DNA from: Antedon bifida
Taxonomy: Eukaryota > Echinodermata > Crinoidea > Comatulida > Antedonidae
DNA length: 64,000 nucleotides
Assembly (NCBI GenBank): GCA_963402885.1
Contig: OY727098.1
Location: 20,384,717-20,448,716 of the forward strand
Direction: 5' to 3'
The notes under the pieces are model-generated. The model was given only the letters and a program-made list of their open reading frames with translations. It did not search any database and was not told where the DNA came from. How positions within the stretch are numbered: position 1 is the stretch's first letter; every line of letters starts with the position of its first letter. Both the position numbers and the translations under genes were made by a program. This document shows positions 1-64,000 of this stretch, piece after piece.

Positions 1-3000
1 TGTGACATTTTTAAATTTTGATGGCAGAGTTGTTTATATACATAGGGTAACACCAAAGACCACATGGTGTGGGACAATTATTATATACTAGGGGTTCAGA
101 ACAGGTGGCTTGATAGTACATTTCATATTGCCCACAAAGAACTAAAGGAACAAGTAATTGTTAGAAAATGAAAATGTCCTTAAAGCTCATGGGATTGCAA
201 GGCTTTGTCCCATGGTCTACATAACATGTGACACTTATGCTCTATAGCTGGCCCAAAATTATTTGTAAATTACAGTACAATCTAGCCAGTTGAAAACCCC
301 CTTCATATATGCATTTTTGGAACAAATCATCTTTCTTAATATTTGTTTCATCTTCCACTTGACAGAATGTGTCATAATAAGATATACATGAACTGATTTT
401 ACACAACAAAGCCATCACAAAGAAATCTTCATTTTTACTTTGTTATAGTACTAGAAATAAGTATCAGTATACTACATGCATCACTATCACTTTCGTTACA
501 TGTGCCATATACACTGGCACTGTTTTGGCATCAATTCAATATGTATTATTAAATTATACTTGAAATTCACCAAGAAACACAGGACTGCTACTGTACATTA
601 CTTTTAGTACTTGTCTAAATCTTATTATCTTATAAATTTACATATTTTTTATGTAGGCCTATATGATATTATAATTTTAAAAATCTTTACTATAGTTAAT
701 ATTCATGGTAATGTATTGTCATCATAATTTGATAAAACTGTCAAATTATTTTGACACTTGCATTCCTTCCTTGCGCTGTTTATTTACATTCTTCTTATAC
801 CTGTTTCACACCTTACATAAATTGTTGAACTTGAAAAGATTAATTTCTTTTGTTTCATTATTGATCCTTGAAAAATGTTGCTAGAAAGCATTGTCATTAT
901 ATAGTTAGGGGAGCCAATAATAAATGTTATGTACAGTACTGCAATTGGTCAGTGAAATAATGCAGTGCAAGTACACTCACATGGTAACAATTCGGAACAA
1001 AAAACAACTGGTTTGCTTTTCTCCAGAGATTTTATAAGGGTTATCCGTGTGAAAACTTTGTAAACCTGGTTGAAACTTGTTTAAAAAAAGTTGTTACTTT
1101 TTGCAGTGTGAAAGGGTATTAGAAGACATTTGCATCTTATCTTACTGAAGTTTTACTTCCTGACGTATCAACTACTGTTAGTGTTACTTATTATGTAGAT
1201 AAGAAATTACAAAGGCCAGCCATGTAGTCTTAATTTGTTTCAACAGACAGGCTTGAAATTCCCTTCTCCAACAAAATCATCTATACCCTTCTTGTAAAAA
1301 GGCCCACTTTTTCTTTTCCTGAAACTTAAACTCTATAGCCACAGACATCTTATTAATTAGGCAAGAAATTATAAAGGCCAGCTAGTTAGTCTTAATTTAA
1401 ACTAGCAGCATTTGAGTCACACACAATTTGTAGATAGCTGACTCAGAAATATAAATGCGTCCTGTCGTTAACCTTGCGTCTTTGATTGCAAGCATTTGAC
1501 AACATAGGTGACGCCACACCATGTGACAAGAACAAAACTTCATTGGAATACTATTAATAATGGTAAAATATGATTTTTGAATCAACTTAATAATTTTCTT
1601 AATTTGTAATAAAACCTTCCTGAATAAAATACCATTTTTAATATCATAAAAAAAATGGTAAATTTGGTATTTCTTCTAGAGAAAACATGAAGAAACTAAA
1701 AGAAAATTAAACTATATACAAGCAACAATACAACAAAAACAGTCATTGGGAATATTTCAACGAAGACTGTTTCTCCCATGACAAGCTTAAATATCTTTTA
1801 CAAAATTTATCAAAGGCGTTGTAAGAATTGTCAGATCAGAGATGTTTATTTAATCTTGTGTGTCAACCTTTAATGCTGTGATAACATATAAACTTACTAG
1901 TACAGGCATAATTATTCATTACTAAATTTAAAAAAAAAAGGAATTTTGTAATAATTGACATTTATAATATTTATGACATTTCTACTGTACAAAGATCAAG
2001 GCGCTTTTGTATTTGTAAAGAAACTAAAAAGTATGTTTATGACTACTGTGTATGTACAGATGTGTAAAGGTCATTTCAAATCATTGAGAGGACAGTTTGA
2101 AATTATTTGTGATCATAAACCTGTGCATAATAATGCAGTATGATTTCATAAAATGCTAGCGATGCTATATTAATGATTTAAAAACACATTTATTTCATTC
2201 CTATAAGTAATAATGCTAGTTTTGTATATTGATAAATAAATTAACATTTTTGTGTACCAGCCACAGAGCAGCACAACCATTTCGAAACACTTCTAAGAAC
2301 ACTGTGTTCAATTAGTCTATCCAGACAATGGCTAATAATATTGATTAAGTTTAATAAATGCCTGATGAACTTCCAAACCAGATCAGGATATACTGAGTGC
2401 TTTGAAATAGCTTACAACAATCAAACCATGGAGCTATTTATAGTCTCCATCATCAAACTAATAGTTACTCTCTTTAGTTGTATTTGCATTTATTTTTATG
2501 GTACTGTATATATTTTTTTAAAAAAACCAAAAAAACATACAGTATTAAAAGAAAAAGGTGGTAAGTTTTATTAAATGTAGATAATTCAATACTGTAATTG
2601 TAACATATTAACAGGTAATACTGAGGTTACAGTTAAGTCTCCCAATACAGGACTTTGACTTTAACACAATGTACTAACTACTAGGTAACAAATTAGTTTC
2701 AGACAAACAGAAAAACAAGATGAAATGTTATTGTTTAAATGTTTTTTTATATAATGAAACTAAAAATGAAACAAAAAAAAAACAACCCACTTTTACTTTA
2801 GATAATTTACCTGAAAAAACTGTAATTTAAAGCAAAAAAAACATTATTTTTTCTTTTTTTTGTTTTTTTTTTTTACGAAAGGGATTAAACTTTATTAAAA
2901 CTACAAAATAACCTATTCAAAGTCTGATTTAATTAATCTTCATTTTTCATGTTATTGGGGGACAATACATCTTTAAATGATTTCAGTAGATTGTGATTAT

Positions 3001-3282
3001 CTTATCTCAACAGTCTTGAGAGCCTCAAGACTGTTTAGGTAATGCTACTACTGTACCTAATTGTTTTACATTAGCAACGATTCATGGGCAGTAATTAATA
3101 ATACAAAGGTTGTATAATGCATGCAAATAAGCTGGGTATACACCATTCTATTCATTATTAGGACAGTGTATTTGATTTTCAATGCCTGCTGTCCCAAAAC
3201 AAAAAGAAACTCAGTATAAAGTCATTGTCCTGTTGTTTATGTTATGTTTGTGAATGCGAAATACTGTAAATGCAATTCTTAC
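1..3282. other. No exon recognised; probable intron or 3' flank of the PDZD2-like gene
   Basis: AT-rich sequence with only short chance ORFs. The last exon seen to the right ends at 3283 with a good minus-strand donor (GTAAG) in phase 2, so a further exon must lie here or beyond the left edge, but none could be identified. A small perfect hairpin lies at 3009-3035 (12-bp arms, 3-nt loop). A homopolymer-rich patch lies near 2838-2875. Confidence 0.5.
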
Positions 3283-6200
3283 CTTCTGAAGGGCCAGAGT
3301 TTAGGGCTTGATGTGCTTGAGCTACTGGAAGGTGGTGCTGCTGAACTTGTCGACAGCCTGCTGTTTACAGTTAAATTTACAACACCTTTTTTCATTTGCT
3401 GACAGAAAAAAATAATTGTTTGTAAAAGTGATTACCATTTCACACACAAATTACACCCTTAAATTATTGGAGTGTCTTATAAACTGGTCACTTAAATCTC
3501 AAGCACTGAATATAATACAAGATTAGTTAGCCTTATAAGGTAGAGGTGGGGGAGGATTCTTAGCTAGACTGGCTTGTCTAATTTGCATTGCAATAATATC
3601 ATTGCAACCGAAATATACGCTATATGGTTACAAGCAAATAATTCAACAGAGGATGTAACATTACATTTTGCAGGTTAAAACAAGGTACAGTATTAGTTGC
3701 ATATACAATGTTTAATTGGGTAATAGATATGAATCATAGCACCAATTTTCCAGTAATTCATCTGTCGGTATTATAAATATTAGTTCAGCAAAAAAGGTGC
3801 CATATTAAAACAAAAATCAAAGGATTGCAGTGTAATTAGAGAATAATGTATAAAGAAATCAGTGAAAAAAAATTTGTTTGTAGTGTTGTTCTGCATACAT
3901 TTAAACACTCTATTTAATCTTATTAATCTGTCGATGTGAACATAGCAGTCTATGTGACAATTAAATTTGGTTAATTCTGTTATCATTCAGCATATCATTT
4001 CCAGCATACTGTTCTAAGCAATTTAAAACGTGTGTTCCTTATCTTCAGAAATACTTTATCTGATACTAAACAACCAACATCTTTCTTTTTACAATCTGCA
4101 TGTATTGGCTGGCATCCAACCAACATGTTGCAGGTTGAGATTTCAGAGATACTTATGTTTTCAAAAGATGCATATAAAGATTATGTAATATAAATATTAG
4201 GACGGCTTTAAATCACAAACTATTTCCTCCATCTGATGTCATCTCCTGTAGCCTTACATCATTAGTCACTATTTAGACAGTATATAATAAAAATAATATT
4301 ATCTTAATCATAAAATAATAAAGAAAACGATAAAAACTCACTTTAAATTTATTAAGTGCTTGTTTATGTGTGAGGCCTTGGAACGATTGACCATTTACCT
4401 CTAATATTTCATCGCCTGAAGAGAAAGAAAAGCCCATCAACATATTATAATGTAGTTTGGATTCCTAGCATAAAAATACATTTAGATAGTTATTTGTTTA
4501 GATCACATTCAAGATAACTGTAAATTCATTGTTGCAAGAGATTAAAGAGGACAGGCTTTCTTTCAAATACAAAATATATCAGGGTAGATTTTATTAGACT
4601 TATTTGGTCCAATGCAGACAATTACACACCAGTACATTTGTTGTAATACGTAGCTCTGATAACTCTGTTTTTACTGGTTTCACATGCCTTGTAATTGATA
4701 GATGAGTGAGTGACTGTACATGACTGTATGGATATGACAGTACAAAGAATGAATGTATTGAAAATCATATAACAGTCAGTCATCATGGTCCACCTACCCG
4801 AAGCATAAGTTTATATGAGCTCTATAATTAAACCCATTTATTTATATTATTAATTTAGTTTACTACCTTCTTTCAGTCTCCCATCTACAGCTGCTGCTCC
4901 TGTTGGAAATACTGTTTTTACATATATACTTTTAGTAGATGTTTCTGGATCTTGAGCTGAATAAATCGTGAAGCCTAGTCCCTTGCCTAGACCTCCTTTG
5001 ATCAGTGAAACTTGCTGGACAACCGAAGGCACCGAATTCTTCTGTAAGAAAATATACTAAAACTTAACTTTCAGTTATTGTTTTCTTATTTATACTGTAC
5101 CTTAAAATCAAAGTTATATCTTTTTTATGGGTGCTGTATTTTAAAAAAGAAAAGAAAAGATGTTATACTGTACTGGTCAGAAGCAAGTGGAAATAAAAAC
5201 TGTACAGTACAGGAAAAACTTCTATACAATGAACTGTATACAATGTTACAAAGTACAGAACTGCATAAAGACCTCCCACTTGATTTAAAGCACTTTATTT
5301 TTTTTTATTTCAACAATATTTTATGAGGGTGATCCATTCAGCATAAGTTGATCATTAGGGACCCTTAAACAATACAAACAGTACTAAACACTCCTGGAAA
5401 TTATGTGAAAAAACAACAATGTACGCAACTAAAGTTCTAAGAAACGAGATTGTAACTCTGTATTTTACCATAGATTTGCCAGCTATTCTATATTGTGTGA
5501 AAATACCATTAGGCCAAGTGGAAGAACATGCTTAAATGGTTTTAATTTTGTTTAAAAGAATATAGCATAGATGTTTTATATTGTTGTTAAATATTACCCT
5601 TCCTTCTCCTCCACCCACCTGTCACATTGCACTATGAACTTTCAATTGCAATGGAATTTGACATACAGATGTATTGTACAAATTGGGGAAAGTGGATTAT
5701 GTATCAAATGTGAGAGGCCACAGTTATGTCATACTGCATATATAGTTATAGGCAACAGCGAGGCTACATAACCACAATATTAAATAGAAAGGCCACTTTG
5801 GGTATTAAAGGATGTCATATCCAAGGTTCTAATCCATGAGTAGTTTGAAACATGATATAAAATATATCTTTGATGCCATAACTAGAGCCTGTACACAGCA
5901 TATAGGATTATAATCAAACCAGAACTACAGTAGAGCTTGCCCACTAACTGTCGTACTGAGCATTATAAGCACCAGTGGTTTATAAGACTGGGTGTGTACA
6001 GTACAGTAGCTACTGAATTACTTAAATTAAACAACCACAATCATGTGTCCCACCCCCATAAAATCATCTAATATTTCAACATTCTTTCCTACTAAATAAA
6101 GGTATTAAATGTAAAAGGTGTAGCACTAAAAAAGGAGCTTCTGGAAAATCAGCCATTTCAGGGCCAGCCCTATTTGTTAACATTTAACAAGTTACAACAG

Positions 6201-9200
6201 GTGATTCTAACCGACTATTTTTAATATGCTATATATTAGTAGCTAGATGATATCTAAAACAAAGTTACTTTCTATAGTAAGAAATATTTAAAGTATTCTG
6301 TATAGAATTAACACAAAAGAAGGCTCCTAATTAATGAAGTAAAAATTATGAATGCTGATTGCTCTTGTTGATGACTCGAGGTCAAAAGTGCAGACTACAG
6401 GATGTCCTAAAATAATTAGAGCTGGTGATGTGCCAGTCCGTGTTTACATTGTTCATGACAAAATTTAATGTTGGACATATGCTCACCTTCTCGCCTGCAT
6501 GTGGTGGGGGTGGGGGTGGCGATGACCAGTCTTTTTCTGCTTCGTCTGCAGAGTTCAATGCAAAGTGGTTGTGTGACCTTATTGATGAACTCAAGACACT
6601 AGGACAGGAACTATTTTCTGAAGTATCAGATGAGCCTGACGGAGACCGTTTGAGCTTATTCTTTATCTTGTGAAAAAAAAAAGAACAAATGAAAATAATT
6701 AGGTAATTTTTAGTTTGAAGGAGTAAGAATTTAATGACCATGTTTAAGCTTAGTTACTACAGAAAGTATTTTGACCAAACATGAATAACCGACTGTCAAA
6801 TGATGTTTTGATTGGCAATACATTTCATCTGAGTGGGAACCAAACTTTAGAGTACTAACATGAACAGTCAGGCCTATTGCTATGAGACATTTGAACTGAT
6901 AGAATAAAATGAGTGCTGAGAATGCTGAGTTTTTAAAACTGAATTATTAATGGAATAATACACTAATTTAAATATCATTATATATTTGTAAGTGTTGAAA
7001 CAATTAAAAATGACTAATAAGCTAGATACTGTATATAGATGTACAATTCAAAATATTTATATCTACATCCTCTATAGTTGTCATACCCTTATTCATCCCC
7101 TACATATCATGTTCATTTGCCAGTTAATGGAAGTGCCGGATGTCTGACGGAACAAACCAGACATTCGTCAGCCAGAGTTGACCTGCCTAGGTCAATAATA
7201 TTATTGTCTTATCAGAGATTACTATCATTTTTTTTCGATAAAAAGGGCTTCTTATTTAGTCAGTGATCGGCTGCTATTTTTTTTCTCTTTTTTTGTAATG
7301 TAATATTAATTTCCACACTTAAAACATATTTGACATTAAAGTAGTTAACAATAATCGATAATAGACTTTTTATTTCCATGAAAACAAAATTTTAAATATC
7401 TTTGGAGCTCTTTGGAATGAATCTAAACTGTTACTTTATTGATAAGTATTCTTTTTTTGTTAATGTTACACATTGATGAAATGAATTATCTTACATGATA
7501 TACTCTACAGTACTGTATATCTGTACAGTACTGTATGTATATCTACAGATTAAGTTATTTTTAGTCTTTTAATCAATCATTATAAAAGTGAATGTGAAAT
7601 AATTTTCATAGAAGCCGCAGAGAATACACTTAAAAGAATACAATGCATATCTTTATATCAATTTCACTTCTCTTTTATTTTCTTTTTTTGTGCGTGCTAA
7701 TTATAAATGTTAATTAATATTTTAATAAAGTTGAAATGAAATCAATAGAAAACCCCACATTTTACAAATGCAATTAATCATTAAGTTGAGTCACGTCCTA
7801 TAGGGAAATCAACACTAAGAATGTTTCCTTGTCTTGTGTAAAACATTTAAATGCCAAGAAAATTCCAATCTCCCATGAATGCTTGAATTAAAGGGTGCTA
7901 CATGATTTAAGATTTCTATCATTGATTATAATAGCATTACATCATGATGGAGGATGTGTACAAATTCCCATGCTTGAGTATCAAATAAACATAAACAAAT
8001 TAGCTACAGTAGAGTACGGTACAAAGAAATATACATTTTTTTATGGCCTAATTGTCTAAAACATGTTATGTTTACTATATCATTAATTTGTTACCGCCTC
8101 CCCGCCTCACCCACCAACCCCTTTTAAAAATCATAGATCCAATACTGTAGCCCCCACCTCTACATCTAGTACATTGAGGTGTGTCATACGTGTGTAAGCA
8201 CTTAACGCCACTTCACAAATTACTTATCTAATAGCACACGCTAATGTATTGTTGTTAATAGATAACTGCACTATAAGAAGTTCAAGGAATTAAGTCTATT
8301 TTTAGGGTGCATGTCAGTTTACGTCAGAATAGGGGCCTGCAGTGGGCTGGCACGAATCTCATGCTAACAAAATAATGAGGGAAGTCTACAGAAGAAAGTA
8401 CTGACATTATCTATACATTGCTGCATTCATGTTCATATTGTTGGCATTCACAATTTATGCATTTAAACAAATTAAATTTCTTTCATACTGTTTTTGGCAA
8501 AAAAAAATAGAGAACATGTTAGGAGTAAAATTTACCAAAGTGCAAATTATCACACTTATGTTTTATGCTTATCATTTCTCTTTTCTTTACGGCATTGTAA
8601 TAAGACAGCAACACAATTTCCCAAGATGGGATGAATAAAGTTTCCTTGTATCCTTGTATCCTTGTATAAAAGTAATTCAAGCAAATTTGAGAAAAATCAT
8701 GTTTCTGTGTTCTGATTGCAAGATCAAGACCATTTCTTGCTTGGTTCATACTAGGATGCAACGCATCTATGAAAGTGCAACTTAATCAATTTGTCCAATC
8801 ACAAGTGCTTGATTATCCGAACTGTTGCTTGTTATTGGCATACTGATTGGAAGACATGACACTTTACTTAGGTTTGGTCTCCACATAAGGATGCTTACTA
8901 GTAAGCAATACAAATACAGTTAAATACTTTTTTGTTTAAACAAACTATAAATTCTAGTTTTTAAGGCAGACTAACTGAAATTGATATCCCTTAACTTCAG
9001 ACTACAGTTACCTACCAGGCACCTAGACTATGGTAATTTAATGACAACCTATCGAATGGATACTTTAAGTTTATGAGTTCATAGTGTTAAATATAACTAA
9101 AATATCACTTCACTTGCTCTAATGAGTAGAAATGTACAGTAGCAAAAGTGACAAGTACAGTTTCCTGATAAAGCACACATGGTTTCACCCTCATAATTAG

Positions 9201-12200
9201 TTAATTTATATCGTTATTAAATGGAGTATTTGACAAAGCTATTTCATTGAATTTTTAGTGTGCATGCTAATATCACACCCTGGGAAGTTAGTGTTATAAT
9301 TTATTCTAGATTCAAGAGGAGTTTGACCATCTGTGACAATTTGTTCATTTTGTTTTAGTTTTCGCAGTAATAATAAATCATGATCTTTTCTTAAAATACA
9401 CCCTTGGTCAGCTTTCTAAAAATTCAGTTTTTAAGAATTGTATTTTAATAGACAACAAGGCCAACAGCCATAAGTCGCGTGCTCTCAGAAAAAAATGAAC
9501 TTTCAAAAAGTAATGTACTTTAAAATTTTTCTGTACATCAAAACAGTTCAAAAAGTAAGATAAAGCGATAAAACGCATAGTGATACCGGACCGACAGACA
9601 GGCCGACATAGTGAACTATTGAGTCGCGTCCACGCGACTAAAAATTTTCTGAAACATCATTGGGCATTGTGAAAGTAAAGTAAACCATGTGTTATTAACC
9701 TAAATTTCATTTTGGATTTTTGTAATAAACATTAAAATCAATGCCAATAATGCTACACAGACGTTTCACTGTACACATTAATAATGGTTTATACGATGTA
9801 TGACAACTTTCAAAAACGATTTCTGAAAATATCAATACTGCGATTTATCAGTCAATAACCATAACTTACTGTAATTTAATGTTTAAAAAAGATCTGATCT
9901 ACAGTAAAGAATACTACAGGGTAATAACTTTAGTCTGGTACAGTTCTTTGCCAAACATACAGTTTAGTAATATTTAGCAAACCTGACACAAAAGTGCAAA
10001 CATGACTCAGTATCATCAGAGACTGAGATTAAGGATAATATTACATGCGCATGTTTCTCGATGTACGTACACTGAACATATTAAGTGCTACAGCCATGGA
10101 GAATTATCTCTTTGCAGTGTACTACTAGTACTAGTGATATCCTTACAACAATAAGCTACAATACAGACATTATGGGCTGTAAAGTCAAGATACATCGATT
10201 CTTTATTTTATGATTTTAAACTTGGGTATAACCAGTGTTACTATGATCATGGAGGAATGATCTAAATTCCTCCATGCTATGATCAACTTTTGTTTTCAGC
10301 AAATTCTTCATCGCATTTCATTCATCACGCCTATTTTAAGCTATTTTAGAAAGTTACAAAATTGTTCAGGCCACTTTTTGTAATGTCTGTAGAGAAGAAA
10401 GGGACATCATGGTGGTCATGGTGGAAAAGTCAATTAAACTGGGTTCCTTGACAGCTAGGCCACAGCACTCCAGCACCATTAAAAATAGAAAATCCTGAAG
10501 GGATTTAACCATCAGAACAGTACCTGCACAGTTTGATAAAATCTGACATTTGTAGAATGAAGTGGAATGGAACTAAGATTTTTTTATTTTCGCTATAATT
10601 TAGTAGGGTAGAACTAGTAAACAGCATCAAGTTTAAAATACTTAATCACGTAGGCAACCAAGCATGTTTTCCTTCCCACCAGTAGCGTTTGTTAATGTTA
10701 TTAGTATTGGAATATTGAGGGAAACTCCCAAGTGCTGATTATGATCTAAACTTTTGTTTTCAGCCAATCCTTCATCGCATTTCATTCATCACGCCTATTT
10801 TAAGCTATTTTAGAAAGTTACAAAATCGTTCAGGCCACTTTTTGTAATGTCTGTAGAGAAGAAAGGGACATCATGGTGGAGAAGTCAATTCCTTGACAGC
10901 TAGGCCACAGCACTCCAGCACCATTAAAAATAGAAAATCCTGAAGGGATTTAATGATCAGAACAGTACCTGCACAGTTTGATAAAATCTGACATTTGTAG
11001 AATGAAGTGTTGCAAAAATGGAACTAAGATTTTTTAAATTTTCGCTATAATTTAGTGGGGTAGAACTAGTAAACAGCATCAAGTTTAAAATACTTAATCA
11101 CGTAGGCAACCAAGCATGTTTTCCTTCTTCTTACAAAAAAAATTTCCCACCAGTAGCATTGCTAATGTTATTAGTGTTGGAATATTGAGGGAAACTCCCA
11201 AGTGCTGATTATGATCTAAACAAGTTTTATTGTTAATGTTAACTGTACATTGATAGGTTGTCTGTTCCTTAGCAATTGTCTAACTGCAAGCACAGTGGTA
11301 ATAAAACAATGTTAAACATGTTTTCTTTTGCAATATAAAAACAAATTATACAACTGTAAACCTCTGTTGAAGAACTCATAGTTAATTTCAAGTGAAATAT
11401 TATCGGTTTATGTAAATACCCACTTGAACAATGGATTAATATTATGGGATATTAAACTCACCTTGCGTGCAATAACAAGTTGCACAACATTTCCCGCATT
11501 ACGCAGGATGTCGACGACCTCGTTGTGTGTGACACACATAAGATTATGTCCATTAATCATCAGTATCTCGTCTCCCTTCTGAAGTCGGCCATCCCTAGAA
11601 AATTATTTCAAAAATATATGACCTTAATATTATAAATTGTATTAAGTCACCAATTGAAATAAAAATAGAATGAAGGGATGTGTAAACATTAGCACTGAAA
11701 AGACGGTTAATAAATATTTCCTAATGATTTTATATGGCGGAGAGTAATTTTTAATACAATTTTCTCCCATCATTATCTGTTATGCCGTAATCAGCCAATA
11801 TAAAAAGTCATACCAAACTCTATATCAGCGAAGAATCTAGAAAACGTGGTGTGGTGCCACTAACTATTAACTATAATATTAGAACAATACATATGTTTTT
11901 GCAATTCTTGATTGTGTATTTTGGTATCATTTGTGTGTATTAAGGTACAGATGGCCTTATATTTTAGATTTCATATTTCTAGTTTTTAAGAGTGTTTACA
12001 AAAACACTCCAAACTGTAATGTTATAATAAATGATGTGGAACCACTGATTAAGAGATGAAGAAAAACAATAGAAAAAGTATATTGTATACAGTATCTGTG
12101 TAAACTATTTAAATCCATACTAGTTACATTTTACCATTACTCAATATAGGATGTAAAGATAACACATACAATGTATGATGCAAATAATGATACTGTAGGA

Positions 12201-15200
12201 ATTAAAAACATTATTCATTTTTTCCCAAATTATCATAAATAAAATTCATCCATTAATCACATCTGTTGCTATTACTGTACTTTAATAGTAGAGATACAAA
12301 GTAATTATGCCTCAAATCAATATCAGTATTCATTTTTAACTTTTGTACACTGTATTTGTATATTTTTTAAAAATATATGTTAATACACAATTAACAGGTT
12401 TAATTCCTAAGCAAGAACAGTTTACATTAACCACAACAAAAAATTAAATTAAAAATGAATGTATGTCAGTGTAATTTCCTTTTTATTTTAAGTTCATATT
12501 TTCTTTATAATTACAATCATTGAATGTATGACCATGTTGAGAAATACTGTAATATAACAAACGTCTTTATTAACCTACATTTAAAAGATTCACAAATACC
12601 TTTCTGCAGCTTTGTCCTTATCAACCCCTGCTACGAATATACCAATATCCCCTTTCCTTGAACCTTTACCCCCGGCAATCTGAATTCCAAGGCCTCCTTC
12701 ACCCTTCACCAAATGCATTTTTACAACTTCCCTTTTCTATGAAAAAAAGAAACCAACAGAAATGAATCATCATAACATTATTGAGAAATTGACCAATTCT
12801 TAGTACTTGATAGGTACCATAACAAATAAAATATCACAATTATTATAATCAAAATATTTATTATGCAATTCCAAAAAAAAAACAACATTTAGTGCATTGA
12901 ATCCCTAAATTTTCCAAAATAAATGAGTTTTTAAATTAATTGTAAAGGAATCAAAAGTGTTAATGTTAATATGTTTTTTAATCATCCTCATCTTGATATA
13001 ATTAATTTGAGGTGGTTTGGATTATTAACCTTGGGAATACATAGCACATTTGAAGTGCACACTTTACCTACTTTCCACCTACTTTGCACACTTTATGCAA
13101 TTCAGCAAAACCTGGCGAAATGTTATTTATTCTTTCAAATGTCTAAATAAGGTGGTAGATGAGGTGGTTTAGATATTAACCTTGCGATACATAGTGCATT
13201 TGATTTTTGAAGTGTACACTTTACCCACTTTTTTCAGCCTACTTTTCACACTCTAGGAAGTTTATCAAGGCCTACCTGGTGCAATGTTATTTATTCTTGG
13301 AAAATGTCTAGATAAAAAATAAACAAGTCTTGTACCCTAGTACTACTTACTGTAGTTTATATCTACTGTAGGCAATTTCAGTTAAATCTGGTTTTAATTT
13401 ATTATAGACAGAAGAGCACCAAGGCCAAGTATAATCTAATGATTCAATCCAAGCAATACTATAGGCTTCAGTTTGTTAAAAAGTGGTAAGTACACACAAG
13501 GTAATATTGGAAATTACATCCCCATTTGACCTAAATCACATGGTACAACATTTGGCAAGAATTAGGGTGGGATTAAACTGACAAGTTTCAGGCCACAGTT
13601 CCTATCTTAGTTCATTGACTGTAACAGGTCTCTGAATCTGTGGCCTGTCTACGTTTGGACAATGGAGCATAAACAATGAAATTAAGGAAATCTATTTGAA
13701 ATGAACAATGTCTGAACTACTGTATAAACGCAGTAGAAGATGAATGAATGTAAATTGTAATGAACATGTTCCTTAAATATCTATTTCATTCACAATCATA
13801 AACAGTAAGTAACAAGACTGACTGAATTACTGTACTTCCAATGAACAATAGTAGTATGATTTGAAAAAGAAATACTTAAAAGTGCATGTTTGATCAACAC
13901 CAGAAAAAGCATTACATTTTTAAATATTTCACATTAGAAAACTTTCAACTGAATTAATTCAGATATATTGTACAGTAGTAAACATAGTGTTAAAGGCAAT
14001 CTGTTCAATTTGCACAAGTAACAGGATTACAGATCTAGTATTACAGTAAAAGTAAAATAATACCATACTCCACAACAATAGTAGGCAAAATCAATATCTG
14101 TTGCAATCAAACAAAAGTATTTAACACAGGTTGTGGAAACTACTGTATATTTGGTTGGCAAACAAAACGCGAATTGTAATAAATCGGTGTACAGACTTAC
14201 ATAATTAATACTCAAAACAATAAAAGTATAATTGTGTTATATGCAATGTGTTTGTATTATTTCACACTACAGTATCTTAGAGGTCCGTTCTTAAAGGCTA
14301 TTAAATTTAATAAAGTAAAAAAAATATCTGACAACAAAAGTTTAATCATAACTTGTAATATTTCTCTTCCTTTGCCTCTTTCTTCACATCATTCAAAATA
14401 ACAACCATTTTCTTCAATTTCAAACACACAATAATGGAGTAGGTCGAACACACTACTTTAGGGATGACAAAAATACTGTAAGTGCTAAGCCTTCATTTAG
14501 CAATTATAAAAAATGTTATAGCCATACTGTACCTTTTTCTTTGCTTGTTGAGCTGCATGTGAGAGAATAGAATCAGTTCTAACCACTTTTTGTGGTGATA
14601 AGGGTGGCAAGGTTTCATCAATTTTAACTGTTTTCAATGGCGGTACATCCGTTTGCTGAAGTTCAATCGTGTCCTCAAAATCAACATCACTTTCTGGCGG
14701 TTCATGTCTACGTTTTGTTCCCGACAAACGCTTTTCTTGATTACGGTCAAATGAATTTTTATCAATACTAGTTCCGTAAGGAGACAGAAAATTCCCGATG
14801 TTGTTTGGGTCAAAGTTTTCCTGACTCCAGTCCATCATTACTTTCCCACCAACATCATTTTTTTCAATCCAGTTTTGAATGTCTCTTTTCTCGACTAAAG
14901 CGCCAGGTGGACATGTGTCATGTGGTGGTGATGGTGCCTTACGTTTACTTTTTCTTAGTACAGTAAGACACAGTTTACCTGCACGTAGAGCACTTTCTAA
15001 TAGAAACCTGTACATGAAAAATGTATTGTTAATCAAATTTAATTACCTTATCTCATGTACATGAATCGGTTGAGCAAAGCATAATGTAAACTGTAATTTG
15101 TCTTGCAATATACACAATTACATTTGGTACTATTTTAAATTGTTATTTAATTTGTATTAAAGCATTAATCATGAATAATTAACCAACTATTATACTAACT

Positions 15201-16103
15201 GTACTTTTCATTTTAAAAGAGAAATTCATAAACTGTGGACACTTTACAAATTAAATAACGTGAGGATAATTTCAAAAACTTGTTCTAACCAACTGTAGTT
15301 TTTAAACAGAATACAATCACAAATTATTGAGTTGGTATGGTAGTCTATGATATGAGTCTATTCACCCGGATAAACTGACAATTAGCCCAAGCTCTCCTGA
15401 GGTCCTTATGAGGACTCTTCTACAATTATCAACAAATATACTGTAGTGGATTGTCAGTTTATTACCAAAAAAGAAATGACGACATGTGCATGGTTGGCAG
15501 ATTAGTCCATTATTGTAGGTGTGGTAAAATATTTTATACATTTCCAATCATACCGTACTGATCTCCTTCAGGAGAGTATGGGCTATTTTCTGTTTATCAA
15601 GGTAAGCTAATCATGGACATTATTATTAATATTAGACATTATTTTATTTTTACATACTTAGTCCTTTCAATGGAACATCTCTCTAATACTTTTTCATTTA
15701 TCTGTAAAATCTCATCGTTAGCTTGCAGTTGCCCTGTTGCAAGACTATCCGGTGTCACTGCCTTAATCCTAATATTGCCAACCAGGGGTTTATTCTTTAA
15801 GAAAGAATAATTTTGCAGGCTCCTTTCTGCTTTAAGTGATATTCCTAATTCTTGTATAGAGGGTGGAGGGTTTCTGAACACGGCAACATGTATTTCTTCT
15901 CTGTCTCTTCTTTGTGCATTCTTTGGTTCATCAACCTTATCAGGACTTCCACCTGCAGAATCAATTCCATTGAGGAAGAGCTCGAGCACACGTACACTCT
16001 GGTTAACATCATCCTGGATAGACACTGGTTCTGATTTTAGATCTTCTTGAAATTCACGCAGAAGTCTGAGACACCTTTGTGCATTTGCAGCACTGATCGG
16101 CAT
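3283..16103 (-). CDS. PDZD2: PDZ domain-containing protein 2-like (multi-PDZ scaffold), partial at its 3' end
   Basis: Eight coding exons on the minus strand join in phase: 16103-15658, 15007-14533, 12736-12600, 11594-11462, 6666-6487, 5041-4867, 4415-4342 and 3398-3283. All have GT/AG borders. They give about 578 residues and remain open at the left end. The protein starts [15 protein letters not shown], resembling the start of vertebrate PDZD2 (MPIT...). Three PDZ domains are visible. PDZ1 is near residues 70-175, split by intron 1. PDZ2 is near 308-397 with a GLGI loop and [11 protein letters not shown]3 is near 458-555 with GLGF and DEILEVNG. A Ser/Pro-rich linker with a run of six prolines lies between PDZ2 and PDZ3. 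The ATG follows a splice acceptor (TTTTGTAG at 16114-16121), so a 5' noncoding exon lies upstream. PDZD2 proteins are scaffolds that bind C-terminal tails at junctions, ER or nucleus. Human PDZD2 is far longer (about 2800 residues, six PDZ), so much of the gene may be missing here. Another IL16/PDZD2-family scaffold is the alternative. Confidence 0.78.
8560..8667 (+). mobile_element. 3' end of a LINE- or SINE-type element with an 8-bp tail repeat
   Basis: Three exact copies of CCTTGTAT lie at 8644-8667, directly after GATGAATAAAGTTT. CR1/L2-type non-LTR retrotransposons and their dependent SINEs characteristically end in short tandem repeats of this sort. The left boundary is uncertain. It lies in an intron of the PDZD2-like gene (6667-11461). 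Confidence 0.5.
9473..9639 (+). mobile_element. Short nonautonomous element with AGTCGCGT ends, copy 1
   Basis: It begins AGTCGCGTGC and ends with the hairpin AGTCGCGT-CC-ACGCGACT followed by AAAA. Just inside the right end is CCGACATAGTGAACTATTG, closely matching copies at 54728-54851 (inverted) and 61993-62202. The CCGA-type core is short and degenerate here. No ORF is present, so it would be nonautonomous. It sits in a PDZD2-like intron. Confidence 0.6.
10281..11212. repeat. Tandem duplication of a roughly 465-bp unit
   Basis: Unit 1 is 10281-10742 and unit 2 is 10743-11212. Both begin GATC(A/T)A then ACTTTTGTTTTCAGC, and both end AAGTGCTGATTATG. The copies are very similar, with small indels, for example an extra GGTGGTCAT in unit 1 and an A-rich insertion near 11136 in unit 2. 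The array lies within one intron of the PDZD2-like gene. No coding potential was seen. Confidence 0.85.
13008..13314. repeat. Diverged tandem duplication of a roughly 150-bp unit
   Basis: Units near 13008-13153 and 13162-13314 both start GAGGTGGTTT(G/A)GAT and share TTAACCTTG, CACTTTACC and AATGTTATTTATTCTT. They have diverged by substitutions and indels. The array lies in the intron between PDZD2-like exons 2 and 3. Confidence 0.75.
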
Positions 16104-17960
16104 TTTGATTCCCTACAAAACAACAGAAAATACATAACTAATTTACAAATTGAAAGTAAAAAAACGATAGAGGAATATAATGTATATATAGTAAGGAACT
16201 ACACAGGGTATAACGCAGGCACTCCAGGCTTAGCACTCCTAATGGACTCTCAAATGCTGGCCATACATGGTCCATACTATTGACCTACATTTTACTTATC
16301 TAAATTTACAATGTACGTATTAAATGACTGATGATATATTTTATTTCTTTTGTATTTTCTGGAAATTCACTACAGTAGTAGTGTATAGTACTGTTTATGT
16401 TTTGGACAGGACAAGCACCACAATGGTCATGAAATCATGCAGTAATTAACAAGGCTACTATTTACACAAGCCTATTCATTACCACACCACATTTCAAGAC
16501 AATTCAATCTGTTTGCCATTGTTATCCTTGTTTATTATTGAATAGGTGCTATTGATAAAAGCCACAATGGTTTCCTGTGCTTCAGTTTTATTGCTACTGA
16601 AATTCAGTAGACCAATGGATTTCCCAGAATGTATATGTGACATTTATGTAAAAACTAAATTTCGTGTAACATTTCTATCACTCTGAAATAAAATAAAATC
16701 CTATTTCCTCAATACATAACTGTGAAATGTGTGTAAACTTTCTATAATGTGGGAAATAATTGAATTTACTACTACACTTTACATTTTTATTTTACTGAAT
16801 GAACTGATTTTTAATTTTACAACAAAACAAACTATTTCATATAAGAAGAAATTAGATAGCACTTTACAGTAAGAAGAATATTAAGATATGAGGCTAAATA
16901 AGTATGAGAAGCTTACACTGGTCAAAGAATAGAACATATTTTTTCACTTAGTAGTGCATTGTGTTTGACATAATTATATTCTGCTTTAATATTTTTGGAC
17001 GGAAATATGGACAGGTGGTTGTCAAATCTAATACAGCCTTAGACATACAGGTGATTCAGTGTTATGATGCTCAATTCATAATGTTCACTACAAATTAATG
17101 CAACATTTTGAACTATTAGAATGTAATTTAACTTAACAGACTTAGTGTTCCTTAATGTCATTATTCCAACAGTACGTTCACACTGAGCCAAAATCCATCT
17201 GGGTTTGTTATTATTAATGTATATTCCTATCCTACATTACTGTACATACTGATTTTAATTTGTATGACAAAGTTAGACAAAATGAAAGATCTAATTGTCC
17301 CCTAAAACATGAACAATATAATATAAAGACAAATACAATTTGACATTTTGAATAAACTCTTATTTTGTAGTTTTAATAAAGTTATTCACTTTTGCCAAAT
17401 AAATTAACAAAATAATTATTTTGTTTATATACTGTAACTGTAAGAACAAATAAATAGTTTTTCACCAAAAAGGTTTTTTTTTCTAAATTTACGAGATTTA
17501 CTGTATTTATTGTGCTATTAAAAAGGCAATACAAACATTAATTGGCCAAAAGAGACAATTTAAGTTATTACTTGGGTTTTACTGACCATTGATCAGCATT
17601 GCAGACCAGTTTACTAAATTTAACACTAGAGGATATTACATGAAAAGTAAACACTATTCTATTAAAGCAGGCTGTCTGATTCTAAATAGGAACTGTGTGG
17701 GCTATTTACCAGACTATTCTCATGAGTAAAAAAGTAGACTGGGAGTTTAGATAACTTTTCAATTTAAGACCATGTAAAGACCAGACTAGAGAGACCAGAC
17801 CAGGGAAAACATTGTATTTAAAAGTGTTTATTGTTAATGTTACATTTAAAAGTGTATTACACATTTATATTGAAAGAAAAATCCTAATGTAGAAGAGCAT
17901 CGCAAAAAGGAACATGGTCCTACGAAAAGTAATGAGTGCATGGACCAACTACTGTAACTT
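16104..17960. other. 5' intron or flank of the PDZD2-like gene; no gene seen
   Basis: The coding exon's acceptor lies at 16114 on the minus strand, so this stretch is probably the first intron. It is AT-rich, with short ORFs only and no recognised repeat. Confidence 0.45.
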
Positions 17961-18273
17961 ATGCACTTGTCAATTGTATGCATGACCCACTATACGACCC
18001 CCGGGAGAGGTGCGTCATGGGTGCGTCATTTACAATTAATTACAGACGCAGGGGTGGGTCAAAAAACCTAGATGGTACGTCAAATCAATGACCAATGGTG
18101 TGTTAATGTCCGTCACTTTAACACCCAAAATATCATAAAAAACATGATCACAGTGTCTTCAAAATGGGTGCATCATGGTAATCATGGCACACATCGGACA
18201 AATGACACACATCGGACAAATGACGCACCTCTCCCGGGGGTCGTATAGTGGGTCATACAATTGACAAGTGCAT
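17961..18273. mobile_element. MITE-like element with about 55-bp terminal inverted repeats, copy 1
   Basis: The left end (17961 onward) starts ATGCACTTGTCAATTGTATG and runs on through CCACTATACGACCCCCGGG to AGAGGTGCGTCA. The right end is the reverse complement, from TGACGCACCTCTCCCGGG to ACAATTGACAAGTGCAT at 18273. The left arm carries an extra GCAT. The interior has short repeats around GACAAATGAC and CACATCGGA and no ORF. A related, more decayed copy lies at about 32970-33190. A nonautonomous DNA transposon is the simplest reading. Confidence 0.75.
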
Positions 18274-18581
18274 TACGAACACAGTTAAATCTGTACGCAA
18301 AACATTATAATCACAGTATTTTTTATACCTGGAATTATTTAAATAAAGTTTCATCATAAAGGTAGCTGTGCATGTTTCTTCTGAAGAGCTAAAAATACCT
18401 TGAATTCTTGTCTTATTATTATAATAATATTAATATAAATAAGTCTACATGTAAATTATGTTACCATTTTAAACAGATCTAATATTAATATTGGCACCAA
18501 TAAAAATTACATTACACACTTATAGATAGTAAGCTTAGTATAATTATTATCAAATGTTACTTTCTATTTCAATAGTTTTCT

Positions 18582-18830
18582 AGGCCTAGGCCTATATAAA
18601 TTAGGCATAGATAGGGCCTAGGCCTAGCTTATCAAATCAAATTCAAAACAAAAATTTCTATGGATGGTAAAAACCAGGCCAGGGCACAAATTAAGCCTAG
18701 GCCTATTAACAGGCCTAATCCTAACCCTAGCTAGGCCTAGAAGCTAGCCTACAGTAGTAGGACTAGGTAGGCATAGGCTTGTAGAAGGCCTAGCCTACCC
18801 CTACTCAAGTAAATGATTATTAATATTGGC
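18582..18830. promoter_or_regulatory. GGCCTA/TAGGCC-rich tract upstream of the PDZD2-like gene
   Basis: Dense overlapping copies of TAGGCCTA and CTAGGCCTAG. Similar tracts precede the POLR3G start (21405-21500) and lie between LYSMD3 and GON4L (34120-34330). A promoter role is inferred from position alone. Confidence 0.35.
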
Positions 18831-18930
18831 CCACCCTACGCATCCTACGCATGGCCTAAATAAGTTTAAAACTAAAAGTATTGCCATGTTTATGTACAAA
18901 CAATACAAGAAAACCCAACGTTATACTTAC

Positions 18931-19075
18931 AATACATTAGATAATTTCTTCACAAAATATTCAAAATTACAAGAAAAGACATGATCAGATCACAAATAAT
19001 TTAGGCCTACCTAGCCTAAGCAACATTCACAAACGTATTGATGTGTCAAATCTCTCGCTAAAACTGCATTTGATC
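18931..19075 (-). other. Possible 5' noncoding exon of the PDZD2-like gene
   Basis: A consensus minus-strand donor (GTAAGTAT) lies just below 18931 and could pair with the acceptor before the start codon at 16114. The upstream boundary and transcription start are not visible. This is inference only. Confidence 0.22.
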
Positions 19076-19617
19076 ACGGACCGCCGTATAACGTATATAA
19101 AAAATAGATTGTTTGCGTATATTTGCGTATATCTACCACATGGTGATAATTGTGTTGCATCGATACGCATGCGTCGGTTTTCCCATTATTCAAAATAGGT
19201 GATAAAGGCAGCCTGAAAAATGGATCGGCAATATATAATTTATATTTTAAAAATCTTTCCATAGGTTGGTATATTTAAAAAAAAAATTATATATTTTTGG
19301 CACCTTCAATTTCCACTACATAATAATAACTAGAACGACACTCCGAGAGTGCATACCTCCGCCTACTGTAAAATTCTTCTACATAAGAGGGCCGGAAAAT
19401 AAAATATTTTTATTTTTTTGTCTTATGTTAGCTGTGTTTGATTAGGCTAAGTTCACTACAACCAGGGAGGTGAAACCATGTGTATGCGAATTTGGTGTAT
19501 GGTTATGTAATCAGCCTTCAACTAACAATAGTTTCTGTTGACTAACAATAGAACAGCAACGCCAAAAACAAACGGGTGAATTTGAAAAGAAATATGTTTT
19601 TAAAAACTATTCGTATC

Positions 19618-19847
19618 AAGTGGAGTTGTGGCTTGGTGGTTATGATGCTTGACTACCACTCTAAGGGTCCTGGGTTCAAGTCCCGTCACATGTCAGGATT
19701 TTTTCTAAGGACCAAATTATTCCACTCCCAAAGACTTGTAATAAGACTTTGTTTATGTAGAGCATCTTGTGTATATGTTTGTCTTGTGAACCTCTGAGGG
19801 TCCCTAATGACCATTAAATATGGTTAAAAAAAAAAAAAAAAAAAAAT
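19618..19847 (+). mobile_element. tRNA-derived SINE with poly(A) tail
   Basis: The head has Pol III-type internal promoter elements: an A-box-like TGGCTTGGTGG near 19628 and a B-box-like GGGTTCAAGTCCCG near 19670. A tRNA-unrelated body ends GGTCCCTAATGACC, followed by an A run at about 19827-19846. The length of about 230 bp is normal for a SINE. No target-site duplication was confirmed. Confidence 0.7.
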
Positions 19848-21400
19848 GTACATTAAATCAAATTATGTTTTAAAATCACAAATTATAACCCTTGCCACTT
19901 GTACAAAGAAGTTTTTTTGGACAAGTAGTTCTCGAGAAAATGCAATTTCAGTTTAGGCCTACTTGTTACGACTTTTGAAAATTTTCTCCCTACAAGCAGG
20001 TCCGAAATAATAATAAAAATTTACCCTGGTACAGATTGCCTTCAAAATTTAATGGCCATATCAACTGTATTTCATTTTGGTAAAGATCAATGACTTTTTT
20101 GACTCCTTAACCGCGATCGACTAGCCTACTAGGGCCCGGCCCTCCTTGGGCGGATGTAAAATAGCATACAAATGCAGTCAACCTCTTGTATGTACTTGAT
20201 CTCAGCATCTCAGATAAATGCAAACCAATACCGTCCATGGAGCAAAAATATTTTTTGCTCCATTTTTTGAATAATTTTTTTCGAAAATGCCAGCATGCAT
20301 GTAGGCCTATCATTTTTATTCACTCGGACAGAAATGCTGAAACAATGATCATCGAATTGTATAATTCTGGAAGCACTCATGCGGGGTAGATTCCTCTCTC
20401 TTTCCCCACCTAGACTCAATCCTATTTCTTAAAGCATGGAGTTATAAAATTAATTTTATAACTCCATGCTTAAAGTATATCATACAGCATACGGTTTTTA
20501 AATTTCACATTGTGCTGCTGTAATGATCCATGTCTACCGTTTTCTATAATCATTAATTCTTATTAAATACAGATAAAATACGAAAACAGTGTTGTAAACA
20601 GATAGTATTTTATTTTAATCAAAATTACGTAGTCTTGAACGAATGTGTATTTATTTATTATAGAAAATATATATATGTATTTTCTCCCAATAAAACATGA
20701 ACAGATTTAAAAAAGGCCATTCGCAGTTTTAATAAAGTTAATCACTTCCATAGGAAAAAAAGACGTTTCACTTAAAAAGACAAAAATAAACGGTTTTAAA
20801 TTCAACTAAATTAAGTAGGCTTTTAATTGATTAGTACAGTACCCTGTTTTCATTTATTATTTTTGTTTGTATATTTATCATAGGCATAGTATAATCAGCA
20901 GGTTCCCCTAATAAAAACAAAATGTATAAATACTATTCAGGTATTAGTAGAACAAGTTGGGCTCTAAAACACGCTAGGACCATAATTTTTTCATTTAAAA
21001 TATCTTTTTTTCTACGTTTTTTTATTCCCCCCTCTGAAAATGGATAGGTCTGTTTCCTAATTCAAAGATTTCACCTTCTGGTAGATCATCGTCTAGTGGA
21101 CAGATGTCAGTGCAAACAGCGTAGCATAGCATAGAGAAGGTCACCATTTTAGTGAGACGTGAAGGCATGCAACAGACCATCTCGCGGTCGTCGTTGGTGG
21201 TGGTGTGCAACGTGTGTGACTCACTTCTCTCCCCGACCCGCGAAACTTGTTCTCATTCTGGTATGCTAGGCATCATAGCTTTTAGTAGGCCTATTGTAAT
21301 ATTATATGCCATACGGCTTCTGTATTTACCACTGCTACTAATAACTAGGCTACTACTAAATAGTCTCCTAGATAGTAGTTACAGTACCAGCCCTTAGCCC
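19848..21400. other. Intergenic; no gene recognised
   Basis: Contains a 40-bp perfect palindrome (20432-20471). The 21.03-21.25 kb part is relatively GC-rich and may be promoter-proximal for POLR3G. Short ORFs here match nothing I recognise. Confidence 0.45.
20432..20471. repeat. 40-bp perfect palindrome without spacer
   Basis: AAGCATGGAGTTATAAAATT is directly followed by its exact reverse complement. It could form a cruciform or hairpin. No function is visible. Confidence 0.85.
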
Positions 21401-21404
21401 ACAG

Positions 21405-21500
21405 GTTAGCTAGTGTAGCTAGACCTAGGCCTACACTTGTGACTTGTAGTACTACAGTACTTCTTACTAGCTAGCTAGGCCTAGACTAGGCCTAACGGTT
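21405..21500. promoter_or_regulatory. GGCCTA-rich tract upstream of POLR3G
   Basis: CTAGCTAGGCCTAG-type motifs cluster 140-235 bp upstream of the POLR3G start codon. The composition matches the tracts at 18582-18830 and 34120-34330. No TATA box is obvious. The promoter role is inferred. Confidence 0.35.
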
Positions 21501-21640
21501 AGAAGAAATACTATAAAATATCGATCCAATGTTTGATAGTAACTTATAGTATACTGTTGTACTAAGTGTAATTCTTAATCTTATTACTTGATAATTATTA
21601 ATACTAATATTAATAGTGGAATGCTGTGATTTTACTAAAA

Positions 21641-24600
21641 ATGGGTGGTCGTGGCCGAGGTAGAGGAAGGGGGTCAGCTTTATCATTTACTGCAGAAGTA
21701 CTGGGTCTTGGTCGTGGAGCAGATGCATTACCAACTGGTGCTCTACAGCCTCCTCCTCTTTTTCCGGTAAGTTTCAAAGGTCCGGCTGCTTAAAATAACT
21801 GGTTAAATGTTATAAATTGATTGCATGATTAGAATCAATTTTTTAAATCACACCCGGGCCATCTTGATTTTCAAATTTTAATAGATTCTTTCTCGGACAA
21901 TAACCAGTACTCATAAACTACCAACATTGGTTTGATATTCTATTTTGTGCCAGATAAACCAACAGAGCCAGTATTAAGTAAGTGCTGAACTGAGCACATT
22001 ACTTCCACACAAAAAGATCTTTATGACTGAAGTTGCAGTCATGTGGTCTGTGGAATATTGGATCAAATTTGCAATCGCATCATAGACATCTGTCTATTGG
22101 GAACACCAAGTTGATGTAGAGGGTAGATAGCAGATCGGCTCAGCTGTAGATCATTGGAGCACACTCTGGTGCTACATCTGCATCAGGCTGATTGACATTG
22201 ACAGTATTGAGATTGGTTGAAGTACATGCCCCTAGGCTGTTCTAAGGTATAGACAGGGCATCTACTGTCAATGTGCATCATGGTACGATACCAGCTCTGC
22301 AAAATGTTAGAAGCTGCAATGTGTTGCCTGAAGTTACAAGCACTACTGCACAGGTATATCCTATGTTTAAGCTACCAAAATAATGAAGATTTGGGTGGCA
22401 ATTCTCAGCATCAGTTGTGATCGGGACAGGGCGTCATTCAGACTGCAGCTAAATTATGTTCATGTGTGGCAAGACAGCATGATTGCCTCCCTGACAATTC
22501 ATGTACTAGGAAACTGTTCTATCAGAGCTATGAGCGTATATGTTCAACTGCCCAAGAGTTCTGTCTTGGAGGTGGGACCATCACAAGATTTGGTAGAAAG
22601 GAATTTTAGTTGGTTGCGGTCACAGAATTCTGTAATGAGGAGGATAAATCTCAGGCTGTCACATTCAGTTTCAAGTCACTCCTCGACCATTGATCTAGGG
22701 ATCGAAAAAGTCTTCTCTGATAAGAACTTAAGACTGGAGGTCCAGTGTACACATCTGGCCTGTGTGCACTTTAAAGAACCCAGTTCATCTTTTGAGAGTA
22801 GGGAGTTACCCTGTTGTACTGGTCCATTCAGCCCCTGTCGTTGTGGACAGACGAATGGGTGCCGTTTGGTGGCAGCACTTGACATGAAGGGACCCGGGTC
22901 ATTCCCCCACACTAATATTTACAAGTTAGGATGGGTTTGCATTGCCTGTTTTTTTGTTTTTTCGGCTAAGAAGATGGTAGACTCATGTTCATTGCGACAT
23001 GGCAATCATCTGCTTGCACCACCACCCCTTGGGAGGGCCTCCTTCAATCAGTATTTTGTGGACCTGAGCCAATGTAGACTTGTTTAAATTCTGGTGTCTA
23101 TGAGTCACAGTAAGAGAACCCACTAACCACTCTGACAGGGGCCGCCAAAAGTAGATCCCCTACATCCTGCCTGTGTATCCCAACAATACCAACACAATTT
23201 CAGAGACAGCATGCATCCCTAATTATCTATGTTTGAGAAAACTGTTGTGTTGGACTTGACGAACAGATCTTGGTTTGGCAGAAGGAGCATAAGAGCTACC
23301 ATAATTCTAATATATTGATGAGGCATGCATCTCTGTGATGTCCAGATACAAAATAAATGCATTGATGGCCTCAGCGCCCAGTCAACTCCAGAGGCATTGT
23401 TTATATACTGATGTTCAGAATTGATCTTTAGTAAATTTGTCTACAACTTAAGATGTATTATGAATGAACACATTAGTTTAAACCACTTTTAAAGTGAGTC
23501 TGAACCAACAGATAGTGCACCCATTTTCCGAATCAGCAAAACGAAACTGGTTTAAAAAATCACATGTTCCTAGCCAGTTGTACAGAAATGTATGCTGTTG
23601 GAGCAGTAAGTATTTTCCACTGCCTTTAGTGTATTTACTACCCACTGATCAGAGAGAGAGTCACAACAGGACTATCACACAGGTTTATGTTCCAAGGTGA
23701 CTGATTTTGAGTCAGGTGCGTTCTGTTATACATCCGTAATGAGTATGTTATTTCAGACTGTTTATTGTCCCTTGACTGACAATGACATGTGCCACGATCA
23801 GCCAATTGTCTAGGAAATAAATAGTGTATGTTTACATGCTGTGTTGGTAAAAGAATTCTGTCAGCATTCACAATACTAAAACTTTCATGGAGCCATTGAT
23901 AAACAGAATGGCAGAGTGATAAATTTATACAGGAGACTGAATTTGAGAAAACTGTTGCAATTGATGTGTAGACGATGGCGGTTTGGTAGTTTAAAGAGCA
24001 TCAAATATATATGAAGGCATGCATATCTCTAGGATGTGATATGATACTGTATATACCAAATGCATTGGTGGCCTCAACTGCCCAGCCTAATGTTCATAGC
24101 CAGTTGTACTGTATACTGCTGAAGTGTTAACAGAATGGCAGGGTTAATTCTTCACTTATGTAAATGGGAACATGAGAACAAGGTATGCAGTGCCATGCAC
24201 CAAGACTAAATCTGATGTGGCTGCCCAGTTTCCTTGTCTTGACCCCAAAGGATGGATGTGGAACTTGCATGGATGATTGACTGCTCACTTACCTTTTTGA
24301 AGTCAAGTCGAGTGGTCCAGTGGTTAAAGGCAGGGCATCTGCAAACTATAGCAAGTCATGCCTTGACTACTGTTCTGGTGGCCTGGTAGAACAAGTCTTC
24401 TCAGATAAGGACTTAAAACTAGAGGTATGGTGTACATATCTGGCTTGTGTGTACTCTAAAGACCCTGTTATCTTTTGGAAGAGTAAGGTTACCCTGGTGT
24501 AATGGTCCATTCAGCCCCTGTCGTAGACAGACAAACAGGCGCCATTTGATGGCAGCACTCAACATGAAGGCACCCTTAGGAGAGAAGAAAGTTATTGTAT

Positions 24601-27600
24601 GTCCTCGCAATTCAGCTCAGTTAGGTTGCAAGCAATGTGTTAATGTTATTTCCCCACATTTACAAGTTAGGATGAGCTGACATTACCTGTTTTTGTGTTT
24701 GTCTAAAAGAAGATGGTAGACTCATGTTCTGTGCCACATGGTATACATCTGCTTGCACCACCACTTGGGAGGGCCTCCTTCAATCAGTGTTTTGTGGACC
24801 TGAGCCAATGTAGACTTGTTTCAATTCCATGTGGTACCTATGGAGCATAGTTAAGAGAACCCACTGGCCACTGACAGGGTCCCCAAGCTTAGAAAACATC
24901 TTAGACATTCCTATTGTGTATCCTAGCACTACCAGCAACATTGTGGAGACAGCATTCCTCCCTAATTATCTATGAAAACGTTTTTGTTGGAATTGATGAG
25001 CAGATGATTTTGATGTTTGAATTGATCTTTAAATGGGTCTGCCATCAAGCCATCACTTGAGATGTGTTTGAACTAATTTTTCCAAGTTGGAAAACACCAA
25101 CATATAGTGATCCCATTTCCGCAAAACGAAACTAGTTTGGAAACCTAAAGTTCATCGATAGCCAGTTCTAGGGAATGTTGTTGAATAGTGTTTTCCACTG
25201 CCTTCAGAGTACAGTATTTGTTATCCACTCATGTAAGAGGACCGTCACTAAGGTTTACTAGTGTTCCGAGGTTTTATAGCAGTCATAAATTCCGTTGTGA
25301 GTAGAATATATTTCATGCTGCTATTTGTTCCTTGACTGATGTACCACAATCAAAGAATTTTATTTAGCATTCACAATATGCATGTAAAATATTCATGGAG
25401 CTATTGAATGAATGACAGAGCATTGAATTAGTACAGGAGACTGAATTTGGAAAAATACTTATTTCTAAATATCTGGATATGTGTCCTCCCTCCTCACCTT
25501 GATGGTTTCTATATCCAGACGACTACTGACGACACATCAACTAGGTTGGTCGTTGGTCCTTGATCCCTGTTAATACTGGATCAATTGGGATTGGTCATGA
25601 GTTCACTTTACGTAGCAGCATGTTACAGAATTGGGCAACGGATGTACCACTGAATCAGTCCTATTATGTCTGCATGTCTTCTCCCGATTCTATGTGCAAG
25701 CTCCTGATTGGAGAGTGTGTCAGTCACTCTCGTAGCCCCTGGCAATAGATGTACCCTCAAAGATTGATGTCTGAGGTAGGTGAATATCGTATGGTATAGG
25801 GAAGGACCAACATGAGATATTTATTGTGGCTCATCCCTGAGCAGAGCTCACCATTGCTGCTTTTGCCTGTTCCAAAGATAGCTTATTTGAAGGTAGGTGG
25901 ATGCAGAAATATCCTCCGGTGCAGATTCCGTTAAAATTATGCTCAACGGTTGCATTCTGGGAATCGCTGTATATACTGAAGAGTGATGGTGTAATGATAA
26001 TATCGGACTAGCATATATCAGACTAGAATGTGATGGGCATGGTTTCGAGCCTATCTGTACCATACTGATTGCATCCTTAGGCAATATGCTTTACTCTTGG
26101 TGCATTGTCTTTCGATGCAAAGCCGTTGATCCCGTGTTCATATAGTGCAAGTTAAAGAACTTGGTAGATTAAGAAAAAAAGGTCCAGCCATGCCAGCAGT
26201 TCAGTTCAATCTTACCTTCACTTTAAAATAGCACTTAATTTTTTACCATCATAGCATGGACCTATTTTAGGTCCATGGTCATAGAAAAGAGCAAATCTAA
26301 AACATGACTGAGTTTATAAGCACCATTTAAGATTCTTGTTAATTTGATTTTGTGAGATAAATATTATTTTTCAGCCTTTAGAATATAAAGCACTTCCTCT
26401 TTTAACTGGTGAGGCAAGGGAGTACATGTTGGCATTGAAGCAGGAATTTCGGGCATCCTCCAGAGATTCACCATATTACATTAAACCACGAAACAAAAAG
26501 AAAGGTACTTTCACCTGATTTTCAAGCCATTACTGTCAATTGGTAATGTAAAATATTTAATTCAACTCTTACAAATGAAGAGATTTTAAATTATTTCAGA
26601 CCCATTGTTTTTGTAGCAATTTTGAATTACCAAATCAATACTTTTGTTATGTTTTACCAGATATTGACAGATACTCTGACAAATATCAAGGAAGTGGTCA
26701 AAGTGCAGACAACAGTGAATGGACGCCAGATTGGACTAGGTTTCCAAAAGAACTACAAATAAGGGTCAAGAAGTCAAGAGGTTTGTATACAAATAGTGAA
26801 TATATTCGTTGAAAAGAAATAATGAAAGCCAAGTCTTTAAGTTTGCTTCTCCAAATAAAAGGTATATATAAATATATGGTTATTTAAGTCAAGTCAAGTC
26901 AAGTATCATTTATTATCATTTGTTTTAAGAAAAAACATAGAAATTCTGTTTAATTCCAATTAGTCCAATCTGGCGTCCATTCACTGTTGTCTGCACTTAA
27001 TTTAATTTAGGTGAGAGAAAAAAAAACCTATCCCCAAATTAACAAAGTATTTGTTTCTAGTTAAAGGAAGCATAAAGCCCTCACTTAAAAAGCAGAGTGA
27101 AGATAAACAAAAAACAAAAGAGATTGAAAACAAGCTGGAGGTAATTTCTTTTGGTTTTTATTATTCTTGAGATTTTTTTTTTTTAAAGGCAATAACACTA
27201 AAATAGCTAGCTGTTTCTTAATTCATACCAGGAGGAGGGAGTCATCTTCTGGGTAGGTGCTGCACTGCTGGCTGCTCTGTGGGTCTGTGGAGGGCATAGT
27301 CCAAATTTTCTCAGTTTCCAGTTACACTTGATGCGGATAATAAATGTCTTTACCAAAGCAAAGGAAAAAACTAATTACTGCACCAAGCTTCATCCTTTAT
27401 TAGCCTGCTTGATTTCTTGTACATATTCTTAAGCAAATTAAAATGTATACATTCTCATCAATAACCACCGTTCCAAATGTTCCTTTGAAATGTTCCGTTA
27501 AATTGACCTCTTTATTTTATTTTATAAACTAGATACTTACCATAACTTAAGTTTAAAGCCTTTATACTGAGTAGTCTTCTGACTGCTCTGCTTGAGCTGC

Positions 27601-28042
27601 CTTGGTAAGGTTTTGATTGAGATCTTTCCAAGAAGAACTCTTGTGCAATTTGTTTTATGGTATAAAAGTCTTTACTTTTAACATTTTAAATGTGTATGAG
27701 TATGTTTTTTCATCAAAAATAACTGTCTATATAGGAATTGGTCAAGAAGGAAGAGGAAGGGTCAGGAAAAGAGGAAGGAGAAGAAGAGGAGGAAAAGGAA
27801 GCTATAGAAGATGATGAAGAGTTCTATGATGAGGAAGAAATGGAAGAGGTAAGAGAAATTCTGTTTTTCTTTGTAATAAGACTACAATTCCTAAAGAAAA
27901 TTGACATTAAACTGTTGTACAAACAATATGACTTATTTTCTAACACTAACAGGGAACAGATTACATTGTGAACTATTTTGATAATGGAGAAGATTTTGCA
28001 CCTGATGAAGATGATAACTTAGAAGATGGACCGGTTTACTGA
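21641..28042 (+). CDS. POLR3G: DNA-directed RNA polymerase III subunit RPC7 (POLR3G/POLR3GL-like)
   Basis: Six exons with GT/AG borders and matching phases: 21641-21766, 26375-26504, 26661-26780, 27061-27140, 27735-27848 and 27953-28042. They encode 219 residues, close to the 218-223 of vertebrate RPC7. The N-terminus is Gly/Arg-rich (MGGRGRGRGRG) and leads to PPPLFP, then YKALPLLTGE, YMLALKQEFR and DIDRYSDKY...WTPDW, all family hallmarks. The C-terminal third is highly acidic and ends DNLEDGPVY. RPC7 joins RPC3 and RPC6 in the Pol III initiation heterotrimer in the nucleus. The start has a good context (AAAATGG). Exon 3 is 120 nt, phase 1 at both ends, so skipping it would keep the frame. 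A perfect 38-bp inverted copy of part of exon 3 lies in intron 3. Vertebrates have two paralogues; which one this corresponds to cannot be told. Confidence 0.93.
22700..25455. repeat. Two diverged copies of a 1.1-1.3-kb block in POLR3G intron 1
   Basis: Block A (about 22700-23960) and block B (about 24380-25455) align in order. Both have AAGTCTTCTC(T/A)GATAAG, TGGTCCATTCAGCCCCTGTC, AAGATGGTAGACTCATGTTC, GGGAGGGCCTCCTTCAATCA, GACCTGAGCCAATGTAGACT, CAAAACGAAACT and TACAGGAGACTGAATTTG. Indels and substitutions are frequent, so the duplication is old. A third partial copy of A's interior seems to lie near 23960-24110. The 234-residue ORF at 22383-23087 is chance reading of block A. Confidence 0.75.
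24309..24480 (+). mobile_element. tRNA-headed SINE fragment within the duplicated block
   Basis: GTGGTCCAGTGGTTAAAGGC resembles a Pol III A box with flanks as found in tRNA-derived SINEs. It is followed by TCTCAGATAAGGACTTAAAA and GGCTTGTGTGTACTCTAAAG, the type of body common in marine-invertebrate SINEs. The B box is degraded, and block A at 22700 carries the equivalent body. Confidence 0.45.
25976..26190 (+). mobile_element. tRNA-derived SINE-like sequence
   Basis: A B-box-like GGTTTCGAGCC near 26041 is followed about 100 bp later by GTGCAAGTTAAAGAACTTGG, a motif resembling the GTGCACGTTAAAGA segment of invertebrate SINEs. The boundaries are approximate. It lies in POLR3G intron 1. Confidence 0.45.
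26701..26998. repeat. Perfect 38-bp inverted copy of POLR3G exon 3 inside intron 3
   Basis: Bases 26701-26738 lie within exon 3 and start AAGTGCAGACAACAG. Their exact reverse complement lies at 26961-26998 in the following intron, separated by 222 bp that include the exon 3 donor (26781). In the pre-mRNA the two could pair, burying part of exon 3 and looping out the 5' splice site. The perfect match in an intron implies recent origin. Confidence 0.9.
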
Positions 28043-29013
28043 AGTATCAAGATTGAGATATTGAGAAGTTTCCGTGCTGTGAAATAACATATTGTGAAGT
28101 TTGGAAAATGGTGACGTGAATGAGCCTTCTCTGTTATTGGTTCTTTAATATCATCGATCATATATAGAATGGTATAAGAATGAACAAACATTAGTGTTTG
28201 CACTGAAAAGTACTGAATGATGATTGTGGTTCCAGATTACTGTTTACAAAAACACTTTCTTGCTGACCTCAGAAAAGTAACAAACATTGAAAGATTTTCT
28301 CGCTGATAGTCACAAGCACTGATTGATGGGGTACTATTGCAACATAGTGTAAAGACAAGCCTAGAATGATCATGTATACTGTAGTAAAGATCTGACATTC
28401 ATTTACTGAGAAATTAGCTTTATGAATATGTGAATATGTGAACAACCGAATAATATCTTGTGTTTTGGTTATCTTATTTCATGAAGAGTTTTTAAGGATG
28501 CTAATAATGCAGGAAAAAAATTATTTTCACAAAAAGTTTTTGTCCAGATATCAGATTGTTTGCACACTGCACACATAGTAGAAACTGTTTTTAGACTGAA
28601 CACAGAAAGGAGTCAGAATGCATGTACATAAACCGATGCTTTTTTTTAAATGCTTCGTGCTTTAATATAAAAGAACAAAATAAACGAATTGTGATGAAGA
28701 ACAGTATTTACCTTCTGAAATAGTGACCAATTGAATACAATTTACACGGTTAAGGTGGCTTCATGGAAAAAGTATAGCAAATTTTGTTGGGTAGGTCACA
28801 AACTTACTTATGTCTGATAGTGTCTTTACCTATTGATGGGAACTCTTTGCTTATACTGTTTGAACATTCCAGGCTGTACTAAAATAAAATACAGTATAAA
28901 CAAAAAAAAACTTTATTAAAAGAAAGATGAGTACAGTATGTTATTGTTTTGTCAATGAGTTAGTGTAAATACATGATAGAAAGTGGTCTATATTATTGTT
29001 TATTGTGAATAAA
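28043..29013 (+). other. POLR3G 3' UTR with candidate poly(A) signals
   Basis: AATAAA occurs at 28679-28684 and 29008-29013 after the stop codon at 28040-28042. Either could end the transcript. No further coding sequence was seen. Confidence 0.5.
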
Positions 29014-32000
29014 CAGAAGATGGTCAAAAAAAGGTGCTCTTGAATTTTTGCAATATGTACATTCTCATAATGGTTTGGATGCCTTTTAGCTTTTATCAAG
29101 CAAATTTAGGAAAAATATGGTGAATAAAAGAGGATTGTATTTGCAGTAGACAAGAAAACAGAATGTCTGCCATAAAGACAATACAACCCCCAAATGAAAA
29201 TTAAAGGTATGCGAAAATGGTTTAGGTGCCTCAGGAAATTGGTCCTAATTCCAACCTCAAATTCCTGTGTTTTTTTGTATGTTTTAAGTTCCTTTAAATG
29301 TAGGCCTTTAAAAAGTGTTCTTCATTTTAAGAGCATTTATTTTCGAAGCTAAAAACATAAATACTGTACTGTATTACAATGTATCATTCATTGTAATCTA
29401 ATGTGTACAATTCTCAGTATATTTAAAATAACTCTTAATAAATAATATATATGCTCTGGAACTTAACAGTGGTCCCTAAATAATTATTATGATTTTATAC
29501 TGCAATTATAGCAAAATCAATGTCACCTCCATCCAAGCAGGAATGTACTGTATAATCACATACTGCTTTCAAGTCCAAATAATAAATAGTATTGTTAGGT
29601 AAATAGATATTGTGTCCAGCTGCTGTCCATCTGTTGGATACATACTTTTAACATCTATTAATCGGGCTATTAATACAATCTGAAGTAGTTTAAAACCAAT
29701 CGACGATAGATACATACAGTACTTTTTAAAGTGGTTGCTGCTACAATGAATGATTTTGATCCATTCTACTACCAAACGTTTTACAGTATAGGGAGATGTT
29801 TAAAGTTTAATGCAATTTCAACAAGTACAATAATAAATATATATGGAACAAAGTCTCAGCAATAATAATTCAGAGCTGGTCACTCGCAATGATATATAAT
29901 ATAGCACTGTTTAAATATAATCAGAGAGTAGTTTAAGGAGCAAGTCTGCAGATTATTTGTTCCAAACTGCCCAGTAAAATATGCATAATTGTATTGATTT
30001 TCCTATGCACATTGATTATTTTGCTATTAGCATATTTAACTTTTTAATTTATGCTTACTCAACCATGACACAAAGACGACTTTAAATTATTCTTCATTGA
30101 ATTTTATTACTAGTATATATTTTCTCTATTTACACCTTATTCTCATACAATTTTTAAAACACTATTTCATAACCTTCACTTGACTTTATTGAAATGAAAA
30201 ATATGTATCAACCCATCATGCGCTGGGAAACAAATGTGTGTTGAAAACAAACACAAATAAAAACTGCAGTGACTTTTGTATAAGCACACCTAGGATATAA
30301 GCTCACCCCAAAGTTTGAAGCAAAGTTTATGCAAATTCATCCATGTGTCCAAATTACAACATTTGCTATTACTAATACAATAGTAGGGGCCATATCAAAG
30401 GGGGAGAGGGGTTATGATATACTGCAGATCATACTTGGCTTATCAGAAATAAAATATAAATTCATCAATATCTGTGAAATAAACTGTAAATTTCAAAGTA
30501 AAATGTGCAATAACTGTTTGGGCTTGAATCGCCGTAGAGTAGAACCTTCAATGCAGACTCTTAAATAATATATTTAATTGAAGTTTCATCAAAATCTGTA
30601 AATGATTTTCAACCACACACTATTTTTCTAAACATTTTTAACTGTAGTAGAACTGATTTTAAACTTTGAAATGTACAAGTAACTGTCGTATTCTACAAAT
30701 TATACCCTACTGTACAGTATATAAATGGTATCAACAAAAAGAAAGCGGGATCAGATACTGTACTTCACTGTTTGAGCCAAAATCGATTAAACTAACCTAT
30801 ATTTACTGTAGCTACAGTACTGAAATTTGGATGCTGTAGACAACAAACAAGTAGAAAGTTATACTATGGATAAATTACCTCAAATCAGTCTGAACACAAC
30901 CTTAATATTTTAATAATAAACATAATTTTAATGTTGGTGGTGTAAATATTATTAAATATCGCATTAAAATATCTCATAAACAGTGTGCATAATCAATAAA
31001 ACAAGTAAACTGAATAAAATACAAAACAAAGATAATAATTAAACATTTATCAACAGTACTGTACCTCAATCCTGACCAAAAACTCTGTATTTTAAATTAT
31101 TGTAGTAAATGAGTAATTTGATTTTTATAATATTCAATTCATTAATATGAAGACCAAAATGTGTCCATATCTATACACATTTTTTAAGTACCTCCTTACA
31201 CTAGAAAAACTATGTTTGCTTTACAAACATTAAAGATACAATTAAGTATTTGTATATATATTATATATTATTGGATTTAATAACAATATAACATGATCAA
31301 CAAGGAACACACATACAATGATATTGCAGAATTAAAAGGCTGCTGAGTTGAATTGGAGTTATAATTTAAAAATGAGTTTATATTAAAACGTTTTTAATTT
31401 TACCTAAAGTGTGAATGTTTAGAAAAGATATTGCTTTAGCTTCTTTAAAATTGTCAGATACATTATTGAACATTTATAGCATTACATTAAAATTAAATGT
31501 TTTTAGATTGGTAATGGTGTGTTTTGTAAATTTATCATTTTATTCTACAAATTCATTTAAATTCAAAGGTCAATTTCTCACCATTGATACAATTATTAAA
31601 AGAAAGCATGATGTGAAAACAGAAAGATATACTGTAATGGCAACACAATTTTTTGGAAGTCTATAAAATAACTTTAACCTCAGATTCATCACAATGTGAA
31701 TATATTAAATAAAGCACAGAAGATCCACATAACTATTTAGAAAAAAAAAACTGCAGTGCAGAACAAGTTCAAACTAAAAGTGCTAAAATATAATATATGA
31801 AAATTAAATAATATAATTTCAGAAAAAGATTATTCATATTTTTAAATGTTCTGGTGGATCTGCTTATGCAGTTCTGCAAAAGGGTAGCTCTGCAAATTAT
31901 TGTTGTCAAAAATATAAAACTTTGCAACAACATTGATAAAAACCCCACTTATTTTTCGACAATGTATGCCGACACAGTTTAATTTTGTTGAGTTGCGTGT

Positions 32001-32127
32001 CGACGTAAGTTCACCAAGCCTCTTGTCTAAAACGTGGTACTACAGGAATTTTTGTGCAATGTTGTTGCATATTTTATAATGTTGACAATATTGAGCTCGG
32101 AGCTACTATACCCTTTTCTATATACCG
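29014..32127. other. Region between POLR3G and LYSMD3 3' ends; no gene recognised
   Basis: The two genes converge here, so this is 3' UTR and spacer DNA. It is strongly AT-rich. The plus-strand ORFs at 30329-30568 and 31415-31666 have low-complexity composition and no recognised similarity. Confidence 0.5.
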
Positions 32128-33650
32128 TCAATGACCGGCAGCAGCATTAGTTACTTGTAAATTGCCATCATGTTCTTTGCCTTCATTAACAGACCATGCA
32201 TAGTAAAAGAAAGCGGGTATAAATATTCCTATAACAAACAACAATATAAGCATTGTCCACCACTTTAACCCACACGTAGCCCCATCACAATACGTTGCAG
32301 GAGTTTTTTGCTGGAAAGGGTGAATACGTTTCTCAGTCAACATTGATAGCACCTCATCTAACGATTCTTTCTTAGAAGTTGTCGCTGTTTGAATACGTTT
32401 TAAATCACGGTCCATGTTACGCAAGAATTGCTTTGCTTCGCCATCATGGATGGCATCTCGTATACTAATTCTGCGTACACTGAACAGTTCTTCCTCTTCG
32501 TCCTCCTCGCTCAGATTTTCAATGCGAGTTGAATTTGTTAATCCAGCTTCATTTTCTTGTAGACGCCTTCGTTTCTCTTCTTCCTTAATTTCAGTTAGAA
32601 GTCCGTAACGTTTTACTGGGATTTTAATTTTGGACAATGCATAAAAATCTTGATCTTGAAGCAGATTATTAATTCGTTTTAGCTCTGAAACCTGGAAAAA
32701 AAAAATATTGTTATTGAAATTAAAATCTGTTTTATAAATTACAAGCAAATTTGAATCAACATCAATTTGAAATTTATACTAATTCTACAGTACAGTAGAT
32801 TATGTAATTAACTTAATGTTAAATGGTTTTTATTATGGTGATTTAAACATTTATTTGTCATATTGGCATTTTTGTTATGCATTTGCATTTTATAGAAAAT
32901 GGAATAAGAGTAAAATTTGAATATTGAAACTAAAGTAGGCTTAAAAATATATATTTTTTATTTCTGTATTTCACCTCAATGAACGTCAATTTACGTTGGA
33001 CAGTCGGGTTGCATCATTGTTCTTTAAAAGGTCTGTCACTAATTAAAATATGGGTGCGTAATTCTAACGTTTTTGACGCAGAGGTGAGTCATGGTATACT
33101 GTACTGTACATATGATGCAAATCGAAAAGAATGGCGCACATATTCTGGGGGTCGTATAGACTATAGTGCGTCATGCAATTGAAAAGTACATTCTGAAAGA
33201 TTCAAAAAGTGCCACAGTGCTTTTCGCAGTGGTGCCATTCACATGTGTTTGTCTGAAACAAAAATACAACATTTAAATTATTAATGCTTTTTCTAGGCTA
33301 GTCTGAGATACTGTACGTACAGGAACAGCATACTGCAACGCAAATCCTAATAAAGTATCCGACGGTCTTATCTGTCTTTCTAACAAAACCTGTTCATCTG
33401 GTTCATTTTTCACATGATTATTTTTTGATTTTCCATGTTTCGACTTGTCAGTTTTTCGAGTCCTCAATTGAGTTAATTCAATCGCTGTATCGTCAGTTTT
33501 AACTTCTTCATCAGACAATTCTGCATCCCCAAATACATATACTCTTGCGTTTTGTACATTCTGAACTTGTCCCACTGTTGGTAACAGTTTTGCCCGTTCA
33601 AATTCGTAGGCCGGCGTGTGGGTATTCATTCCAAGAACGCCCACGGACAT
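32128..33650 (-). CDS. LYSMD3: LysM and putative peptidoglycan-binding domain-containing protein 3/4-like
   Basis: Two exons, 33650-33321 and 32691-32128, join in phase 0 (donor GTACGT, acceptor TTCCAG) to give 297 residues, matching the roughly 300 of vertebrate LYSMD3/4. The LysM domain spans the intron, near residues 93-142, from QIRPSDTLLGFALQY through VSELKRINNLL to IKIPVKRYGLL. A charged segment with an acidic run (about residues 170-180) follows, then one membrane span near 255-276, preceded by CGLKWW, and a short tail. Family members are single-pass, endomembrane-associated proteins; the ligand of the animal LysM is not well defined. No signal peptide is present, so the LysM domain probably precedes a type II-like anchor. 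The gene is head-to-head with GON4L. The intron carries a decayed MITE-like copy (about 32970-33190). LYSMD4 is the alternative name. Confidence 0.9.
32970..33190. mobile_element. Decayed second copy of the MITE-like family
   Basis: GGGGGTCGTATAGACTATAG followed by TGCGTCATGCAATTGAAAAG matches the right end of the element at 17961-18273. GTCTGTCACT and TGGGTGCGT also recur. The left end is eroded. It lies in the LYSMD3 intron. Confidence 0.6.
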
Positions 33651-34786
33651 GGCGACTGATTACCGGCTGTTGTGTCAATGATGGGCCCTCCAGCTGATAA
33701 GCTAGGTTGTAGCCTAGGTTAATAAACACAATTATTAAAGATATTAATATAAATTTCAACACTTGATCTCCTAATATTAATACTCATTAGATGATGATTA
33801 TATTATCAAAGTTTGACAGCAATATACAATTCAGTAAACATGTTTAAATGTCAATTTAGTCAAGTCCACCAGGCTCAATTCATCCACGAATACACATCAT
33901 CATCTTTTTCAGATGATGTCAAAGTTGATTTTTTACCCACGGCCGCATGAGGGCAGCGTATTAAAAACAATTGTCAATTTTTATATTTGTGATTTGGCGC
34001 ACAAAAACAACGCAGAGTGCAAATTAATGAGTTTATTAATTATGTGTTTAAGACATAAGCTTTAATTTCAAATTGCCTAGCAGATTATGTGTCTGAATAT
34101 TTAAATTGAATTGAAACTTTGAAGGTATGTAACTAGGCCTAACTAAAAAGGTAGCTAGGCTAGCCTCTACTAGCTAGCCTAAAAACCTGTTTTCCTGCTA
34201 GCTGCTGGCGCGCCTGTCTTCTAGCTAGACTATGGCCTAGGCTATCCGGCGGCTATCCTATGTAGGGCCTAGGCCTACTAACTAGGCCTAGATATCTTAA
34301 TAGTCTAGGCTAATATTATAACTAGACTAGGCGACAATTATCTGGCTAAAAATATGGGTCCTTCGAATTACCTCCCTCTCAGTCAGTGCATCTCGAACCA
34401 CACTAAACCCCAATGCAATGATGAACCACACTAAACCCTAATGATGAACCACACCGAACTCCAATGATGAACCACACCAAACCCCAATAATAATGAACCA
34501 CACCAAACCCCAATAATAATGAACCACACCAAACCCCAATAATAATGAACAACACCAAACCCCAATAATAATGAACGCCGAACCGAAAAATAGTGAAAAA
34601 AAATATATGAATATGATGTTTAATAATCGCATCCACATTATATTTTACATCATCAATGTAAAACACATTGCAATAAAGACATTGATGCATTTTACAAATT
34701 CACTAGTCGCCTGAACGGTCTTCCGTATCATTAAAAATCAATAATTATCTGAATTCGATAACTTATATATTTTTTTTATATTTCAG
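33651..34786. promoter_or_regulatory. Shared 5' flank of divergent LYSMD3 and GON4L
   Basis: About 1.1 kb separates the LYSMD3 start codon from the GON4L coding exon's acceptor at 34785-34786. It contains a dense CTAGGCCTA/CTAGC tract at 34120-34330 and a tandem repeat at 34390-34576. Bidirectional promoter activity is inferred from the head-to-head layout. No TATA box is evident. Confidence 0.45.
34390..34576. repeat. Minisatellite of about seven 22-27-bp units
   Basis: Units follow AACCACACCAAACCCCAATA plus an ATAATG-type tail. The last units are nearly identical and the first ones have substitutions and shorter tails. The minus-strand ORFs with VHYYWG-like repeats over it are artefacts of the array. 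Confidence 0.9.
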
Positions 34787-34789
34787 TCA

Positions 34790-34843
34790 ATGCGAAAGAT
34801 TGATATAAATTATCATAGTATGAGTGAGGTAGACTCGGAATAA
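34790..34843 (+). CDS. In-frame upstream ORF of GON4L (17 codons)
   Basis: ATG at 34790 lies 4 nt after the acceptor-defined exon start (34787). The ORF ends at TAA 34841-34843, one TTG codon before the GON4L ATG at 34847, in the same frame. It could dampen GON4L translation or, with readthrough, extend its N-terminus. Translation is not shown by the sequence alone. Confidence 0.4.
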   Translation: MRKIDINYHSMSEVDSE

Positions 34844-34846
34844 TTG

Positions 34847-37800
34847 ATGGCAGGAGTGAAACCACCTGATTCAAGGGAGGAAAACCCGAGTGAAGATAGA
34901 AATTGTCCTCAAAATAAAACAACCATGAATTTTTGTTCAAAAGACACCAGTAATAATGCCCAGGAAACAACTGAAAAAGAAACATATTCTGAAGATAAAA
35001 TCATGAATAAACAAGTAATGAAAGAGAGTTTTTCAGCAGAAGAAGAACAAGATACAGACATTGCCATGTGTTCTAAATCAGTTTCTTTAAGAACGCCACC
35101 ACTTGATGATAAAACGATTGAGAAAGACGATGAAAATCAATTAAAAATCGTTAATTTCGCTTCAGATAACAGTGATGATGATTATGTAAGTGATGAAGAT
35201 TCATCACCAAAAAATGAATCGCCAGTGAAGTCAACTGGCAAAGCCAAACTTCCCTGTAAAAGAAAGAAAACAACGTACCACCAAAGATCTAAAAAACGAA
35301 AGTTTGCTAAAACGGGAAGCTCTTCTGGGCATGATGACAACCTTCAGGGATCAACTTCCAAATCTGGTGACAGATTAAGAAGCATCTCAAAGCATAAGAT
35401 ACCATTTAGGTTTTCTCCTAAAAAGTCGTGCTCTGGTACCCGATTTAAACGAAAGCTTCAGGGGAAAAAGCTCAAGAAGTTAAGATTTAAAAAGAGAAAA
35501 GTGGACAATGAATCAAGTGATGAAAGCTGTTTTGGAGTCAATGATGAACTAGAGGAAACGTTAGAGGCTAACGCTACAAAGAATAACCTGACAGCTATTA
35601 ATGTTAAAAGCATATTGCATGTAAGTTTATATAAGAGGTGGGAGGTGGCCTACTACTATAAACATACTAAACTTTATATATACAGTATTATAAAATGTAT
35701 GTACATACATTGAATGTATGACTATTACAACGATTACTACTTTTTTTATACAGTCTCAAGACATGACCATGAGTTTTAATACCAAATAAACAGATAATGC
35801 TAAATAAAGACTTGAATTTTAAGAATATAAAATGGCTACCATGCTAATCTATAATTTTGACACAAAATAAATTGTTATGTCTCTAAATTGGGAAGATAAT
35901 CATATTTCAAATTTTGTATTAATATTTTTCATTTTCAAGACCTCTCCAAAAAAAAATCTGTTATCAATAGATATATGTTGTTAAATTTCTATTTACAGCA
36001 TGTAATAACAAATGAACATGTTCTGGCAATGGTGAGAAATACCATGTTAGAAGAAGAGGAGAAAGAACAGTTAGAAAAAAATGAAGATATTGAAGGAACA
36101 GAGAAGATAGAAGAAAGTGAAGAAGCATCATTCGTAAGTACTGTACAGTATATACAGATGTCTATTATTAACTTTTACAGAAGTGTGTCTTATGATTCGT
36201 TGACCAACATTGCGAAATCTGAGACCTTCAGGTCTTTAAGTTTATGAGAGATTCATTAAAACTTTTAAATCGCACTGTTTCTTTATTACAATTCTAATTT
36301 ACTATCATGTACTAATATGTATGAAACTTTTTCAGGAACCAAAAATGACAAGATCAAAGTTAAAAGAAGTTGTTCAACAAGCTAGAAATGTAAGTGTTAA
36401 TTAGTAGGTCTTGTTTGAAGGTTTGCATGGCGAAATCAAATGTTGATATAAGTTTGCGGAACACCACATATGTTAGTTCTTAAAAGAACTGTTGATTTTC
36501 TCAACAGTTCTTTTCAGAACTAACATATGTGGTGTACCGCAAACTTATATCAACATTAGTAGGTCTTACTGTTAATGTTTATTGTGTTGAAATAGGTAAT
36601 AGAATTGTCCTAAAATCTGTATTTCAACGTTACATTTTTTATAAATTCTAGGCACCATATGTTTGGCCGCTTTCTCCAGTGAAGAACAAGAAAGTTGTTC
36701 CACAATTTGCAGAAATTAATTTTGATGAAGATTCTGAGGATGATGAAGATTACAAGCCTGATCCAAATGAGGTACTTTTGAGAATTGTTGAAATGGAATT
36801 TTGTAGTATTGAATATATTGCGGTAAGCAACCTTGCATTAGACCTTACAGAGAAGGTAAATTTTGAACCGTCTAAACCTCACCATGCCCTTCTTTCCCTC
36901 TATCCAGATAGTCCATCCATATTGTGCATTACTTTCCTCAGTTCAGACCCACAGCCGCAGTCCGCAGCCACAGTGCATTTCCTACCGTAATCAACACACT
37001 ACTGTTTTCACATACCAAGTTCTTTCTTGTACACATGTGTATTTTACGTATGTCCCATCTGATGAGACAATGATAGCATCTTGCCTAAAGGTATTATGTC
37101 ACGGACAGGCCTTTAATCCCTCACATCAGGGTTTTCATTTAAGATTTATGATACAGAAGACCTTTACAAAAGCAGGGGAGACCATTCAGTACCCACAATT
37201 TAAGGAAGACTCTAGCTTAGGCCTTAGATTTAGAAAATAGCTGAGACCAAAACCAAAATACCTGCGTAAAAATCTCTGCATCTTGCCAAAACTCTCACAT
37301 GCTTTTGCCATACCGTTCTCAATTTCTAACTTTATAATGTTTTGTTACAACACAGAAAGATGAAAGTGATCATGAAAGTTACCTGTCATCACAAGTGAGT
37401 GAGTTTGGGTCACCATCTCCATTTACGCCATTGTCTCAACACAGTTTCCTAGAAAACCAAGAAGAAAGTCCTTTGAAAGACACTTGTATAATAGAAAACA
37501 CAACAGAAGATGCTGCAGAGCCTCTTGCAGTGCCTCTTCCTCACCTAAATGAGAAGGAGAAGGCGACAACGTCTATGCTGCCACCATCATCGATTCCACA
37601 ACCAGATAAGATATCTGATGATGACAAGTTTATGAAGTTACTGGATGAGATGGATAAAGAGTTGGATTCAATGAGCCAGAAACCACATGGAACGGTACAA
37701 ATGTTATTAAATTGTTTTCTTTTAACTAGGCAGAATTGAGTATTAGTCTATAAAATCAGTGTTTTCTAGATAAAATAAATTCTGGTTACTGGAAATAAAG

Positions 37801-40800
37801 TCATCATACAGAAAGTTTGTATTGGCCTGCTTAGCTTTGGTTTATGAAAAAATTTAAATTTAAGGACCAGTGAATAAAAACAAATGTAGAAGACAAATGT
37901 TATATTCAAATATATTGCATTTCAAAATGTAATAGTCTTTTTTTTGTTTTTTTTTCTGTCCTGTGAAACATATCTGTGAATGTAGTTTTCTACACCATAA
38001 TTTTCCTTTTTTTCCCCTAAAATTGATTGTGAAATTAAGAAGCCTTTAATTTAAGTTGTTTTATTTTACCAAAATAACTTGATTTGATGTTGATTAATTA
38101 AAATTAGGATATCATTGCAAAAAGAACCAGATCAAAACTGACGATTGAGAACTCATTAGATGAGATTGAGGCATCGTTTGTGGCACCTGATATTACTGCT
38201 GATATGTACGACTCGGATTGTGAGGATAATAAAGAATGGAAAGAGTGGCTGAATGATTTATTTAAAGATAAAAAAGGTTTGTTTACTATTGTATGATGTT
38301 TTATGAATCCAATGCAAATCTTTTAAATGTTCAGTGTTATAGTTTTGTAATTCATTCAAGTCACCAACAATAATGTCATTATGTCATTAAGGCTACAGCA
38401 ATTACCAAAACCATTTCAAAATCATTGTTTTCATTACCAAATACTATATTATTACAATACCATTTCTCTAGAAAATGAGTTAAATGATACGTTTGATGAT
38501 GAGCAAAATGATCCTGATTTTAACTTTATGGCGGATGAAGAAGAAGTCATTGACACCGAAGAAACGAGAAATGATCGGGCTGTCAGAGTTAGCAGTAAGT
38601 ATTTCACTTGAATATAAAGTTTTCAAATAGTAATGCCTGATTCAATAAATCCTATATTGGAAATTGTTGCACTAGCCGAGGCCTACTATGAATGTTAGGA
38701 ATGTTTGAAAAAAAAAAATGAGAGAAGAGTAGATATGACATAGTCTTTATTGTAATTATTAATTATAATGAATCATAATATACTTGTCACCATCTGAAGC
38801 AATAGAGCACATCATTTCTCAACAGCATGTTTGGCATTGTTTATGATAATAAAAAAACAAAATGCAGGAATATTATTGTATAACATACTTGCTTTTGTTT
38901 TTTACAGAAAAAGAGTTAAATGTTCTCTTGGATGAATTACTGGAAAGTGTAAGTCATTCAAAATATAATCTGAGGGGTTTCTGAATAATACAATTATACC
39001 CTTTATAATTTTGTAAGAGAGTTACTGTACCCTGTGTCGGGATTACCACCTACAGTATCTAACAGAACAGTGGTAATCCTTATGCCTAAAGACAATATAA
39101 AAATAATATATTTAAATATAGGAAAAATCTATACTTTATTTATTGCCTTAAACTTTCAAACAATATGATATAGCCATTTTTATTGACAGTATGGTGAAGA
39201 AAGTAGTTGGACTGACACAGTTGAAGCGCCAAGAGTTGACTACAATCCACCTAGGACACTGGCGGTCATGTTGTCTCAGATGAGAAGTACAGGTACCCTT
39301 ACCAATAATCCAACATCCAAAGTTCCAGTTAAAGTGATTCCAATTGTAACGCCTAGTGAACGTTTACAACTTCAGCAACAAATGCAACAGGTTTGTATTT
39401 TTAGTTTTAAAATCAAGTGTTTGTTCTCATCTCTTTAAAGCAGAAAGAGACACTTTGGAAATTATCATACCAAATGAATTAAACATTTTCAAAGTATTTG
39501 TACAAAAATTAATAGCCCAAAACAAAATGGACTGTTTTATATTTTAACTTTATGTTACATAAATATTTATAATGTGAGTTAGTAGTAGATGTGAAGTCAA
39601 AGGGTTTATCTATATAATCACAGCTCAGTACATTATAAATATAATCTGTATGAGTGAAAAGTGTTGCACCAACCAAAATGATATATATGGTTCTCAAAAT
39701 GCATTTAAGAAAGGTGATAAACCTGACAGAGACAATTATGGTTTTTTTATCTCTCAAACAGCATGTGCAGCTTCTGTGTCAGTTAAATTTGCTAGGGCGA
39801 GGTGACAATAATTACAACAGAGAAGCTGAACAAGCCAAAATGTTCCTAAATGAACTAGCAATGCTGGGAGGTCTGACTGCAACAGAAGGGTCTGAAGATG
39901 AAGGAACATCTAAACAAGCAGGCCAGTCCACATCTGCTTTCGTAGCTTGCAACCTAAAAGGAGCGTTAGAGATTGTGAATAACTGGAGTGAAGGTGATGA
40001 TGAAACAGACAATGCAGAAACAACACCCTCGAAAAGTATAAAGAAGCAAGTAGACAGTAGTAGTTGTAGCACGGAAAGACATTATAATTCAAAGCATGTT
40101 CCAAAACATGCTAAGATCATTCTGATGAGCAGTATTGTGTTTATGTATCCTGAGTTGTTGCCTCATTATGGCTTGCGCTTTCAATCATCCAGCAAGCCCA
40201 CGTTTGTTGACTCAGAAGACCAGTATGTACTCCTACAATTTTTGATCTATAAAATAGTGATAAATGATACAGTAGTTGGTCTTTCAGTTGCCATCTTGAT
40301 GTAATGCCAAACCACAAGTAAATCTAGGCCAAATATGGATGTTTTTTAAATGGAAATCCGTAAATATTTATTGACTTAAGTGAAATATTGCACTTATGTC
40401 TGATTGATGAACATTCACAGTATTTTAAAGTTTTCCATCATGCATGTCTCTGATTTTGTAGCATGATTTAACTGTTCTAGGAATAACATGGTGCATGTAC
40501 AGACCTATAACTGCATAATGTTCCTGTTGTTTTTTTTCTAGTTTGATTGTATTAGGTTTGCACCAATTTGACCAGTATTCAACTAAATTTAGACTTATTC
40601 AAAAACACATGATTCCAGGAAAAACAGTAAAGCAGATTCAGGCAAGGATAAAGAACTTCAGCACTAAGAAGAAACGTGATAATATCATAAAGGTACAATC
40701 AATTTATTTATTTATTTGAAATATTCCGCATATTCCTTTCACATTAATATATTTATTTCCCCCAAAATACATAAAATGACAAAATATATTCATTCATTCA

Positions 40801-43800
40801 TTTATTTCGAATAGTAAATCAATATAAAAATCATACAAAAAAAACAAGAAGAGAAACAATTACACCAGAAAATTAACAATATAAGCAACTTCCACAAAAC
40901 CAACCTACAATATCCTGAAAAACCAATTGTGGTTTGTGAAAGTATGGTAATTATGGTTTGAATCAGACTATTGCAACTGTCATGAATTCTGTTCTTAAAA
41001 CTATGTATAGAGTTCCTCCAATATTCATAGAAAGAGAGAACGTTATTCGTAACAAACTTCATGCTTGCGCTATTATATCTAGGCAATTTCAGAAGCGTAA
41101 CCCGTTATTAAAGCGAACTCTAATTGAGTTCACAGTACCTCCATTGAATATAAAAACAACATACAGGAAGAGAGCAGGCAACTGAGGAACAAGTTCCTAT
41201 TACCTAAAATACTCATCTCTGATTTTCTTACAGAACTATAGGAAGCATAAGATTATACCACTAAGTTTCAATCCATGTAGACCAGTTTTACCAGGTCAAG
41301 AGGTCGCTCCAATATTCCAATTTCAAGATCAGTTACCTGATTGGATGAAAGTAAGAATTTCTACCATTCATTGCTAAATTGATTTAGATTTGATTGGAGT
41401 ATGTATTATTTACATTTAACTGAAAGAGTAGGAACTATAAACTTCATATGAAATGCTATGAATTGCACATGTATTTGAAATAATTTCATTGAAATAATTT
41501 TGTTAATGCTTTTTTGATTAGAATTTAAAAATGAGCAGTTTGATAAAATTGGAACGAGATGCAGAAAAAGAAAGAAAAACGGAAGAAAGAACAAGAAAAG
41601 CTGTACTTGCTTCTGTCAATGAATCTACTGTTGAAAAAATAGAAATATGTAAATTAAAGAAGAAAAGTAAGAATGTGAACACTTTATTACCAACAAGTTG
41701 TCCAGTTGCTCTTGTACAGACCGTTAATGGACAACAAATTATCCAGTTTTTACCAAACAATCCTGTAACTTTACCAACCGTAATCAATGTATTACCGCAA
41801 CCTACGGTTTTTGGTAGCACACAAAGTGTGACTGTTGGTCAAATACCACAACCAGTAACAGTGGTTCCCAGAGTTTGTGTGCCAACATCTAACATTTCTG
41901 TAAAAAATAGTAGTACAATGCAAACAAATATAGTAACTGTGAAACCAGTAATTGAGAAGACTAGTACAAATGTTGTATCAAGCCAACTGGTAACTGCAAC
42001 ATCTAGTCCAGCATTATCAAGTGTAACCACACCGGTGACAACCACTTCCATTGTGACCCTCCAAACACATCTACCTTCTCAAAGAACTAATCCTGTAATT
42101 ACTACTCCTATATGTTCACAACCTACAGTTATAATGATTCCACAAAGCACACCACAGAGAAATTTTGTTTTAGTTAAAGACAATTCATTAAATACTGATA
42201 CAAATAAAACTGATGGGTCAGTCAACAAAGCTAGTTCTTCCAATATGTCAATTGTTCCATCCAAATCGGAAATTATTCAGCTGAGTCCGGGAAAGCATGG
42301 GCAGGTAATTAAATTTGGAGGAAGACAGTCTTTGGCCAAGGATGCTAATAAGAAATCAGATACCAATATTGTACCGTCTTGTCTTAATAAAGGTACTGCT
42401 GGAGGAATATCAGCACTCAAAGGATTTCAAATTCATCAAAATAATACAGATTTAACAAAAGCAAAGCAAGAGAAGAAACCAGAGAAAAGGAATACTTCTT
42501 CACAAGCCATCACGGCATCTGAAGATTTAGTTTCTGCTATTCAAACGTCAGAAGATGGCCAATGTTCTCCATCTCAGTCATTTCATCAGATGGCAACTGA
42601 CAAACATTCTCACCCTGTTGATGTCACAGATTGTCAAGTAGAAATTAAAAATAACCATAGTACCATAGGCACATCTTGTAAAAGTGACCATTCTGAAGGA
42701 TCTTCAGATATGTTGTCAATAAAACCTGTTGTTGATTCTGATGAGAACATACAAAAGCAAGTGAAACCAAATCCAGATGTTAGTATTGACTCTGGAATAC
42801 CCATTGAAGATGAATCAACCATCAACGAAGATTATGAAGAGGATGACATTGATGTTGAAGGTGTGACTGCTGATGATGAAGATCAAGCTGAAGATGATAA
42901 AGAAACAGAACTTGATGAAGATGATTTTGAGCTGGATGTTGTCAATGCTTCTGATTCAAAGTCATATAAAGAACTAATAACAGATGAGATGACTAGTCCA
43001 GAGAAATCTCTAGATCCAGGTAACATTGATGACAACAGTCCTGATGAAGGGACTTCTACAGATGCAGTCTCAGGTTTGATGTCTGAAGAACAGATAAAGG
43101 CATCAAGAAAGGTAGCTGCAAAGAGGTTAAAGAGCAGACTTCGCAAAGAAATGGAATCAACTGTTGTTCTGCTCGATCCAGAAATTGTAAAAAATGATCC
43201 TAAGGTATATACAAAATACATTTTAATGAAATGATACGCTAGTAAACAAATATTGAATGAGGAGAAATTATTATGAATTGAAAGATTGACTGTTCTGTTG
43301 AATATAATGTTGTATAGAACAATCTTCCAATGAATGGAAATATTCTCTCTAATTCAATGAATTCAAGACATTAAATATTTGAAGTGAATTTGATTATTCC
43401 ACACAAAACCTGCTGATTCCATCCTAATTGTATGTCAAATGATAGGCCATGGCAACAAGTATGGCAATCCACTGTTTAACATAACGTATTGCTTAAATCT
43501 GTTATAGTTATAGGGAATAGATATTAATTATTTTTACAAAAGATGACTAAGTACAGTAGTTCGTTGACTGCTTGAATATTGATTTGTGCTTAGTAAGTTG
43601 ATTGCATGATGATAATGTTACATTACTTCCATTTTTTTTTTTTTTCAGAAAGCTGAGCGAGATGATTTGTTTGCAACATCGTATCTGAGCCGAGTTGAGG
43701 TATTGATTTAAATGCCATATCAAAACATAATTTTCTTTTTTTTAAATGCATTGAAATATTAAAGCAAATGTATTCATGTCTTTAAGAAAATATGATTCCA

Positions 43801-46800
43801 CATTCAATATAAAAATCTTGTTGCAGAAGATGGTTAATTTTAATTTTCTACAAACTACAATACTGTATATGAAGACCAACATAAATTTTCTGTTTCACTA
43901 ACATTATTTTCTACAGAACACCTATAAAGACCATCCTATTAAATATATTGAATTTTTAAATGTTTTGGCTGAGATTGAGTCAAATGAACAACATATAGCA
44001 CATGTAAGTACCATAAAACCTTTTTTTTTAAATTATTTTTTTTCTTATGTTGTTTGGTTACGCTTTAATCTTTTGTTTGAGCATTGAGTTGGTTAGCACA
44101 AGTCTTTTTTTTTGGTTTCTTTTTTTCAAGTGCTTTTAGTCTAAAGCTCTGTCTACAATATCAAACTAGTTTGACAAAAAAGTGTGATATACCCAATTAT
44201 GGTTGTAATATGTAATTGTTATTTATTTTTAAGTGTTATGAAAAGCTAAAGAATGTATTGCATGGACATGATGAATTAATTGAAGACTTCACTGCCTTTC
44301 TTGATCCAACCCAAGCAATGAAGTGTGGTGTGGTAAGTAAGGATTATTAAGTAATCACCTACAGTACTGCAAGACTTTAATATGATGAAGAGAGCCATGA
44401 TCAAGGTTCTAAAAATACATGAAAGCTGTACAATGTTTTATATGCAGATGTTTGTGAATTTTATGTTGTTCAATGTTTTGTCGAAATGATAGAGCAGGGA
44501 GTTGTAGTTTACTGATTATTTTACTACACTTAAACATGTTTGTTATCAAATGACTTTGAATATAAAAAAAACCCGGTAATTATATGTAAAAAATCACATT
44601 TTTTATGCTAATTTTGTTTTCTGTTAAGCTAATGTCGTACTTGGAGTTTTCCAAAGCCAAGCTTTTTCTTCGTGAAGTAGAGGTACATTTTCAGAAGCAG
44701 CCTGGCCACTTCCAGAAGATTTTGAAAGCTATTGTTACATGGGGGGATACAGAGAACAGAACATACCAACAGGTCAATAATAAAACACATTTTTATTTTA
44801 AATCTGTAAAAAAAAACCTAAAAACATTTTTTTTTAAATTTACTTGAGTTGCATAAGAGATTTACATTGATGGGTATAAGTGGAAGGTGATTTCAACCCA
44901 ATGGTGCTTGGCAGATTTCAGAATGAATAAAAAAAGAAGAGCAGCCATTTCAGAGAGAAGACCTTTTTGTGAATGATATTAAATGAAGATTGGTAGAGTA
45001 GATATTTTGTAGATGATACACTGTTCAATTTTAAGCCAGTGAAGAACAGATTATTCAAGTGATACTTTTATTTCATCTTGTCTTTATATAGCTGGTTCTG
45101 CTACCTAAGGCCAATGTCATTTACACCAGTTGTAAAATTAACTGTATCTCAGTTTAGTGATGAACAATGACTTTTATTTTACATGCAAATGTGTCCTCTA
45201 ACATGCTTCTGTTATTTACAAATTGACTAATGACATCCCACCCTTTGTTTAATTGTTAAAAGGTACGAAAACAAACATATACTGTAATGTTAAGCATATA
45301 TACTTTAATTTGTTTTTCTAGTTAAAAGATTTGCTGTTGCCATTACTAAAGGGTCAGCCTCACTTGGAGCAAGAGTTAAGTAGTCTATTTCCATATGATA
45401 AACCAGCAGAGACATTGATGCCTGATTTCGAGATGGCAGAATGGAGTGAAGACAAAGAGGTATGTTAATTTTAATTGCAAGTATATAGTGTATATATTAT
45501 GCAAAATAATTCGGAGATAGGCAGACACAATGCAAATATTTTGTGAAAATAACCTTCTCGAATACAAACCATAGTTTTCCAAGATAGTTCATGAAACATG
45601 ATGGCAACAACCCTTATATTTGTTCCATTCTCTTTTAGTAGTAATGCAATATTTCTATTTTGTCAGTTGTCACTAGATTTCACAGGCAATGTGCCTCATT
45701 TTTTCGAACCATAAATACTGTAATTCTACTTGTACTTTAACTATATTCTAGTTGCATGTGTTATCAGTAGACTATAAATAAATTTAGATTTATTTTATGA
45801 TATTTACATTTAAAGTTTGATGGATTTGAGGAGGTTGAATTACCTGACAGTGAAGATGAGGAGAAGCACCTTAAAGGCAAAATACATCCAGGAAAGGTCA
45901 GTTGACTAATTGTCTTTCACGTATAATAGAATAATTGCTTTTTGATAATTTGATAAATCCTGTAATTGATATTTCATTTACTGTTAGATATTTGCAAAAC
46001 AAATTAAACTTATTAATTTAGTCAAACTACTTTTACAGGTTGATACCGTTGACCCTTGGCAAACACTGAATGCGGAGCTTCAGTATGGAACCAAAAGATG
46101 TCGTTGTAGTTGTCATGATCGCTCATTGGATACAAGAGTTCAGAAAAAAACAAGGCACTGCGCATATTGTGCTGCAAAGGTTAATATATTGTTTAGTGTG
46201 CTTATTTCCAAAGACACAGTAGGCCATTCATTGTACCTTGGTTTTAAAACAATTTTTTAAGTTGACCCCCTTTCGATCCCGTAGATGTCAAACCTATTCT
46301 TTTGTCATTGTTAGTTTTTCAATAAACATTTATAATGATAATGTACAGTTGTATAGTGACATTTCAACAATCAATGTTTATGGCGCTGTAAAATGTGGGC
46401 AAAAAAGATTCCATCTTTCCAATACAACATTCAACAATTTAATAAAGCTCCTTACATCAAAAATATATGTAATTATATAACAATATAAAACAATTCAGTA
46501 TACAAATCATTATAACATTATTATTGGCTTCAGGTATCAAGAGCAGAATTGACTAGCTCTTTCCGAGGTATTGCATCTGTCAGACGTCGTGCATCAACGA
46601 GCACCAGAATAAAAGTCTCAAAATCCCAGAAAGAAAGTGGACACATTGAAGTAAATGACAATGATGAAGATCATGATGACGGAACCCCATACAGTGCTGC
46701 TGTAAGCAACTTATCCGAGATGTGTAGCAATCTAGCAGACTATCTCAATGAAAATGCATGTGGAGAGAGTGAAGAGATGGAAGAAGATGCTGTGGAAACA

Positions 46801-49241
46801 GAAGAGGAAGATATCGAAGAGATGGAGATGGATGATGATGAAGCTGATGAAGAGGTACAGAAGTTGATTGGTGATGGCCTTGTTGTAGAGGATGATCCAG
46901 AGTTGATAACTGGTGCTGATACAACATCCAGTAACTCACCAGATGCTGAGATGTCAAGTCAAGAAAGTAAAGGAAGTAGTGAATCTGAAGACAGTAACAT
47001 TGGATCTCCTGAGTACAAAAGTCCTTTATCAAATTCTTTCGAAGTTCAGGATAACGATAGAAGTGAAGATAATTCACCAATTGGATATTCTTCAGAAGAC
47101 AATAGAACAGAATCCATAGATAACACATTTAATGCCCAAGACACACAAGAAAGACATTTTGAACAAATTGGTAACATTGTTGGTAGTAATAATTTTCCTT
47201 TAGAAATGAATACAAAGCTTATATCAATTAATGAACCTTGTAAAAATCTTCCTACTGTTGAAAAGATATGCATGGAATCTAGTAGTTCGACTGACACTGA
47301 AGGAGAAAGTAGATATTCAGACCAAAATTCAAGGACTGATAGTATGCATTGTTTATCATCAAATGAAGCTTCGTTGAACCCTGATAGTAGGAATAGCAAT
47401 GTTGTAAGCAATTATAGTAATAATGATTCTTCTATTGCTAAAGATGCTACAGAACAGATTAAGCAACCCGATTCATTTCAGGAGGATGACCAGCATGATA
47501 GATTAAAAGAGACACCAACCAAGGAGTTAGTTCAAAAGAAGGATGAAGAACTACAAATCTGTGATATGAAATCTTCAGGTGCCAAAGAATTGAGAAGATC
47601 AACAGAACAGAGCATAGAAAAAGACAATAATGCATCAAAATGTTTGCAAGAAGATAAAGACTTTAATAAAGCTGAAACAAGTTGTTTACAGGATCATAAA
47701 GACACCAGTTGCTCAATAATAGAAACAACTGGACAAAACAGTATGCCTCACGATAGTAAATCAAAGAGCAAGATATCTGCCGATAATGTTACACAGAAAA
47801 TAGATGGCAGTATCGTTGTCTCCTGGACAAGGTATTTACTCAACATTTCATTGTTTATCTTCATTGTGTTAAATACTTATATAAATAAACTTCATCAGAT
47901 AATAATATATATATATACACAGACAGACAACAAATAATTATTTAATTGTAGAATAACAACTTGTGTAGTACTTTTTTTGATCATATACTACTATTTTGAT
48001 ATTACTGGTAGACGATTTAGCCTGAAGATACTATAGTCCGGAAGAGTTATTTATACCGATACTAGTGTTGATCCCTAGACTGCCCTCATTAATATTTCTA
48101 TTCTAATATAAAGCAAGAAGAGTTTTTTTTAGTTTTAGCTCTCTAAAATAATATTGTCCATCCTAAGATAATAATAATAATGTTTTATAATATTAAATTT
48201 CAGAGATGAAGATCGATTACTGTTGCAGACCTGCCAGACAATAGACAATAACAAAATGGCCTTTGATCAGGTATCTGAAATATTGGGCAACAAAAGCCTT
48301 CCTGAGGTATTTTTTTTTCTCTCTTTACAATAATGTTTATGTTTTTTTAGTACTGTTTAATAATCTTAAGTAAGGTTGAATCTCATGTCTCTATGTGCAA
48401 TCAAACATTGTATGATGTAGGCTTGCCTTTTCTTTATTATCTATGAACTGCCACATACAAAAATCAATAATAATAAATTAAATATTTTTAAGTGCTCTTT
48501 TTAATAGCATTGTTAATAATGTTTTATAACATGCACAGACGGTGCTCATGGTATTATCTGTATGTCAAAACATTATATTATCAATAATATAATGTTTATA
48601 ATATGATCTTTTATCGTGACAGTTAAGTTTTCCAGAAATTAAGTTAAACTTACCTAATCTCAATATTGTAATGAATGTTAGAATAATAATGTTAATGACA
48701 TAATAACTGACCCTTTTTAAAATTAGCGCCCTCCATGGTTGATTGTGTTTAATGTAGTGTCCTCTATGGTTGGGTCACGCTTGTATAAAGTCCCCATATA
48801 TTTAATATTTTCTAGTTTGATTTGAATTTAATTGGAAAATCATTATAAAAAATACATACAAAATGATAAAACATTAACCTCAGACATTACAAATAAATAC
48901 ATTTATAAAAGATTTTCCTGGAAAGCCTCAACATATTTAAAATGTATTAAACAGTTTAAAACATTCTTGTATCCAGAAAGATAGGCCTAATTTAATTAGT
49001 TAATTACAACTTAATTTGGTGTTGTATATCATTTGTATTTGTTTACGATTAAGTTGTGTAATTTCTTGTAAACATTTAAATTAAAATCAATGGAATGGTC
49101 TAATTTATGTTTTGTTAGGTTGAGGAGCGGTTCAACACTTTGATGACATTGTTTACTAAACGTCCAAAGTCTGATGGTGAAGACAGCGTGGATAGGTCTG
49201 ATGACAGTGAACGTAGCAGTACAAGTGACGTTGATGAATAA
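34847..49241 (+). CDS. GON4L: GON-4-like protein (GON4L), nuclear transcription regulator
   Basis: Twenty-three coding exons join in phase: 34847-35620, 35999-36133, 36336-36389, 36652-36771, 37356-37694, 38108-38276, 38472-38594, 38908-38948, 39190-39390, 39762-40222, 40542-40692, 41234-41350, 41522-43204, 43649-43699, 43917-44003, 44234-44332, 44629-44772, 45322-45459, 45816-45896, 46039-46179, 46534-47831, 48204-48306 and 49119-49241. They encode 2210 residues (human about 2240). Landmarks are HVITNEHVLAMV (259 on), MTRSKLKEVV (307 on), RLQLQQQMQQHVQLL (near 643), MYPELLP, and a SANT-like LGLHQFD...KTVKQIQARIKN block (805-856). A PAH-like helical region (1457-1629) is followed by FDGFEEVELPD, a Cys cluster CRCSCH...HCAYC (about 1680-1700) and a C-terminal SANT/Myb-like SWTRDEDRLLL...ILGNKS (about 2132-2181). 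Exons 13 and 21 are very large, polar and probably disordered. Vertebrate GON4L acts in nuclear corepressor complexes (YY1, SIN3A, HDAC1) and development. The acceptor at 34785-34786 implies a 5' noncoding exon. Confidence 0.95.
36400..36567. mobile_element. Foldback insertion with flanking 13-bp direct repeats in a GON4L intron
   Basis: Arms 36441-36495 and 36501-36555 (55 bp each) are reverse complements with two mismatches around a 5-nt loop. ATTAGTAGGTCTT occurs at 36400-36412 and again at 36555-36567, consistent with a target-site duplication. There is no ORF. A foldback/MITE insertion is one reading; a local inverted duplication during repair is another. Confidence 0.75.
40693..41233. 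other. GON4L intron with a possible retroelement remnant
   Basis: TTATTTATTTATTTG-type repeats and overlapping ORFs on both strands (40802-41086 minus, 40958-41185 plus) occur here, but no conserved motif was recognised. A decayed transposon is possible. Weak evidence. Confidence 0.2.
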
Positions 49242-49731
49242 ACACACTGAAACTTGCATTTGCACTCACATGAAGTGTATAATTAAATATCTGACACTAT
49301 TCTTCCTTGAAATGCATAAATAATTAGTATTTTACTCAACTGGGAAATAACATTATCATCATCGTTACTGGTTAAACACACGTTTGTTCTAGTTGATTTA
49401 AAACAATTGTTTTTGTTGTCTTTTGATTTTTATTAATCAATGTTAATGATGATTTTTCCAGGTATATGTGAAATTGTTTTTAAATTATGTGTCTAGATCT
49501 TGATAAATAAGCATGTAAATATGTAACATAGGAAAGTATAGTATGTGGATTATCTTGGACAAATTTGTTTTATAATGTATGGTATTGTCTAAACTGCAAT
49601 TTTCAATTTGTAATTATTAAATTGTTTGAATTTTTTTTTATTTTTCAGAACAGCTAGGTCTACTTTATTATTACATGTTTTATTATTCAATAGTGGATCA
49701 TTAATGATTTTGACATTCATCACTAAATAAA
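49242..49731 (+). other. GON4L 3' UTR with candidate poly(A) signal
   Basis: AATAAA at 49726-49731 is the best placed signal after the stop codon at 49239-49241. The transcript end is not determined. Confidence 0.45.
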
Positions 49732-50739
49732 AAGTTGAAATAATTGTCAAGTATAGTATTGATTGATACATTATTGAATAGTTATTGGAATTGTTTACTA
49801 GTAACCAGATACGTCACATGGCCGACGTGATCTTGTGTAAATTGCAACAAAAAAGAATGTTATAAACATTTGAATCCAAACCGAATTTTTGTTTTCGTAG
49901 GGGTGTCTGTTTTTTCATTCATTATGATTTTTACATTTATACATCTAATCTAATCCATCATAATTACAGTATTCGGTTTGTAACATGCTACAAAGCATAA
50001 CCAAACTATTTGCCGTATGGGAATGTAGAAAACATGTATGTACCAATATAACATACATTTATACATACACCTTATACTAATTCATATATATAATCACATA
50101 TCTTTTCTTCATTGTTAACTTAATCATAAAATTATTATTTAAGTTTTGCTTTATTTGTCTGTTGATAACGTGCCCACATCACAACTATTATTGTAATTCG
50201 ACAAGTGATCTTTCTGATAGAAGATAATTTAACCCATTTAATTTAAAAAAAACAAAAACGCACAAATGCACGTGTACATCGTATACAATTCACATTATTA
50301 TATTCTTTAAGCTTCGGTAATTTCCTACCATCTTCAGTGAGAAATAGAATAATTTGATAGTTTCTTCTATTTAATAAAAATTGCACCTGCAGGTATAAGT
50401 TATTATTAAAACGAAATAATATTAAACACAAAAACATATTCAACTAACCAAAACAATGGAAAGTAGTTATGATGTAAGAGAGTTAAGTACTGTATAACGT
50501 GTTTGTGGAGAGAGATGGCTACCTTTTCCCAATTTTTTTTAGAAAGTTATATTTATTCTCATCTCTGGGATTACTATACCGTAGGCCTAATAATACTGTA
50601 ACAGTAGTACTGTACCATAATGATTATTGTAAGTTAGACTAAGCACAGTGCCATATGTCGAGCAAGGTTATGAATGTGAGCAGGTTCTGTATACTTTCTA
50701 CGGCGTAGATATGAGGTTAAATCGAGGGTTCCACTTGGA

Positions 50740-50845
50740 CGAAACCCAAATAAAAGCAATTTGACCAATCACGACGCAATGGATCGTCTCAACTGTCGCT
50801 TGTGATTGGTCTCTCTCACTTGACTTGTACCTACGTCATTGCGTT
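50740..50845. promoter_or_regulatory. CCAAT/CRE-like cluster without an assigned gene
   Basis: GACCAATCAC (about 50762) and an inverted copy GATTGGTC (about 50805) flank a central stretch and are followed by TACGTCATTG, a CRE-like site. Such clusters occur in animal promoters, but no adjacent gene was found, so this could be chance. Confidence 0.25.
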
Positions 50846-53001
50846 GTGTACAAGTAGTAACCAAGCTTAAGCTGTTTGATTTAAAGTATAGTCAATATAA
50901 ATACTAAACGGAGACGTGGGAGAACAATTGAAATGATGTACCATTACATCATTATATATGACGGTTTTGTAGAGTTGTCAAGGTATTATTACAAAATTCA
51001 AAAATCGATTCAGCGAGCCATTGTTCTCAAGCCATTGTACTTATTCATTCGTTCCACTTTCTATTTTATGGTGTTAAATTTAACTATACTAGTTTCGTAG
51101 AACCAAAATGCTGGATGTAGTTATTAATTCTTGTCTCATAAAATACTCTTAGTCTGATTAAACGTTGGTTTACAACAATGATGAAACTCTATACAAATAC
51201 TTTTAAAGGAAGCGTAAATCGTCGCCATTGTTTCAATACCTTTTATCTCAAATTTGTGCTGGCATTGTACCAATATATTGTCAGATGTATCTATATATAA
51301 ATTATGCTAAAACGTCTTCCATCTTTGGCCAAAACGGCCCAATTTGTCGCGGAATAATGTATTAATTATACCAATTAGGATGGTATTTATTTTAATAAAC
51401 GCCAGGAACACCTCCCCAATAAAACATCACGTAAAATAATAATCGCCCATCCACATTTATACACACAATATTGTATTATTTTATAACACAATTATACTAT
51501 TTGTAGTAGATTTCATCGGACTGTTATCTACAATTTAAAAGCATTTGTTATTCTTTTTACCACTTTGTATATCTACTAAAGGATTTTATTTATAAATGTT
51601 ACCATATTATTAAAACTAAAAAAAATAAACGTATCCCTCGAATAAGCACCTCCCTCAAATTAACTCCGCCTCCCCACCTTCATCCTATAAGGGCCCTACC
51701 AAACAATAAACACTATACGTTAAAATGCTATTAATCATCTAAGACACTGTGAAACAGGTTAGTAGTAGATTTACGAATATCAAGCATTCAATAATGGTAA
51801 CCGACCGAAAACATCCAGGCCAGAACGTCCTTCAAAAACCTTTTTAGCCAAGTCATCATTCCGAGAACCATCGTTTTCAAAGCGAGCTCACCCTCTAGTC
51901 GTACAAACCATGGTTGTGATTTGGTTCCAGTTGCCAATTAGAAAGCAGCCAGTTTTTTTTCTGACTACGTATATTTTACACACGAGTAAAAATGTTATAT
52001 CTTTGATACGAGGTTTTAAATGCTGTATATCACAAGAACTACAACCAAAGTAATTAAATTAATAGCAAAACCTTGTATGTCATTTTTTTGTGAAAATAAA
52101 TACAAATAAATATTTAAAATCAGGTATGAGATTGTGAATTAAAGTTATTTTTTAGTTTTTAGTTCAATAGATTTATCATATCCTTTTTAAATGTGTTAAA
52201 AGGTGTGTATAAACAAAAATACCCCCAAAACAATGTTCACTTAAGCAAGTTAAGATGATGTTTTTGATAAATTTTATCCCAGTTTTTATCTGGATGTCAA
52301 ATTAATTGTAATTCATTTTTGTATATTTTTATAAATAATATGTATTTGATGCATATCAGTTTATTGAGTGAAAGTGAATATTTATTCGGTTTAGTTTCAA
52401 CTCATTTATGTTGATATATAGAGGTTATGTAATACCTAGGTTTTGAAATCGTGCGACTGTAATTATTTGTCCAGGATATGTCAAGATCCGTCGTCGGTGA
52501 TTAAAACACAAATCTTGATCCTGATTTTGACCTTTATACTTTACTAGCATTTAATAACTAGCTGAATAATTCATTCTTGTTACTGTACTACGGTAATCGA
52601 TCAAAATTTGTTTTATTTAATAAATAATCAAATACTAGTATTGGAAAACAGTTAATAAATCTCAAACATGGCAAATATGACTGCCATTTCTGAAGAACAC
52701 GAATGATCAACATTTAGATTTGTTTGTATCTTGTTTCCATAGTAATGCCAATTACAAATGTCCGTTGATGAGAGCTCTGGATGGTTGTTATCATAAAAGT
52801 AATATGGATAGTGTGGGCTACGGTATCAAGTATCAGTTTATTATTCGTGTATCGATATTGGATACACATAATATTTACATTACATATACGTATTATACGA
52901 ATGCATGCATTGAACAAATGAGCAAGTCTCGTAAAGGATACTTTATTATACAATATAAGTATAACAAAACTATGAGAAACACGCGCCAAAGTGTTGTTAA
53001 A

Positions 53002-53345
53002 TGAATTATTAACATAATGCAATCGTCACGAAATCACATTTTTATTAAGTTGGCGGAACTATACAAAAAGATGAAAGGATTTCCTAACAACAAGCTTGCT
53101 ATATTTCATTACAATCTTGCGAATATTTAATTAATTTTCCATCTTTTTAATAAATAGTGAATTATTAACATAATGTAATCGTCACGAAATGGAGTTTTAC
53201 TAAGTTGGCGGAACTATACAAAAAGATGAAAAGATTTCCTAGTTTTCTAACAACAAGCTTGCTATATTTCATTACAATCTTGCGAATATTAAAAAAATCT
53301 AAATTTTATTTTAAATAATTAATTTTCCATCTTTTTTATAAATAA
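53002..53345. repeat. Tandem duplication of a 155-190-bp unit
   Basis: Both units begin TGAATTATTAACATAATG. They share AATCGTCACGAAAT, AAGTTGGCGGAACTATACAA, ACAACAAGCTTGCTATATTT and TTAATTTTCCATCTTTTT. Unit 1 is about 53002-53158 and unit 2 about 53159-53345. Unit 2 has two insertions. Similarity is high, so it is fairly recent. Confidence 0.85.
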
Positions 53346-54727
53346 TTTGTGTTTTAAAGAATTCGTTCTAAAAAAAAATGATTACATTAAATAATCAAAC
53401 TAAAGAAAAATCACGATTGCCACTAAAATAAATGTTGAAGGGATACCAATAAAACGGTCCCTTATGCTTTATAATTGTGTAAACTTGTATTTTTGCGACG
53501 TTGAAAAATAAAAAAAAAATAAGTTAATTGAATTAACAATACGTAAGAAAAACAAAGCCTCGCTATGAAATGACTATATGTATAGTTAATGGTATCTGTA
53601 TAGAGATCACGTGGCCAGTGTCCAGAAAAAAAAATAATAAAGTATTTCCAGAGTGTGTATGTCTATGCTATCAATTTGAATTTCTAATTTATATTTGGAC
53701 AAACTATGAATTAATTATGTTGTAAAACGTGGTGTCACATAATGCCATCAGACGTTTTGTGCAAAGTTTTATTTTTTAATATTACCGTACATCGTAATTA
53801 AATTCGTATTTCATATTATATTCTTGTTTGATTATCTCTTAAAATTAGATATTTATTGCTTTGACATTTTGTAAACAAATTCATTTGAAAATTAATAATG
53901 AAAAAAATATTAATTTGTTTAAAATCAATATAAAAGATCATAATATGTCCTTTTGTCTTTGAAAAAACTTGTCTTAGAGCTTGCAACCATTAGTCAATAG
54001 CCTAAAATTGACAGGAGTACTAAAAGTATGAAATAGACAAAGTGGAAATAGGACTGTAATTACTATTTATTGGTGTCAAATAGCAAAATGTTTTGATATT
54101 ATAAGATTTTCCGCGTCCATGCACGGCGGGAGTTATTAGCCTGATAGAGTGGCAGTGAACTACAAATGTACTTCCTACTTGTATATTACGTTCGCGTTAA
54201 TAAAATGTAGTTATTTATTAATTACTAGGCCTACTGCAAAAAATCCCTCTCTTTTCACTCTTCTCTTTCCACTGGCGCCACCCTTGGAACGTAGGCTACT
54301 AATTTGCATGGATATGACTTAAGCATACGTTGGATGAACGTTTTGTGTGCACCAACATTTGAAGTTGCTCTAAGACAACAAATCATCAATTAAAATAAGA
54401 ATAGACCCTAGTTATTGTTAATATTATCAATTGTTGTTCCAATAGGCCTATATATTTTATAGAATAAAAAAATTTTTCCTTTAAATAAGAGAGCGCAGTG
54501 TGACTCTAGTCATAAATGAAATATTAAAAATAAGCTGGGAAACAAAATTAATGCAATCGAATTAAACTCTATTTAACCAGGAACTACGAATAGAGTAATG
54601 ACATAGGCCTACTAGTAGACTGTTCCTTCATCAGTATGCTTACTAGCTTACTACAAACTCTAGTTTATACAGTGACAATGGCTTACGGAGGCGCATGTTA
54701 TATTCAATGGTAATTGAACTACATTTT

Positions 54728-54851
54728 AGTCGTGTGCAACGCGACTCTACAGCTCACTGTGTCAGTCGGTTCGTCAGATGGCCGGTCGGTCGAATGGTCG
54801 GTCGGTCGCTTGGTCGATCGGTCGGTAAACACTAAATTTGAGCACCCGACT
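54728..54851 (-). mobile_element. AGTCGCGT/CCGA element, copy 2 (inverted)
   Basis: It reads AGTCGTGTGCAACGCGACTC at the left and GAGCACCCGACT at the right, with a degenerate GGTCGGTC core. Relative to the copies at 9473 and 61993 it is reversed. The adjoining CTGCAGCCATG is also shared with the flank of copy 3, so the true boundary may lie slightly outside. Confidence 0.6.
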
Positions 54852-55722
54852 GCAGCCATGTCCTTGTTATATTTCTTCTGCTTGTTTCATTTTGTTCCTT
54901 ACTTTCTTTCCGTTCTTAAATATACTTTCTTATTTCATTTTCTCTTCTTAAATTTGATTTATATTATTATGAATATAATTTGAATAAAATGTTATCTTTT
55001 CAGCTTCTTCTGTATTTTGCCAACCAGAATGCACACAGAGTTAGACATCTGCGTATGGTTTTGAGGATATTGATTAGAAGATACTCGTTTCATATCATTA
55101 TTACTCCACAATAGCTATACAATAGCATCACGTGACAAATACAATAGTATTATTATTCCTTTCTACATTATAACGTCGTCGGTGTCTAGGTTTCCAATAA
55201 CATTTTTATACGTTATTGATATTGTTATTGATTCTTTAATTAAAAATGTTTGTGAAATAATTAATCAATCGATATGATGTGACTTAATGAATATGAGAAC
55301 CTTTCAATTTCAATATACTTAACCATTTATTTATAATCGTCCCTATGGTAATGATCATTTCACCAATTTTAAGAGAGATGATATTGCGGTCATTCATCGA
55401 CAGTCCTACCTGACACTATAATAACAAATATTTAGGTACCCAATTAACTTTACTCTAAGCCTTTATTCCCTCAAGAACATTGTCAATGAGGTTTAATTAA
55501 TTAAATATTGTCAAACTTGAATGATCTAGTGAAAATGATTATTTGATTTTTTTCTGGAAGTTGGTGGCGCTGGTAGATATTGGAAATCCCGGACTAATTA
55601 TTCTCCAGCAATTAAACAGCAGTACGTACGTCATCGGTGGTTGCATTTTACCGATTTTGTTGATCATACTTACTTTGTTACCAATCTTGAAGGTTGCAAT
55701 ATCACACAACACACTAAACATA

Positions 55723-56020
55723 ATGTCAAATAGTTCGCATTCTGTTGTCACCATAAACGAACCGATAGAATTAGATGGAAAAGAAAACTTGGAACTTAAT
55801 ACAGTTCAAGCAACGATAGACGATAAACAGGCAGTTAATACGTACAAATCTAGTATTACTTTAATAGACCAAGATGTTGAACTTACCCGATATGAAGCTG
55901 TTAAACTTTGGATGGCGAAACATCCTTTAGTAATCGCAATTGTAATAGGATCTATAGCATTTCTGATTCTTACTGTTATACTTTGTGTTGTTTTGATTAA
56001 TCCAAAAGATGACAATACTG
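55723..56020 (+). CDS. N-terminal cytosolic plus transmembrane exon of a putative type II membrane protein
   Basis: ATG at 55723 (A at -3) opens 99 codons plus one base up to a consensus donor (GTAAGT) at 56021. The encoded part is a polar N-terminus (MSNSSHSVVTINEPIEL...) and one strong hydrophobic span, HPLVIAIVIGSIAFLILTVI, without a signal peptide, as in type II membrane proteins. The frame is open further upstream to 55525 and includes another hydrophobic stretch (about 55627-55690) but no ATG, so an upstream exon is also possible. The donor phase (1) exactly fits an acceptor (TTTATAG) at 56885 that enters the long Ser/Thr repeat frame at 56886. Spliced this way, the two give 1242 residues: short cytosolic tail, membrane anchor and mucin-like ectodomain. 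I do not recognise a family. Confidence 0.5.
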
Positions 56021-56848
56021 GTAAGTTTAAATTAGTTTGTTTTACAATCTTATCAATTGCTGAATTTAAAAACTGTAATCGTTATCGTTACGGTATGTCA
56101 TAGCAAGCTTCCTATAGAGGAACAAAGCCTATCACTTACAGATTTGTTTGCGCTTTTTAAATCTAAAACCAATAATAATAATAATAATATATATATGTAT
56201 AAATCCAAAGGCAAATTACTGAAAATAATGACAATGCCGCCCGGTTATATATATATTTATCTCGGTTGGGGCGACTTTTTCTCATTCTCATAGATTTCAA
56301 ATTAATTAATTAAATTTCAGTATATCACTGGGTGGTTTAGAATTTATTCTGTGCCTATGATGTTTATAGGCCTATATACAAATGATTCCGCCGATATCTA
56401 ATTTAAAAAATGTTTGACACTCCCAACAAAATTTAAATGACCATAGACCTACAATAAAAACAATGACATAATACACGATTTCAATTATAAGTGTCAAAAG
56501 TTAGTTGTAAGGAGAATAAATATAATGATTTATGAATGTAAAATAATTATTACATTACAGAAATCCCAAAGATTAGTCTTTATTAATTGTCCATATCATA
56601 AGTCATATAGACTGATAATATTGCTCAAATTTATTTGTTCTTAATTGTTAAAACGGTGAACATACTATGCAAGCACTATTATATCCCATTACCAAGGTAA
56701 CGATAGCTTGAGGATGCTATATCTGACTGCACAAGGGTCATATTTCATATTCCGTAACATTTTTCAAGCCCAAAGCTACTAACTTCAGTAATACAGAAGT
56801 CAAGGTGACGAGCCAAGCAAATATAAAAAGTAGTCTGCTTGCAACAAA
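56021..56848. other. Probable intron between membrane-anchor exon and repeat exon
   Basis: AT-rich; short ORFs only. It contains an (ATA)n/(TAA)n microsatellite near 56173-56200. TATAAAA at 56822-56828 lies only 27 bp before the ATG at 56849, too close to serve as a normal promoter for that start. Confidence 0.4.
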
Positions 56849-59800
56849 ATGAGGTATGTCATATGTATTTGTATTGTCTTTATAGAGTTGTCAACGACCA
56901 AGACAATTTCGGCAACGCAATCTAATACTCAAAACGCACCTTCCACTAATTCATACACAAGAGTGACCACAGCACCATATAGTACTGCCGATCTTACAAA
57001 ACTAAACAGTGATACTATAAAAACATCGGTAGATTTAACATCCTCAAGTGGCTCTCCGGCAACAGATTCTACTACTCATTCTACGACAAACAATGAGGCA
57101 GAAACAACGTTATCCGAAATTACTGTGACACCCACAGGCAGTGTCTCAACTATGGAGATACCTTTGTCAAGTACTGATAAAACATCGATAGATTTAACAT
57201 CCTCAAGTGGCTCTACTTTATATTCTACTAATACACCTACAACAATGACCACTCTGGCATCAGCTAGTACTAGTCATTCTACGACAAACAATGAGGCAGA
57301 AACAACGGTAGCCGAAACAACTTTAACAACTACAAACAGTGCATCAACTATGGAGACACCTTTGTCAAGTCCTGATAAAACATCGGCAGATTTAACATCC
57401 TCAAGTGTCTCTCCGGCAACAGATACTACTACTCATTCAACGACAAACAATGAGGCAGAAACAACGGTAGCCGAAATTACTGTGACACCAATAGACAATG
57501 TCTCAACTATGGAGACACCTTTGTCAAGTTCTGGCAAAACATCGGTGGATTTAACATCCACAAGTGGCTCTACTCTATATTCTACTAATTCATATACAAC
57601 AATGACCACTCCGGCAGCTGATACTACTACGACTCATTCTACGACAAATAATGAGGTAGGAACAACTGTAGCCGAAACCCCTTTAACAACCACAAACAGT
57701 GCATCAACTATGGAGACACCTTTGTCAAGTCCTGATAAAACATCGGTAGATTTAACATCCTCAAGTGGCTCTACTTTATATTCTACTAATTTATATACAC
57801 TAATTACCACTCTGGCAGCAGCTACTACTACTCATTCTACGACAAACAATGAGGCAGAAACAACGGTAGCCGAAACTACTGTAACACCCACAAACAGTGT
57901 ATCAACTATGGAGACACATTCGTCAAGTTCTGATAAAACATCAGTGGATTTAACATCTTCAAGTGGCTCTACTCTATATTCTACTATTTCATATACAACA
58001 ATGACCACTCCGGCAGCTGATACTACAACTCTTACAACAACAAACAATGAGGCAGAAACACCGGTAGCCGAAATCACGTTAATAAACACGAACAGTGCCT
58101 CAACTATGGAGACACCGTTTTCAAGTTCTGATAAAACATCGATAGATTTAACATCCTCAAGTGGCTCTACTCTATATTCTACTAATTCATATAAAACAAT
58201 GACCACTCCGTCAGCTGATACTACTACTACAACTACTACTACTACTACTCATTCTACGACAAACAATGAGGCAGAAACAACGGTAGCCGAAACTACTGTA
58301 ACATCCACAACCAGTGCCTCAACTATGGAGACACATTTGGCAAGTTCTGATAAAACATCGGTGGTTTTAACATCCTCAAGTGGCTCTACTCTATATTCTA
58401 CTAATTCATATACAAAAATGACCACTCCGGCCGCTGATACTACTACTACTCATTCCACGACAAACAATGAGGTAGAAACAATGGTATCCGAAATTACTGT
58501 AACACCCATAAACAGTGTCTCAACTATGGAGACGAATTTGTCAAGTTCTGATAAAACATCGGTGGATTTAACATCCTCAAGTGGCTCTACTCTATATTCT
58601 ACTAATTCATATAAAACAATGACCACTCCGTCAGCTGATACTACTACTACTACTCATTCTACGACAAACAATGAGGCAGAAACAACGGTAGCCGAAACTA
58701 CTGTAACATCCACAACCAGTGCCTCAACTATGGAGACACATTTGGCAAGTTCTGATAAAACATCGGTGGTTTTAACATCCTCAAGTGGCTCTACTCTATA
58801 TTCTACTAATTCATATGCAAAAATGACCACTTCGGCAGCTGATACTACTACTACTCATTCCACAACAGACAGTGAGGTAGAAACAATGGTAGCCGAAATT
58901 ACTGTAACACCCATTAACAGTGTCTCAACTATGGAGACGAATTTGTCAAGTTCTGATAAAACATTGGTTGATTTAACATCCACTCTGGAAGCTGGTACTA
59001 CACCAACAAACAATGATGCAGAAACATCGGTAGCCGAAACCACTTTAACAACCACAAACAGTGTCTCAACTATGGAGACACATTTGGCAAGTTCTGATAA
59101 AACATCGGTGGATTTAACATCCTCAAGTGGCTCTACTCTATATTCTACTAATTCATATACAAAAATGACCACTCCGGCAGCTGATACTACTACTACTCAT
59201 TTCACAACAGACAGTGAGGTAGAAACAATGGTAGCCGAAATTACTGTAACACCCATTAACAGTGTCTCAACTATGGAGACGAATTTGTCAAGTTCTGATA
59301 AAACATCGGTGGATTTAACATCCTCAAGTGGCTCTACTCTATATTCTACTAATTCATATACAAAAATGACCACTCCGGCAGCTGATACTACTACTCATTT
59401 CACGACAGACAATGAGGTAGAAACAATGGTAGCCGAAATTACTGTAACACCCATTAACAGTGTCTCAACTATGGAGACGAATTTGTCAAGTTCTGATAAA
59501 ACATTGGTTGATTTAACATCCACTCTGGCAGCTGGTACTACACCAACAAACAATGATGCAGAAACATCGGTAGCCGAAACCACTTTAACAACCACAAACA
59601 GTGTCTCAACTATGGAGACACATTTGGCAAGTTCTGATAAAACATCGGTGGATTTAACATCCTCAAGTGGCTCTACTCTATATTCTACTAATTCATATAC
59701 AAAAATGACCACTCCGGCAGCTGATACTACTACTCATTCCACGACAAACAATGAGGTAGAAACAATGGTAGCCGAAATTACCGTGACACCCACAAACAGT

Positions 59801-60316
59801 GTTTCAACTATGGAGACGAATTTGTCAAGTTCTGATAAAACATCGGTGGATTTAACATCCTCAAGTGGCTCTACTCTATATTTTACTAATTCATATACAA
59901 AAATGACCACTCCGGCAGCTGATACTACTACTCGTACAACAATAAACAATGAGGCAGAAACATCGGTAGCCGAAACTACTTCAACAACAAACAGTGTCTC
60001 AACACCTTTGTCAATGTCTGATAGAACATCAGTGGATTTAACAATATCAAGTCATGAGACAGAAACTTCGGTAGCCCGATCGACTTTAACAAATACAAAC
60101 AGTATCTCAACTATGGAAACACCTTTGTCAAGTTCTGGTAAAACATCGGTGGATTTAACAACCTCAAGTGGCTCTACTCCACTTTCTACTAATTCATATA
60201 CAACGATGACCATAACGAATTTAACAACGAATGGTTTTAATACAGAAAAGGTTACTGATTTTTATACAGAGTTAGAAACAATTTCAGCAGATGACATTAC
60301 TTCTCTTACAACATAA
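56849..60316 (+). CDS. Mucin-like Ser/Thr-rich tandem-repeat protein
   Basis: A single uninterrupted ORF of 1155 residues if begun at 56849. About 17 imperfect repeats, mostly 60-70 residues, are built on STMETPLSSSDKTS, VDLTSSSGSTLYSTNSYT, MTTPAADTTT and HSTTNNEAETTVAE. Ser and Thr dominate and there is no Cys after residue 8, as expected for a densely O-glycosylated, extended extracellular protein. The C-terminus leaves the repeat (ITNLTTNGFNTEKVTDFYTE) and ends without a membrane span or GPI-type tail. Two start models exist. In one, the ATG at 56849 gives a short hydrophobic leader (YVICICIVFI) that could be a signal peptide, making a secreted mucin. In the other, the leader-coding bases are the pyrimidine-rich end of an intron and the ORF is entered at 56886 from the anchor exon at 55723-56020. 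I favour the second slightly because the phase fits and the first leaves almost no room between TATA and start. The long antisense ORFs are shadows of the repeat. Confidence 0.75.
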   Translation: MRYVICICIVFIELSTTKTISATQSNTQNAPSTNSYTRVTTAPYSTADLTKLNSDTIKTSVDLTSSSGSPATDSTTHSTTNNEAETTLSEITVTPTGSVSTMEIPLSSTDKTSIDLTSSSGSTLYSTNTPTTMTTLASASTSHSTTNNEAETTVAETTLTTTNSASTMETPLSSPDKTSADLTSSSVSPATDTTTHSTTNNEAETTVAEITVTPIDNVSTMETPLSSSGKTSVDLTSTSGSTLYSTNSYTTMTTPAADTTTTHSTTNNEVGTTVAETPLTTTNSASTMETPLSSPDKTSVDLTSSSGSTLYSTNLYTLITTLAAATTTHSTTNNEAETTVAETTVTPTNSVSTMETHSSSSDKTSVDLTSSSGSTLYSTISYTTMTTPAADTTTLTTTNNEAETPVAEITLINTNSASTMETPFSSSDKTSIDLTSSSGSTLYSTNSYKTMTTPSADTTTTTTTTTTHSTTNNEAETTVAETTVTSTTSASTMETHLASSDKTSVVLTSSSGSTLYSTNSYTKMTTPAADTTTTHSTTNNEVETMVSEITVTPINSVSTMETNLSSSDKTSVDLTSSSGSTLYSTNSYKTMTTPSADTTTTTHSTTNNEAETTVAETTVTSTTSASTMETHLASSDKTSVVLTSSSGSTLYSTNSYAKMTTSAADTTTTHSTTDSEVETMVAEITVTPINSVSTMETNLSSSDKTLVDLTSTLEAGTTPTNNDAETSVAETTLTTTNSVSTMETHLASSDKTSVDLTSSSGSTLYSTNSYTKMTTPAADTTTTHFTTDSEVETMVAEITVTPINSVSTMETNLSSSDKTSVDLTSSSGSTLYSTNSYTKMTTPAADTTTHFTTDNEVETMVAEITVTPINSVSTMETNLSSSDKTLVDLTSTLAAGTTPTNNDAETSVAETTLTTTNSVSTMETHLASSDKTSVDLTSSSGSTLYSTNSYTKMTTPAADTTTHSTTNNEVETMVAEITVTPTNSVSTMETNLSSSDKTSVDLTSSSGSTLYFTNSYTKMTTPAADTTTRTTINNEAETSVAETTSTTNSVSTPLSMSDRTSVDLTISSHETETSVARSTLTNTNSISTMETPLSSSGKTSVDLTTSSGSTPLSTNSYTTMTITNLTTNGFNTEKVTDFYTELETISADDITSLTT
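58800..59880 (+). repeat. 540-bp higher-order duplication within the mucin-like coding repeat
   Basis: Sequence near 58800-59340 recurs 540 bp later at 59341-59880. Both copies contain the same shortened unit, starting with TCCACTCTGG at 58979 and 59519 and encoding AGTTPTNNDAETS. Identity is much higher than between ordinary neighbouring units, so the array recently grew by an in-frame block duplication (540 = 3 x 180). Confidence 0.85.
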
Positions 60317-61992
60317 CAGAACGAGACAGATATTGGCATAATATAGTACTGTTTCTAAACACCCAATGTGACAAAGCCATAATCAAGTAAGATTCGTTAT
60401 TTTGATCACAATATTATTACTTTCCAAGATCCCTATACTGTACAACATCAGCTGAGAGTATTTTTGATCCTACACCATACAACGGGATAAGGATAAATGC
60501 CTCCGTATAATATTGGTGATGGTGATTGGTTCTATTACACTTTCCACTTATTACTCTTCTTAAAGACATTCGGAAGTCATTTGCTGTTGACATTTCGTAT
60601 TATACTCATTTACTTTGATTGAGAGATCACCATAACATGTAACGGTAACCAGACATAGCAGACAGAAAGATTGAAATTTACACGATCCGAGATGTTTAAC
60701 TATGAAACCTTAACTCAACTTAGTCTTACTGATTTGTATAGTTCGTGATGAATTGAGTTTACTACTACAGAAGATAAAATAACTTGTCTAGCTACATTGG
60801 TATATGACTTTATCGATTTTAAATACTGTACAACCAACGGATTTAACAACGAAAATGGTTCCACCATTAGATATAATCTTTCACTGATTTGCATACACTG
60901 TAAATCGTAATTGTGATTTAACGTGAATCAGATGGTGGCCCATATGCAGCAAATAGCACTACGCTTATAAGGAACCACAACGATGGAGTAATCATCAAGA
61001 TCTACTCCTGATACATTATTATTATCATCGTCATCATTATAGTTATTAAAAATGGATGAAGATTTTATTTAGTTTATTTATTTATTTTAGTTTATGATCA
61101 TTCTGGCCTACTGAACTACCTACTAAACTTAAGAGAATCTGGCCGACAAGAGTACTATAATCCATTGCCGCTTTATTGGGACAGAATGGAGAGAATAATT
61201 ATCATGAGATGAATGTCAACGAATGAAAACATTATCTCTATTCAACGAATATAAAATAGTTTAATTTTATAACACACCTAATAAAATCAATAACCAGCTG
61301 CTATTATCTTAATGTAATGTTGAAAGCTAGGCAATTGAACATTCTCTCTCGAATTTGTGCCCTACAGGTAGTTTACAATAGGAGGCCTACCGCGTTGCAC
61401 AACAATGTTGTTGTAATATCCGATCGAATGCTTGACATTTTCTGTAACACCTGCAATTCTTCGATTATGTCGCTGAACCGGATATTCTATTGGAGCAAAG
61501 TAATTTGTTAATTCAAAATTATAAAAAAGACATCCTAGTCTCCACGTTATCTGACGACAGAGCCTAAAGTGTTGGTTTCCTTGAAAAACAATGTTGACTT
61601 TTGCAGTAAACTGTTTCCTATGATGTATTAAGTCCTCAGTGATATATAATACATAAGTTACCTACTTGTAGATCTTGTAGTTTTAGACTATTTGCAATTA
61701 TTCAATTTAAAACTATTGTAAACCTTTGTTCAATAAACATGACATTACTTCTTTTATACATTTTGACAGATTTATTGCCTTTTAGAAAATGTAATTATAT
61801 AAATAAGGTATATTTATAAATAAAGTTGATTATAATTGAATTATTTACTTGGTCTAATACTATATTCGATATAGGGTGAATTTTTTTGTGTGATAAGAGG
61901 TTAAATATATTATTCCATACACAATTATTAAAAAATAATTAGTTTAAAAATCAAGCTACTTCTGAGTGAAACAAGACCATATACATGGCTGC
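60317..61992. other. 3' flank of the mucin-like gene; no gene recognised
   Basis: AATAAA occurs at 61280-61285 and 61733-61738; either is far from the stop codon at 60314-60316. The remainder is AT-rich with short ORFs and no recognisable product. A further 3' exon of the mucin-like gene cannot be excluded. Confidence 0.4.
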
Positions 61993-62202
61993 AGTCGCGT
62001 GCTCAAATTTGAGTTAGTGTTTACCGACCAACCGACCGACCGACCAACCGACCGACCGACCGACCGACCGACCGACCGACCAACCGACCAACCGACCGAC
62101 CGACCAACCGACCGACCGACCGACCGACCGACCAACCGACCGACCAACCGACCGACAAACCGACCGACATAGTGAGCTGTAGAGTCGCGTTTGCACGCGA
62201 CT
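61993..62202 (+). mobile_element. AGTCGCGT element with expanded (CCGA)n, copy 3
   Basis: It starts AGTCGCGTGCTCAAATTT and ends GAGTCGCGTTTGCACGCGACT, a hairpin. Between them, 62023-62169 is an array of CCGA with scattered CCAA variants. The ends match copies at 9473-9639 and 54728-54851, so the microsatellite grew inside a dispersed element. The PTDR and VGRS repeat ORFs over it are artefacts of the tetranucleotide. Confidence 0.75.
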
Positions 62203-62765
62203 AAAAAGAAGTGGAATAGATTTCATACTTTCCAAAATGTTTAGATTCCTATTTAAAAAATAATAATGTTCCACTGTATCGTGTTGTGTACTAATGAGTT
62301 GCGACTATAATAGATCACGGAAAGTCGTTATGGAAGTATATTGTTTTCTGCGCTTCCGATGTCTTCGCCTGGCCATAGTCTCATAGTAAATCGATTTTAA
62401 AATGAAATTGATAAGCTATAATATTTTAATATTTTAGTAAATTTAAACTTAATTTCTTGTCGTACAGCGCTGTGATGTGTTTACATCCACGTCTTCTTCC
62501 ATTACAGCCCAGGGCTTGTATAATGTTTTTAGGCAATTACGTGATTAGAAAATGTAATGTATATAGCTTATAAAAACAATATTCGAATATGAAATCGGTC
62601 ATGTGAATAATACCTAATAATAACAACTCCTTTTTAATTTGATTCAAGAAAATTGACAAGGTTAAAATGTATCTCGGTCATATTCGTGCGCAATATCAAA
62701 AGGCATTTGTTCTTATAAAAAATTAATTGATCAAACATAATAATAAGTGAATCTATTTTGGGGTC

Positions 62766-63103
62766 GGTGACAGGAAATGCTAATTGAGGGCTAATTAAGT
62801 AATTAGCTCCTCCTACTGAGTTAGATAAACAATTTAGCTTTGATGGAATCCGATTGTTTATTGAGTGTAGGTTTTATCTCTTTGATCCACAACATCTCCT
62901 TAATTAGGCAATCAAACTTATTGTTACATTTAAATGTAAATATAACAATAAGTTTGATTGCCTAATTAAGGAGATGTTGTGGATCAAAGAGATAAAACCT
63001 ACACTCAATAAACAATCGGATTCCATCAAAGCTAAATTGTTTATCTAACTCAGTAGGAGGAGCTAATTACTTAATTAGCCCTCAATTAGCATTTCCTGTC
63101 ACC
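62766..63103. repeat. 338-bp palindrome with perfect 161-bp arms
   Basis: The left arm 62766-62926 starts GGTGACAGGAAATGCTAATT. The right arm 62943-63103 ends AGCATTTCCTGTCACC and is its exact reverse complement. The 16-nt centre is itself almost symmetric. The innermost and outermost flanks also partly pair. No ORF of note is present. It could be a foldback transposon, a recent inverted duplication, or a library/assembly fold-back artefact. Confidence 0.93.
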
Positions 63104-64000
63104 AACTTTGGTGCTTAGTGCACATAATTATTATTGTTTTGTATTCACTTGAAAATGGTTCTATGATGGTACCGAAACGTCGATCTCTATTTTTGTCATT
63201 AAATTTTATATTGAAATTATATAGTAAACGTCTTTTAATTCGTATTTTGGGGTCATTTCTAAAAAAAAAACTGACAGGAATACAGTATACAAACAGCTAT
63301 GCCTATAGGCCGCCTACACAGCAAGCTTTGACAAGTTGTTAATAATTTGATTTAAATCATAGCAAATGAATATTGTTCAAACATAAGTGAATCTATTTTG
63401 GTCATTTTTCAAAAACATGACAGGAATACAGTATATAAATAATATATTTTCTAAGTGTTAATGGCGATTTTAATATAGTAATAACATTACAAAAATTGAC
63501 CTGAAAATCTTTAAGCATTTTACCAATCTAGTATTTTACCTGACTCTGTAAAAAGGTTTTTTTTTCTGTTTCTTTGCCTACCGGTACTACATAAAAAAAA
63601 GAAAAACAAAATAGGCGGGAGGGTTATCATACTTCAATCTAGCATCGTTTGTCTTTCTCATCTTACGGCGTGGAATCTCAAGAAGGTTGTAATTTTACCA
63701 GTAGGCCTACTGCTTTGCTTTTCCATGATGAGGTCTAAACACAGGAGCATTGTGACTATTATTTACCGTAGGCATCACTGATATGTTGTCATAACATCAA
63801 ATGCGTAACATCTCTTGGAAAAAAATTATGCCTACAGCCTTGGTTTTGTTTTCTAATGATATTGAATCTTTGAGACACAATTTTATGGCCTATTTTGTCG
63901 ATTCCATACGAGAAATAGATTTAAAGGTAATATTTTCTCCTGAAAAAATATTTAAAAATTTCTTTGTTGAATATGCCATTTTAAAGAAATAAAAAATAAC
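63104..64000. other. Right end of window; no gene recognised
   Basis: Contains pieces repeated around the palindrome. TCAAACATA then AAGTGAATCTATTTTGG occurs near 62731-62761 and 63378-63401. TGACAGGAATACAGTATA occurs near 63272 and again near 63418. The terminal ORF at 63801-63992 matches nothing I recognise. Confidence 0.4.

Follow-up and report, generated by a model that had tools for sequence, protein, structure and literature searches.

Organization of the POLR3G Locus

The window analyzed here is a stretch of 64,000 nucleotides from the genome of the crinoid Antedon bifida, which sits on a 28.2-Mb contig (OY727098.1, C11 in our numbering) of the 315.6-Mb assembly. A gene for POLR3G (RPC7) was modeled in the window with six exons and a predicted product of 219 residues (Table 1). 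This product matched the Pfam family RNA_pol_3_Rpc31 (E 1.2e-31) and human RPC7 (E 1.8e-35), the latter being the sole distinct PDB sequence matched, and its WTPDW motif aligned with WIPDW of human RPC7. The gene model bears out the length and the phases that a preceding sequence-only reading had assigned to exon 3. The idea that exon 3 has the weakest donor of the gene was dropped, as its GTTTGT and the GTACTT of exon 2 each show two departures from GTRAGT.

Table 1. Features of the POLR3G locus and further inverted repeats of the window (positions counted from the first letter of the window).
Feature	Position	Strand	Basis
POLR3G exon 1, coding part, 42 codons, donor GTAAGT	21641..21766	+	gene model; protein matches RPC7
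POLR3G exon 2	26375..26504	+	gene model
POLR3G exon 3, 120 nt, phase 1 on both sides, codes for the W-PDW stretch, donor GTTTGT	26661..26780	+	gene model, RPC7 alignment
Source segment in exon 3, 38 nt	26701..26738	+	sequence comparison
Possible left target-site repeat ATTTAA, weak; overlaps the LINE tail by its last two bases	26882..26887		sequence
3′ end of a 5′-truncated LINE, 66 nt; (ACTTG)n tail at the 26886 side, truncation at 26951	26886..26951	-	genome copies; RVT_1 in relative L014
9-nt extra sequence AATTCCAAT between LINE and copy	26952..26960		sequence
Inverted 38-nt copy of exon 3	26961..26998	-	sequence comparison
Possible right target-site repeat ATTTAA, weak	27000..27005		sequence
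POLR3G exon 4	27061..27140	+	gene model
POLR3G exon 5; start set to keep the reading frame	27735..27848	+	gene model
POLR3G exon 6, coding part with stop	27953..28042	+	gene model
Other inverted repeats of the window	17961-18273, 20432-20471, 36439-36557, 62766-63103

Inverted Copy of an Exon 3 Segment in Intron 3

A 38-nt segment of exon 3 is the reverse complement of a segment of intron 3 (38/38 positions), and the two arms are separated by a spacer of 222 nt. The perfect inverted exon copy claimed in the sequence-only reading is therefore real. Based on base composition, about 1.6e-13 perfect inverted repeats of at least 38 nt within 3 kb would be expected in the whole window, which rules out a chance match as the source of the repeat. 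A search of the whole 315.6-Mb assembly with the 120-nt exon 3 gave two places, namely the exon itself and the inverted copy. No dispersed repeat containing exon 3 was found in this way, and the copy, which is not dispersed, is not part of a MITE or a fold-back element. The exon segment encodes the conserved W-PDW stretch, and the exon is therefore the source, older and conserved, from which the intron copy derives.

LINE Fragment Beside the Copy

A genome search with intron 3 showed that the 66 nt preceding the copy (26886-26951) belong to a dispersed repeat, with most matches ending at or just before 26951. This piece occurred in at least 39 other places at 96–100% identity (40 places scored, including the window, of 114 candidates), was identical to the copies on contigs C10 and C1 (66/66) and agreed with the family majority at 45 of 45 positions. 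In one longer relative, L014, a 325-residue open frame with the reverse transcriptase domain RVT_1 (PF00078, E 8e-32) precedes the same 3′ end; the second frame of L014 (140 residues) gave no Pfam match. It should be noted that the RVT_1 result comes from L014 as the sole copy put through Pfam. The assignment of the repeat to LINEs is based on the dispersed copies with a common 3′ end and a simple-repeat tail, the variable 5′ breaks, and the reverse transcriptase encoded upstream in the longer relative.

The exon copy starts 9 nt past the LINE break. Read along the LINE sense strand, which is the minus strand of the window, the order is a POLR3G sense fragment, 9 nt, the LINE 3′ end and the tail. 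It follows from this orientation that the first-strand cDNA corresponds to the plus strand of the window and that the 38 nt were templated by the sense sequence of POLR3G.

An assembly or library artefact as the origin of this arrangement is extremely unlikely: the arrangement is known from a single assembly, but its edges are clean, it is joined to a LINE piece with a tail of its own and it lies inside a 28.2-Mb contig, where a consensus artefact of such a kind would be odd.

Thirty-four other copies and the window copy were aligned to L014 as the reference, which was itself outside the set tested for junctions. In two of them (L034 and L046) the LINE ran to the end of the fetched stretch, and they were left out of the junction test; the other 32 broke off at reference positions 45 to 385. 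Such variable break points are typical of 5′-truncated LINEs. Several copies extending further carry GCTCTGTTGG where the window copy stops, and the window lacks GCTCTGTTGG. Truncations at reference positions 49–52, near the window break, were also present in L016, L025/L037, L043 and L045. Perhaps this is a preferred stopping place, in a sample biased by having been chosen for similarity to a short piece.

None of the 32 other copies, each with at least 60 nt of right flank, showed a local inverted copy longer than 15 nt at the 5′ junction. For most of them this comparison covered only about 400 nt of left flank and 80–420 nt of right flank, and the copies are not all independent, with flanks common to L009a, L009b, L027 and L044 and to L025 and L037. 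The longest inverted match, 15 nt, was found in L024 and started 48 nt from the junction. Junction capture of a local inverted copy is rare for this LINE family, and the 32 copies speak against inverted capture as a general habit of the family. With regard to short target-site duplications in the family, the words shared by the two sides of a copy had a mean length of 4.09, compared with 3.52 in shuffled pairs (1 of 500 shuffles as high), for 33 pairs including the window and the duplicated copies named above.

Some of these copies have peculiarities of their own. In L043, 60 nt beside the LINE break are repeated directly 102 nt on, probably as a tandem duplication, and a second, weaker match to the LINE piece lies about 100 nt away. 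L027 and L044 (C13) and the two L009 copies (C7:24001354-24007475) consist of a LINE fragment with shared flanks, and seven matches to the LINE piece, two of which were fetched, lie within about 31 kb of C13 (9458472-9489715). The C13 and C7 fragments probably ride inside a larger repeated unit.

Junction Sequence and Target-Site Repeats

The last six of the 9 nt between the LINE and the copy, TCCAAT, recur nine bases on, inside the copy (26964-26969). A recurrence as good was reached by 6 of 856 local windows, and it may mark a stutter of the enzyme. The junction word TTCTGTTTAATTCCAATTAG occurred exactly once in the genome. At two mismatches, six more places were found, about equal to the five given by a reversed-pattern control, and so the 9 nt are not supported as a feature of a LINE subfamily.

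Two other copies could be aligned past the break. L016 aligned across the 9 nt with one gap and one mismatch, a score that 224 of 4000 control stretches equaled. L045, the best of the 32 copies, aligned about 20 nt past the break with gaps and was equaled by 32 of 4000. In view of these control scores, and of L045 being the best of 32, both alignments are taken as chance, although a shared junction feature is not strictly excluded.

A 6-nt word, ATTTAA, brackets the LINE together with the copy; the surroundings are AT-rich, and 34 of 844 local windows reach 6 nt. The sequence right after the LINE shares just 3 nt with the left flank. This weak signal would fit an insertion that runs through the end of the copy better than one that ends at the LINE. 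Microhomology at the ends of the copy is unreadable without an empty site, as shared bases would count into the 38.

Origin of the Inverted Copy

Based on the above results, we consider it probable that the inverted exon copy is extra 5′-junction sequence of a recent LINE insertion in intron 3. We suggest the following pathway for its formation. A LINE in minus orientation would nick the plus strand near 26885 and start target-primed reverse transcription, with the first-strand cDNA extending rightward on the plus strand. After about 66 nt, the enzyme would leave the LINE RNA and add or copy 9 nt. Then, it would copy 38 nt of POLR3G sense sequence, either from a local transcript or from the local plus DNA strand, after which the end of the cDNA would be joined to the right flank near 26999. 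Taken together, the arrangement is a neat accident, and a genuine one, in which the 5′ junction of a LINE most likely captured a piece of the gene that the LINE had entered.

The copy and the LINE look equally young, since the LINE piece is still identical to its copies on C10 and C1. The sequence-only reading had offered a recent neutral template switch as one of its explanations. Our results come close to this explanation, but the agent is most likely the LINE reverse transcriptase and not a stray slip of replication, because a truncated LINE has its 5′ break 9 nt away from the start of the copy.

Chimeras of a cellular RNA and a 5′-truncated LINE are described from mammals and a fungus (PMC2104539). 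A sense-sense layout is attributed to template switching or to prior joining of RNAs, and the opposite layout to twin priming (PMC13174262). Twin priming (5′ inversion) is therefore disfavored at POLR3G, where it would give the orientation opposite to the sense-sense layout found. If a POLR3G RNA and a LINE RNA had been joined before the insertion, the sense-sense layout would likewise be expected, but it would then be a coincidence that such a chimera inserted into the very gene from which it came.

The other way to obtain the arrangement is by two events, namely an ordinary LINE insertion followed by a replication template switch or templated end-joining that wrote the 38 nt beside the LINE. 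Short-range template switches during replication are described to make perfect inverted repeats (PMC7954356, PMC8794818), and in so short an intron a copy would fall by chance within 9 nt of a LINE end at about 36 of 280 positions, or one in eight, which is not a negligible share. However, the copy stands at the 5′ break of the LINE, and the gain of extra sequence at this end is a known trait of LINEs. The word ATTTAA, although weak, brackets the LINE and the copy rather than the LINE alone. Furthermore, 38 nt copied across 222 nt would be atypical in comparison with the gold-standard template switches of great apes, for which PMC7954356 gives a median of 12 nt and a maximum of 128, sought within about 100 nt of a cluster. 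We regard two events as rather unlikely.

For the single LINE event, both RNA and DNA would fit as the template. The source lies in the same gene, 222 nt away, which argues for a template tethered to the site, i.e., the nascent transcript or the displaced plus strand. Splicing gives no clue to the choice because the whole copy lies within one exon. The more specific idea, that the LINE enzyme jumped in one step onto the nascent pre-mRNA of its host gene and so planted the complement of an exon in the next intron, is put forward only tentatively, as it is more doubtful than the junction origin as such. If it is true, a LINE insertion can make ready-made exon–intron hairpins, i.e., substrates for splicing or editing, from its host gene. 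More generally, if the LINE and the copy arose in one event, a LINE insertion can, in a single step, provide an intron with sequence perfectly complementary to the coding exon next to it. This would be a simple route to exon–intron hairpins like those in RNA editing and structured splicing. If transcripts serve as the template, the fragments captured throughout the genome would be expected to have transcript sense with respect to the LINE and to originate in transcribed regions close to the insertion.

Comparison with Known LINE Junctions and Template Switches

The POLR3G locus shares with LINE chimeric retrogenes (U6/L1, mRNA/L1 and the fungal MINE, all attributed to template switching) a truncated LINE 3′ end with its tail and non-LINE sequence at the 5′ side. 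Here too, as in the retrogenes described in the cited papers, the captured piece and the LINE have the same transcriptional sense. In contrast, the captured piece comes from the recipient gene itself, 222 nt away, the two parts are not joined directly but through 9 nt, and there is no clear target-site duplication. The classical definition of such chimeras, as worded in PMC2104539, requires a full-length cellular RNA as the 5′ part, whereas the piece captured here is 38 nt long and internal to exon 3. Fragments, too, are reported as captured 5′ parts (PMC13174262).

Extra nucleotides at LINE 5′ junctions are described from other animals. They are frequent in zebrafish L2 LINEs, where a large proportion is said to come from flanking sequence (PMC4245944, PMC2666801), and are given for 14.6% of the 5′-truncated L1 specific to human and chimpanzee (PMC2912911). 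Like zebrafish ZfL2-2 of the L2 clade, the window LINE has flank-derived extra sequence at a truncated 5′ junction. It differs in that the extra sequence amounts to 47 nt, 38 of which come from nearby sequence, and in that the source of these is a coding exon on the primer side of the nick. With replication template-switch mutations, the locus has in common a perfect inverted copy of nearby sequence that can arise in one step; here, however, the copy and its reach are longer than typical, and a LINE junction lies at the switch point. In the part of the literature covered by a limited search, we found no published LINE capture of an exon of the host gene itself.

Predicted RNA Fold and Possible Function

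The fold was computed on 400 nt, from exon 3 through the end of intron 3. The predicted fold forms the 38-bp duplex anticipated in the sequence-only reading, with an energy of -114 kcal/mol compared with a mean of -67.8 for shuffled sequences (z -8.5; 0 of 100 shuffles as good). With the insert present, the exon segment is predicted to be 1% unpaired, compared with 43% when the flanks are joined directly. ADAR substrates include intronic sequences complementary to exons, and here too a coding exon is predicted to pair with the intron that follows it.

These values bear on the possibility that the exon–intron hairpin is a functional element and that selection maintains it, either to switch the splicing of exon 3 or to serve as a substrate of RNA editing. 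Exon 3 is in phase, and 10 of the 14 exon adenosines in the duplex are predicted to recode if edited. In addition, A_deamin domains are encoded at several places of the genome, with 16 matches in all, but in none of 14 control genomes; this family includes both ADAR and ADAT1, and the matches may be either of them. On the other side, youth accounts for the perfect match of the arms without any need for selection, as the LINE piece next to the copy has not diverged either. The insert is predicted to leave the exon 3 donor almost as accessible as without it (38% to 35% unpaired) and to open the intron 2 acceptor (22% to 44% unpaired). Judged by this model, a donor little changed and a more open acceptor would not point to skipping. 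Furthermore, skipping of exon 3 would probably disable the subunit, because this exon holds the conserved W-PDW core. An effect on splicing or editing is possible on the strength of the predicted fold, but a hairpin maintained by selection seems highly unlikely to us, and for the present we take the hairpin as neutral.

Other Repeats and Open Frames in the Window

The window and ten samples of 10 kb, 164 kb in total, were searched for further perfect inverted repeats (at least 18 nt, within 3 kb), which were found in L005, L006 and four places of the window (Table 1). Among the three repeats tested for dispersal, the exon copy alone was not dispersed, and the other two, at 17961-18273 and 62766-63103, represent dispersed transposon-like families.

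The first of these is a 313-bp inverted-repeat element with terminal repeats of about 55 bp. It was found in at least about 40 places including the window (509 candidates), the nearly full-length ones at 82–88% identity, and judging from these copies, it is a MITE-like family. The second is a 161-bp perfect inverted repeat with a 16-bp spacer, and its two arms are thus almost adjacent here. Single arms, about 170 bp in length, occur in at least about 40 places at 97–100% identity (40 scored of 187 candidates), and they look like the terminal repeats of a young DNA transposon. The repeat at 36439-36557 is short, with arms of 21 and 20 bp. A direct duplication of several hundred bases was observed at 10306-11127, with exact pieces of 52–70 bp about 450 bp apart.

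Two further open frames were noted. A frame on the minus strand (32128-32778) has an end that, as we presume, resembles LYSMD3/4; the search of this frame gave no NCBIfam match and no LysM-like motif. In vertebrates, LYSMD3 neighbors POLR3G, and the position of the frame beside POLR3G could be old synteny. The other frame (56834-60316) has 1160 codons, is rich in Thr and Ser, contains tandem units of about 200 bp and has a mucin-like appearance.
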